The notes beneath the pieces were generated by a model that was not told the origin of the DNA, searched no databases, and was given only the letters and a program-made list of their open reading frames with translations. From assembly GCA_902520725.1 (NCBI GenBank), contig CABYPB010000009.1, forward strand, positions 1 to 45,960: a stretch of 45,960 bases of DNA, written 5' to 3'. Positions 1 through 45,960 of this stretch are shown here, piece by piece (position 1 is the stretch's first letter; every line of letters begins with the position of its first letter). This DNA is from an uncultured SAR86 cluster bacterium. GTDB taxonomy: Bacteria; Pseudomonadota; Gammaproteobacteria; Magnimaribacterales; D2472. The translations under genes were made by a program, and so were the position numbers.

Positions 1-215
1 CTTTACTTTTTTCTTCATTATTTTTTGCCAATGATGATGCAGAGAGAAAAGTGAGCGAATTATCTGTTGCGGAATTAAAACAAATCGTGAGAATGATTGT
101 TGAAGAAAGTATTGAGCAATGTACAGTATCTGGAACAATGGAAGGCAGGGCTAAATTAAACTTAGCAGTTGAAGGTGAAGTGGTTGCAAAAATGACTTGT
201 GAGTTTGAATCATAA
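1..215 (+). CDS. 3' end of a small exported protein, unknown function (partial)
   Basis: An open frame enters at the left edge (first complete codon at base 3) and stops with TAA at 213-215. It begins with a hydrophobic run (LLFSSLFFANDDAER) that looks like the end of a signal peptide, with a plausible cleavage after FA. About 55 charged residues follow and end in MTCEFES. The mature part would be small, with two cysteines (IEQCTVSG and MTCEF). I do not recognise a family. It is followed immediately, with one base between, by another small ORF on the same strand, so it probably belongs to the same transcript. The start lies outside the window, so the full length is unknown. Confidence 0.6.
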   Translation, partial: LLFSSLFFANDDAERKVSELSVAELKQIVRMIVEESIEQCTVSGTMEGRAKLNLAVEGEVVAKMTCEFES

Positions 216-216
216 A

Positions 217-411
217 ATGCCAAAAAGAAATCTTACAAAAATTTTTGAAAAAGGATGGAATAAAATTTTTGGTAAGGAAGAAGATATGACTAAGCTTAGA
301 ACGAAAAGTTTATTTAGAGCAAAGAATGGAATACAGAATGTAGGAACGCCTCATGACTGGGAAGATTATGAAAAGTATAAGAAAGAGTTAGAAGATGACA
401 AACCAGACTAA
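217..411 (+). CDS. Small hypothetical protein (64 aa)
   Basis: This is a 64-residue basic/acidic protein starting at the ATG at 217, one base after the previous stop. A GTG at 199 could extend it by six residues, but that start would lie inside the previous coding region and has no better ribosome binding site. It has no signal peptide or membrane segment. The centre is lysine-rich (LRTKSLFRAKNG), and the tail is charged and tryptophan-containing (HDWEDYEKYKKELEDD). Its 3' end overlaps the DUF2237 gene by 17 bases, which suggests translational coupling. No family was recognised. The tight packing between two coding regions is the main reason to believe it is real. Confidence 0.55.
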   Translation: MPKRNLTKIFEKGWNKIFGKEEDMTKLRTKSLFRAKNGIQNVGTPHDWEDYEKYKKELEDDKPD

Positions 412-766
412 TATCTTTGGTGATTCTATAGAAGAATGTTGTTCAAATCCTATTACTGGATTTTACAGAGATGGATTCTGTAGAACTGATGAGTTAGATC
501 GTGGTCTTCATGTTGTCTGTGCACAAATTACAGAAAGTTTTTTAGACTTTTCTAAAAATAGAGGTAATGATTTATCTACTCCAAGGCCAGAATTTAACTT
601 TCCAGGTCTAAAAGAGGGTGATTCATGGTGTTTATGTGCTGAAAGATGGAAAGAGGCTTATGAATGCGGCTTTGCACCTAAAATTTATCTCAAAAGAACT
701 AATAAAAAAGCCCTAAAAATCATAGATATTGATGTTTTAAAGAGCTTTGCATTAGATTTAATCTAA
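395..766 (+). CDS. DUF2237 family protein
   Basis: This 123-residue protein matches the DUF2237 pattern closely. An N-terminal NIFGDSIEECCSNPITGF block is followed by GFCRT, HVVCAQ, a central NDLSTPRPEFNFPGLKEG and then WCLCAERWKEA. These blocks and the several conserved cysteines (ECC, FCRT, VVCAQ, WCLC) are typical of the family, which is about 120 residues long and biochemically uncharacterised as far as I know. The cysteine and glycine pattern hints at a metal or redox role, but that is inference. It overlaps the small ORF upstream by 17 bases. The 3' gap before the sigma factor gene contains an ECF-type promoter, not a terminator I can recognise. Confidence 0.9.
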   Translation: MTNQTNIFGDSIEECCSNPITGFYRDGFCRTDELDRGLHVVCAQITESFLDFSKNRGNDLSTPRPEFNFPGLKEGDSWCLCAERWKEAYECGFAPKIYLKRTNKKALKIIDIDVLKSFALDLI

Positions 767-770
767 ATAT

Positions 771-799
771 TTTGTAACATCTCTAATCCTGATACGTTA
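771..799 (+). promoter_or_regulatory. ECF-type promoter of the sigma/anti-sigma operon
   Basis: TTTGTAACA (771-779) and CGTTA (795-799) are separated so that 16 bases lie between TGTAAC and CGTTA. The same two elements with identical spacing occur before the gene at 2118. The AAC in the -35 and CGT in the -10 are hallmarks of ECF sigma promoters. Autoregulation by the sigma factor encoded 30 bases downstream is inferred. Confidence 0.7.
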
Positions 800-829
800 A
801 GGAGTAGAAATAAATATATATTTAATACT

Positions 830-1408
830 ATGGAGGCACTATCCTTAATCGATTCAAATGCTGAAATCAAGCAGCCCAATGCAATTGTTAATAAAGAATC
901 TATTAAAAAAGTATGCAAGAATAGAATCGAGATGCCTTTCGATGAATTACTTAAAGATACCTTTAAAAAGCTTATGCCTTATGCAATGTTTTTAACATAC
1001 AAGAACGAAGCTGATTCGGAGGACTTAGTCCAGTACACAATATTAAAACTAATAAAAAACAAGGATAAATTTTTAGAACATCCAAAACCTATGGCATACG
1101 CAAAATTAATTTTAAAAAATAAATCTCGAGACGACTATCGCAAACAAAATAGAAATATATCTATTGAAGCTAATAATATTCTAGTTGCGAACGATGGATA
1201 CCATCAAGCGAGTTATGAATTTAAGGAAATGCTTGATTGTTTAGAGGCTTTTGACGAAACAGACAGAACAATCCTTAGCATGTTAGGTGCAGGTAATAGT
1301 TACGAAGAGATTCAAGAAGTTATCAGCGACATTAGCATGGCAAATTTAAGGGTTAAGGCAAATAGAGCAAGGATACGTCTTGCACATTGCATGGGGAAAA
1401 AATTATGA
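830..1408 (+). CDS. ECF-type RNA polymerase sigma factor
   Basis: This 192-residue protein has the two-domain layout of sigma-70 family ECF factors. Region 2 lies at roughly residues 35-100, with a conserved-type ADSEDLVQYTILKLIKN helix and the DNA-melting/-10 contact segment near KSRDDYRKQNR. Region 4 lies at roughly 135-188, as a helix-turn-helix (LEAFDETDRTILSMLGAGNSYEEI then NLRVKANRARIRL). About 30 extra residues precede region 2. It directs RNA polymerase to a small set of promoters in response to a signal relayed by its anti-sigma factor. The gene overlaps the next by four bases (ATGA). Its own promoter carries the TGTAAC/CGTTA pair shared with the gene at 2118, so positive autoregulation is likely. 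The ECF subgroup was not determined. Confidence 0.88.
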   Translation: MEALSLIDSNAEIKQPNAIVNKESIKKVCKNRIEMPFDELLKDTFKKLMPYAMFLTYKNEADSEDLVQYTILKLIKNKDKFLEHPKPMAYAKLILKNKSRDDYRKQNRNISIEANNILVANDGYHQASYEFKEMLDCLEAFDETDRTILSMLGAGNSYEEIQEVISDISMANLRVKANRARIRLAHCMGKKL

Positions 1409-2049
1409 ATGAAGAAATGCAAATACAAATCATTGAGTTAATAGATCAAGGTGCAACACTTGAGAACTCATCAGACTTAAGAGAGCTTGTTAATAGTTCA
1501 GATGAAGCTAAAACCTTTTATGAAAGCATATTAGTCTCTGAATCAGCTATTAAGGGTTTCTTTGGTGGTCATAAAGCAAAAGAACTCCACAATAAAATAG
1601 ATGCTTATGTTGATGAGCAGTTAAATGAGATATCTAAAGTTTCATCCATAAATTTTAAACCTATTTTAGGCTTTGCTATTGCAGCAAGCATGGCAGCTAT
1701 AGCATTCACTTTTTTCAACTATACCTCTCAAATAATCGATTCAGATTTAATAGTATATGAGGAGCCTAAAATTGTTATAGATGAAGAAGCTGAACCCATC
1801 TTCATATCAGGTGAAGATATGGTTAATGGTTTATGGGGACCATCCTCTGAACTAGCAAAGCAAATAGGACGAGATAGATATGAAATTATGTATGTAGTCT
1901 ATGAAGCTAATAAAGAAAATTTCATTGATAACAATATTAATCAACCTAAATCTGATGGGAACTTTTTTGTGGACTTATCCTTGGTTGAAAACCTAGACTC
2001 AAAATTTGTAATCGATGAAGTAAAAAGACACATTTTCTGTAGTTGTTAA
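1405..2049 (+). CDS. Putative anti-sigma factor, single-pass membrane protein
   Basis: I chose the ATG at 1405, which overlaps the sigma factor stop (ATGA), over a TTG at 1387. The 214-residue product has a cytoplasmic helical N-terminus (about 1-82) and one membrane helix (about 85-107, ILGFAIAASMAAIAFTFF). A C-terminal, probably periplasmic, domain of about 105 residues ends in RHIFCSC. Overlapping, translationally coupled position behind an ECF gene plus this topology is what anti-sigma factors show. I see no HxxxCxxC zinc anti-sigma motif, so it is not a canonical ZAS protein. The signal it senses cannot be read from the sequence. The C-terminal domain is not one I recognise. Confidence 0.65.
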   Translation: MNEEMQIQIIELIDQGATLENSSDLRELVNSSDEAKTFYESILVSESAIKGFFGGHKAKELHNKIDAYVDEQLNEISKVSSINFKPILGFAIAASMAAIAFTFFNYTSQIIDSDLIVYEEPKIVIDEEAEPIFISGEDMVNGLWGPSSELAKQIGRDRYEIMYVVYEANKENFIDNNINQPKSDGNFFVDLSLVENLDSKFVIDEVKRHIFCSC

Positions 2050-2054
2050 ATTAA

Positions 2055-2083
2055 TTTGTAACAAATCCTCTTGTGCTGCGTTA
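2055..2083 (+). promoter_or_regulatory. ECF-type promoter upstream of the unknown membrane protein
   Basis: TTTGTAACA (2055-2063) and CGTTA (2079-2083) are present, with 16 bases between TGTAAC and CGTTA as at 771-799. GAGTA also follows two bases after CGTTA in both copies. A target of the neighbouring ECF factor is the simplest reading. Confidence 0.68.
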
Positions 2084-2117
2084 GAGAGTAAGAAGCATTT
2101 ATATATACAGGAGAAAA

Positions 2118-2807
2118 ATGGAAGAATTTATTGGTTTTGGTTTGGCGGCTTTATTCATAACTGGCCTAGTTTTAACAATTAGAAAAGCATTTACAAAAAA
2201 GAAAGATTTATACGATTATGAAGATGAGATTATTTTAGATAATGATATGGTTCATTATGGCCCTTTCTCCGGGAGTTTTGATAAATCATATCGAAAACAT
2301 ATCCTCCTCCTAGCAGTCTCATCTTCATTCCTCTCTGCTGATATAGAATTAAGAACTATCGACAACTGGGGAATAAGTTCTTGGGATAACGAAACACTGC
2401 TACTTCAAAAAACTTCCTATGATACTAATTCAAACTTATTTATAGAGATGGAAAGACCATTTTGTATATGCACCGATCCTGTTATAACAACAGATTCAGG
2501 TAATACCAATTACAATATTGGGGACCGGATCGAAGCAGTAATGACAGTTGATGGGCGAAAGCCAAAAAAAATCGTATTTGATGTTCAATCTATATCTGAT
2601 AATGGTTCTTATTTATTAAAGCCTAAGTTTTATCCCTCTCTTAGATACTCAGAAATTATAAAAATCAAATTTGCTCAAAATGTTGAGATGGATGAAATGC
2701 TATTTAATACCAAAGGAATGTCCAATGCCATGAAGCAATCAGAAAAAATATGTCTAAGCGGTTATGATCTTGAAGAGCCTACAATTCAAGAAACTAAGAG
2801 AATATAA
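2118..2807 (+). CDS. Membrane-anchored protein of unknown function, probable ECF target
   Basis: This 229-residue protein has one N-terminal hydrophobic helix (about residues 5-25, IGFGLAALFITGLVL) followed by a lysine-rich stop-transfer (RKAFTKKK). A second hydrophobic stretch around 62-75 (HILLLAVSSSFLSADI) may be buried or a second membrane segment. The rest is soluble, with a close cysteine pair (FCICTD) and beta-rich sequence. I do not recognise a family. A good Shine-Dalgarno (AGGAG, 2109-2113) precedes the ATG. Its promoter duplicates that of the sigma operon, so it is probably switched on by that sigma factor and may carry out the envelope response. Its 3' end overlaps the convergent gene at 2794-3126 by 14 bases. 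Confidence 0.7.
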   Translation: MEEFIGFGLAALFITGLVLTIRKAFTKKKDLYDYEDEIILDNDMVHYGPFSGSFDKSYRKHILLLAVSSSFLSADIELRTIDNWGISSWDNETLLLQKTSYDTNSNLFIEMERPFCICTDPVITTDSGNTNYNIGDRIEAVMTVDGRKPKKIVFDVQSISDNGSYLLKPKFYPSLRYSEIIKIKFAQNVEMDEMLFNTKGMSNAMKQSEKICLSGYDLEEPTIQETKRI

Positions 2808-3126
2808 AAGATTCTCCGCATTCTTTTTTAAAATTATCTCTTTCCAGGCGCTCATTCTCTTCTAATAATTTATTAATTTGCTTTATGTGCTCGTCTAAAA
2901 TTCTTTTTTGAAATCTTAACTCTGCTTTTTCCTGTTTTGAGGACAGGACTAGTTCTGCATGCTTTAACCTAAGATGACTAAATACCAATCTACTTTTTAA
3001 CTCTTTTAATATCAAACGAATATCCCATGCTTGTAGGCCTATTTTTGTATATTCTGATGCTGTTTTGTACCATTTCGGCCAATACATACCTCCTCTTACA
3101 TGTCTGGTCTTATTTAATCTTTTCAT
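2794..3126 (-). CDS. Hypothetical coiled-coil protein, third gene of the umuDC operon
   Basis: The ATG at 3126 lies three bases after the umuC stop, so the gene is almost certainly co-transcribed with umuDC. The 110-residue product is very basic at the N-terminus (MKRLNKTRHVRGGMYWPKWY). It then forms long charged helices (about 40-105) with heptad-like leucines, such as IKQINKLLEENERLERD, suggesting a coiled coil. No catalytic motif is visible and I do not recognise a family. Guilt by association suggests a small accessory or regulator of SOS translesion synthesis, but that is inference. The 3' end overlaps the convergent gene at 2118-2807 by 14 bases. Confidence 0.55.
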   Translation of the reverse strand: MKRLNKTRHVRGGMYWPKWYKTASEYTKIGLQAWDIRLILKELKSRLVFSHLRLKHAELVLSSKQEKAELRFQKRILDEHIKQINKLLEENERLERDNFKKECGESFIFS

Positions 3127-3129
3127 TGT

Positions 3130-4392
3130 TCAGTTTACTTTAGGAAGCTCATACCAGTTAGTTGTATATTTGGGCGAAGTCATATTTTGCTTCATCGGTG
3201 ACCATTTTTTTGTATTTTGTGATGCGTAGTAAATTTGAGTTTCATAAGCATTCATTCGATCAATATATTTCATAAACCTTGTATTCTCTTTTGGTTCATT
3301 TGGGTCTTTAAATAATGAATATTGTCTAGTTTGCTCATTAGAAAATTTATTTAAAATTATTCCAGCTTTTGCATAGTCATATCCTGATCTAAAAATTGGA
3401 AGCAAGCCTTTTTTAGTTGCTGTAAGAATATCTCGTGTATCACTCGTTGGGGTGAATAACTCTATTGTTTTCATCCCGGTATGTTGAGGCTTATTTTTAT
3501 TGAAAGGACTTGTTCTTACAAACACAGAAACTTGAGAACATTTTTGTTTCTCACTTCGTAGTTTTTCTGAAGCACGCACAGCAAAATTACTAACTATTGG
3601 TTTTAAAGTTTCAAGATTAGAGACTCTTTCACCAAAACTTCTGCTGACTACTATCTGTTTTTTTGAAGAAATATCATCTTCAATATTTAAACATCTCTCA
3701 CCTCTAAGCTCTCTAACGGTTCTTTCTAAAACTACACTAAATCTTTTTCTAATATTTTGAGGACTAATTTCCGCAAGCTCTAAGGCTGTATTTATACCAG
3801 CAGCATTTAAATGATCATTTAATCTTCTTCCTACACCCCAAACTTTATGTACTGATGTATGTTTTAGAGCATCTTTGATTTGGTTTTTGTTTGATAAATA
3901 CAATACCGATGTTGGAATATTTTTTCTCTTAATTTCATTGATTGCAATTTTGCTCAGTGTTTTGTTGGGTGCTATGCCTATTCGAACTGGAACTCCAGTC
4001 CATTGCTTTACAAGGCCTCTCACATGACATCCAAAATCGTATAAATTATAGTTCTGCCTTAAAGAGTCTAGATCTAAAAAAGCCTCATCTATACTATATA
4101 CCTCAACTCTAGGAACAAATCCCTCTAAGATATTCATCACCCTAGATGAGATATCACCATAAAATGTAAAATTCGATGAAAATACTTTTCCATTTTCTTT
4201 TAGAAAAGAATCTCTTACTTTAAACCAAGGCACTCCCATACCTATACCCATTTTCTTTGCTTCTGTGCTTCTTGCAATAACGCATCCGTCATTATTAGAA
4301 AGAACAACAATAGGTATATTTTTTAAATCAGGACGAAAGATTCTTTCACAAGATGCATAAAAGCTTTCGCAGTCTACAAGAGCGAAAGCCAT
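3130..4392 (-). CDS. umuC: DNA polymerase V catalytic subunit UmuC (Y-family)
   Basis: This 420-residue protein has the full UmuC architecture. The palm begins FALVDCESFYASCE with the metal-binding Asp7, and the second catalytic motif is YSIDEAFLDL (Asp102, Glu103). The finger motif NNDGCVIARS and the HhH-containing thumb (KVWGVGRRLNDHL) follow, then the little-finger domain. QYSLF near residue 375 fits a beta-clamp binding motif. It is the error-prone translesion polymerase active with processed UmuD'2 and RecA. Its ATG abuts the umuD stop region (shared base 4392), a coupled arrangement as in E. coli. Length matches the family (about 420). Regulation is by the LexA box upstream of umuD. Confidence 0.96.
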   Translation of the reverse strand: MAFALVDCESFYASCERIFRPDLKNIPIVVLSNNDGCVIARSTEAKKMGIGMGVPWFKVRDSFLKENGKVFSSNFTFYGDISSRVMNILEGFVPRVEVYSIDEAFLDLDSLRQNYNLYDFGCHVRGLVKQWTGVPVRIGIAPNKTLSKIAINEIKRKNIPTSVLYLSNKNQIKDALKHTSVHKVWGVGRRLNDHLNAAGINTALELAEISPQNIRKRFSVVLERTVRELRGERCLNIEDDISSKKQIVVSRSFGERVSNLETLKPIVSNFAVRASEKLRSEKQKCSQVSVFVRTSPFNKNKPQHTGMKTIELFTPTSDTRDILTATKKGLLPIFRSGYDYAKAGIILNKFSNEQTRQYSLFKDPNEPKENTRFMKYIDRMNAYETQIYYASQNTKKWSPMKQNMTSPKYTTNWYELPKVN

Positions 4393-4820
4393 CAGAATTT
4401 ATTAATTGCAGCTGTAACGGTTCCTACTATTTCTAATTCTTGACCATGGTTTATAAATATAGGAGGGTAGTCTGGATTCTCTGGCATCAGGCACATTCTC
4501 GGTTTTAATTTTAATCTCTTGCATACAAATTCACCGTCTATTGTGGCAACAACAATGCTGTTATGAGATGGCTTAATACTTCTATCAACTATTAAAACTG
4601 CCTGATCTGTAATGCCAGAGCCAATCATGGATTGTCCCTGAGCCCTCACTAAAAAAGTTGCAGCTCCATTCTTAATCAAGTGTTTATTTAGATCTATAGG
4701 ACTTTCAATATAGTCACTAGCAGGGCTGGGGAACCCTGCATGGACCGATTCAAGAAAATAGGGCACAAATATTGCCGGCAGATTTTCTTCAGAAATTTTT
4801 CCGATATAGTTAACTTTCAT
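4392..4820 (-). CDS. umuD: SOS peptidase UmuD (S24 family)
   Basis: This 142-residue protein is close to the length of E. coli UmuD. The self-cleavage site HAGFPSPASDY is present (Ala28-Gly29). The Ser-Lys dyad is visible as GQSMIGSG (Ser64) and EFVCKRL (Lys101), so RecA-stimulated autocleavage to UmuD' should work. UmuD' then joins UmuC to form polymerase V. The ATG at 4820 sits 13 bases from a perfect LexA box, and umuC and a third small gene follow directly on the same strand. It has no N-terminal DNA-binding domain, which separates it from LexA or phage repressors of the same peptidase family. Confidence 0.96.
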   Translation of the reverse strand: MKVNYIGKISEENLPAIFVPYFLESVHAGFPSPASDYIESPIDLNKHLIKNGAATFLVRAQGQSMIGSGITDQAVLIVDRSIKPSHNSIVVATIDGEFVCKRLKLKPRMCLMPENPDYPPIFINHGQELEIVGTVTAAINKF

Positions 4821-4833
4821 AGGAATTACTAAA

Positions 4834-4853
4834 TACTGTATAAATATACAGTA
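4834..4853 (-). promoter_or_regulatory. LexA (SOS) box of the umuDC operon
   Basis: On the minus strand the site reads TACTGTATATTTATACAGTA, a fully conserved CTG-N10-CAG gammaproteobacterial LexA operator with symmetrical TA flanks. It ends 13 bases upstream of the umuD ATG and overlaps an AT-rich stretch able to serve as the -10. LexA repression relieved by DNA damage is expected from family knowledge. Confidence 0.93.
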
Positions 4854-4879
4854 TAATTTAAATTAGAACAATATAGTTT

Positions 4880-5584
4880 TTAAACTTTTTGAAGATTGTA
4901 TGAGTCACCCTCAATAGAAACCATCCAACCAGATTTATCCCAATCTCCAAGGACAATTCTTTTACACGAATCATGCTCATGTATCTTTGGTCTATGAGTA
5001 TGACCATGTATAAAAATATCTGGTTTATTTTCTTGAACGAAGCTATTCACCGTTAAGAGGTTTACATCTGTGATTTCAAGAGATTTTTTAGAGGTAGCAT
5101 CTTTACTATCAGCTCTTAATGAGTTTGCAATTTCATTTCTTTCATCAATGCTTTTAGATAAGAAATCTTTTTGCCATTCTTTTGATCTAACCTTGTTTCT
5201 GAATTCTATGTAGTCAGTATCATCAGTACATAAAAAATCTCCATGACTTAGAATTGTCCTTAAACCATTGATGTTCAAGGTATAAGGATCAGGGAGTATA
5301 GAAATGCCAACTTCATCTGCAAAAGCTTCACCAATTAAAAAATCTCTATTGCCATGCATAAAAAAGGTTTTGGGACCATTTGAAGTAAAGTCAGCAAGAA
5401 CTTTCTTTATTTCTTGATTAAAAGGATCGTCATCATCGTCCCCAACCCAAATCTCAAACAAATCTCCTAATATAAATAGATGTGTGCAAGTCTCCTTAGA
5501 TTCATTTAAGAATGTTTTAAAAGCATTAGTTAAATAAGGCGTATCTTTACTTAAATGTATGTCTGATATAAAGCGTGGCTTCAT
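4880..5584 (-). CDS. lpxH: UDP-2,3-diacylglucosamine diphosphatase LpxH
   Basis: This 234-residue calcineurin-like phosphoesterase hydrolyses UDP-2,3-diacylglucosamine to lipid X plus UMP in lipid A synthesis at the inner membrane. The metal ligands of the family are visible: SDIHL (Asp8, His10), [12 protein letters not shown] (Asp41), MHGNRDF (Asn79), SHGD (His114) and HGHTHRP (around 193-199). The LpxH-specific segment with [10 protein letters not shown] is also present. Its ATG overlaps the stop of the cyclophilin gene by four bases, an isomerase-lpxH pairing also seen in E. coli. The presence of LpxH implies a Gram-negative organism that makes lipid A. Confidence 0.95.
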
Positions 5585-6198
5585 TCACTAATAGTAACAG
5601 ACTCAATGGTTATAACATCAACTGGAACATCTTGATGGCCACCAGAAGATCCTGTTGCAACATCAGCGATTTGATCAACAACATCCATACCTTCAGTTAC
5701 AACCCCAAAGACTGCATAACCCCAGCCTTGAGAATTCTCTCCAGTATGATTCAAAAAAGCATTATCTTTGTGATTAATAAAAAACTGACTAGTTGCAGAA
5801 TGTGGATCCATAGTTCTCGCCATAGCAATAGTTCCTCTATCGTTGGGCAAACCATTATTAGCTTCATTTTGAATTGGAGCAGTTCCGCTTGATTTATTAT
5901 TCATATCGGCAGTTAAACCACCGCCTTGAACCATAAAACCATTAATAACTCTGTGAAATATAGTTCCTTCATAATAACCAGATTGTGCAATCGTTTTAAA
6001 GTTCTCCACTGTAATAGGGGCCTTTTCATTATTTAATTCTAATTGGATATCACCAGCAGATGTTTTGATGGTAACTTGTGTCATATTTTTCTCCTTAAAT
6101 TCTTCAACTTCCTTGATATCATTCTTATCTACACATGAAACAAGAAAAATTAGTAATGATGCAAGCGTTATTAGAGTTGAATTTTTTTTTATATTCAA
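5581..6198 (-). CDS. Peptidyl-prolyl cis-trans isomerase, cyclophilin type (lipoprotein form and possible cytoplasmic form)
   Basis: The cyclophilin domain covers about residues 39-205, with [15 protein letters not shown] and [13 protein letters not shown] as the isomerase core and GYAVFGVV in the last strand. It speeds cis-trans isomerisation of proline bonds in folding proteins. The long form starts at a TTG (6198) behind AGGAAA. It begins with a lipoprotein signal (LLIFLVSC, lipobox Cys22) followed by a charged linker. A second start, ATG at 6084 (residue 39), has a stronger Shine-Dalgarno (AAGGAG at 6096-6091) and would give a 167-residue PpiB-like cytoplasmic enzyme. Both forms may be made. 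The stop overlaps the lpxH start by four bases. Confidence 0.92.
6091..6096 (-). promoter_or_regulatory. Internal ribosome binding site within the cyclophilin gene
   Basis: On the minus strand AAGGAG lies six bases before the ATG at 6084-6082, the ideal distance. It falls exactly at the junction between the lipoprotein leader and linker and the cyclophilin domain. This supports an internal translation start that would make a leaderless isomerase. Confidence 0.5.
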
Positions 6199-6232
6199 TG
6201 AAATTTCCTGAATTTATTAGCTAATTTTATCA

Positions 6233-7351
6233 TTAAAACTCATTATTCATAATGTAGTTTTTTAAATGAACATTAATATTTTTCTCACTTAGACCAAATT
6301 CTTCTAGTGAATAAGTATGCTTTTGCTTTTTTATCATTGTTTGATTAATGAGATATTGTTTCATTTTATTTTCAGTTTCTATATCAATGTCTAAACCAAA
6401 TTTTTCATAAATACTCTTGATGGTTGAAAGGGGATTATTTATGAAACCTGTATAGCTTACGTCAATAATTTGTTCTTGAGAAAGATTTTGTTTTGCATCG
6501 ATACCTTTATTGAGACTATGCTGCCAAAAATCTAAAATAACATTACCTATTTCTTTGGTATTAACATTCTTTGAAAATGCAGACCTAATATTTTTTGCAA
6601 GGCTACAAAATGAACCAATGGATTCCATTGGAGATCTATGAATATTTATAAATTTTGCATTTGGATAAGTAGATAGTATCTCTGGTATGTGACCAATATG
6701 ACTTGGATCTTTCAATAACCACCTTTTTGGCCTACCGTTAAGTTCAAGCATCTGAAAAAACTTTTTATGCCACATAAACACAGATTCAAAACTACAATCT
6801 TTAAGATACTCAACATATTCGGGTACGTTCGCCATACACATATATACAAAACTTCTCACATTTATAGTTGCTAGAAGCTCACATTCTTCTGGAGTTTGTG
6901 CACGAATATGATGCATCGACCTTAATTTTGGAATTATTGTTCTAGCAAATTTTAGTTCAGCGTTTATTTTCCATTCTCGCTTTTTTATATCAAAATTACT
7001 TTTGGTTAGTGGTAACGGAGACATAATTTCCCAATATTTAGGAGACCTATGATTTTTATCCAGCGCTAAAAGATTAAACAAGAATGTTGTTCCAGACCTA
7101 GGGAGTCCCGTAACAAAAATAGGATCAGCAGGAGGAGGTAAAACCTTGTCTTTTATAAAGTTATGCAACTTACTTCTCATTTTAAGTCTATCTTTAAGTT
7201 GATTTTTAAATGCAAAGGCACCAAATAAGTTGAATAAATTATTCTTATGGGCTGAATCAATTAATATGTTTAGTGGTTCCGTATAGTCATCTTCTCCAAG
7301 TTGACCCTCAAGGTCTCCTAGCATCCCACTAGCTGTAACATTTCCAAACAT
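6233..7351 (-). CDS. Sulfotransferase family protein
   Basis: This 372-residue protein has the PAPS-dependent sulfotransferase fold. The 5'-phosphosulfate loop is FVTGLPRSGTTFLFN (about residues 79-93), and the 3'-phosphate-binding region is NAKFINIHRSPMESIGS around 235-250. It would move sulfuryl from PAPS to an unknown acceptor; bacterial members act on lipids, glycans or small molecules. No signal peptide is present. The ATG at 7351 is 53 bases from the divergent arsC start, so the two probably share an intergenic promoter region. It lies 34 bases before the cyclophilin gene on the same strand and may be co-transcribed with it. Substrate unknown. Confidence 0.9.
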   Translation of the reverse strand: MFGNVTASGMLGDLEGQLGEDDYTEPLNILIDSAHKNNLFNLFGAFAFKNQLKDRLKMRSKLHNFIKDKVLPPPADPIFVTGLPRSGTTFLFNLLALDKNHRSPKYWEIMSPLPLTKSNFDIKKREWKINAELKFARTIIPKLRSMHHIRAQTPEECELLATINVRSFVYMCMANVPEYVEYLKDCSFESVFMWHKKFFQMLELNGRPKRWLLKDPSHIGHIPEILSTYPNAKFINIHRSPMESIGSFCSLAKNIRSAFSKNVNTKEIGNVILDFWQHSLNKGIDAKQNLSQEQIIDVSYTGFINNPLSTIKSIYEKFGLDIDIETENKMKQYLINQTMIKKQKHTYSLEEFGLSEKNINVHLKNYIMNNEF

Positions 7352-7404
7352 ATTCTCTATAAGATACCTTTATAATTGCAAATCCTCAATTTAAAATAAC
7401 TTAA

Positions 7405-7821
7405 ATGAATATTTTATTTTTATGTGTTGGGAACTCTGCTCGAAGCCAAATTGCTGAAGGTATTGCCAGGCAGATGTTTGGCAGGAGTCATACTATACAT
7501 AGCGCAGGCTCTAATCCTTCTAGATTTGTTCACCCTGGAGCAATCGATACCCTTAGCGACTTAGATATTGATATATCAAAAAATAAGCCCAAATCTATCG
7601 AAGATTTAGATACGAGCTTTATAAATAATTTAGATTTTGTTATTACACTATGTGCCGAAGAGATATGCCCAGTTCTGCCAACCAAGGCTAAATCATTGCG
7701 TTGGATGCATGAGGATCCTGCAAATAAAAAATTTAATGAAATAGAATCAAAACTAGCTTTTAAAAAGGTTAGAGATAATATTTATAACTTGCTAAAAAAA
7801 TTTATGATAGATAATCTATAG
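7405..7821 (+). CDS. arsC: Arsenate reductase, thioredoxin-coupled type (low-molecular-weight phosphatase fold)
   Basis: This 138-residue protein has the LMW-phosphatase P-loop CVGNSAR (Cys7 to Arg13) at the N-terminus and the Asp partner in HEDPA (Asp104). It also has two downstream cysteines in TLCAEEICPVLP (Cys83, Cys88), the redox pair that separates thioredoxin-dependent ArsC from tyrosine phosphatases. It would reduce arsenate to arsenite. The Cys83-Cys88 spacing is shorter than in the Gram-positive prototypes (82/89), so function is likely but not certain. No arsR or arsenite pump is next to it. It marks the left border of the ParB/helicase/methylase cassette. Confidence 0.85.
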   Translation: MNILFLCVGNSARSQIAEGIARQMFGRSHTIHSAGSNPSRFVHPGAIDTLSDLDIDISKNKPKSIEDLDTSFINNLDFVITLCAEEICPVLPTKAKSLRWMHEDPANKKFNEIESKLAFKKVRDNIYNLLKKFMIDNL

Positions 7822-7850
7822 TCATTAAATAAATTAATAGGCTCCTAAAA

Positions 7851-8885
7851 ATGAAATATGAAATAGTAGATATCAACAAAATAAAGCTCGATCCAGAAAA
7901 TCCTAGGATTGCAGACAAACTAGGCAATAGAAAATTCGATTCAATTGAAGAACAAAATTCTTTAATTGCATCATACTTAAGAGGAGATACTGGGAATACT
8001 GAGGCAGGGCCAAGTTGTTTAGAATTAGAGAAGTCTATACATTCCTCAAAAGGAATCATAGAACCTATTATTCTTTTATCTGAAGGGGACGGAACATACC
8101 TTTGCATAGAGGGCAATACTAGACTGTCTATATATTTATCTTTTTCAAATGATCAGTATCCCAATGAAAAGGAATGGAAAAAAATACCTTCTCTGATTCA
8201 TGATGAGTTAACAAGATCTCAAATAGATGAATTGAGGCTCCAAGCTCATTTTGTTGGAAAAAAAGAGTGGACGCCATACGCAAAAGGGAGATACATAACC
8301 CAACTAGTCAAGAGCGGAACAAGTCTTGAAGATATAAAAAAAGTTGTAGGTGGGTCTGACTCAAAAACAAGGGCAAATTATTATGCATATAAAATTTTTA
8401 AAGAAAAGTATGAAACTAAGTTTGATCCAAAGAAAGATAATGTTTTCCCTGACAAAACAAAATTTTCAATGTTTACAACAGTTCCTGAAGGCGGCAAAAT
8501 TGCTATGGCACTTGAACTCAAAGGAAAAACAATGGATGACTATGCCCAATGGGTTAAAGATGACAAAGTAGGAAGCGCAAATGATGTGAGACGATTTTTA
8601 GAGAAAGTGCTATTAAACGATGAGGTTTATAGTGAGTTCAAAAAGAAGAACAAATCATTGCCTGATGTCATACCATTACTACCATCAGATTCAAACATAA
8701 ATAAAGTTACTTTGAAAGATGCTTCCATAACGCAGATCTGTGATGTCCTAAATGATACATTATTAGAACATAGAAAAGGTGGCTCACTATCTTCTATCAC
8801 AGATCAGGAAGGTCCAGGGGTTATAGATAGTATGAATTTGTTGCAGATTGAGATTAAATCTTCTCTTGAGTTGCTTGAAGAATAA
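7851..8885 (+). CDS. ParB/sulfiredoxin-fold domain protein (first of two in the cassette)
   Basis: This 344-residue protein opens with a ParB-like N-terminal domain. It shows INKIKLDPENPRI (about 8-20), then GIIEPIILL and a core motif YLCIEGNTRLSIYL with EGNTR at 87-91, the equivalent of the ParB/Srx nucleotide-contact motif. A helical region follows, starting with HFVGKKEWTPYAKGRY, which resembles the helix-turn-helix-bearing middle of ParB proteins; the C-terminus is unassigned. It shares NPRI, EGNTRL, W-x-x-IP and H-x-VG-x3-W-x-P with the protein at 10865, so they are distant paralogues. No ParA is nearby, so plasmid partition is unlikely. It is the first gene of a five-gene run. DNA binding or DNA modification control is inferred. 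Confidence 0.8.
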   Translation: MKYEIVDINKIKLDPENPRIADKLGNRKFDSIEEQNSLIASYLRGDTGNTEAGPSCLELEKSIHSSKGIIEPIILLSEGDGTYLCIEGNTRLSIYLSFSNDQYPNEKEWKKIPSLIHDELTRSQIDELRLQAHFVGKKEWTPYAKGRYITQLVKSGTSLEDIKKVVGGSDSKTRANYYAYKIFKEKYETKFDPKKDNVFPDKTKFSMFTTVPEGGKIAMALELKGKTMDDYAQWVKDDKVGSANDVRRFLEKVLLNDEVYSEFKKKNKSLPDVIPLLPSDSNINKVTLKDASITQICDVLNDTLLEHRKGGSLSSITDQEGPGVIDSMNLLQIEIKSSLELLEE

Positions 8886-8899
8886 TAAGCATAGCAATA

Positions 8900-9334
8900 A
8901 TGCAAAGCCATGATTTTTATACAACTCAAATTGTAATTTGGACAAAAAAATATTTTAATTTTCCTGGATTAGATATCGCTGATGACACCCAAGATACAAT
9001 CGCAGGTTGCAGACCAAATAAGGTAAGTGCAATCATTGATGGGGATATAAGAAGCTGTCTCCCAGATTTTTCAGCTAGAAATATAATTTATGAACCTAAT
9101 TTATTTATTCTGGGTGAAGCAAAGACTGCTGATGATTTTCTTACAAGACATAAAGATGCAGAAAATCAAATGAATGTCATGATTAATTTTTTAAAAAAAC
9201 AACCTAAACCAATTCTTGTGTATTCAATTCCAAACAAATTTGTCAAAAGGGTTCAAAATGAACTTCAAGAAAAAATAACGCACTTTAATGCTGCAAATGT
9301 TCAAGTTGAAGTAATAGATCAGTATTTTAAATAA
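8900..9334 (+). CDS. Putative small PD-(D/E)XK nuclease
   Basis: This 144-residue protein shows the core of the PD-(D/E)XK fold: SCLPDFSAR (Asp56), then a hydrophobic strand ending in LGEAKT (Glu73-x-Lys75). A helix with DAENQMNVM (Gln90) follows, and then a strand (PILVYSIP). The Asp, Glu-x-Lys, Gln order matches VRR-NUC and related nucleases. It would cut DNA in a Mg2+-dependent way. Spacing is tight: 14 bases after the ParB-like gene and two bases before the SNF2 helicase. Phages often pair or fuse such nucleases with SNF2 helicases, which fits. The assignment rests on motifs read by eye, so a nuclease remnant or non-catalytic homologue is possible. Confidence 0.6.
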   Translation: MQSHDFYTTQIVIWTKKYFNFPGLDIADDTQDTIAGCRPNKVSAIIDGDIRSCLPDFSARNIIYEPNLFILGEAKTADDFLTRHKDAENQMNVMINFLKKQPKPILVYSIPNKFVKRVQNELQEKITHFNAANVQVEVIDQYFK

Positions 9335-9336
9335 TT

Positions 9337-10800
9337 ATGAAGTTAATAAGAGAGCTGCCTGTATTAAATTTAAAAAAAGATGCTTTCCCATTCCAGCAGG
9401 ATGCTTTTAATTTAGTAAAAGATAAAGAGTATTTTGCAATATTTCATGAGCAAGGCTTAGGCAAAACAAAAATTGCTATTGACCTGTTATACCATTGGCT
9501 TAAAGAAGAAGTTGTTGAATCTGTTTTAATTGTTACAAAGAAAAGCCTTATTTCTAATTGGGGTAATGAATTGAAATTTCACGGTAATATGCACCCTATA
9601 ATTCTTTCAAGCAACAAGGCTGAAAATTTTGAAAGGATGACATTACCTGGCTATATTTATTTATGTAACTATGAAGCTATAAGAGGAAATACCGCATCCT
9701 TCAATAAATTTTTAAGGTTTAGAAAAGTGGGTATCATTCTTGATGAATCAACTCAGATTAAGACGCCATCTTCTAAAATTACTCAATCTCTTCATTTAAT
9801 TGCTGGAGAAGCAAAAAGAAGAATAATTATGACAGGCACGCCATTGTCTAACAGGCCTTATGATATTTGGTCTCAGATCTATTTTTTAGATTTTGGAGAA
9901 AGATTAGGAACTAATTTTGATGATTTCAAGGAAAGTTACGATTTAAGCAATGAACTTTCGAAAGATTATTCAGGAAGAATAATCTTTGAAAATAATTTAA
10001 AACTCCTTTCTAAAAAATTACAAGATTGCACTATTAGAGAAACAAAAAAGACCGCAGGCATTGAACTTCCTGGAAGAAGATTTATTGCTGAAACCATCGA
10101 AATGGAGTCCAAACAAAAATTATTGTATAAAAAACTTCAAGAGGAACTCTCAGCTCAAGTTATCAAAGATGGAAAATTGATTATCGAAGATGTCGAAGTT
10201 ATATTAAAAAGACTTATTCGTTTAGTACAGGTTTGTTCTAATCCTCGTTTAGTGGACGAACGTTATGATCAAGACACACCAAAACTGTTAAGTGCAAAAA
10301 AAATTATAGATAAGGCGAGTTTGGAGAATTCTAAAGTTATTGTATGGACAAATTTTGTAGATAACGTCGACTGGATTTGTAATTATTTCAATAATGAAGG
10401 CATCGTTGGCATTTCTGGTAATGTTAAGCCTAAAGAAAGAGATTATTTAATTAAAGAATTTAGGAATAATCAGGATATTAATATTTTAGTTGCAACTCCA
10501 GGAGTAGCAAGAGAGGGTTTAACACTGGTTGAAGCAAATTATTCTATCTTTTTTGATCGCAATTTTAGCCTGGAGAACTATTTACAGGCGCAAGATAGAA
10601 TTTATAGAATCTCTCAAACTAAGGATTGCTTTATATATAAACTTATTCATAAAGACTCTATAGATGAATGGGTAGATTCATTACTTGATGCCAAAGAGGT
10701 GGCAGCAAGATATGGTCAAGGAGATATCAACGAAGAGGAGTATAGAAGCAGAATAAGTTTTGATTTTGCTGAAATCCTCTCTGATATTTTACAATCTTAA
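9337..10800 (+). CDS. SNF2-family DEAD/DEAH-like helicase (phage-like)
   Basis: This 487-residue superfamily 2 protein has both RecA-like lobes. They carry Walker A HEQGLGKTKIA (about 37-47), Walker B LDEST (135-139) and motif III MTGTPLSNRP (165-174). In lobe 2 there is a motif V-like VATPGVAREGLTL, and motif VI reads QAQDRIYRISQ. The QxxxRxxRxxQ and LDES forms are typical of small SNF2 proteins from phages and mobile elements, without the accessory domains of chromatin remodellers or RapA. It probably translocates on double-stranded DNA using ATP. It starts two bases after the nuclease gene, so both are likely made together and may form one complex. Followed by a 64-base gap. Confidence 0.92.
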   Translation: MKLIRELPVLNLKKDAFPFQQDAFNLVKDKEYFAIFHEQGLGKTKIAIDLLYHWLKEEVVESVLIVTKKSLISNWGNELKFHGNMHPIILSSNKAENFERMTLPGYIYLCNYEAIRGNTASFNKFLRFRKVGIILDESTQIKTPSSKITQSLHLIAGEAKRRIIMTGTPLSNRPYDIWSQIYFLDFGERLGTNFDDFKESYDLSNELSKDYSGRIIFENNLKLLSKKLQDCTIRETKKTAGIELPGRRFIAETIEMESKQKLLYKKLQEELSAQVIKDGKLIIEDVEVILKRLIRLVQVCSNPRLVDERYDQDTPKLLSAKKIIDKASLENSKVIVWTNFVDNVDWICNYFNNEGIVGISGNVKPKERDYLIKEFRNNQDINILVATPGVAREGLTLVEANYSIFFDRNFSLENYLQAQDRIYRISQTKDCFIYKLIHKDSIDEWVDSLLDAKEVAARYGQGDINEEEYRSRISFDFAEILSDILQS

Positions 10801-10864
10801 AATATTTATCAATTAATGAAGTTTTTTGATATATTTAGTTAATAATTTTCACCTTTAATCAGAC

Positions 10865-12388
10865 ATGCCAATTACAGTTTACGATTCAGTTAGCAGAACT
10901 AAAAGTATAGAGGGCCAAAAATTTGATGTAACTAATGGATATGCAAATATTTCCGATCTTCAATTTTGGGATGGAAATCCAAGAATATATTCGTTATTAG
11001 AAAAAGAGAGACTAGAAAATACAATTTCAAAAAATGTAATTTTTGAAAAAATGAGACTTTTTCCAGACTTCGATAAACTCAAGGAACAAATAAGAAAAGA
11101 CGAGCAAATTAATGATCCTTTATGGGTTTGCAAAAATCCATTAACTAATGAGTACACAGTATATGAGGGTAATACTAGATTAGCAGTTGCCATTCAATTA
11201 TCTGAAAATGATAAGCCAAGCAAGAGAGCATCATGGAACAGAATTCCAGTCAATGTCCTACCAGACGGCACTAATGAAAAAGTTATTAAAAGACTTATAG
11301 GTTTAATACATCTGGTTGGCGTTAATGCATGGGCACCATTTGAAGCAGATGGTTATTACTATAGAGAGGTAGAGGATTTAAGAGAAGAAGGTGAAAGTCT
11401 TAAAGATGCTTGTAAAAGTGTTGGAAAAACGTATGGAGTAACACCAGGCAAGGTAGGGAAGGCACATAAGCTTGTTGGTTTTATGAATTATCATGGAATG
11501 GGTAGTAATGTCCAAAAAAATTATTACTCTTATTGGCAAACCATTAATGGAAGTGGTCCCCTAAATAAAGCTAGGAAAGTATTTAATGATCCTAATTTTC
11601 TTAGAGGCAAAGTAGAAAAACCTCGTAAAGATGCACTTGATAAACTCCTAATTAAAAAGGTTAAAGAGGGAACAGAAGTTCAAAGGGTTTCTGGTTCTTC
11701 ATCTGAAGGAACTGCATTTAGAGATGATATAAAGATAATTGCTGATGCTTTTAATGAAAATCAAGATGTAGAACTGATTGTAGATTTAATAGATGAGAAA
11801 ATAACAATACAAAGAGCAGTAGAGAGAGCAAAAGAGGGAGGTATCGGCAATACAGAATATGAAAAGGTAAAACAATTTGCTGATTGGCTATGCTCTACCC
11901 AAACCATGAAAAATTTACAAAACGCAGTTATAAATTTTCCTGAAATGAAAAGTGAAGTTTCTACGATTATTGAAAGATCAGAGATTGCAATGTTGAAGTT
12001 AAAAGAAAATTTGAAAAAGAAAGTACATATACTAGATAATACCAATCAAGAACATTTAATGTATAAAATTTGCATCTTAATGATGCTAGCTGACAAACTT
12101 CCGCATCCATCTGAAATCAAAAAAACCCATGATATTTTAGTATCTGAAAAGTGGCTTGCAGATCTAAATAGTCACGATATTGTAGATTCAATTGAACAGG
12201 TTTCTAGAGAAATATATCAATATAATGGAGTAGAACATGCAGCAAACATTTATGGAAAATTACTTACAAATATTAAGTTACAGAAAAAAGCGATTAAATT
12301 TATTGAAGAAATAATGATTTCTGATGGACTAATAAAAAAAGAAGAGACAAAGTTAATAAAACAATTAAGAACCCTGTGGAATTTATAA
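10865..12388 (+). CDS. Long ParB/sulfiredoxin-fold protein (second of two in the cassette)
   Basis: This 507-residue protein has a ParB-like N-terminal domain with FWDGNPRIYSLL (about 35-45), INDPLWV (82-88) and EYTVYEGNTRLAVAIQLS (96-113). A conserved HLVGVNAWAPFEADGYY (149-165) follows. It is clearly related to the 344-residue protein at 7851 but has a longer insert before the EGNTR motif and about 180 extra C-terminal residues. That tail is helical and includes a region reminiscent of a coiled coil (around 365-400). No Shine-Dalgarno is evident before the ATG. It follows a 64-base gap that could hold its own promoter and is three bases upstream of the methylase gene. Role unknown; DNA recognition or specificity is an inference. 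Confidence 0.75.
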   Translation: MPITVYDSVSRTKSIEGQKFDVTNGYANISDLQFWDGNPRIYSLLEKERLENTISKNVIFEKMRLFPDFDKLKEQIRKDEQINDPLWVCKNPLTNEYTVYEGNTRLAVAIQLSENDKPSKRASWNRIPVNVLPDGTNEKVIKRLIGLIHLVGVNAWAPFEADGYYYREVEDLREEGESLKDACKSVGKTYGVTPGKVGKAHKLVGFMNYHGMGSNVQKNYYSYWQTINGSGPLNKARKVFNDPNFLRGKVEKPRKDALDKLLIKKVKEGTEVQRVSGSSSEGTAFRDDIKIIADAFNENQDVELIVDLIDEKITIQRAVERAKEGGIGNTEYEKVKQFADWLCSTQTMKNLQNAVINFPEMKSEVSTIIERSEIAMLKLKENLKKKVHILDNTNQEHLMYKICILMMLADKLPHPSEIKKTHDILVSEKWLADLNSHDIVDSIEQVSREIYQYNGVEHAANIYGKLLTNIKLQKKAIKFIEEIMISDGLIKKEETKLIKQLRTLWNL

Positions 12389-12391
12389 AAA

Positions 12392-13234
12392 GTGTTACTT
12401 AAATGGGCGGGTGGTAAGAGTTGGTTAACTAATAATCATAAACAAATTTTTCATAGTCAAGAAAGTTTAATTTCGAGAGCCTTTAATAATCATCCTTCAA
12501 TTGAATACAAAAGATACATAGAGCCTTTTTTAGGAGGAGGCGCCGTCTTTAAATATTTAAAACCTGTAAATAAATCAATACTTTCAGATATTAATGATGA
12601 ACTAATTGGTTTTTACAATTGTTTAAAATACAAACCTAAGGAGCTTTATTTGTGCACTCAGAATCATATGATGTCTCACTGTGAAGATTATTATTATGAA
12701 ATTCGCGCAAAAAATAATCTGGAGGATGAAATCAAGAAAGCTTCCAGATTTTTGTATTTAAATCGAACTTGTTACAACGGCATTTATAGAGTAAATAGCA
12801 AAGGTCAATTCAATGTTCCAATTGGAGATTCTAAAGACTTTAATGCCTCTGAGAAAGAATTCATTAAGTATAGCAAGATGCTTTCTAAAGCAGAAATAAA
12901 AAATGAAGACTTTCGTATTAGCATTAATAAGGCAAAAGAAAATGATCTAATTTTTGTAGATCCACCTTATGTAACAAAGTCTAATGAAAGCTCTTTTGAT
13001 ATGTATTCTGCAAATCAATTTGATTGGAGCGCTCAAGAAGAGTTATCCGAAATTTTAGAGGCCAAGAATAAAGAAGGCTCTCACATAATTGTTACTAACA
13101 TCAATGATAAAGATATTTGTAAGTTATATGATAAAAAAAATGGATGGCAGCATAAGCCAATTAATAGAGCAAATGTTATGTCATATGACTCACAGGGAGT
13201 AAAGTATAAAGAGGTTGTAATTTCTAATATTTAG
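12392..13234 (+). CDS. Dam-family DNA adenine N6-methyltransferase (D12 class)
   Basis: Translation probably starts at GTG 12392, giving LLKWAGGKSWL right at the N-terminus, where Dam proteins carry the AdoMet motif WAGGK. Other motifs are IEPFLGGGAVF (motif I, about 43-53), SDINDELI and the target-recognition block NRTCYNGIYRVNSKGQFNVP (124-143). The catalytic DPPY lies at 190-193. At 280 residues it is complete. The recognition block resembles that of GATC-type Dam/DpnM enzymes, but the target cannot be fixed from sequence. It starts three bases after the ParB-like gene, so the two are coupled. Within the cassette it may mark self DNA. Its stop is 43 bases from the 3' end of tRNA-Asn. Confidence 0.93.
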   Translation: MLLKWAGGKSWLTNNHKQIFHSQESLISRAFNNHPSIEYKRYIEPFLGGGAVFKYLKPVNKSILSDINDELIGFYNCLKYKPKELYLCTQNHMMSHCEDYYYEIRAKNNLEDEIKKASRFLYLNRTCYNGIYRVNSKGQFNVPIGDSKDFNASEKEFIKYSKMLSKAEIKNEDFRISINKAKENDLIFVDPPYVTKSNESSFDMYSANQFDWSAQEELSEILEAKNKEGSHIIVTNINDKDICKLYDKKNGWQHKPINRANVMSYDSQGVKYKEVVISNI

Positions 13235-13277
13235 CTAAGAACTATTTTTTTGCAACTGAGACACATACTTCTCTATA

Positions 13278-13352
13278 TGGCTCCTCAGGTTGGGATCGAA
13301 CCAACGACCAATTGATTAACAGTCAACTGCTCTACCGCTGAGCTACTGAGGA
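13278..13352 (-). tRNA. tRNA-Asn (GTT)
   Basis: The 75-base cloverleaf includes an encoded CCA: acceptor TCCTCAG pairs with CTGAGGA, the D-arm is AGCTCAGCGGTAGAGC, and the anticodon loop CTGTTAA gives GTT. The T-loop is GGTTCGATCCC. The closest counterpart I know is E. coli tRNA-Asn. Its 3' end faces the ParB/helicase/methylase cassette, the side on which tRNA-targeting elements integrate. Confidence 0.97.
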
Positions 13353-13364
13353 ACGCGAAAAGGC

Positions 13365-13370
13365 ATTATA
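13365..13370 (-). promoter_or_regulatory. Probable -10 element of the tRNA-Asn promoter
   Basis: A perfect TATAAT on the minus strand lies 12 bases upstream of the tRNA 5' end. It is followed by a CGCG-containing discriminator region, as is usual for stable-RNA promoters. A weak -35 candidate (TTACAC) lies 17 bases further upstream. Confidence 0.5.
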
Positions 13371-13400
13371 ATTAATTTTTTTTAAAAGTGTAATTAAAGT

Positions 13401-15413
13401 ATGACAAATAAGTTGCTAGAAGTAGTGTCTGAATTTGAGCCGGCTGGGTCACAACCAGAAGCCATTAATAACTTAGTCTCAGGTCTTCAGGATGGCTTAT
13501 TACATCAAACTTTACTTGGAGTCACTGGATCAGGCAAAACCTATACCATGGCAAAGGTCATTGAGGAAACTCAAAGACCTGCAATAATCATGGCACATAA
13601 TAAAACTCTTGCTGCTCAGTTATATGGTGAGTTTAGGGATTTCTTCCCTAACAACTCTGTGGAATATTTTGTTTCATACTATGATTACTATCAACCTGAA
13701 GCATATGTCCCAACCTCCGATACCTATATAGCTAAAGATGCTTCTATTAATGAACATATAGAACAAATGCGTTTATCGGCAACAAAAGCATTAATAGAAA
13801 GAAAAGACACAATTGTTATTGCCACTGTTTCCTCAATTTATGGTCTAGGAGCTCCAGAATCATATCTTAAGATGGTAGTTCACTTAGATAGAGGAGACAC
13901 CATTTCACAACGTGATTTAGTTCTTAGACTTTCAGCTCTTCAATATACAAGAAATGATTTAGATTTTAGAAGGGCAACATTTAGAGTTAGAGGTGACACA
14001 GTTGATGTCTATCCAGCAGATTCAGACAAAGAAGCCTTACGAATAGAATTCTTTGGCGATGAAATAGAAAGGCTGTCCTGGTTTGATCCATTGACAGGAG
14101 TGGTTATTAATGAAATTCCTAGAGCAACAATATTTCCAAAAACTCATTACGTCACTCCAAGGGAAACTGTAACTAATTGTATTCCAGATATAAAAGATGA
14201 ATTGAAATCACGTCTAGAATTTTTAAAAGATAATAATAAGTTAGTCGAAGCACAACGCCTTCAAGAAAGAACCACCTACGATATAGAAATGATGAGAGAG
14301 CTTGGCTATTGTCAAGGAATTGAAAATTATTCTAGATATCTTAGTGGAAGGAACCCAGGAGAGTCACCTCCATGTTTGTTTGATTACATTCCTAAAGATG
14401 CAATCGTCTTTATTGACGAATCTCATGTATCGGTACCTCAAATAGGAGCAATGTACAAAGGAGATCGATCAAGAAAAGAAACTCTTGTTGAATATGGTTT
14501 CAGGTTACCGTCTGCAATGGACAATAGGCCATTGAAATTCGAAGAATGGGAGATGCTTGCGCCTCAAAGAATTTATGTCTCAGCGACTCCAAGTAGATAT
14601 GAAAACGAACATCAAGATAATCTTGTTGAACTAATCATTAGGCCAACTGGCTTAACTGATCCAGATGTTGAAATTAGACCAGCTCTTACACAAATAGATG
14701 ATGTTATTGGTGAATGCAATGACAGAGTCGCAATGAAAGAAAGAGTATTAATTACAACGTTAACTAAACGAATGGCTGAGGATCTAACGGATTATCTAAA
14801 CGAAAATAATATTTCTGCTAGATATATGCATTCTGATATTGATACCGTTGAGAGAGTAGAAATAATTAGAGATTTAAGGCTTGGAAAATTTGATGTTTTA
14901 GTAGGTATTAACTTATTAAGGGAAGGTCTAGATATTCCTGAAGTAAGTTTAGTTGCAATCCTAGATGCAGATAAAGAGGGCTTTTTAAGGTCTGATACAA
15001 CACTAATACAAACTATTGGAAGGGCAGCCAGAAATCTTAGAGGCAGAGCAATACTTTATGCTGATAAAGTAACTGGCTCTATGCAAAGAGCAATTGATGA
15101 AACTGATAGAAGAAGAGCCATTCAAGAAAAATATAACGCCAAGAATGGCATAAGTCCAAAATCTATTTCTACAAAAGTCAAAGATATTATGGAGGGTGCA
15201 AGAGTAATTAAAGGCAATACTAAAAAGAAAAAAGAAGATATTGAAAAAATTGTTAGCTTTAAAATTCTTGATGATACTGTCGATAATTTAACAATTACTC
15301 TTCAAAAACTTGAAGATGAAATGTTTTCATTAGCTAAAAAAATGGAATTTGAAAAAGCAGCTATCTGTAGAGATAAGATAAAGTTTCTTAAAAGAAAGTT
15401 AATTGATCTTTAG
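13401..15413 (+). CDS. uvrB: Excinuclease ABC subunit B
   Basis: This 670-residue helicase-like protein matches UvrB in length and motif order. It has Walker A GVTGSGKT (40-47), the beta-hairpin region [12 protein letters not shown] that inserts between DNA strands, DESH as Walker B, and YVSATPS in motif III. Motif VI is QTIGRAARN, and the C-terminal UVR coiled coil that contacts UvrC lies at about 630-670. It verifies damage and hands it to UvrC in nucleotide excision repair. No LexA box lies in the 48 bases between tRNA-Asn and the ATG, unlike E. coli uvrB. Its last 26 bases overlap the convergent transglycosylase gene. Confidence 0.98.
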
Positions 15414-16101
15414 GCGCTATGCACGCATGAGCACTTAACAGCTTGTAATAGCTGCCAACTCTATCAACATAATCAATAGCTTGTTGACCTCTAGAGTATG
15501 ATTCTTTATCGGTAAGATTAAGCTCTTCACCCTTCATTGTTATTAATTTATTTTTAATTTGATTCCATGAAACACTCTTAACATCTTCACTAATTTCTTT
15601 AGCAACATTAAAAATATTTGTGGGGCCCAAATTATAACTAGCTAAGGTTATTGATAAAGCATCTGATTCTGTTGGACCAATCTTATTTTTTTCGATGAGC
15701 ATTGCAAAATATTTTGCTCCACCTTTTATATTTTGTTCAGGATTTAGTCTTTTTTCAACACCGACTAATGCAGCTGTTTCCAAGGTAACCATCATCATAC
15801 CTCTAACACCCATATTAGATTTTGCTCTTGGATCCCATTGAGATTCTTGAAATGAAATGGCTGCAAGTAAATGTTTTTCAATATTATTTTCTAAAGCAGC
15901 TTCCTGAAACATCTCATCAAATTCAGGATATCTGTTCGCTAATAAGTCTTTAAATTTGTTTTTTTCAAAGTTGTTAAGAGAAGATTTTGAATACGTGCTT
16001 TCAAGAATATCTTCGCAACTTACATTTTGATTAAATTTTGAACAGCCAAACAAAACAGATACTGTAATTGAGCATAAAAAAAATCTAAAGATATTCCCCA
16101 T
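15388..16101 (-). CDS. Lytic transglycosylase lipoprotein (SLT domain)
   Basis: This 237-residue protein has a lipoprotein signal with lipobox LFGC (Cys20). A goose-lysozyme-like SLT domain follows (about residues 75-215): [14 protein letters not shown] holds the catalytic Glu, then GVRGMMMVT and ASYNLGPTN. It should cleave peptidoglycan glycan strands to 1,6-anhydro products at the outer membrane. It resembles the catalytic half of MltF but lacks the N-terminal solute-binding domain of that roughly 500-residue enzyme, so I do not give a symbol. It is convergent with uvrB, overlapping by 26 bases, and divergent from purL across 63 bases. Confidence 0.88.
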
Positions 16102-16164
16102 TTTTAATTATTTAATATATAAAGACTTTATAATTGTTATATACAATATTTCAGACTTAACGAA

Positions 16165-19100
16165 GTGTCAAAGAGTAAAAGCTTTATATTTAAGGGTAAA
16201 GAAAGTTTTTCAAGCTCAAAACTTGAAAAAATAAGACACGAATTTAATAAATCAAACAATCTCGATACTGAAATTTATTCCAATGAGATTTATCTAATAC
16301 AAGCTGAACCTGAATTTAATGATTCAGAAAGCATAAAAGATGTTTTGTCTGCATCTGAACAAGATGATCAATTTTCTTTTTATGTTGGACCAAGACTGGG
16401 CACTATTTCTCCTTGGTCCTCAAAAACAGAGGACATTGTTAGAAATGTAGGACTTGATAAAGTTATAAGAGTTGAGAGACTTTTTGGTTTCATGATTAAT
16501 TGTGAATTTAGTCTTGAAAAATTAGATTCTTCTATGTTTTATGACCGCATGACTCAATCGATATATTCGACCCCTAGTGATTTTGAGGATTTATTTATTT
16601 CCGATAAATCTAGAACATTAAATAAAATTGATATCATCAATAAAGGCAAAGAAGAGCTTGAGGTTGCAAATCAATCATTTGGCTTCGCAATGAGCCAAGA
16701 CGAAATAGATTATTTATATAACTTTTATTCAAAAGAAAACAGAAATCCAACCGACGCAGAACTCATGATGTTTGCTCAAGCAAATTCTGAGCATTGTAGA
16801 CACAAAATATTCAATGCTAAATGGAAGGTAGATGGATCTCAAAAAAATGATACTTTATTTGATTTAATAAAAGAGACTAGCAAAGCCTCACCAAACGGAA
16901 TAATTTCTGCTTACAAAGACAATGCTGCAATTGTTAAAGGTACAAATGCTGAAAGACTTCATCTTAATGATTCTAATCAATATGAATTAAAAAAAGATGA
17001 TTTAAATTCAACTATTAAAGTAGAGACGCATAATCACCCAACTGCTATATCACCATATCCTGGAGCGTCAACTGGCTCAGGGGGAGAAATTAGAGACGAA
17101 GGTGCAACTGGGCGAGGTGCAAAACCTAAAGTGGGATTAGTTGGATATAACGTTTCAAATCTTAGAATCCCTCAATTATTGAGAAATTGGGAAGGAGAGG
17201 AGCATAAGCCTTCAAGAATTGCTTCACCGCTAGCAATTATGACGGAGGCACCAATAGGTGCTGCTGCTTTTAATAATGAATTTGGAAGACCAGCAACTCT
17301 AGGTTATTTCAGATGTTTTGAAACTGATTTTTCAGACAACAAAGCATTTGGATACCATAAGCCAATCATGTTAGCTGGAGGTATTGGTGAGATAAGGGAT
17401 AAAAATAACTTTAAGTTACAAATCCAAGAAAACTATCTTGTTGTTGTTCTTGGTGGTCCTGCGATGTTGATTGGACTTGGTGGGGGAGCAGCCTCTTCAG
17501 TATCTTCTGGTGAGAGTGATGAGGATTTAGACTTTGCATCTGTTCAAAGAGATAACGCAGAAATGGAAAGAAGATGCCAAGAAGTAATTAATAAGTGTTC
17601 TGGTCAAGAAAATAGTTATATTGAATTCATTCATGATGTTGGAGCGGGCGGGCTATCAAATGCAATCCCTGAACTAGCAAAAGACTCTGAATTAGGTGTT
17701 TATATTGAATTATCAAAGATACCTAATGCTGATAAATCGATGTCACCAATGGAGATATGGTCAAATGAATCTCAAGAAAGATATGTTCTTGCTATTCATA
17801 AAGACAATAAAGAAAATTTTGAAAAAATTTGTAAAAGAGAACGATGTGAATATGCAATTGTTGGAATAACAACCTCAGAAAAATTAGTCAAACTTTATGA
17901 TGAAGCTAATAATAATTATCCTGTAGATGTTCCTCTATCCATGCTTTTTGGAGATTTACCAATTACAGAGATGGAAGTTAATAGTATTCCTTTTGAAGAA
18001 GTTAATGAAGATGATTCTGAAAGCTATGATCTAACTGATTCAATCGTAAAAGTCCTACAACATCCTTCAGTAGCATCCAAATCTTTTCTTATCACAATTG
18101 GAGATAGAAGTGTTGGAGGTATGGTAGCAAGAGATCAATTTGTAGGCCCGTATCAAGTTCCAGTATCAGACTATTCGTTAAGCCTTAGATCATTTACTTC
18201 AAATTCTGGTGAGGTTATTGCGATTGGAGAAAAACCTACATTAGCATTAACTAATCCAGCTGCTTCAATGCGAATGGCTTTGGCGGAAGCTATTACAAAT
18301 ATGGCTGGTGTCGCTATAAAAGGACTCAACAGCGTTCAAGTATCAGCTAATTGGATGGCAGCATCAGGAAGTAATAAAGAGGATTTGGCTTTAAGAAACG
18401 GCGTAGAAGCTTTATCTAAAATTAGTGTTGATTTGAATATATCAATACCTGTTGGCAAAGATTCACTGTCAATGAAAACAAAATGGTCTGAAGACAGTAA
18501 TGAATTTGAAGTTACGAGTCCTTTATCTGGTGTAGTTACCGCAATGGCTCCTGTAGACGATGTATCAATTAATGCCACACCTGAATTGAATATTGAAGAA
18601 GACACTTCAATGCTACTTATAAAATTGAACAATAAGAATAGATTAGCTGGCTCAATATTCTCAGAAGTTACTAAATCAAAATATAACAATACTCCGGATA
18701 TAGATAGTGTTGATGATTTTAGGAACATGTTTTTGTTAATTCAAGAAATGATAACAAGCAAAGATATATTAGCCATTCATGATATTTCAGATGGTGGACT
18801 AATTACCACATTGCTTGAAATGTGTTTTACTAAAAAAATTGGAATGAATTTAAATTTATCTGGTATAGATAGAGTAATAGAGAATTTATTCTCCGAAGAA
18901 TCTGGATTTGTTGTTCAAGTCAAACAAAAAGATGCTGCTAAAATTATTACAACCTTCACTGAGAAAGGATTGGCTGTTAATGAAATCGGACACTTAACAA
19001 ATGATATGTTCTCAATCAGTAAAGACGACAAAGAACTATTTAGTAAATCAATTATTGAGCTTGAAAAAATATGGCGAGAAACATCTCATGCCATTCAAAG

Positions 19101-20004
19101 CCTCAGAGATAACAAAGAAATTGCTAATTCAGAATTAAGCTTGCTAGACAATAATTCTTTTTCAGGCCTAAGTTCAAATGTAAATTTTGATGAATCTCAA
19201 ATAAAGCATTTATCAATTAAATCAACTAATCCAAAAGTCGCAATTTTGAGAGAGCAAGGAGTTAATGGTCAAAATGAAATGGCAGCAGCTTTTAGTTTAG
19301 CTGGATTTGATGCGGTTGATCTTCATATGCAAGACTTGCTTGATGGAACAGCTTACTTAAAAGACTTTCAAGGAATGGCAGTATGTGGAGGTTTTTCTTA
19401 TGGTGATGTTTTAGGTGCTGGAGGTGGCTGGTCAAAAACTATTTTGTATAACAATAATGTTAAAGATCAGTTTGAAAGTTTTTTCAATAATAAATCTACA
19501 TTTACATTAGGTGTATGTAATGGATGCCAAATGCTTTCTAATCTCAAAGATATTATTCCAGACGCAGCTAACTGGCCAAATTTTGAAAGAAATTTTTCTG
19601 ATCAATTTGAAGCTAGATTAGTTCAAGTTAAGATTAAAGAAACAGATTCTATTTTGATGAAAGGTATGAATGGTTGGTCATTACCAGTGGCTTCTGCTCA
19701 TGGAGAAGGTAGAGCTCATTTTAGCGGCAACACTCTAGAACAGTTAAAGAATCAAAATCAAATCGCAATGAATTTTGTTGATTCTGACCTAAAAAATACT
19801 GTTAAGTATCCTCTTAATCCAAATGGCTCAGAAGAAGGCATTACTGGCGTGACTGCTGCAGATGGAAGAATCACCATCATGATGCCTCACCCTGAAAGAG
19901 TATTTAGAAAACTACAAATGAGCTGGCATCCGAAGGATTGGAAAGAGTTTTCTCCGTGGATGCAAATATTTGTGAATGCAAAGAAATTTAGTGATGAAAG
20001 CTAA
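16165..20004 (+). CDS. purL: Phosphoribosylformylglycinamidine synthase, single-chain PurL
   Basis: This 1279-residue enzyme makes FGAM from FGAR, ATP and glutamine in purine synthesis. The large gammaproteobacterial form is recognised by its N-terminal domain and linker, and by the first synthase half with ANSEHCRHKIFNA and KVETHNHPTAISP. These are followed by the second AIRS-like half (NPAASMRMALAEA, PVGKDSLSMKTKW). A C-terminal class I glutaminase has nucleophile Cys in LGVCNGCQMLSN, His in SAHGEGRAHF and PHPERVFR. The start is GTG (16165), with no ATG nearby that keeps the conserved N-terminus. It stands alone, with its stop abutting the convergent Nudix gene at zero bases, so no terminator fits between them. 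Confidence 0.98.
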   Translation: MSKSKSFIFKGKESFSSSKLEKIRHEFNKSNNLDTEIYSNEIYLIQAEPEFNDSESIKDVLSASEQDDQFSFYVGPRLGTISPWSSKTEDIVRNVGLDKVIRVERLFGFMINCEFSLEKLDSSMFYDRMTQSIYSTPSDFEDLFISDKSRTLNKIDIINKGKEELEVANQSFGFAMSQDEIDYLYNFYSKENRNPTDAELMMFAQANSEHCRHKIFNAKWKVDGSQKNDTLFDLIKETSKASPNGIISAYKDNAAIVKGTNAERLHLNDSNQYELKKDDLNSTIKVETHNHPTAISPYPGASTGSGGEIRDEGATGRGAKPKVGLVGYNVSNLRIPQLLRNWEGEEHKPSRIASPLAIMTEAPIGAAAFNNEFGRPATLGYFRCFETDFSDNKAFGYHKPIMLAGGIGEIRDKNNFKLQIQENYLVVVLGGPAMLIGLGGGAASSVSSGESDEDLDFASVQRDNAEMERRCQEVINKCSGQENSYIEFIHDVGAGGLSNAIPELAKDSELGVYIELSKIPNADKSMSPMEIWSNESQERYVLAIHKDNKENFEKICKRERCEYAIVGITTSEKLVKLYDEANNNYPVDVPLSMLFGDLPITEMEVNSIPFEEVNEDDSESYDLTDSIVKVLQHPSVASKSFLITIGDRSVGGMVARDQFVGPYQVPVSDYSLSLRSFTSNSGEVIAIGEKPTLALTNPAASMRMALAEAITNMAGVAIKGLNSVQVSANWMAASGSNKEDLALRNGVEALSKISVDLNISIPVGKDSLSMKTKWSEDSNEFEVTSPLSGVVTAMAPVDDVSINATPELNIEEDTSMLLIKLNNKNRLAGSIFSEVTKSKYNNTPDIDSVDDFRNMFLLIQEMITSKDILAIHDISDGGLITTLLEMCFTKKIGMNLNLSGIDRVIENLFSEESGFVVQVKQKDAAKIITTFTEKGLAVNEIGHLTNDMFSISKDDKELFSKSIIELEKIWRETSHAIQSLRDNKEIANSELSLLDNNSFSGLSSNVNFDESQIKHLSIKSTNPKVAILREQGVNGQNEMAAAFSLAGFDAVDLHMQDLLDGTAYLKDFQGMAVCGGFSYGDVLGAGGGWSKTILYNNNVKDQFESFFNNKSTFTLGVCNGCQMLSNLKDIIPDAANWPNFERNFSDQFEARLVQVKIKETDSILMKGMNGWSLPVASAHGEGRAHFSGNTLEQLKNQNQIAMNFVDSDLKNTVKYPLNPNGSEEGITGVTAADGRITIMMPHPERVFRKLQMSWHPKDWKEFSPWMQIFVNAKKFSDES

Positions 20005-20541
20005 TCACCAAAGTTTTATATCTTCTTCCCTGAATATAAATTTATCTTGTTCAAGATCTTCAATATAGTACTTAAGCGTTTTTTCAACAGTTGGGAATGC
20101 TATTTCATCCCAGAGAATATCCACTGGAGAGAATAATTCTACTTCTGAGCTTTCTACAGTTGGCCCATAATTATCATCTAAAAGATTTGCTAAATAAAAC
20201 ATGTGAATCTGATTAATATGAGGAAGGCTAAACATCGTATAGGGCATTATCGCCTCAGCTTTAGAGCACGTTTCCTCAAAAGTTTCTCTAAGGGCTCCTT
20301 CTTCAAGTGTTTCAGCATTTTCCATAAATCCAGCTGGAAGTGTCCAAAGACCTTTACGCGGATTAATGTTTCTTTTAGCCATAAGAATTTTGTCATGTCT
20401 TATGCATAACGCACCAACAACCATATTAGGATTTGTATAAAAGATTGTATGGCAGTCTGCACAACAATATCTTTTTAAGCTGTCATGCTCTGGAATCTTA
20501 AATTCCATATTTGAACTTCCACAATTTGAACAATATTTCAA
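20005..20541 (-). CDS. Nudix hydrolase with N-terminal zinc ribbon
   Basis: This 178-residue protein starts at TTG (20541) behind a good AAGGAAG site. A zinc ribbon is formed by Cys4/Cys7 and Cys27/Cys30. It is followed by a Nudix domain whose box reads GFMENAETLEEGALRETFEE (G-x5-E-x7-RE-x2-EE). It would hydrolyse a nucleoside diphosphate-linked substrate with Mg2+. The ribbon plus Nudix layout recalls NudC-like and ADP-ribose/NADH pyrophosphatases but it is shorter than NudC (about 257) and lacks the SQPWPFP motif, so the substrate is open. It shares a 52-base divergent region with a second Nudix gene. Confidence 0.88.
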   Translation of the reverse strand: MKYCSNCGSSNMEFKIPEHDSLKRYCCADCHTIFYTNPNMVVGALCIRHDKILMAKRNINPRKGLWTLPAGFMENAETLEEGALRETFEETCSKAEAIMPYTMFSLPHINQIHMFYLANLLDDNYGPTVESSEVELFSPVDILWDEIAFPTVEKTLKYYIEDLEQDKFIFREEDIKLW

Positions 20542-20593
20542 TTTTCTTCCTTATTTACAGAATATAGATGCTTATGAAGTTAAAATTATCTAT

Positions 20594-21193
20594 ATGTTAG
20601 ACAGCATAAAGCAAAAGCTAAAACAAATAAATCTTATAGAGGCTACTCAGTATAAAAAAGCTGGTGTTTTAATCCTTCTTTTAAAAGAAGATAAAGATGC
20701 TGAGTATAAAATTGTATTCACAAAAAGATCAACCAAGTTAAAGACTCATTCTGGTGAGGTTAGTTTTCCTGGAGGTAAATGGGAAGAAGTAGATAATAGT
20801 CTTTATGAAACTGCTCTGAGAGAATCAAATGAGGAAATCAATCTTAATATTGAAAATGTAACAAAATTAGGTAATTTAAATTTTCTGCTATCAAGACATA
20901 AGATTGAGGTAAATCCTTATGTTGGATATTTAAACAAATTTCAAGAATTTGAAGGAAATTTTGAAATTGACGAAATATTTACGGTCCCTATAAGTTTCTT
21001 ATCTGATTCTAAAAATGTCACCTATAAAGAATTTAATAGAAAGGATTTAAAAGTATATATACCAAGTTGGGTTTATAATGGAAATCGTATTTGGGGATTA
21101 ACAGCAATGATAACTGCAGACTTTTTAAATATTTGTTTCAATGCGTCAATAAATACTGATTTAGATTTAATAAGAAATTATGATGAATATTGA
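20594..21193 (+). CDS. CoA pyrophosphatase-type Nudix hydrolase (NudL-like)
   Basis: This 199-residue Nudix protein carries the CoA-pyrophosphatase signature just before the box: [20 protein letters not shown]. The Nudix box follows ([20 protein letters not shown], then EE). This subgroup cleaves CoA and its derivatives to phosphopantetheine and 3',5'-ADP. It is the first gene of a tight same-strand run (carbonic anhydrase, alaS, lysC, dihydroorotase). It overlaps the carbonic anhydrase gene by 14 bases. The activity is inferred from the signature. Confidence 0.87.
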
Positions 21194-21710
21194 TTTAGGG
21201 GACAAAAAACTAACAACTGATGGTGATAATTTTTGGATTGCGCCTAATGCTACAGTAATTGGTAATGTGCATTTAGGGAAAGACGCCAGTATTTGGTTTA
21301 ATGCGGTTTTAAGGGGTGATAACGAGCCTATATATGTAGGTGAAGGGTCTAATGTTCAAGATGGCACAATAATTCACACCGATCCAGGATTTGTATGCTC
21401 AATTGGTAAAAACGTAACCGTTGGTCATATGGCAATGCTGCATGGGTGCGAAATTGGTGATGGTAGTTTGGTTGGTATAGGTTCTGTTGTATTAAATGGT
21501 GCAAAAATTGGAAAAAATTGCGTCATTGGAGCCAAAGCATTAGTTACAGAGGGAATGAAAATTCCTGATGGATCAATGGTCTTAGGAATACCAGGAAAGA
21601 TTAAGAAAACATTAAATGAAGAAGAGCAGAGTATTGTTTCTATTGGCGCTGAGCATTACATCAATAATTACAAGAAATATAAAAAATTAATGAACTTAAA
21701 TGAAAACTAG
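21180..21710 (+). CDS. Gamma-carbonic anhydrase family protein (left-handed beta-helix)
   Basis: This 176-residue protein is built of hexapeptide repeats (such as [20 protein letters not shown] and [16 protein letters not shown]). The family's histidines are present in IIHTDPG and [13 protein letters not shown], the usual three metal ligands. A trimeric zinc enzyme interconverting CO2 and bicarbonate is the family expectation, although many bacterial members (YrdA/PaaY-like) are acyltransferase-like or of unknown activity. It overlaps the upstream Nudix gene by 14 bases and the downstream alaS by 11, so it is translated as part of that operon. Confidence 0.9.
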
Positions 21711-24276
21711 TGAAATAAGACAATCATTTTTAGATTTTTTTCATTCTAAGAATCATAAAGTTATATCTTCAAGTTCATTGGTTCCAACTAATGATGAAAC
21801 TCTATTATTTACTAATGCTGGAATGGTTCAGTTCAAGGATGTTTTTTTAGGGACAGAGAAAAAAAATTATCAAAGAGCAACAACTTCTCAAAGATGCATT
21901 AGAGCTGGAGGAAAACATAACGATCTTGAAAATGTTGGATACACATTAAGGCATCACACTTTTTTTGAAATGTTGGGTAACTTTAGCTTTGGTGATTACT
22001 TCAAAGAGGATGCCATAAAGTTTGCATGGGAATTTTTAACAGAAGTTCTAAAGCTTGATAAAGATAAGTTATGGATAACTGTTTACAAAGATGATGATGA
22101 AGCTGAAGAAATTTGGAAAGAAATTATTGAGATCGATCCTAAAAGAATAGCCAGATTAGGCGATGAAGATAATTTTTGGTCAATGGGAGATACAGGTCCC
22201 TGTGGTCCATGTTCAGAAATATTTTATGATCATGGTGATCATATTGATGGAACTCCGCCTGGTGCTGAGGGTGATGAAGGTGATAGATTTATAGAAATAT
22301 GGAACCTAGTATTCATGCAATACAATAGGGATGACGATGGAAAAATGGAACCTCTTCCAAAACCATCAGTTGATACAGGAATGGGGTTAGAAAGAATTGC
22401 TGCAGTTATGCAGGGTGTGAATTCGAATTATGAAACAGATACCTTCAAAGATTTAATTACAGCTTCAGAAAATTTATTAGGAAATAAAAAAAGTACTTCT
22501 CATAAAGTTATTGCAGATCATATTAGGTCTACAGTTTCTTTAATATCTGATGGAGTGATTCCTGAAAATGAGGGTAGAGGTTATGTTCTCAGAAGAATAA
22601 TGAGAAGGGGCATAAGACATGGTTATAAAATTGGTGCTAAAAAACCTTTCATGTTCAGTTTAGTCAAAGACATGGTTCGAGTTATGGGTTCTGCCTTCCC
22701 GGATTTAAAAGACAAAGAAAGTGACATTGCTGAATTAGTAAAAACTGAAGAAATTAAATTTTTTGAAACCTTAGAGAAAGGAATAGAAATTCTTGAAGAA
22801 GAAATTTCAAATATGTCTGAAAACATTATCTCAGGAGATGTTGTATTTAAACTCCATGATACTTTTGGATTTCCTTTTGACTTAACAGCTGATATTGCCA
22901 GAGAAAGAGAATTATTAATTGATGAAAAAAGATTCGATGAATGTATGAATCAACAAAAAGAAACATCAAAGGCTTCAAGTAATTTTGTATCTAAGCTTCC
23001 AGCTGCTGCAGGTGTAAATGAAACAAAATTTCTTGGTTACGACAATTTAGAATCAGAATCTAAAGTTTTAGTAATATGGAAAGATCAAGAAAGGGTAGAA
23101 GAAGCAGACAATAAAGAAGAAATATTTATAGCATGTGATCAAACTCCCTTCTACGCTGAAGCAGGAGGCCAAGTAGGTGATAAAGGAATATTTGCATCTA
23201 ATTCAGCTACTGGTAATATTTTAGATTGTAAGAAACAAGGTAAGGTATATCTTCATAAAGCAATAATTGAAAAAGGAAATATCAAGACTGGTGATGTAAT
23301 AAAAATGAGCGTAGAAAAAGATAAAAGATCTGCAATAGCAATTCATCATTCATCAACTCATCTTGTTCATGCTGCCCTAAGAGAAGTATTAGGTGATCAT
23401 GTTCAACAAAAGGGATCTCTTGTTGATGAAAATAAATTAAGATTCGATTTTTCTCATACCAAGCCATTGTCAAAGGATGAAATCTCTAAGATCGAAGACA
23501 TTGTAAATAAGGAAACGCTTAGTAACTTAGAGGTTCAAACTGAACTCATGAAGATTGATGATGCACTTAAATCTGGTGCTATGGCCTTGTTTGGTGAAAA
23601 ATATGATGATGAGGTTAGAGTGCTAACAATGGGGAGTAACTCATATTCAGTTGAATTATGCGGGGGTACACACGTAAGTAGAACGGGTGATATTGGTCAT
23701 TTTATTATTACCAATCAATCTAATGTAGCTTCTGGAATTAGAAGGATTGAAGCTTTAGCGGGTTTCCAGTCTATTGAATACATTAATAATATTAGAGAAA
23801 CGAATTCATCACTTCAATCTTTGCTAAATGTATCTTCAGAAGATATGCATGAAAAGATTCTTTCTTTAATTGAAGAGAATAAAACTTTAAAAAAGAAATC
23901 TTCAAATAAAAATTCAACTAAGTCTGTCTTGTTGTCAGAGACCTATGATATAGAAGATTGGAAATTGATCGTAGAACAAGTAGAAATAAGTGATACTAAG
24001 GATCTTAGAAACTTAGTTGATGAACAAAAAAAAATAAATAATAAGGCATGTATTTTCATCTTAAATCATCAAAAGAATAAGGTTGCTTTTGTATGTGGAG
24101 TAACGAGTAATTTGGTAGAAACTATATCTGCAAAAGATGTGATTTCCCAATTATCTATAGCTATTGATGGTAAAGGCGGTGGCAGATCTGATTTTGCTCA
24201 AGGAGCCGGAGAAACAGATAATATTGCTGATTTCGTGACATCTGTTGTAAATACAGTAAAATCGCTCGCTAAATAA
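21700..24276 (+). CDS. alaS: Alanyl-tRNA synthetase
   Basis: This 858-residue enzyme is close to the 876 of E. coli. The N-terminal class II catalytic core begins [20 protein letters not shown] and includes [16 protein letters not shown] and [10 protein letters not shown]. The editing domain has [10 protein letters not shown] and [14 protein letters not shown], the zinc/editing residues that clear Ser- and Gly-tRNA-Ala. A C-terminal coiled coil and C-Ala domain end with [15 protein letters not shown]. It charges tRNA-Ala. It lies 9 bases upstream of lysC, as in many gammaproteobacteria. Confidence 0.98.
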
Positions 24277-24285
24277 AAATATACT

Positions 24286-25500
24286 ATGTCAAATATTATT
24301 GTTCAAAAATTTGGAGGCACTTCTGTTGGTTCTGTTGAAAGAATTGATGCTGTTGCTGATATTATTAAAAACGCATCGCTTTCAGAGAAAATAGTAGTCG
24401 TTGTTTCAGCAATGTCAGGTGAGACTAACAAACTTGTAAGTTTGGCAAAGCATTTTGGTGATAATCCAGACAAAAGAGAATTCGATGCGCTTGTTTCAAC
24501 AGGTGAAACAATAAGCTCTGCACTTTTAACCATGGCGCTTCACTCTAAAGGTGTGAAGGCAAGATCATTCTCTGCTACACAGATATCAATGAAGACAACA
24601 AGCACATACTCAAAAGCAAAAATACTTGATGTAGACTCTAATAAAATTATGTCTGTAATTGAAAACGATACTATTCCAATTATTACCGGTTTTCAGGGAG
24701 TAACAGAAACAGGAGATATAACCACACTTGGAAGAGGTGGTTCTGATACAACTGCTGTTGCAATCGCTGCACAAATTAATGCTAAAAGATGCGACATATA
24801 TACGGATGTGGATGGAATCTATACAACAGACCCAAAAATAGTTTCAAATGCAAAAAAATTAGATTCAATTACAATGGAGGAAATGCTTGAACTTGCTGGG
24901 CAAGGAGCCAAAGTTATACAAACTCGTGCAGTCGAATTTGCAAATAAATATAAGGTTCCTGTTCGAGTATTATCAAGCTTCAATGAGGGAAGTGGTACAT
25001 TAATTTCTTTAGAGGATAAAGGTATGGAAAATGCGTTAGTTTCAGGAATAGCATTTCAGAAAAATCAAGTAAAAGTAACATTGCATGGTGTAGAAGATAC
25101 ACCTGGAACAGCTTTTAAAATTTTAGGACCAATAAGTGATGCTGAGATTGAAGTAGATGTTATTGTTCAAAATGTAAGTGTTGATGGTAAAACTGATTTT
25201 ACTTTTACAGTTTCTACTGAGGACCAAGAAGCTATTAAAGGAATTATTGAAGATATAAATCAGAAAATTGAGTTCAAAGATTTAATTATTGATTCAGAAA
25301 TAGCAAAAGTTTCGTTAGTTGGAGTTGGGATGAGATCACAATCTGGTGTTGCGAGTAAAACCTTTAAGGCATTATCTGAGAATGATGTTAATATTCAAAT
25401 AATTAGTACATCTGAAATTAAAATAACTATGGTTATTAAAGAGGACGAAGTAGATAAAGCTGTTCAAGTGCTTCATAAGGAGTTCGAGTTAGATAAATAA
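24286..25500 (+). CDS. lysC: Aspartate kinase (monofunctional)
   Basis: This 404-residue enzyme phosphorylates aspartate, the first step toward lysine, threonine, methionine and diaminopimelate. The kinase domain starts VQKFGGTSVGSVERI, with VVSAMSGETNKL, LVSTGE and LGRGGSDTTAVA. A C-terminal pair of ACT domains (about 265-404) gives feedback control by end products. The length and absence of a homoserine dehydrogenase domain make it the monofunctional class. It lies between alaS (9 bases) and the dihydroorotase gene (one base). In many relatives csrA follows lysC before tRNA-Ser, but here that slot holds the dihydroorotase. Confidence 0.97.
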   Translation: MSNIIVQKFGGTSVGSVERIDAVADIIKNASLSEKIVVVVSAMSGETNKLVSLAKHFGDNPDKREFDALVSTGETISSALLTMALHSKGVKARSFSATQISMKTTSTYSKAKILDVDSNKIMSVIENDTIPIITGFQGVTETGDITTLGRGGSDTTAVAIAAQINAKRCDIYTDVDGIYTTDPKIVSNAKKLDSITMEEMLELAGQGAKVIQTRAVEFANKYKVPVRVLSSFNEGSGTLISLEDKGMENALVSGIAFQKNQVKVTLHGVEDTPGTAFKILGPISDAEIEVDVIVQNVSVDGKTDFTFTVSTEDQEAIKGIIEDINQKIEFKDLIIDSEIAKVSLVGVGMRSQSGVASKTFKALSENDVNIQIISTSEIKITMVIKEDEVDKAVQVLHKEFELDK

Positions 25501-25501
25501 T

Positions 25502-26836
25502 ATGTATGATTTGATTCTAAAAAATTGCCAAATCGTTAATGAAAATATCATATTTGAATCTGACATAGCTATAAAAAATGACAGGATTGAGTTAATTTCT
25601 AGTGATATTACATCTGAATCAAAGCAAACTGTTGATATTGAAGGTAGGTATGTAATTCCTGGTTTAATTGATGATCAAGTTCACTTTCGTGAACCTGGAC
25701 TTACCCATAAAGGAGACATAGCATCTGAATCAAGAGCAGGACTTGCAGGAGGTGTTACAAGTTATTTTGAAATGCCAAATGTTAACCCAACCACAACAAC
25801 AAATGAAAATCTCACTAAAAAATTTGAATTAGCTAGCACAAGATCTCTCTCAAATTATTCTTTTCATCTTGGTGGCAGCAATACTAATATTGAAGAAATT
25901 AAAAAGGTTGATATTAATCAAGCTGCAGCATTAAAAGTTTTTATGGGAGCATCAACAGGTGAAATGCTGGTAGATAGTCTAGATGCTCTGGATGATATAT
26001 TTAATTATTCACCTCTTATTGTTGTAACCCACTGTGAAGATCCACAGAGAGTTAAAGACAGAGAGCAATTATTTTTAGAAAAATATGGTAATGATCTATG
26101 TGCAGAACATCATCACCTAATAAGAGATGTTGAAAGTTGCTACTTATCAAGTTCCTTAGCTGTTGATCTAGCAAAAAAATATGATTCAGATCTCCATGTA
26201 TTTCATTTAACTACAGAAAAAGAGTTAGATCTTTTTGTAGCTGGAGATGTAGATGGAAAAAAAATAACTTCTGAAGTCTGTGTTCACCATATGCATTTTA
26301 ATGAATCTTATTATTCTGACCTAGGCAATCAAATTAAATGTAATCCATCGATAAAAGAAGAATCAGATAGATTGGCCCTAATAAAAGCACTTCTTGATAA
26401 AAAGATAGACATTATTGCTACTGACCATGCACCTCATACTTGGGATGAAAAGATGCAGGCCTATCCAGACGCACCAGCAGGACTGCCTTTAGTTCAACAC
26501 GGTCTTCAAATTCTTATGGACTTTTATCATCAAGATATTTTAAGTCTCGAAACTATTGTTGAAAAAACAAGCCACAATGTTGCAAAAAGATTTCAAATAA
26601 AAGAAAGAGGTTATATCAGAGAGGGCTATTATGCAGATCTAGCAATCTTAGATGTTGATAAACCTTATCAAGTTTCAAATGAAAATATTTTATATAAATG
26701 TGGATGGTCACCATTTTCTGGAAAAACATTTAACTCATCAATATATATGACCATTATCAACGGTTATGTTGCGTTTGAAGGTGGTCGAGTAAAAGAAGAG
26801 CTTCCTTTTGGTAAGCAAATAGAATTCGATAGATAA
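25502..26836 (+). CDS. Dihydroorotase (Bacteroidetes-like subfamily)
   Basis: This 444-residue amidohydrolase has an N-terminal beta-sandwich piece, IPGLIDDQVHFREPGLTHKG (53-72) and ALKVFMGASTGEM with the conserved Lys. It also has VVTHCEDP, the HVFHLTT histidine and IATDHAPHTWDEK with the catalytic Asp. Dihydroorotases cyclise carbamoyl-aspartate in pyrimidine synthesis. Canonical members read D-x-H-V-H; here the first metal ligand His is Gln60. From memory the same DDQVHFREPG form is common in Bacteroidetes dihydroorotases. Other cyclic amidases (hydantoinase or allantoinase) are possible but fit less well. It starts one base after lysC and is the last gene before tRNA-Ser. Confidence 0.87.
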   Translation: MYDLILKNCQIVNENIIFESDIAIKNDRIELISSDITSESKQTVDIEGRYVIPGLIDDQVHFREPGLTHKGDIASESRAGLAGGVTSYFEMPNVNPTTTTNENLTKKFELASTRSLSNYSFHLGGSNTNIEEIKKVDINQAAALKVFMGASTGEMLVDSLDALDDIFNYSPLIVVTHCEDPQRVKDREQLFLEKYGNDLCAEHHHLIRDVESCYLSSSLAVDLAKKYDSDLHVFHLTTEKELDLFVAGDVDGKKITSEVCVHHMHFNESYYSDLGNQIKCNPSIKEESDRLALIKALLDKKIDIIATDHAPHTWDEKMQAYPDAPAGLPLVQHGLQILMDFYHQDILSLETIVEKTSHNVAKRFQIKERGYIREGYYADLAILDVDKPYQVSNENILYKCGWSPFSGKTFNSSIYMTIINGYVAFEGGRVKEELPFGKQIEFDR

Positions 26837-26840
26837 TTAG

Positions 26841-26869
26841 TTATCTTTATATAATCAAAGAGTTATAAT
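26841..26869 (+). promoter_or_regulatory. Candidate promoter of tRNA-Ser
   Basis: A perfect -10 TATAAT (26864-26869) lies 20 bases before the tRNA 5' end. A weak -35-like TTATCT (26841-26846) precedes it with 17-base spacing. The -10 is convincing, the -35 is not. Confidence 0.4.
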
Positions 26870-26889
26870 CCATTTTTTTATTATAATTA

Positions 26890-26979
26890 GGAGAGTTGGC
26901 TGAGTGGTCGAAAGCGCCTCCCTGCTAAGGAGGTAACTGGGTAACTGGTTCGAGGGTTCGAATCCCTCACTCTCCGCCA
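26890..26979 (+). tRNA. tRNA-Ser (GCT)
   Basis: This 90-base class II tRNA has a long variable arm and an encoded CCA. Acceptor GGAGAGT pairs with ACTCTCC, the D-arm is TGGCTGAGTGGTCGAAAGC, and the anticodon loop CTGCTAA gives GCT, reading AGC and AGT. The T-loop is GGTTCGAATCC. Its position after alaS-lysC matches the common gammaproteobacterial order. Confidence 0.97.
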
Positions 26980-26997
26980 GATTTAAGTTTTAATATT

Positions 26998-27849
26998 ATG
27001 AAAAATGATAAGCTAACAAATTTTTTAAAAGGGTTTTCATTAGAAGTTACTCCAAGAGCGGCTGCTAAAATTGAAAATTTTTCAGAACTTATTCCAAAAG
27101 GAACACTGATTTATATTGCTCATATCGAAGGCACACCGATAGAAGAGATGGTTGAGACTGCTAAAAAAATAAATGATCAAGGATATTCGCCCATGCCTCA
27201 TTTTCCTGCTCGTATTATTAAAAATGAACAAGTATTACAAGATTGGATCTCTCAATATAAAAATGAAGCAAATGTTGAAAATGCACTTTTAATAGCAGGA
27301 GGCTCTAATAAACCTTATGGTGATTTTGATTCTTCAGTCCAGTTAATTGAATCTGAATTGTTCGATGTGGCTGGCTTTAAAAATTTACATATTGCAGGTC
27401 ATCCAGAAGGAAATAAAGATATTGATAACGATGGAACAACAAGTAATATTGATAAAGCTTTATCTTGGAAAAATGAGTTTAGTAAAAGAACTGATGCAAC
27501 TATGGCTATAACGACTCAGTTTTGTTTTGATTCAGAAACAGTAATAAATTGGGCTAATAATATTAAAAATAACGGAATAGACTTACCTATTCATATTGGT
27601 ATTGCTGGACCAGCTAAACTTCAGACACTATTAAAATATTCTCTTGAGTGTGGAGTTGGTGCTTCTATTAAAATTTTACAAAAAAGAGCAATGGATCTAA
27701 CGAAACTTTTACTTCCTTATAAGCCGACACAAATATTAAGTGAATTAGCAGAATATAAGTTTGATAATCCTGATTTTAATGTTGAAAAAGTTCATTTCTT
27801 TCCCTTGGGTGGTATAAAGCAAGTTAGTAAATTTGTAGAAGAAAGTTAA
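26998..27849 (+). CDS. Methylenetetrahydrofolate reductase-like (MetF fold) protein
   Basis: This 283-residue protein fits the MetF TIM-barrel family. It starts FSLEVTPRAAAKIENF, followed by GYSPMPHFPARII, NALLIAGGSNKPYGDF (the flavin-region GG) and NLHIAGHPEGN. The second half has AITTQFCFDSETVINW and IHIGIAGPAKLQTLLKY. MetF reduces methylene-THF to methyl-THF using FAD. The hallmark FEFFPP of true MetF is replaced by LEVTPR, so it may be one of the MetF-like proteins that handle C1 units from methylated substrates. It starts 18 bases after tRNA-Ser and is followed by 112 AT-rich bases. Family is secure, exact reaction is not. Confidence 0.8.
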   Translation: MKNDKLTNFLKGFSLEVTPRAAAKIENFSELIPKGTLIYIAHIEGTPIEEMVETAKKINDQGYSPMPHFPARIIKNEQVLQDWISQYKNEANVENALLIAGGSNKPYGDFDSSVQLIESELFDVAGFKNLHIAGHPEGNKDIDNDGTTSNIDKALSWKNEFSKRTDATMAITTQFCFDSETVINWANNIKNNGIDLPIHIGIAGPAKLQTLLKYSLECGVGASIKILQKRAMDLTKLLLPYKPTQILSELAEYKFDNPDFNVEKVHFFPLGGIKQVSKFVEES

Positions 27850-27961
27850 TTAAACATTCTTAATTAATTTATATATACATCCTTTACATAATTGTCACAT
27901 CCTATTAATAAACATAATGTATTATTTATATTCATATTTAATTAAATAGAGGAGAGAAAAT

Positions 27962-28366
27962 ATGGAAATGGAAATGTGGAATGTTTGGGCAACAAACAGA
28001 ATTCCAGGAGCAATTGGTGGTCTTACTACGATAATTGCTATTTGGGTTGCAGCTAGATTTGCAAGTGTTGCTTCTGAACAATCAGAGGAAAATAAAACTT
28101 TACTTGGTAAAGTGTTACTTACTTTATTTGGAGGATCTGTGATTCTTTGGGGAATTCAAATAAATCTTATGGCACAAGCTAATTGGTCTGTAACAGCTAA
28201 TGCATTTAAATCAATGAGTGAAGCAGGAATGGAAGTTAGTGACGGAGCTATGAAATTTGCTGAGAGATGGGGTGGAGAACCAAGTTTACTTAATCAACCC
28301 TTAACAATAGTTTTCTTTTTATCGGCTTTTGCAATTATTCTTTATCCAATTTGGTTTAAGAAGTAA
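27962..28366 (+). CDS. Small three-helix membrane protein, unknown function
   Basis: This 134-residue protein has three hydrophobic segments at about 17-36, 48-71 and 113-132. An acidic loop (SEQSEENK) lies between the first two, and a tryptophan- and methionine-rich amphipathic stretch before the third. No family was recognised. The gene looks well expressed: a strong GAGGAGAG ribosome site precedes the ATG and an intrinsic terminator follows (28379-28402). The 112-base upstream gap contains a TTGTCA element with AT-rich -10 candidates. It therefore forms its own transcription unit. Nearby MetF-like and citrulline genes give no functional hint. Confidence 0.8.
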   Translation: MEMEMWNVWATNRIPGAIGGLTTIIAIWVAARFASVASEQSEENKTLLGKVLLTLFGGSVILWGIQINLMAQANWSVTANAFKSMSEAGMEVSDGAMKFAERWGGEPSLLNQPLTIVFFLSAFAIILYPIWFKK

Positions 28367-28378
28367 CCATCATTAATG

Positions 28379-28402
28379 CGGAGGGGAGACCCTCCGTTTT
28401 TT
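28379..28402 (+). terminator. Intrinsic terminator
   Basis: A 7-bp GC-rich stem, CGGAGGG / CCCTCCG, with a GAGA tetraloop is followed by six T. It lies between the small membrane protein gene and the convergent ctlX-like gene and mainly serves the former. Confidence 0.9.
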
Positions 28403-29297
28403 AAAATAGTTCTGTAAGCATACATCTTGCTGAACCTCCACCATATTTTTCTATGGTTGGTATGTCAGAATGAATAATCTCTTTATAGCTTTCAAGAAGT
28501 CTATCTATCTGACTTTGATCCAAAGCCTTGTATGCAGTTGAAGATAGTATTAAAAAAAGCTCATTGTCTTTATTTTTTGCTTCTATAGCATTACCACAAA
28601 AGTTTTCAATTTGTTCTGCGCTGAGTTCAACAATATCATGAAATTCAGTAACCTTTTTCTTTACGTAATCTCTGTGATCTTCTTTGATAACATCAAAACA
28701 AATGCCAATAATATCAGTACCAACATACATTAAGACATCTGTATGATAAATAGGAGAACCGGTATGACTCTCTGTCTCAAATAATACAAGTTCAAAATCA
28801 TTATTTCGGCACCATATTATTAGTTGAACAGCATTAGTTCTTGGAGAAATTCCAGCATAGACAATTCTATTAACTCTATCAAAAACCATACTGCTAGTTG
28901 ATTCTAAAAAAATTTCTTTTTCTTCAAGGTAGGACATATCATCAGTTAATTCATATGTTTCAGTTAGATGCTCAATCATAGATAGCTTTTTTTCTTTTCT
29001 TCGATTTGGAGCCAACATACTAAATATTTGCATAGTTTTATTCTGAAATGTTATGAACCAATTTGGAAAAATATGATCAGGACAATCTTTTGAACCTTTT
29101 AGGCTTGTTACTTTTATTCCTTTCTTTTCAATTTTATTTTTAAGATTGTGAAATTCAGTTAGTGCCTTTCCAGCAACATCTTCCGGAGTCTCATCAGTAA
29201 CTTCTTTTTGGTAGTGATTTGTATATGAAGTTTGTTCGTTCGAATAGAAAGATTCAGGCTCAATCATAAATAGGTGTGATGTTGATTGGTTATTCAT
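28401..29297 (-). CDS. Arginine deiminase-fold hydrolase, CtlX-like (putative citrulline ureidase)
   Basis: This 298-residue guanidino-group-modifying enzyme has FLESTSSMVFD, HTGSPIYHTDVLMYVG with a catalytic-type His, and a C-terminal GGGSARCM with Cys292 as nucleophile. This matches the CtlX family (arginine deiminase-related). Family members studied in Francisella, as I recall, hydrolyse citrulline to ornithine, CO2 and ammonia. The divergent neighbour 42 bases away is an ornithine aminotransferase, the next step for the ornithine released, which supports that role. Arginine dihydrolase or amidinotransferase activity remain alternatives. The N-terminus HLFMIEPESFYSN is the usual substrate-lid region. 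Confidence 0.82.
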   Translation of the reverse strand: MNNQSTSHLFMIEPESFYSNEQTSYTNHYQKEVTDETPEDVAGKALTEFHNLKNKIEKKGIKVTSLKGSKDCPDHIFPNWFITFQNKTMQIFSMLAPNRRKEKKLSMIEHLTETYELTDDMSYLEEKEIFLESTSSMVFDRVNRIVYAGISPRTNAVQLIIWCRNNDFELVLFETESHTGSPIYHTDVLMYVGTDIIGICFDVIKEDHRDYVKKKVTEFHDIVELSAEQIENFCGNAIEAKNKDNELFLILSSTAYKALDQSQIDRLLESYKEIIHSDIPTIEKYGGGSARCMLTELF

Positions 29298-29339
29298 ATC
29301 TTTCCTTGCTGATAATATTTATGTGGTTAAAATACACTC

Positions 29340-30575
29340 ATGTCATTAAGTTTACAAGACGAATATATCAAAAGAGAATCTCTTTATGGTGCACAAAATT
29401 ATTCACCTCTTTCAGTTGTTTTGGAGCGAGGGGAAGGCGTGTATCTCTGGGACGTAGATGGTAATAAATATCTAGATATGGTCTCAGCATATTCAGCTGT
29501 AAGTCATGGCCATTCTCATCCCGAATTAATAAAAACCATTCAAGATCAAGCACAAAAATTAGCAATAACTTCCAGAGCTTTTTACACCGAACCGTTTGCA
29601 AATTTTCTACAGTCACTTTCCAAGGTTTCAGGATTTGAATCTGTTTTGACAATGAATACAGGAGCAGAAGCAGTTGAAACCGCAATAAAAGCTGCAAGAA
29701 GATGGGGATATTTTACAAAAGGGATTCCAGAGAACAAAGCTGAAATAATTGTTGCTGATGGTAATTTTCATGGAAGAACAACAACTATAGTTGGCTTCTC
29801 ATCAGACAAATCTTACAAAGATGGTTTTGGTCCATTTTCTAGTGGGTTTGTAGAAGCGAAATATTGTTGGTCAGAATGTGATATTAATGAATCAATAGCT
29901 TCATTTAAAAAAATGATCAATAAAAACACATGCGCTGTTCTTGTTGAACCAATCCAAGGAGAGGCAGGAATAAGAGTTCCTCAAGATGGATGGCTTCTAA
30001 AATTAAGGGAGTTATGCACTTCTAATAATGTATTACTAATACTCGATGAAATTCAATCTGGGCTAGGCAGGACTGGTAAATTATTTGCGTACCAGCATGA
30101 GAATATTAAACCCGATGGACTCATTCTTGGAAAAGCACTTGGAGGCGCTATGCTTCCAATATCTGCATTTTTGAGTTCAAAAGAAGTTATGGATCATTTT
30201 AATGCAGGGTCTCATGGTTCTACTTTTGGAGGCAATCCACTTGCAACCAAAGTAGCAAGCAGGGCGCTTGAGCTTTTATATGAAGATAATTTAATAGAAA
30301 ACAGTCATATTTTAGGAGATTATTTTAAATCGAAATTAAAATCTATAGATAATAAAATCATTAAAGATGTTAGAGGGAAGGGGTTATGGATTGGAATGGA
30401 GCTTAACGAATCGGAGGTTAATGCTAAGGACCTTTGCCTAATGCTTTTAAATGAAGGGATTCTTTGCAAAGAAACTCATAAAACCGTAATAAGATTTGCT
30501 CCACCTCTTATGATTACAAAAGATCAATTGGACTCGGCTATTAAGAAGATCACAAAGGTTGTTAGATCTATTTAA
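29340..30575 (+). CDS. rocD: Ornithine aminotransferase (class III, PLP)
   Basis: This 411-residue enzyme moves the delta-amino group of ornithine to 2-oxoglutarate, giving glutamate semialdehyde. The RocD pattern is clear: SLYGAQNYSPLSVVLERGEG, DMVSAYSAVSHGHSHP, MNTGAEAVETAIKAARRWGY and GNFHGRTTTIVGFSSD. DEIQSGLGRTG and LILGKALGGAMLP (the PLP-lysine near residue 260) follow. It pairs with the divergent ctlX-like gene in a citrulline-to-ornithine-to-glutamate route. Its stop codon overlaps the start of a small ogt-like gene (TAATG), so both share one mRNA. Confidence 0.93.
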   Translation: MSLSLQDEYIKRESLYGAQNYSPLSVVLERGEGVYLWDVDGNKYLDMVSAYSAVSHGHSHPELIKTIQDQAQKLAITSRAFYTEPFANFLQSLSKVSGFESVLTMNTGAEAVETAIKAARRWGYFTKGIPENKAEIIVADGNFHGRTTTIVGFSSDKSYKDGFGPFSSGFVEAKYCWSECDINESIASFKKMINKNTCAVLVEPIQGEAGIRVPQDGWLLKLRELCTSNNVLLILDEIQSGLGRTGKLFAYQHENIKPDGLILGKALGGAMLPISAFLSSKEVMDHFNAGSHGSTFGGNPLATKVASRALELLYEDNLIENSHILGDYFKSKLKSIDNKIIKDVRGKGLWIGMELNESEVNAKDLCLMLLNEGILCKETHKTVIRFAPPLMITKDQLDSAIKKITKVVRSI

Positions 30576-30841
30576 TGTTAATCAATTCTAATTTTAAAAA
30601 ACTGGTCTTTGAAAAAATAGATAAAATTCCATATGGCGAGACGAGATCCTATAAAGATATTGCCATAGCAATAGGTAAGCCAAACTCATATAGAGCTGTA
30701 GCAAATGCATGTGCTAAAAATCCAATTCCAATTGTAAGGCCTTGTCATAGAGTAATACGTTCTGATGGAAAAATTGGAGGTTACAGCGCCAAGGGAGGCA
30801 TTGTATTAAAAAGAGCTTTGCTAAAGTGTGAGTCTTTTTAG
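30575..30841 (+). CDS. Minimal MGMT/Ogt-domain protein
   Basis: This 88-residue protein is just the DNA-binding/active-site domain of the O6-alkylguanine methyltransferase family. It shows IPYGETRSYKDIA, then RAVANACAKNP (recognition helix and arginine finger) and IVRPCHRVIRSDGKIGGYS. The alkyl-acceptor Cys57 is intact, unlike alkyltransferase-like ATL proteins where it is replaced. The N-terminal domain of Ada/Ogt (about 80 residues) is absent. It may be a genuine small repair or damage-flagging protein. It is translationally coupled to rocD by a TAATG overlap and its stop overlaps the convergent metalloprotease gene by four bases. Confidence 0.88.
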   Translation: MLINSNFKKLVFEKIDKIPYGETRSYKDIAIAIGKPNSYRAVANACAKNPIPIVRPCHRVIRSDGKIGGYSAKGGIVLKRALLKCESF

Positions 30842-33315
30842 TCTTCTAGTGCTTTAGATGCTTTCCAATTTAAAAATCTATAATGAACTTTTGTTTTTGA
30901 ATCACCATATGGAATCTTAGTAAAGTTTCTTATATCAACAAGCGATGCATAAATAGCTGATTTAGAAATTTCATCATAATCATTTTCATCCAAGGCACCA
31001 ATTAGACTATCAACATACTTTGATTGAAGCCCCATCTTAAAAGTTGTAGGAATTTCTCTTTGAACAAAAATGCCATCAAATAAATCACTCAAAACCTCAT
31101 CAGGTAAATAAGTATTTCCATACTGAGAGCTATCTACTAATCTTTTCATGACAGTAGGGTGAAGAATATGCGAAACAGCTCTTCCTTGAAGACTTAAAAC
31201 TAAATCATGAAGCTGAGGATCTTCGTTACCTCGTCTTCCTGAACTATATGCTGCTCTTTTTTCGCTTTGAAGATATTTGAGTAAATTTTCATCAAATGTA
31301 AAAGCATTATTTGATAAGAGTTTTTCTATTATTAAATTCATGGCTTTCTTCTGATCTTCATATGATACAGCTTCAAAAGGAGTCATATCTATATTGGAAT
31401 CATTAACAATTCTATTTGAATAAACTCCACCAATGAGTTTTACAACACCATCAAAAAATCTTCCTTTTTCCCTTGTCAGGCTATAAAAAGCAGATCTGAA
31501 TTCTGTTGAAGTTTCCCCATCAACAAGAAAAATACTTGGTAACTCAGCAATTTTTGCATCTAAAATATTTATACGGTCAGATGTATAAGATATTGGATCA
31601 CTAGACATATCATAACGAAGATTTCTTGGATCAATATTCACCCCTGGAGAGGACATTGCATCTCCATCGGTTCCAAAAATGTATTCTGGTTGAGAAGACT
31701 TTGAGAGAATACTTTCTCTTTGCTCGTCACTAAGATTTGGAGTATACCCAAACTCAATTGCCCACATATCATATGAGCCAGGTCCGGAAGGAAAGTAATT
31801 ACCTTGTGCAATTCCTTCAGGAGCAAGGTTTATTGGATCATAGTCCATTACAGAACCAATGTGGTTATCACCAGTTACGGATACATCATGTATTTCCTCA
31901 GCATCGTATATCCAACTTGATTTAAAGTTATGTCTTAAACCTAGCGTATGTCCAACTTCATGCATAGTAAGAGATACAATCCATTGCTCTAGTGGGTCAT
32001 TATCTTCAGAATATCCCCATAATTTTCTATAGGTATATCCTCTTTTTATAGCATTAAACTCTTGGACAATATCGGCAGCTATAATTTCACCAGTTCTAGG
32101 ATTTGCAACACTTGGGCCATATCCTGAATACCTTGGACTAGGAGTTGAAGCCCACCTTACAACATTATATTTAACATCGCCTGCATCCCACTCAGCATCA
32201 TCGGGTTGTATTTTTGCAACTACGGCATTTTTAAAACCAGCTTTTTCAAAAGCTCTATTCCAGCCTTCAATTCCTTTTACAACAAATGGACGGATTTCTT
32301 CAGGGGTTGAATTTTCTACCCAGTAAACAATCGGTTCTACAGGCTCTGATAGTTCTGCTTCAGGATCTTTTTTTATAAGCCTCCATCTATTCATCAAATC
32401 TCTAGCATTATTTGAATCATATGTTGATAAGTCAGTAACCTTTTCTGAAAAGTAGCCAATTCTTTGATCAGCAACTCTAGGTTCAAAATTATCATCTGGC
32501 ATTTCTACAAAATTATGAAGACTATCTATAAATGTATATCTTTTATCTGCAACTGAATCTACAGAACCACCAGCTTTTGGCTTTGGATTATAAAAACCAT
32601 ACCTAACTTTAAAAGAAGTGTTTTTTTCATAATTTCTTACTTTATCTATATATGTTTTTGATTTATCTGGTCTTCCAAGTATTAAGTTGTAATATTCCAT
32701 ATATTCTTTTGGGATGTTTGGCGTAAGACTAACAAGCATCTCACTCAAAAACATTGAATCTATGCTGATTAAGTATTTTAATTCTTCATTTACAACTACA
32801 GAAAATCTTCCTAGAAATGCTTCAATAATATTTGTTATTTTTGACTGAGAGATTTTATTGGACTCATCATATATAAACTTTGTATTTTTTTTATACAAAC
32901 CAATATCTTCTTTAAACTTTCTAAATTCGAATATAGAACCGTCGCCTAAATCGCCTCCACTTGGACCAGCATCAGTAGGCCCATTTAAAATGTAATTAAA
33001 GTAAATGAATTCTTTATTTAGCTGATCTTCATTAATAATCAAATAGTACTTATCTTTCTCAGTTTCATGAAGAACTTCCATAAAACCGCTAATAGTTTTA
33101 TATTCACCATCTTCTAAAAACTCTTCTATAGTTTTATATTCCTTTTTCTTTCCAGGCATTCCTTTTGGTTTTTTTGACACTGCATCATCAGTTTTTGCTT
33201 CAGATGAGGCTGTATTTTCATCTTCTTCTGCAAACAAGACGTTTGAATAAACATTAGAACCAATAAAGATTATTGATAATAAAAATATTTTTAGTAGTTT
33301 AGAATTTTTTTTCAT
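30838..33315 (-). CDS. Exported zinc metalloprotease (DUF5117/DUF5118-type)
   Basis: I place the start at ATG 33315, preceded by AAGGA, rather than the upstream ATG at 33339. This gives an 825-residue protein beginning with MKKNSKLLKIFLLSIIF, a signal peptide. A middle region with GGSVDSVADKRYTF and GIEGWNRAFEKAGFKNA precedes the metzincin motif HEVGHTLGLRHN and a downstream SVMDYDPIN turn. The domain order (DUF5118, DUF5117, zincin, C-terminal helical) is that of large secreted zinc-dependent proteases common in marine Proteobacteria and Bacteroidetes. It probably works in the periplasm or at the cell surface; substrates unknown. It overlaps ogt by four bases and is divergent from the SDR gene. 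Confidence 0.88.
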   Translation of the reverse strand: MKKNSKLLKIFLLSIIFIGSNVYSNVLFAEEDENTASSEAKTDDAVSKKPKGMPGKKKEYKTIEEFLEDGEYKTISGFMEVLHETEKDKYYLIINEDQLNKEFIYFNYILNGPTDAGPSGGDLGDGSIFEFRKFKEDIGLYKKNTKFIYDESNKISQSKITNIIEAFLGRFSVVVNEELKYLISIDSMFLSEMLVSLTPNIPKEYMEYYNLILGRPDKSKTYIDKVRNYEKNTSFKVRYGFYNPKPKAGGSVDSVADKRYTFIDSLHNFVEMPDDNFEPRVADQRIGYFSEKVTDLSTYDSNNARDLMNRWRLIKKDPEAELSEPVEPIVYWVENSTPEEIRPFVVKGIEGWNRAFEKAGFKNAVVAKIQPDDAEWDAGDVKYNVVRWASTPSPRYSGYGPSVANPRTGEIIAADIVQEFNAIKRGYTYRKLWGYSEDNDPLEQWIVSLTMHEVGHTLGLRHNFKSSWIYDAEEIHDVSVTGDNHIGSVMDYDPINLAPEGIAQGNYFPSGPGSYDMWAIEFGYTPNLSDEQRESILSKSSQPEYIFGTDGDAMSSPGVNIDPRNLRYDMSSDPISYTSDRINILDAKIAELPSIFLVDGETSTEFRSAFYSLTREKGRFFDGVVKLIGGVYSNRIVNDSNIDMTPFEAVSYEDQKKAMNLIIEKLLSNNAFTFDENLLKYLQSEKRAAYSSGRRGNEDPQLHDLVLSLQGRAVSHILHPTVMKRLVDSSQYGNTYLPDEVLSDLFDGIFVQREIPTTFKMGLQSKYVDSLIGALDENDYDEISKSAIYASLVDIRNFTKIPYGDSKTKVHYRFLNWKASKALED

Positions 33316-33375
33316 ATATAAAGTCCTTAAAATGAGCATGTAATTCTATCCTAGAAAGAGGCTTACTGATAGTAT

Positions 33376-34182
33376 ATGTATATGAAAAATTCTTATGCAT
33401 TAATAACTGGGGCATCTTCAGGAATAGGTTTAGAAATTGCTAAAAATCTTGCCAGAAGAGGTTACAACATAATTTTAACTGCTCGTCGAACAGAATTACT
33501 TCAATCTCTTGCCAATGAAATTACAAATGAAAATGGTGTGCACGTTGACCTGATATCAATGGATTTAAGTAAATATGATGCACCACAAAAAATATTTGAA
33601 TTTTGTGAATCAAAAAATTATCAAATTGATATATTAGTTAACAATGCTGGGTATGGCATAAAGACATCCTTTCATGAAACTAGTATTGAGGCAGAAGAAG
33701 ACTTCATAAGAGTTTTAGGGACGTCAGTAATTATGTTAACAAAGCTTTTCATTCCAAAAATGATTTCAAATGGTGGAGGTAAAATCATGATTGTTTCTTC
33801 GGTTGCATCATTTGCAGCACCCTCGGCAATTCAACCCCTTTATGGACCAATTAAGACTTTTATGAATAGATTTAGTGATTCAATAAACATAAATTATAAA
33901 CATAAAGGCATCACTTCAACTTCTGTATGTCCAGGATTTACAACTACTGGTTTTCATACTGCAAGCGGAGTGCAAGAAGAAATGGACAGAGTTCCTAAAT
34001 TTATGGTGTTTTCTGCGGCAAGAATTGCCCAAGAAGGAATAGAAGCAACTCTTGCAGGAAAGAGTCTATGTGTGCCAACAAAAACATATAAATTTTTAGT
34101 ATTTATGTTAAAAAATATCCCTCAATCAATTTTAAGACTTATTGGGACAGCTTTGGCTCCAGGAAGATATGACAGAAATTAA
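33376..34182 (+). CDS. Short-chain dehydrogenase/reductase (SDR)
   Basis: This 268-residue classical SDR has the NAD(P)-binding TGASSGIG at 11-18, NNAG at 89-92, catalytic Ser about 141 (MIVSSVAS) and Tyr156-x3-Lys160 (YGPIK). LTARRTELL after the second strand, with arginines, favours NADP. The C-terminus carries an extra hydrophobic segment (FLVFMLKNIPQSILRLIG), so membrane association is possible. An ATG two codons later (33382) is an alternative start. It is divergent from the metalloprotease gene and convergent with the metallo-hydrolase gene, overlapping by four bases. Substrate unknown. Confidence 0.9.
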   Translation: MYMKNSYALITGASSGIGLEIAKNLARRGYNIILTARRTELLQSLANEITNENGVHVDLISMDLSKYDAPQKIFEFCESKNYQIDILVNNAGYGIKTSFHETSIEAEEDFIRVLGTSVIMLTKLFIPKMISNGGGKIMIVSSVASFAAPSAIQPLYGPIKTFMNRFSDSININYKHKGITSTSVCPGFTTTGFHTASGVQEEMDRVPKFMVFSAARIAQEGIEATLAGKSLCVPTKTYKFLVFMLKNIPQSILRLIGTALAPGRYDRN

Positions 34183-34829
34183 TTTAAACCAAGAACTTTA
34201 TCTGAAACAAATGGATTATTAGCTCTTTCAGCTTCAAACGTTGAAACAGGGCCATGACCCGGAATGAAATCAATATTATTTCCAAGGGGCCATAACTTTT
34301 CTTTAACTGAATTTATAAGTTGATCGAAGTTCCCACCTGGCAAATCTGTTCTGCCAATAGAACCATTAAATAAAACATCACCAACAACAGCTAAATTATT
34401 TTCTTTACTAAAAAATATAATATGACCTGGTGTATGCCCAGGACAGAAAAAAATCTCTAAAACTTCATTCCCAATTTTTATGACATCTCCTTCATTGAGC
34501 CACTCATGAGGATGACAATTTTTTGATGGGAGGCCAAACATTTCTCCTTGTTTTTGAAGTTCATCAAGAAGAAATTTATCCTCTTTATGAGGACCATGAA
34601 TCTCTACATTAAGTATTTCAGATAGTTCGGTGGCACCTCCCGCATGATCAATGTGCCCATGAGTTAGGAGAATTTTATCTGGTATTAATTTATTATTTTT
34701 TGCAATATTCATTAAAAGTTCAATATCACCACCTGGGTCAACAATGGCACATTTTTTTGTTTCATCACAATATAATATTGAGGAATTTTGTTGAAAAGGA
34801 GTGACGGGCTGAATAAAAGCTTTTAACAT
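34179..34829 (-). CDS. MBL-fold metallo-hydrolase (glyoxalase II-like, YcbL type)
   Basis: This 216-residue protein has the metallo-beta-lactamase core THGHIDHAGG (His57, His59, Asp61, His62), CPGHTPGHI with the next His and VVGDVLF with the bridging Asp. A final FIPGHGP follows. The GSIGRTDLPGG segment and the short length fit the YcbL/type II glyoxalase-II-like subgroup, which hydrolyses thioesters with two metals. No rhodanese or persulfide dioxygenase features were seen. The stop overlaps the convergent SDR by four bases, and the start is 38 bases from the divergent membrane-protein gene. Confidence 0.9.
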   Translation of the reverse strand: MLKAFIQPVTPFQQNSSILYCDETKKCAIVDPGGDIELLMNIAKNNKLIPDKILLTHGHIDHAGGATELSEILNVEIHGPHKEDKFLLDELQKQGEMFGLPSKNCHPHEWLNEGDVIKIGNEVLEIFFCPGHTPGHIIFFSKENNLAVVGDVLFNGSIGRTDLPGGNFDQLINSVKEKLWPLGNNIDFIPGHGPVSTFEAERANNPFVSDKVLGLN

Positions 34830-34867
34830 ATTTATACTGATTTATTATTTAAATAATTATAACCACA

Positions 34868-36580
34868 ATGACCACTGAAAAACCTAAATCTATTTTATAT
34901 GATCGCAAAGCATCTCGCGAAGAGAATGATTTGATAATTTCAAGATTAGATTCTACATACCAAGCTGCTAAATTACGAAATACACTCTATGATAAACCAC
35001 CAGAGGAATTTCATACTCCAGTTGAATTTTCCTGGCCAGCTTTTTGGAAGACTTTTATATATGAAAATCTTCCGCCTGTAATTTTTTCTCCAATAGCAGC
35101 TATTTTTTTGGAGGGGTCATTTTCTAGGGCATGGCATGTTTCTCAAAATAGAGGTTTATGCACAGTTTCAACCCAACATGCACCTTTGGCGAATATTATT
35201 GTTTCTTGGTTAGTTATATATCCTGGGTCTTGGATGATAACTATTGCTTTATTGTTGGCACACTTTGGTGATAGCAGTCTTTTAAAAAATATAGATAGTT
35301 TTCAAATAACTCTGGCATATTTATGCTTGTTTACAAGAAGATTAATTATATCGGCAAAATATGGATTTTTTAGACCAGAAGAACTTGAAAAACTATGTCA
35401 TCCTGCTCCTGAATGGAGTGCAAACAAAACTGAGAGAAAATTCATTGGAAGAGGTTGGTCTAATCCAGAACAATATCCTGGACTAATTGAAAATGAGATG
35501 ACTTCAGCTATGGATGAGAATGATATTTGCTTACATGGCATACCCATTCAATTTGATGAAAAAACTTCAGATATATTATCTCAAAAAGAAGGAAGTGAAA
35601 TCTTTACACCCAAAACATCTGCAACACAAAAAGAAGAAATCTCATCAGCTTTTCTACTTTTTAATATAATAAGATCAGTATATAAAAAGAACTTTGTTCC
35701 CCCATATAATCCCATTCTTTACTTAACAATGTTTCTGATTATTTTTACACCCATGGTTGTAAAATTTTCTTATGGCGTAAATATTTTTGGGACTAATCCT
35801 TTAGAGACCTTCATTACAGTCATGTCAATAACAGGTTTTATAATTTGCTTTCAGTTATTTTTCTTTGGCTTGGTATGTGCTATTGACTTTGATAGGAGAA
35901 TTGAAACAACTAATAAATTAGGGGACTTAGTAAAATATCCTGGTATTAAAATCTCTTCATTATTTGAAAATCATGAAGATGAGAACAAAATATTTATCAA
36001 CCTTCAAAAAAGAATCAATGTTTTTGGATGGATGAACATTAGAAATGTCTTGAGGTCATTTGGTGAAACTTATTTATACAGAATTGAAAGCTATACCTCG
36101 ATACTTGTTTTCTATTCCTTACTTTGTGTTGCCATATTGAATCTTATTGTATGGACAGAAATGAGACACCATATTTCAAGTGTGTATCTAATAGTTGCAA
36201 TCATTACATGTATTTCCGGAATAAGCATTTATTCAATATTTAAAGCAATCAAACTGCAATCTTTAAGTCAAAAACATCGAGACTTTATAAGAAATGAAAT
36301 ATTTATAATTGAAGAGGAGATAAGTGAGATTAAAGAGAAAGATGTAAATGATTCAAAATTAGAAGATTTAAAAGCTGCAAAAGATTTATTGTTGCAAGTA
36401 GATGAAAATATTAATTTTAAAGAACTAATATATAAGCCAACAACAATTATGGGCTATTCTGCAAATCCAGGAGTAATTGGGTCAGTTTTGGGGTTGGTTT
36501 TAACAGGCTGCCTTTTTGCAGTTCAGGGATTTGTTTCTACTGGAATTGAATATGATGCCTCAGGTTGGTTTAATTTTTAG
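34868..36580 (+). CDS. Multi-pass membrane protein, unknown family (570 aa)
   Basis: About eight membrane segments can be seen. Examples are PPVIFSPIAAIFLEG, IIVSWLVIYPGSWMITIALLL, ILYLTMFLIIFTPMVV, FIICFQLFFFGLVCAI, SILVFYSLLCVAILNLIV and SVYLIVAIITCISGISIYS, with a last one near the C-terminus. A soluble loop of about 110 residues lies between segments 3 and 4. A charged helix likely to be a coiled coil (about 470-515, EIFIIEEEISEIKEKD) precedes the last segment. I recognise no transporter, enzyme or receptor signature. It is flanked by a divergent metallo-hydrolase and by folE 46 bases downstream. A channel, scaffold or unknown transporter are all possible. Confidence 0.75.
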   Translation: MTTEKPKSILYDRKASREENDLIISRLDSTYQAAKLRNTLYDKPPEEFHTPVEFSWPAFWKTFIYENLPPVIFSPIAAIFLEGSFSRAWHVSQNRGLCTVSTQHAPLANIIVSWLVIYPGSWMITIALLLAHFGDSSLLKNIDSFQITLAYLCLFTRRLIISAKYGFFRPEELEKLCHPAPEWSANKTERKFIGRGWSNPEQYPGLIENEMTSAMDENDICLHGIPIQFDEKTSDILSQKEGSEIFTPKTSATQKEEISSAFLLFNIIRSVYKKNFVPPYNPILYLTMFLIIFTPMVVKFSYGVNIFGTNPLETFITVMSITGFIICFQLFFFGLVCAIDFDRRIETTNKLGDLVKYPGIKISSLFENHEDENKIFINLQKRINVFGWMNIRNVLRSFGETYLYRIESYTSILVFYSLLCVAILNLIVWTEMRHHISSVYLIVAIITCISGISIYSIFKAIKLQSLSQKHRDFIRNEIFIIEEEISEIKEKDVNDSKLEDLKAAKDLLLQVDENINFKELIYKPTTIMGYSANPGVIGSVLGLVLTGCLFAVQGFVSTGIEYDASGWFNF

Positions 36581-36626
36581 AAAAATACTATAGAATAGGC
36601 ATCTCAAACCTAAGGAATGCATTATT

Positions 36627-37271
36627 ATGTCAAAAAAACCATCTAAAGATGAAGCTTTAAAAGCTGTAGAAACTATATCACAAGATAATTCTGAGAGCTC
36701 CCTTCAGCAAGAAGCTATGGAGGCAGTTAAGACCCTAATACTTTGGGCTGGAGATGATCCAGAAAGGGAAGGGTTGCTAGATACTCCAAAAAGAGTTGTG
36801 AAGGCTTACAAGCAGTTTTTTTCAGGTTATAAAGACAATCCAGAAGAGATATTAAGTCGAACATTCGAAGAAGTCGATGGATATGATGATGCTGTTATCG
36901 TGCGAGATATTAGATTAGAGTCACATTGTGAGCATCATATGGTTCCAATAATTGGTGTAGCTCATGTTGGATATATACCTAGCAATAGGGTTGTTGGAAT
37001 TAGTAAATTAGCAAGGTTAGTAGATTGTTATAGTAAAAGGCTTCAAACTCAAGAGACAATGACAGCTCAAATAGCTAATACTATAGATAAAGTTTTAAAA
37101 CCTAAAGGTGTCGCTGTAGTTATAGATTCAAATCATAATTGTATGAGTACAAGAGGTGTTCATAAAACTCATTCAAGCACAATAACATCAAGGATGCTAG
37201 GAATTTTTAGAACTGATATTAAGGCTAGAGAAGAGTTCATCAATCTAATAAATTCTCCAAAGAAATTCTAA
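36627..37271 (+). CDS. folE: GTP cyclohydrolase I
   Basis: This 214-residue enzyme opens GTP to dihydroneopterin triphosphate, the first step of folate (and pterin) synthesis. Its zinc site is visible in ESHCEHHMVPIIG (Cys101, His104) and in NHNCMSTRGVHKTHS with the third Cys. DDPEREGLLDTPKRV and VGISKLARLVDCYSKRLQ are also diagnostic. About 25 non-conserved N-terminal residues precede the core. It is followed directly by maf without a gap (next ATG one base later), then cysS, forming an operon-like run. Confidence 0.97.
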   Translation: MSKKPSKDEALKAVETISQDNSESSLQQEAMEAVKTLILWAGDDPEREGLLDTPKRVVKAYKQFFSGYKDNPEEILSRTFEEVDGYDDAVIVRDIRLESHCEHHMVPIIGVAHVGYIPSNRVVGISKLARLVDCYSKRLQTQETMTAQIANTIDKVLKPKGVAVVIDSNHNCMSTRGVHKTHSSTITSRMLGIFRTDIKAREEFINLINSPKKF

Positions 37272-37895
37272 ATGAGTAGGTCTCTGGATTATTCCAGTAT
37301 CAAGTCAACAACGCCTATAATTCTTGCCTCTGGTTCTGAGAGTAGGAAACAAATGCTTGAGGAAGCTGGTATTCCTTTTGAAGTAAAAGTTTCACCTACA
37401 GATGAAGATGCCTTAAAAAATGAAATATCATCTTTGCCATTTGACCGACAAGTAATTCATCTTGCAAAGGCAAAAGCATCATCAGTAAGTTCTGAAAATC
37501 CATTGGCTGCAGTTATTGGAGGAGATCAAATGTGTGTTTTGGATGATGTAATTTTTAATAAGCCTGGAACTAAGGAAAAAGCAGTTGAAAATTTGAAACT
37601 ACTTTCTGGAAAAAAACATTTTCAAAATAGTGGAGTATGTATATATCTCAACAATGAGTGTGTATGGGAGTACAGTGAAGCTGTTGAGATGGTAATGCAT
37701 AACCTAACTGATCAAGAGATTAAAAATTATGTTGAAATTGAGAATCCAATACATGCAGCTGGCGCATACAAATTTGAATCTCTTGGGTGTAATTTATTTT
37801 CTCATGTAAATGGCTCTTCGTATTCAGTTAGAGGCATGCCTTTAATACCTTTGTTGGGTGTGTTGAGAGAATTACAAATAATTAGTTTAAAATAA
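37272..37895 (+). CDS. maf: Maf family nucleoside triphosphate pyrophosphatase
   Basis: This 207-residue protein shows ILASGSESRKQMLEEAGIPF at the N-terminus, AKAKASSV, the catalytic-type AAVIGGDQM and NSGVCIYLNN. A C-terminal SYSVRGMPLIPLLGVLREL completes the pattern. Maf proteins hydrolyse non-canonical or excess NTPs to NMP and PPi as house-cleaning enzymes. Which subgroup (dTTP/UTP or m7GTP) cannot be told safely. It starts directly after the folE stop, with cysS four bases further on. Confidence 0.93.
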   Translation: MSRSLDYSSIKSTTPIILASGSESRKQMLEEAGIPFEVKVSPTDEDALKNEISSLPFDRQVIHLAKAKASSVSSENPLAAVIGGDQMCVLDDVIFNKPGTKEKAVENLKLLSGKKHFQNSGVCIYLNNECVWEYSEAVEMVMHNLTDQEIKNYVEIENPIHAAGAYKFESLGCNLFSHVNGSSYSVRGMPLIPLLGVLRELQIISLK

Positions 37896-37899
37896 TTTA

Positions 37900-39276
37900 A
37901 TGGAAACTCTTCAGATATTTAATACTTTAAACAGTAAAAAAGAAGTATTTAATCCAATTGATAAAAATCATATAAAGATATATGCATGTGGGCCCACCGT
38001 ATATAACTTCGCTCATATCGGTAACGCTAGGATGGCGGTTGTTTTTGATACGTTTGTAAGAACCCTAAGAGTTATTTATCCAAAAGTTACTTATGTTTCA
38101 AATATCACTGACATAGATGACAAAATCATAGATGCTGCAAAAGAACAAAATGTTGAAATATCTGAAATAACTGAAAAATATACTCAAATTTATAATGAAG
38201 ATATGTCTATGCTCAATGTCTTAAAACCAGACATACAACCAAAAGCAACAGAATATATTCCTGAGATGATTGCACTAATAGAAGATTTAATAGATAAAGA
38301 ATTTGCCTATGAAAAAGATAAACATGTTTTATTTCACGTTCCGTCATACTCTAAGTATGGAGAACTCTCAAACAGAAATAGAGAAGAACAAATTGCGGGA
38401 AGTAGGGTTGAAATAGCACCATTTAAAAAAGATCCATCGGATTTTGTTTTGTGGAAGCCTAGTGATGATAGTCAGCCAGGTTGGGATTCGCCATGGGGTT
38501 TTGGAAGACCAGGATGGCATACTGAATGTTCTGCAATGTCTGAAAAAACTTTAGGCTTGCCTTTTGATATTCACGGCGGTGGAAGAGATCTTATCTTTCC
38601 TCACCATGAAAACGAAATAGCTCAAAGCTGCTGTTCTACTGCAAATATTGATGAGCCAGATTCTTATGCAAAATATTGGATGCATAACGGTTTTGTTACC
38701 ATTGAAGGTGAAAAAATGTCTAAATCTCTTGGGAATATTATTCTTGTGAGAGACTTAACCCAAAACTATCATGGGGAAGCAATAAGACTAGCTCTTTTGT
38801 CGTCACATTACCGACAAGGACTTGATTGGAATGAGAAAATTATTCATCAAGCTAAAAAATTACTCACTAAAATCTATCAAATATTAGATGAATTAAAAGA
38901 TGTACATGAAATAGAAAGTGAAAGCTTAAATATCGAACCAATAACAACCTTAATGGACGATCTAAATACTCCCGGTTTAATAGCTGAATTAAATCAAATC
39001 GTTAAAGAATATAATGCAGATAAAGGTGTTGATAAAAAGATTATTAAATCAAAACTTCTTTTGATAGGGTCTGTATTAGGAATTTTCCAGGATAAGTCAT
39101 TTAATAAAGTATCTGATGACTTAAAAAATAAGGTTGAAGTTCTCATCAATGATAGAGACTTAGCAAAAAGCCAGAACAATTTTGAACTAGCGGACAAGAT
39201 AAGAGATGAATTGAATGAACTTGGTATTGAGATTAAAGATACAAGTGATGGAACTTCATGGAACGTTAAATCGTGA
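37900..39276 (+). CDS. cysS: Cysteinyl-tRNA synthetase
   Basis: This 458-residue class I synthetase charges tRNA-Cys. It shows YACGPTVYNFAHIGNARM (HIGH-equivalent and zinc Cys), PGWHTECSAMSEK with further zinc Cys, FPHHENEIAQSC and EKMSKSLGN (KMSKS loop). A C-terminal anticodon-binding helical region has ELADKIRDELNELGIEIKDT. Length is as expected (E. coli 461). It is last but one in the folE-maf-cysS run, and its stop overlaps a GTG start of the next gene by four bases. Confidence 0.98.
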   Translation: METLQIFNTLNSKKEVFNPIDKNHIKIYACGPTVYNFAHIGNARMAVVFDTFVRTLRVIYPKVTYVSNITDIDDKIIDAAKEQNVEISEITEKYTQIYNEDMSMLNVLKPDIQPKATEYIPEMIALIEDLIDKEFAYEKDKHVLFHVPSYSKYGELSNRNREEQIAGSRVEIAPFKKDPSDFVLWKPSDDSQPGWDSPWGFGRPGWHTECSAMSEKTLGLPFDIHGGGRDLIFPHHENEIAQSCCSTANIDEPDSYAKYWMHNGFVTIEGEKMSKSLGNIILVRDLTQNYHGEAIRLALLSSHYRQGLDWNEKIIHQAKKLLTKIYQILDELKDVHEIESESLNIEPITTLMDDLNTPGLIAELNQIVKEYNADKGVDKKIIKSKLLLIGSVLGIFQDKSFNKVSDDLKNKVEVLINDRDLAKSQNNFELADKIRDELNELGIEIKDTSDGTSWNVKS

Positions 39277-39872
39277 AAAATAAATCATTAATAGAAGTAC
39301 CAGATAGTTATAACAATATACAAGAAACCCTTGAGGTGGCAGATAAGATCTTATCCGATGCAGTTGATAATTCTTCAACTCTATTTCATACATTGGTTGT
39401 TTCTTTGTTTGATGGTAAAAAAGTCTCATCAAGAGTAATGGTTCTAAGAGAATTTGATTTAAAAAAAAGAGTGATGAGATTCCACACAGATTACAGAGCT
39501 TCAAAAATACAACAGTTATCAGACAATCCTTCTGTTAGTGTCATTGGTTATGATCCAGAGTTGAAAGTTCAAATAAAGCTAGGTGGAAAAATTGATATTC
39601 ACTATGATGATGATGTTACTCAAAAAGCTTGGGAGGGCTCCTCTAATAGATCTAAAAAATGCTATACAGTAAAAGGAGGTTCTTCAAAAAAAATAAATGA
39701 TCCAGTTGAGTATGATATTCAAGAATTTGATCCAGAAAGTGGCTACATAAATTTTGCAGTTTTGCTTTTTTCTTTCAAATCTCTTGAATATTTATATTTA
39801 AAAAGATCAGGTCACAGGAGAGCAATACATACTTGGGAAAGTGCTCTTGATTCAAATTGGTTAGTTCCATAA
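39273..39872 (+). CDS. Pyridoxamine 5'-phosphate oxidase-like FMN-binding protein
   Basis: This 199-residue split-barrel flavoprotein starts at GTG 39273, overlapping cysS (GTGA). VSSRVMVLREFD, MRFHTDYRASKIQQLSDNP and a following strand with VQIKLGGKIDI match the FMN-binding half of PdxH. The C-terminus (YLYLKRSGHRRAIHTWESAL) differs from the substrate-binding tail of true PdxH, so it may be one of the related oxidases of uncertain substrate (Alr4036-like). FMN binding is likely; PNP/PMP oxidase activity is only possible. Confidence 0.82.
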   Translation: MKNKSLIEVPDSYNNIQETLEVADKILSDAVDNSSTLFHTLVVSLFDGKKVSSRVMVLREFDLKKRVMRFHTDYRASKIQQLSDNPSVSVIGYDPELKVQIKLGGKIDIHYDDDVTQKAWEGSSNRSKKCYTVKGGSSKKINDPVEYDIQEFDPESGYINFAVLLFSFKSLEYLYLKRSGHRRAIHTWESALDSNWLVP

Positions 39873-39965
39873 CCTTTAAGCAATTAGAGCTTTTCACAAG
39901 CCAATTAATTAATTTATAAATAGTGTATTATTAAAATACATATTCATTTTATTTAGGAGAAAATA

Positions 39966-40451
39966 ATGAAAAACTTAATGATTGCTAGTTTAATGCTGGT
40001 AACAACTGTTGCTTTTGCTGACGGACATACCTCATCAGAAAAAGATGTTTTAAAGGCTTTATCAGCCTATTTTGATGCAAGAAATGATCAGGACTGGAGT
40101 GAGGCTGTAAAATATGAAAGTAACTCAGGCACGTATAATACTAATTCAGATGGTAGTTTCCATAAGCCACTTATCAAGCAAACTGCTGAAAGTTGGGCTG
40201 CTTCAAACCAAGGCGGATCACTAAATGTATACTATCCTGAAGCTTTTCAAATATCAGACGATGTTGTTTTTGTAAGATTCTATTATGAAGGTATGACAGA
40301 AGTTGATGGCGAAACAAGTCCATATAGAACAAGAGTTACTATGAACTGGGTGAAAGAAAATGGAAAATGGGTTTCCAAAACTCAACATTATTCACCAGCA
40401 GCATATGGCGGTGTTCATGTATCTCAGGCAAGTGATTTCGAAGACGAATAA
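39966..40451 (+). CDS. Exported NTF2-like (SnoaL-fold) protein
   Basis: This 161-residue protein has a clean signal peptide (MKNLMIASLMLVTTVAFA, cleavage before DGHTS). A domain of about 130 residues follows, with the cone-like NTF2 pattern: a helix with VLKALSAYFDARNDQDW, then strands ending in VTMNWVKENGKWVSKTQH. Such domains bind small ligands or act as minor hydrolases or isomerases. The gene has its own leader with a GGAG ribosome site and a strong terminator right after the stop (40471-40497), so it is monocistronic and possibly highly expressed. The acidic tail DFEDE is unusual but otherwise uninformative. Confidence 0.8.
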   Translation: MKNLMIASLMLVTTVAFADGHTSSEKDVLKALSAYFDARNDQDWSEAVKYESNSGTYNTNSDGSFHKPLIKQTAESWAASNQGGSLNVYYPEAFQISDDVVFVRFYYEGMTEVDGETSPYRTRVTMNWVKENGKWVSKTQHYSPAAYGGVHVSQASDFEDE

Positions 40452-40470
40452 TTGAAGATATAATTAATTT

Positions 40471-40497
40471 AAGACTGACTTTATGTCAGTCTTTTTT
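40471..40497 (+). terminator. Intrinsic terminator
   Basis: A perfect 9-bp stem AAGACTGAC / GTCAGTCTT with loop TTTAT is followed by four more T. It lies 20 bases after the NTF2-like gene stop and directly before the 3' end of the convergent tRNA-Arg. Confidence 0.9.
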
Positions 40498-40498
40498 A

Positions 40499-40573
40499 TG
40501 GTGCCCTCTGTAGGAATCGAACCTACAACTAATCCTTAGGAGGGATTTGTTATATCCATTTAACTAAGAAGGC
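40499..40573 (-). tRNA. tRNA-Arg (CCT)
   Basis: This 75-base tRNA has an encoded CCA. Acceptor GCCTTCT pairs with AGAGGGC through one T-G wobble, the D-arm begins TAGTTAAATGGATATAAC, and the anticodon loop CTCCTAA gives CCT, reading AGG. The T-loop is GGTTCGATTCC. It resembles E. coli argW closely. The upstream AT-rich region has TAATAT-like -10 candidates but none outstanding. Confidence 0.95.
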
Positions 40574-40600
40574 TTTAAAATATTTTTTTAATATTAAATT

Positions 40601-42448
40601 ATGATTAATTATTTAAAAACAAATAAGTACTTATTTATTTGTGTCTTTATTATTCTTATATCAAGTTTCATTGCATCTACAATACAAAGTAGTTTTGGAA
40701 AAGTAAGTGTCGAAGTACAAAAACTTCAAACAGATGACGGTCAAACCCTAGTTTATGATTTGTATAAACCTAGAGTTGCAAACAGTTCAAATAAAGTTCC
40801 ATTTGTCGTTGTGGTTCCAGGCTTTCAAAGATCAAAAGAAGCTTTATCAAATATAGCCATAGAACTTTCAAGGAGAGGTCTAGCTGTTGCTTTAATTGAC
40901 CCATATGCACAAGGCATGTCTTCTTCTTCAACAAGCAGGCTTGCTGCAACTACCCAAGGTTATGGCATGTTTGCATTAGTAGACTATGCATATGAAGGAA
41001 ATTTTTCATTTGTTGATATTAATAAAATTGGTTCCACAGGCCATTCTATGGGAGGAAATGCAGCAATAAGAGGCGCAGATTACTTTGGAAAAGAAGCAAT
41101 TGAATCAAATACAAAAAGTAAGCTTCATTCAGTTTATGTATCAGGTTATGTTCTTACTTTAAGAGACAGTATTTTAAAAGACTCAAGGTCAAATATGGGC
41201 ATAAGCTATGCACTTTATGATGAAGGGGCTTTTAGAAACGAGCTCCAAGGATGGGATGCTGCAAATATGCAAATAGCCCCGGAATCCTTAAGAGTAGTAA
41301 ATAATATTTTAGAAAATGATGATCAACTTAAAAAAATTGAATTAGGCAAATACTACGGCAACAAAGATAACAATACATTACGTGTTATTTTTAATGAAGA
41401 ACTTCTTCATCCATTTCAGCCATACAACAAAGAAGCCACTGCCAATCAAATCAGTTACTTTGAAAAAGTTTTCGGCTTTCCAAATGCAATCGATCCTCTA
41501 AATCAAATATGGCAATTTAAGGAACTATTTACATTGATCAACATGGTGATTTCCTTGGTGATGCTACTGCCACTCACGAGAGCATTACTACAAATCAGTT
41601 TTTTTAAAGGAATTATCAAGCCAATACCCGCTCCCTTGCCTAGGCAATCAAAGCAAGGAAAACTAGTCTTTTGGTCAGTTTTTGTAATAAGCGCATCAAT
41701 AGCATGCTTGTCATTTATACCCATGGTGGATATCGCAAAAGTTTTATTCGTAGATGCTTCAAATCGAGAAATGACATGGTTTTTTCCACAAAGAATGAAT
41801 AATTCTGTGATGCTTTGGGCTGCATTTAATGGAACAATTGGTATAGCAATTTTCCTATTGTCATATCATTTTTTTGGAAGACGCCATGGGTCAAAAACTG
41901 AATCATGGGGACTAAAAGTTTCAAAAAAAGAACTAGTTAAAACTTTAGCATTAGGGATATTGGTATTTACCTTGTTTTACCTTTTTCTTTTTTTAAATTA
42001 CTTCTTATTTCATGTTGACTATAGATTTTGGTTTATGGGAGTAAGAATATTTCAGCCTGAGATGTTAATAATTCTGATGATGTATTTCCCATTATTTTTT
42101 GTTTTCTTTTTTTCAAACTCTTTGAGAGTAAATGGAGCAATGCGATTTGAAGGTCAGCAAGAATGGGTTTCAAGACTAATAGGAGGTTTTGCCAATTCTT
42201 TAGGACTAATACTTATAATAATAATTCAATATGTTACTTATGCTTTATCAGGAAAAGTTTTTTGGACCACCAACTGGCTAAGTGTTAACTTGTTGTTTGG
42301 AATTGTTCCAATGATGTTCATACTTCCTTATTTTAATAGAATATTTTTTAGAATGACTGGACGAGTTTACTTAGGACCATTAATCACTTGTCTTATTTTC
42401 ATAATGATTCTTTCAACCAATACTGTAATTTATCTCCCAATAAAATAA
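40601..42448 (+). CDS. Membrane-bound alpha/beta hydrolase
   Basis: This 615-residue protein has an N-terminal membrane anchor (about 10-28). An alpha/beta hydrolase domain follows, with VVVVPGFQRS as the oxyanion region and STGHSMGGNAA as the nucleophile elbow (Ser in GHSMGG near residue 150). About six membrane helices fill residues 300-615 (such as INMVISLVMLLPL, LGILVFTLFYLFLFLNYFLF and GLILIIIIQYVTYAL). The hydrolase part probably faces the periplasm. Esterase, lipase or peptidase activity fits; the substrate is unknown. Fusion of a hydrolase with a polytopic membrane domain is uncommon but seen in related marine bacteria. It stands alone between tRNA-Arg and thrS. Confidence 0.83.
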   Translation: MINYLKTNKYLFICVFIILISSFIASTIQSSFGKVSVEVQKLQTDDGQTLVYDLYKPRVANSSNKVPFVVVVPGFQRSKEALSNIAIELSRRGLAVALIDPYAQGMSSSSTSRLAATTQGYGMFALVDYAYEGNFSFVDINKIGSTGHSMGGNAAIRGADYFGKEAIESNTKSKLHSVYVSGYVLTLRDSILKDSRSNMGISYALYDEGAFRNELQGWDAANMQIAPESLRVVNNILENDDQLKKIELGKYYGNKDNNTLRVIFNEELLHPFQPYNKEATANQISYFEKVFGFPNAIDPLNQIWQFKELFTLINMVISLVMLLPLTRALLQISFFKGIIKPIPAPLPRQSKQGKLVFWSVFVISASIACLSFIPMVDIAKVLFVDASNREMTWFFPQRMNNSVMLWAAFNGTIGIAIFLLSYHFFGRRHGSKTESWGLKVSKKELVKTLALGILVFTLFYLFLFLNYFLFHVDYRFWFMGVRIFQPEMLIILMMYFPLFFVFFFSNSLRVNGAMRFEGQQEWVSRLIGGFANSLGLILIIIIQYVTYALSGKVFWTTNWLSVNLLFGIVPMMFILPYFNRIFFRMTGRVYLGPLITCLIFIMILSTNTVIYLPIK

Positions 42449-42480
42449 TCTTATAAAAAAACTCGTATCCAATCTATAAT

Positions 42481-44409
42481 ATGCCAATGAAAATCACTTT
42501 ACCGGACAAAAGTTCCAGGGAATTGCCTGCTGAATCGACTGGATATGATCTAGCGAAAGATATTGGCCCTGGACTAGCTAAATCTGCAGTTGCAGTAGAG
42601 GTTAATGGAATTCAAAAAGATCTTAATGATTTTTTAGAGGATAAATCTACAGTTTCAATTATTACAATAGACTCAAAAGAGGGTATTGATATCATGAGAC
42701 ACACCCTAACTGCTCAAGTATTAGCTAAAGCAGTTAAAAATTTATATCCAGAATCCAAGCTCGCTATAGGACCAACTATTGAAAACGGTTTTTACTACGA
42801 TGTTGAATGTTCTGAAACTATCTCTATAGATGATTTAGAAAAAATAGAGAATCAAATGCATAAGATTATTAAATCTGAGTCATCTATTACAAAAAAACTT
42901 GTATCAAAAAAAGATGCAGTAAAGGTTTTTGACTCTTTGGGCGAGTCTTATAAAAAAGAAATTATTAATGAATCTGACCAAGAGGATGATTTTCAACTTT
43001 ACTATCAAGAGGATGATTTTGTCGATTTATGCAGAGGACCTCATTTGCCTAGTTTAAGTTTTATAGGTTCCTTCAAACTAACAAAAGTCTCTGGTGCATA
43101 TTGGAAAGGTGATGCAAAGAACAAAATGCTTACTAGAATTTATGGTACAGCATGGAATACAGATAAAGATTTAAACAAGTATTTAAATACTTTGGAAGAG
43201 GCTGAAAAAAGAGATCATAGGAAGCTTGGAAAAGAAATGGACTTGTTCCATTTTCAAGACGAGGCTCCTGGAATGGTATTTTGGCACCCTGATGGATGGA
43301 CTATTTATAGGAACTTAAGAAATTTTGTAAGAAGTCGCTTGCAAGATAGTGGTTATATAGAAGTAAATACACCACAAGTTATCGATAGAAAACTTTGGGA
43401 AGCATCAGGACACTGGGATAAATACCGTGAAAATATGTTCATAACTGAGGTTGACGAGGAACATGCAAATGAAAAGAGAATAAATGCCCTTAAGCCAATG
43501 AATTGCCCAGGCCATGTGCAAATTTATAATCAGGGAATAAAGTCATATAAAGATTTGCCCGTAAAATATGCAGAATTTGGGCTATGTCACAGATATGAAC
43601 CATCAGGAACGATGCACGGATTAATGAGGGTTCGAGCATTCACTCAAGATGACGGTCATATTTTTTGTACTGAGAATCAAATAGAGAGTGAAACAGGATT
43701 ATTTATAGAGTTCTTATCAAATTTATATGCTGACCTTGGTTTCAAAGAGTTTGATATCAAATTATCTACAAGACCAGAGATGAGAGTTGGAACTGATGAA
43801 ATTTGGGACAAGGCTGAGGCAGCGCTTGAAGCAGCCATCAAGAATTTAGGCTATCCATATAGAATTGATGAGGGAGATGGAGCCTTTTACGGGCCTAAGC
43901 TAGATTTTGTTCTCACAGATGCAATAGGTAGAGAATGGCAGTGCGGTACCTTCCAGTTAGATTTTAACTTAGCTGAAAGATTGGATGCTCAATATGTAGG
44001 TGAAGATGGTAAAAAACATAACCCTGTGATGATTCACAGAGCTGTCTTAGGATCTTTTGAAAGATTTATCGGTATTCTTATTGAGAATTATGCTGGTAAA
44101 TTCCCATTCTGGCTTGCTCCTCAACAAGTTGTTATAGCTTCTATTATCTCTGATGTTAACGATTATTCCGTTGAAATTATGAATCTTCTAAAAAAACAGG
44201 GTATTAGAGCTGAAGTAGACTTAAGGAATGAAAAAATTAGTTATAAGGTAAGAGAACATAGCTCTAAAAAAGTACCAATTATTTTAGCAATTGGCAAAAA
44301 TGAGATGAAGAACAGAACAGCATCGATTAGAAGGATTGGCAGCAAAGATACAAATGTTCTTAAATTAGATGATGCTATAAATGAAATTGTTAAAGAAAGT
44401 AAAATCTAG
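42481..44409 (+). CDS. thrS: Threonyl-tRNA synthetase
   Basis: This 642-residue enzyme matches E. coli ThrS in length (642) and layout. An N-terminal TGS domain ([15 protein letters not shown]) is followed by the editing domain starting [14 protein letters not shown] with the HxxxH-like zinc region and LCRGPHLPS. The class II core has [11 protein letters not shown] (zinc Cys), [17 protein letters not shown] and a [11 protein letters not shown] strand. The C-terminal anticodon-binding domain starts [12 protein letters not shown] short near-repeat, QEDDF twice, sits in the editing domain (about 160-180). The infC-rpmI-rplT genes that usually follow thrS are absent; yidD follows six bases later. 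Confidence 0.98.
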
Positions 44410-44414
44410 GTCGT

Positions 44415-44612
44415 ATGCTAGCTAGAATATTTATATTACCAATTAGATTTTATCGCTACTTTATATCTCCACTTTTTCCACCCTCATGCAGATTTCAACC
44501 AACATGTTCTCAATATGCAATTGAAGTTATATTGGAAAAGGGCATTTTAAAAGGAACCCACCTAGCATTAGTTAGAATATCAAAATGTCATCCATGGCAT
44601 AAAGAAACATAA
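44415..44612 (+). CDS. yidD: Membrane protein insertion efficiency factor YidD
   Basis: This 65-residue protein has the family core [20 protein letters not shown] and [30 protein letters not shown], with its three conserved cysteines. It is slightly short at the C-terminus (no GGxDPVP tail). YidD works with YidC to aid inner-membrane protein insertion. In most bacteria it lies between rnpA and yidC; here it follows thrS. The ATG at 44415 is just after the thrS stop. The 120 bases after its stop hold a palindrome and the promoter region of the TonB-dependent receptor gene. Confidence 0.93.
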
Positions 44613-44626
44613 ATAGACTATATAAG

Positions 44627-44643
44627 TGTGTTTAATAAACACA
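44627..44643. repeat. Short perfect palindrome TGTGTTT-AAT-AAACACA
   Basis: A 7-bp inverted repeat with a 3-base loop lies between yidD and the TonB receptor gene. It has no T-run on either side, so it is a poor terminator; an operator for the receptor gene is possible. Confidence 0.45.
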
Positions 44644-44662
44644 TATAAATTATGTATATATT

Positions 44663-44690
44663 TTGTAAATATATTATAAGGTGCTATATT
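44663..44690 (+). promoter_or_regulatory. Candidate sigma-70 promoter of the TonB receptor gene
   Basis: TTGTAA (44663-44668) and TATATT (44685-44690) are 16 bases apart, about 43 bases before the ATG. A GCTATT / AATAGC hairpin (44694-44714) lies in the predicted leader, just before the AGGGGGG ribosome site. AT-rich context makes chance matches easy. Confidence 0.4.
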
Positions 44691-44732
44691 TAAGCTATTA
44701 CATAGTTCAATAGCCATATTAGGGGGGTTTAT

Positions 44733-45960
44733 ATGAACAAATTTATAAAGCTTACATTTAGTTTTTGTGCATGCTTATCTTTAATTTTCTCTTTAAATAT
44801 TATTTCTCAAGAAATTGAAGAAGTTGTTGTTACAGCTACTAAGAAAGAAAAATCAATACAAGACCTTGCAGTTTCTGTTGAGGCATTTACATCAGAATCT
44901 ATTGATAGCAATATGATTGATGATTTTAGTGACTTGGCAGAAGTTGTTCCAGGTTTAATAACTGATAAAGCTATCGGCTCAGGAGCCTCATATTCTATGA
45001 GAGGTGTTGGATCCTATGGTGTCGGTGCTGCTGTTGTAGGATCATTAGTTGTCTCTATGAATGGGCATGAGTATGGCAGTTCATCTATAGCTGAAATTGG
45101 TTTTCATGATTTAGAACGAATTGAGGTTCTAAAAGGACCACAGGGAACTTTAAATGGCCGAAATGCTGTACAAGGCCTTGTTAATGTTATTACAGCAAGA
45201 CCAAGCTCAGACTGGGAAGGCTCGTTTGATCTTGCAAATGGTAACTATAATTCAACTAGAACTAATTTAATGTTGAATATGCCTTTTAGTGATAGTGTTG
45301 CTGCAAGATTGGCATACACTACGTTTGAAAGAGATGGAACGATAGAGAACATTCATACTGGAAATGACATCGATGGAAGAGAACAATATGGATTAAGACT
45401 CTCCGTTGATTGGGATATTTCAGATAGTACAGCGCTTGAGTTCACTCATGATAGATCAGAAAGTGATGATAATAGACAAAATATAGGAATAATAGTTTGT
45501 ACTCCTCATCCAGTATTTGGTTGTGATCCATTTGAGACGGGAACGTATGGACAGCCAGCTGATACAAGAGGAAGTACTGCTGCAATATTTAACTTTATTG
45601 CTGGTTTAAATAGCACAGCCGACAACAATTCTTATACTGGAGCAACTGTTCTAAATTCTCTTGAGAGGGTAAATATAAACAGAGATCCAGAGCATGAGCA
45701 GATCTTTGAAATGACAACCCTTCAACTCAATCATGATATTAACGATAACTATTCAATGATTGCAAAAGTATCATATTCAACAAGAGATTATTATCATATG
45801 GGTGACAATGATTATTCAGTAGCAACTCAAAAATTTCCTGGACTTTTCCCTGCCGGACATCCAGCATCCTTCATTCCAATGGAATGGGTAGGCTGTTTTG
45901 GTGGAATAAAAGGCTCAGGATTTTGTGAAACAATTGATTCAGATAGAACATATGAATTTG
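44733..45960 (+). CDS. TonB-dependent receptor (partial, N-terminal 409 codons)
   Basis: The ATG at 44733 follows AGGGGGG with good spacing, and the frame stays open to the window edge. A signal peptide (about 1-25) leads to the TonB box EEVVVTATK. The plug domain follows (LAVSVEAFTSESI, LAEVVPGLITD, YSMRGVG, LERIEVLKGPQGTLNGRNAV, VNVITARPSSDW), and beta-barrel strands start around residue 160. It imports a bulky ligand across the outer membrane using TonB-ExbBD energy. No substrate-specific gene is in view; the plug form with GPQGTLNGRNA is typical of receptors abundant in marine gammaproteobacteria. Full size cannot be seen. Confidence 0.93.
   Translation, partial: MNKFIKLTFSFCACLSLIFSLNIISQEIEEVVVTATKKEKSIQDLAVSVEAFTSESIDSNMIDDFSDLAEVVPGLITDKAIGSGASYSMRGVGSYGVGAAVVGSLVVSMNGHEYGSSSIAEIGFHDLERIEVLKGPQGTLNGRNAVQGLVNVITARPSSDWEGSFDLANGNYNSTRTNLMLNMPFSDSVAARLAYTTFERDGTIENIHTGNDIDGREQYGLRLSVDWDISDSTALEFTHDRSESDDNRQNIGIIVCTPHPVFGCDPFETGTYGQPADTRGSTAAIFNFIAGLNSTADNNSYTGATVLNSLERVNINRDPEHEQIFEMTTLQLNHDINDNYSMIAKVSYSTRDYYHMGDNDYSVATQKFPGLFPAGHPASFIPMEWVGCFGGIKGSGFCETIDSDRTYEF

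Follow-up and report, generated by a model that had tools for sequence, protein, structure and literature searches.

Five closely spaced genes on one strand of an uncultured SAR86 cluster genome encode two ParB-type proteins, a small nuclease candidate, an SNF2 ATPase and a Dam-type methylase. They lie in a stretch of 45 960 nucleotides, referred to here as the window. An initial annotation, made from the letters alone, read the five genes as a compact cassette for self-marking and DNA attack or, failing that, as a stranded phage replication module. Do the five genes form one system, and what would it do?

Layout and genomic setting of the locus

All five open reading frames and the gaps between them (14, 2, 64 and 3 bases) were reproduced (Table 1), as was their placement between an arsC-like LMW phosphatase gene and tRNA-Asn. 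The remaining open reading frames of the window have, by eye, the appearance of an ordinary chromosome.

Table 1. Features of the locus, in window coordinates.
Feature	Position	Strand	Description	Evidence or remark
Sulfotransferase-like gene	6233-7351	-	left flank of hotspot; adjoins arsC at the site in relatives	named by eye
arsC-like LMW phosphatase	7405-7821	+	left border of insert	PF01451, E 2.4e-16
ParB1	7851-8885	+	344 aa; ParB/Srx-type	NPR and EGNTR motifs
Nuclease candidate	8900-9334	+	144 aa; small PD-(D/E)XK-type	active-site residues, model
SNF2 ATPase/translocase, stand-alone	9337-10800	+	487 aa	PF00176, PF00271, helicase motifs
ParB2	10865-12388	+	507 aa; ParB CTPase-like domain + HTH, TerB-like C-terminal extension	alignment, model
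TerB-like C-terminal part of ParB2	12068-12373	+	residues 402-503	PF05099, E 8.2e-4, below cut-off
Dam-type (D12, DpnM-like) N6-adenine methylase	12392-13234	+	GTG start	PF02086
tRNA-Asn	13278-13352	-	right border of insertion hotspot	ARAGORN
uvrB	13401-15413	+	right flank	gene used for locating the site across the genus

Homology to 11 empty sites ends at ∼ 7803-7815 and returns at ∼ 13274-13277. Among 30 uvrB loci, five end at contig breaks; the 25 resolved sites comprise 18 that are empty, one with a small insert and six with large inserts, the window among these. The inserts of relatives include DruA with a HATPase, Z1 with a HATPase and a C5 methylase, a C5 methylase, and a ResIII helicase, so that some relatives hold Druantia-like or C5-methylase genes at this position and others nothing. 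Since inserts in relatives are varied or missing altogether, we regard the tRNA-Asn/uvrB site as an insertion hotspot. Two points raised by the initial annotation, presence or absence among relatives and a defence-type setting, were borne out: the core described below is present at the site in one other genome (G008), a related Dam gene alone in another (G093) and many sites are empty, while the same site holds other defence-type genes in relatives.

A four-gene core conserved in unrelated records

The order ParB1–nuclease–SNF2–ParB2 was found at 15 loci, the window included: two SAR86-family genomes, five alphaproteobacterial plasmids and eight IMG/VR contigs. A divergent version occurs at two further loci (L052 and L083). 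Comparison thus supports the gene order: four of the five genes keep it in unrelated records, and the arrangement is therefore more than chance. Distance matrices of the core proteins across the 15 same-order loci, with L052 and L083 left out, point to co-divergence (r 0.90–0.96, 0 of 5000 permutations as high, host relatedness uncontrolled).

On plasmids, tblastn with ParB1, ParB2 and SNF2 of the window returned the same seven records each, SNF2 (E ≤ 1e-30) adding one record, from Burkholderia, whose annotated neighbouring genes show no core. Six of the seven were examined; the remaining one, NZ_CP051294.1, is recorded under the same strain as L049. IMG/VR was scanned with a ParB2 alignment (A3) and a ParB1 alignment (A4), both free of viral sequences, and with an SNF2 alignment (A6). 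A3 gave eight contigs with all four genes in order; A4 gave seven of these, the divergent L083 and L084, whose weak ParB1 match (27 bits) looks unrelated and is uncounted; A6 gave the same eight, L083 and 11 distant SNF2s. Repeat scans with alignments A7 and A9 yielded the same eight contigs both times, in part by construction because both alignments contain proteins from those contigs, and the independent IMG/VR evidence is that of A3, A4 and A6.

The core is rare in the SAR86 family (2 of 107 genomes, the window's own included). No further one was recognised around the ParB matches in 398 Pseudomonadota genomes (12 matching, own included) or in 385 Alphaproteobacteria genomes (two matching); the class, phylum and alphaproteobacterial scans gave other ParB families, with no core in the flanks examined. 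A scan of genome contigs with a two-sequence ParB2 alignment found G008's own contig and nothing else, and scans of viral contigs with a single ParB2 or SNF2 sequence gave no confirmed relative in either case. A parallel set was noticed at L109, where ParB and SNF2 genes lie with an Mrr nuclease and a C5 methylase.

Outside SAR86 the core has company. A radical-SAM gene is found at all 15 non-SAR86 loci (13 same-order, two divergent; one on weak evidence) and a GHKL ATPase gene at 14 of them; the radical-SAM call at L088/L101 draws on a CxxxCxxC motif, a weak profile match and a blastp match to another member of the set (E 6e-9). Neither gene is present near either SAR86 core, which may mean that the core in SAR86 is what remains of a larger set. 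In distance tests over 12 loci, radical SAM and GHKL correlate with each other (r 0.91) more strongly than with the core (r 0.38–0.61, n = 12; 0.16–0.47, n = 10, with two rhizobia omitted), and they were set aside as core members on this ground.

The methylase is a separable neighbour

The fifth gene is a methyltransferase of the D12/Dam type, as annotated: it matches PF02086 (E 4.1e-47) and TIGR00571, passes the curated cut-offs, and has DpnM (2dpm) as its nearest solved structure. Could it be part of a true five-gene restriction–modification system, with Dam marking GATC in the host and a ParB/SNF2/nuclease complex cutting unmarked DNA? Its start lies 3 bases past ParB2 in the same frame, a full-length D12 methylase occurs in both family core carriers and in only 4 of 105 other genomes (≥ 85 bits), and in two unrelated genomes (L046, L107) a D12 methylase accompanies a ParB-like protein. 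Against this, G008 has the core at the site without an adjacent Dam, its D12 gene lying ∼ 57 kb off amid housekeeping-like genes and differing, by eye, in type; in G093, of the five genes only a Dam, 67% identical, is present at the tRNA-Asn/uvrB site; and the stretches fetched around the other core loci hold no match to this Dam. The window moreover has about as many GATC sites as expected (140, versus 139 expected from mononucleotides and 168 from a Markov model). As in type II systems a methylase is present, but methylase and nuclease do not stay together in G008 and G093. We consider the five-gene restriction–modification reading unlikely.

One five-gene operon as a conserved unit was rejected because of this separability. 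Of the cassette first proposed, the ParB1–nuclease–SNF2–ParB2 part stands, whereas the role of Dam as an integral self-marking subunit is not supported. Dam is better described as a separately mobile neighbour, a predicted GATC methylase that may give added protection or may merely share the hotspot. At L090, an open reading frame at 18316-19074 resembles, by eye, an MT-A70 type adenine methylase.

Proteins of the core

The nuclease candidate has no Pfam match, and a sequence search of solved structures with its profile gave nothing relevant. Alignment of 13 members shows D56, E73, K75, T76, D79 and Q90 to be invariant in all 13; D56, E73 and K75 form the D...ExK pattern of a PD-(D/E)XK active site. 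The structural model is confident (pLDDT 90.9) and its leading matches are mostly nucleases: CdiA-CT (Z 7.5, 3.2 Å over 107 residues), BspD6I (Z 7.3), and FokI and EcoP15I (both Z 6.7). These fold matches are middling, all with Z < 8 and none with a Foldseek E < 1e-3. The small Glu-x-Lys nuclease candidate of the initial annotation is thus upheld, the PD-(D/E)XK active-site motif being supported by the alignment and a restriction-endonuclease-type fold moderately so by the model.

ParB1 and ParB2 both carry EGN[TS]R, invariant in 15 of 15 aligned sequences of each; NPR and EGNTR are named here as ParB motifs. ParB1 matches ParB_N (PF02195) weakly (E 0.086, below cut-off), its profile matches Noc (E 0.004) and it cross-matches the ParB2 profile. 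For ParB2, the Pfam search gave no ParB family match and a profile search of solved structures nothing relevant. Its model, however, resembles ParB with a CTP analogue (7bnr; Z 11.7, 1.8 Å over 94 residues) and KorB (8qa9; Z 11.3, 4.1 Å over 204 residues), with a Foldseek E of 2.4e-4 and pNOB8 ParB-N also among the matches. ParB2 therefore models as a ParB/KorB-like CTPase fold at the N-terminus followed by an HTH. Its TerB-like part is poorly modelled (pLDDT block means of 36–56 from residue 401 onward) and is a separate 121-aa open reading frame in G008 (L006:6107-6472). The annotation of two EGNTR-containing ParB/Srx-type proteins agrees with these data, ParB2 being backed by the model and ParB1 by alignment and weak profile matches. 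ParB proteins are CTP-switched sliding clamps of chromosome and plasmid segregation. ParB1 and ParB2 are predicted to be switched by an NTP, probably CTP.

The SNF2 protein has both SNF2 and Helicase_C domains (PF00176, E 2.8e-27; PF00271, E 5.7e-16; above curated cut-offs) and conserved SNF2/RAD54 helicase motifs. In one contig (L092/L099) it reads as two overlapping open reading frames.

A proposed function in DNA attack

We consider it fairly probable that the four genes are a mobile DNA-attack core, most likely for anti-phage or anti-plasmid defence, that in SAR86 occupies a hotspot by tRNA-Asn. The initial proposal of a compact DNA-attack system survives in that nuclease, motor and ParB proteins make a coherent unit of conserved order at a defence-type site; the methylase as its self-marking part is not supported. 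We propose that ParB1 and ParB2 act as NTP (probably CTP)-switched DNA loaders that would find or enclose incoming DNA, that the SNF2 ATPase would travel along the DNA and remodel the resulting complex, and that the nuclease would then cut. The nuclease, too small to have a specificity domain of its own, would depend on the other three proteins for its placement and licensing. A more far-reaching version, offered tentatively and in our view somewhat doubtful, is a new class of immunity resembling restriction: a pair of NTP-gated clamps of ParB type, rather than a recognition subunit or a cognate methylase, would identify the invader and license SNF2 and a minimal nuclease, with interchangeable partners (radical SAM and GHKL, Dam, or none).

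The set might instead serve mobile elements themselves, protecting or processing incoming element DNA, a counter-defence of the kind proposed for P1 DarB/DdrB. Some carrier plasmids are conjugative and some carrier contigs hold genes for an integrase, a recombinase or phage proteins; domains of the SNF2, adenine methylase and ParB types are also found together in element-borne polyvalent proteins (PMC5512222). By contrast, no element genes were recognised by eye around the core in the window, relatives have genes of defence type at this site, and isolate phages gave no match to ParB2. We judge such self-help less likely still than five-gene restriction–modification.

A stranded phage replication or recombination module, built on nuclease and SNF2, is very improbable. 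SNF2 does match phrog_62 (E 2.8e-99), and the ordered core is present on eight IMG/VR contigs, at least one of which has it beside phage tail and lysis genes (10 proteins from five contigs were checked near the core against PHROGs and 10 from five contigs against Pfam). The initial annotation had held that residence in intact prophages would count against a defence system; these contigs go part of the way there, but an intact prophage is not demonstrated by them. A search of 50 697 phage records, however, gave no match to ParB2 (E ≤ 1e-3), and the surroundings in the window are chromosome-like. 'Phage-like' describes the SNF2 protein only as far as the phrog_62 match goes, since the SNF2s of isolate phages (six records, E ≤ 1e-30) are just 27–29% identical to it, against 34–66% within the core family. 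In IMG/VR, too, a gap separates core SNF2s (34–46%) from other viral ones (22–32%), and none of the 11 distant viral SNF2 loci has a labelled ParB or nuclease partner in flanks of up to 6 kb. phrog_2, presumably the large terminase, was matched in one of nine viral records, which are possibly fragments.

Equally improbable is a plasmid or island maintenance set in which partition proteins of ParB type are joined by additional DNA enzymes: ParB2 resembles KorB and ParB and several carriers are plasmids, one of which (L051) has an annotated ParA ∼ 6 kb off, but the core genes include no ParA, copies lie amid housekeeping genes in two SAR86 genomes, and PD-(D/E)XK nucleases and SNF2 proteins are not known as components of partition.

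If the favoured reading, a DNA-attack core, is correct, two ParBs with a nuclease and an SNF2 motor would extend the CTP switch to immunity and would raise the question, amenable to testing, of how the cell's own DNA escapes attack when no methylase is obligatory. The ParB1–nuclease–SNF2–ParB2 order is in any case a clear, searchable gene signature, and it points to the tRNA-Asn/uvrB insertion hotspot in SAR86.

Comparison with known systems

The initial annotation knew of no described system of this composition. We likewise found no name for the four-gene set in PADLOC (2023 release) or in the literature searched, most subscription journals and bioRxiv being outside its scope. Membership of PD-lambda-5, Zorya, DISARM and Dpd was rejected on the PADLOC results.

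The authors of PD-lambda-5 describe it as an RM+Abi system compacted into a prophage version (Vassallo et al., 2022; PMC9519451). It is similar in having, as judged from PADLOC matches, a ParB-like and a D12-type methylase component. The core differs in that it has two ParBs instead of one and also SNF2 and a nuclease. PD-Lambda-5_A matches ParB1 at 18.5 bits over residues 8–164 only, short of a full-length partner; ParB2 has no PADLOC match at E ≤ 1; and the Dam of the window is nearer to a general type II methylase model (218.6 bits) than to PD-Lambda-5_B (52.5 bits). PDC-M38, a phage defence candidate in PADLOC, is ParB-like and weakly related to ParB1 (PDC-M38A versus window ParB1, E 1.2e-5; versus Mesorhizobium ParB1, E 2.6e-5) and to rhizobial ParB2 (Mesorhizobium, E 8e-8). 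It is, however, one long protein (715-position model), and the ParB2 of the window has no match to it.

Zorya, DISARM, Dpd and BREX-type helicases share with the core an SNF2-type ATPase within a multi-gene defence set, but the likeness ends at the helicase part, no other component being present among the five proteins. The SNF2 of the window matches the ZorD and DpdE models; the ZorD match is confined to the helicase part, and ZorA and ZorB are absent from the five proteins, which in the case of DISARM give just helicase-level matches to DrmD and DrmA and in the case of Dpd match DpdE alone. Dnd and Dpd resemble the core's setting in another way: a DGQHR (DndB/DpdB-like) protein lies with the core on six plasmids and two IMG/VR contigs, making 8 of 17 loci, but is absent from SAR86. 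Nine Mesorhizobium and Roseomonas proteins gave no other Dnd or Dpd match in PADLOC.

The P1 DarB/DdrB polyvalent proteins unite SNF2, adenine methylase and ParB-type domains (PMC5512222), but they are giant and phage-borne, whereas here the functions are in separate genes and a small nuclease is added. The type IV systems GmrSD and BrxU couple a ParB/Srx-type NTP-binding domain to a nuclease, namely a DUF262 NTPase to a DUF1524 HNH domain (PMC10952713). The core shares this coupling but uses another ParB family, a PD-(D/E)XK-type nuclease in place of HNH and separate proteins, and adds an SNF2 motor.

The conserved unit is a four-gene core

The five ORFs, their neighbouring genes and the gaps of 14, 2, 64 and 3 bases between the ORFs are as the initial annotation described them, on the evidence of ORF and tRNA calls (see table). 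SNF2 and Dam are identified unambiguously by family profile searches; ParB1, ParB2 and the nuclease fell below curated cut-offs or gave no match and were therefore examined by alignment and structure (see below). The window's remaining ORFs resemble ordinary chromosomal genes by eye, and profiles for the core, radical-SAM, GHKL, DGQHR, PIN, Dam and TerB proteins found nothing among them. The host genome assembly comprises 1.0 Mb and is 78.5% complete.

Coordinates of the genes at the site and of features at other loci
Feature	Location	Strand
arsC	window 7405-7821	+
ParB1	window 7851-8885	+
Nuclease	window 8900-9334	+
SNF2	window 9337-10800	+
ParB2	window 10865-12388	+
ParB2–Dam junction	window 12386-12394	+
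Dam	window 12392-13234	+
tRNA-Asn	window 13278-13352	-
uvrB	window 13401-15413	+
Split ParB2 of G008	L006:6107-7647	
Reverse transcriptase-like gene	L088:6222-7793	
S24-peptidase-like gene	L088:13867-15033	
MT-A70 type methylase look-alike	L090:18316-19074	
DUF4365/SNF2/ParB-like/C5 methylase/Mrr_cat set	L109:5621-11755	
ParB-like gene and D12 methylase	L107:2310-4316	
ParB-like gene and D12 methylase	L046:1459-3272	

The conserved unit is four genes, ParB1–nuclease–SNF2–ParB2 (the core), not the five-gene cassette first proposed: gene order is kept elsewhere (exactly in 15 loci in total, the window included, with 2 further divergent loci), and the fetched stretches of the other core loci show no match to Dam. 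In PLSDB (tblastn), ParB1 and ParB2 of the window match the identical 7 plasmid records, and SNF2 (E ≤ 1e-30) matches those 7 plus one Burkholderia record (30% identity), whose annotated neighbours lack the core. Six of the seven were fetched; five carry the four genes in the order of the window, and in the Bradyrhizobium plasmid (L052) the set is divergent and includes three ParB-like genes.

For IMG/VR scans the ParB2 (A3), ParB1 (A4) and SNF2 (A6) alignments were built without viral sequences. ParB2 found 8 contigs, and in each of them the four genes keep their order. ParB1 (A4) found nine: seven of these, the divergent L083 and a weak match, L084; the eighth ParB2 contig (L070/L094), missed by that scan, does carry ParB1. 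SNF2 returned the 8 contigs, L083 (34% identical) and 11 SNF2s at 22–32% identity; in the flanks examined, no ParB or nuclease was labelled beside any of these 11. Enlarged ParB2 and ParB1 alignments (A7, A9), which include the contigs' own proteins, return the identical 8 contigs. One exact-order contig (L092/L099) has SNF2 as two overlapping ORFs.

Within the family, ParB2 is present in 2 of 107 genomes: that of the window and G008, from another genus, which has the four core genes at the matching site. ParB2 of G008 consists of two ORFs with an ATGA overlap, one for the ParB part and one TerB-like, which are fused in the window.

Host kinship ignored, distance matrices of the core proteins correlate closely, both over 15 loci (pairwise r 0.90–0.96) and with the window and two rhizobia left out (n = 12; r 0.83–0.91); 0 of 5000 permutations were as high in either set. 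Of the 17 core loci, 15 have a radical SAM gene (one by weak evidence), 14 a GHKL gene and 8 a DGQHR (DndB/DpdB-like) gene; all three are absent from both SAR86 loci (the window and the fetched flanks of G008). Radical-SAM and GHKL matrices correlate at r 0.91 (host kinship again ignored), whereas either against the core gives r 0.38–0.61 (n = 12; equalled or exceeded in 3 to 116 of 5000 permutations) or, without the two rhizobia, 0.16–0.47 (n = 10; 55 to 938 of 5000). These values fit a separate module that commonly adjoins the core and has been partly reshuffled against it. On the plasmids (L049–L054) and IMG/VR contigs (L068–L083) the pair, its ATPase HSP90-like, co-diverges as its own module adjoining the core; a DGQHR protein accompanies it in some cases, and in rhizobia a further pair made up of PIN_8 and a second GHKL protein.

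Dam is a separate passenger at an insertion hotspot

The Dam gene, initially regarded as integral, is a separate passenger: G008 has the core without Dam at the site, and in G093, which belongs to another genus, a Dam with 67% identity is the sole insert between arsC and tRNA-Asn/uvrB. The D12 gene that G008 does have is located some 57 kb from the site and looks different by eye. A profile of the single window Dam found no match at other core loci in the fetched stretches. PF02086 matches occur in 18 of the 107 family genomes at E ≤ 0.001 (13 over cut-off, 6 at ≥ 85 bits). Both family core carriers have a D12 methylase of at least 85 bits, as do just 4 of the 105 remaining genomes; since both carriers hold one, and D12 was the type searched for, core and methylase may be loosely linked in function. 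DpnM and EcoDam are nearest to Dam among solved structures, and GATC methylation is therefore predicted. The Dam GTG start shares the ParB2 frame, with the stop and one codon between, and coupling through reinitiation is possible.

The tRNA-Asn/uvrB site is a hotspot. A uvrB query matched in 34 of 34 genus genomes searched, some weakly or partially; 30 loci were fetched, of which 5 are cut by contig ends. Occupancy between arsC and tRNA-Asn, a comparison suggested at the outset, is variable among relatives: of 25 resolved loci, 18 are empty (arsC–uvrB spacing 143–206 bases), one bears a small insert of 552 bases, and six, window included, have no arsC inside the 1.5 kb examined. Compared with 11 empty sites, homology of the window ends at the end of arsC and restarts at the tRNA. 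Ten proteins scanned from five longer stretches identified the cargo upstream of uvrB as DruA and a HATPase (L037, genome G064), a ResIII helicase and an AAA ATPase (L038, G066), a C5 methylase (L039, G061), a set with DUF4116 (L041, G079) and an mza-like set of Z1, HATPase and C5 methylase (L042, G078). arsC is reached in the first three; the stretches of L041 and L042 end before any arsC. tRNA-Asn lies between cargo and uvrB in all five, and in G008 and G093.

The core as probable mobile cargo

The initial annotation also considered a stranded phage replication module. Tail and lysis genes adjoin the core in one contig (L080/L071), L078 has a phage DNA-transfer-type protein, and 1 of 9 viral records matches phrog_2, which we take to be the large terminase. 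Four of 10 flanking proteins from 5 contigs had no match in a PHROGs scan, and in 6 of the 8 IMG/VR contigs less than 2 kb separates a contig end from the core or from the radical-SAM/GHKL partner. Isolate phages gave no match to ParB2, and ParB1 matched just 6 of their records, weakly. Some of the plasmid carriers are of conjugative type, and in three contigs the core has a tyrosine integrase (L095) or serine recombinases (L069, L074) nearby. The pattern is more in keeping with cargo of mobile elements than with a phage replication module.

In the IMG/VR contig L088, ParB2 is immediately followed by an S24-peptidase-like gene, and a reverse transcriptase-like gene (phrog_1423) is found some 2 kb upstream of the core. 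The methylase look-alike of L090 (adenine type, by eye) lies about 1 kb past the radical-SAM gene that flanks the core.

Nuclease and ParB folds

Leading structural matches of the nuclease model (pLDDT 90.9) are mostly PD-(D/E)XK proteins: CdiA-CT (Z 7.5, 3.2 Å, 107 residues) and BspD6I subunits (Z 7.3), then Can2, EcoT38I, FokI and EcoP15I, with clamp-loader subunits lower (Z 5.8). No Foldseek match had an E below 1e-3, and the comparison tool rates Z below 8 as middling; the assignment as a PD-(D/E)XK-type candidate therefore leans on D56, E73, K75 and Q90, invariant in the alignment, with the modelled fold as support.

For ParB2 the model has a mean pLDDT of 73 and is good in its N-terminal part but poor at the C-terminus; its structural matches include ParB in complex with a CTP analogue (7bnr; Z 11.7, 1.8 Å over 94 residues), KorB (8qa9; Z 11.3, 204 residues) and pNOB8 ParB-N (5k5d; Z 10.9). 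ParB1 cross-matches the ParB2 profile. From ParB motifs, we take EGN[TS]R to be the equivalent of the nucleotide-binding box of ParB.

Proposed mechanism and relation to known systems

In ParB-type proteins (established for ParB, KorB and Noc) an NTP controls loading onto DNA and sliding along it, and SNF2 proteins translocate on duplex DNA. In the simplest model, ParB would load onto DNA, SNF2 would drive movement and cutting would follow. With its 144 aa the nuclease amounts to a catalytic domain and nothing more, so its targeting would have to be supplied by partner proteins.

As first supposed, no named counterpart of the set was found: PADLOC 2023 holds no complete defence system match for the five window proteins, and literature searches aimed at the set found no published name. 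Pending experiment, the core is best filed as a putative variant of multi-gene, DNA-targeting defence. ParB-like proteins directly beside D12 methylases in two unrelated genomes (L107, L046) resemble PD-lambda-5. The adjoining genes of L109 (G1114, alphaproteobacterium-related), for a DUF4365 protein (below cut-off), SNF2, a ParB-like protein, C5 methylase and Mrr nuclease, form a related, parallel arrangement. GmrSD offers a precedent for pairing a ParB/Srx-type NTPase with a nuclease (PMC10952713).
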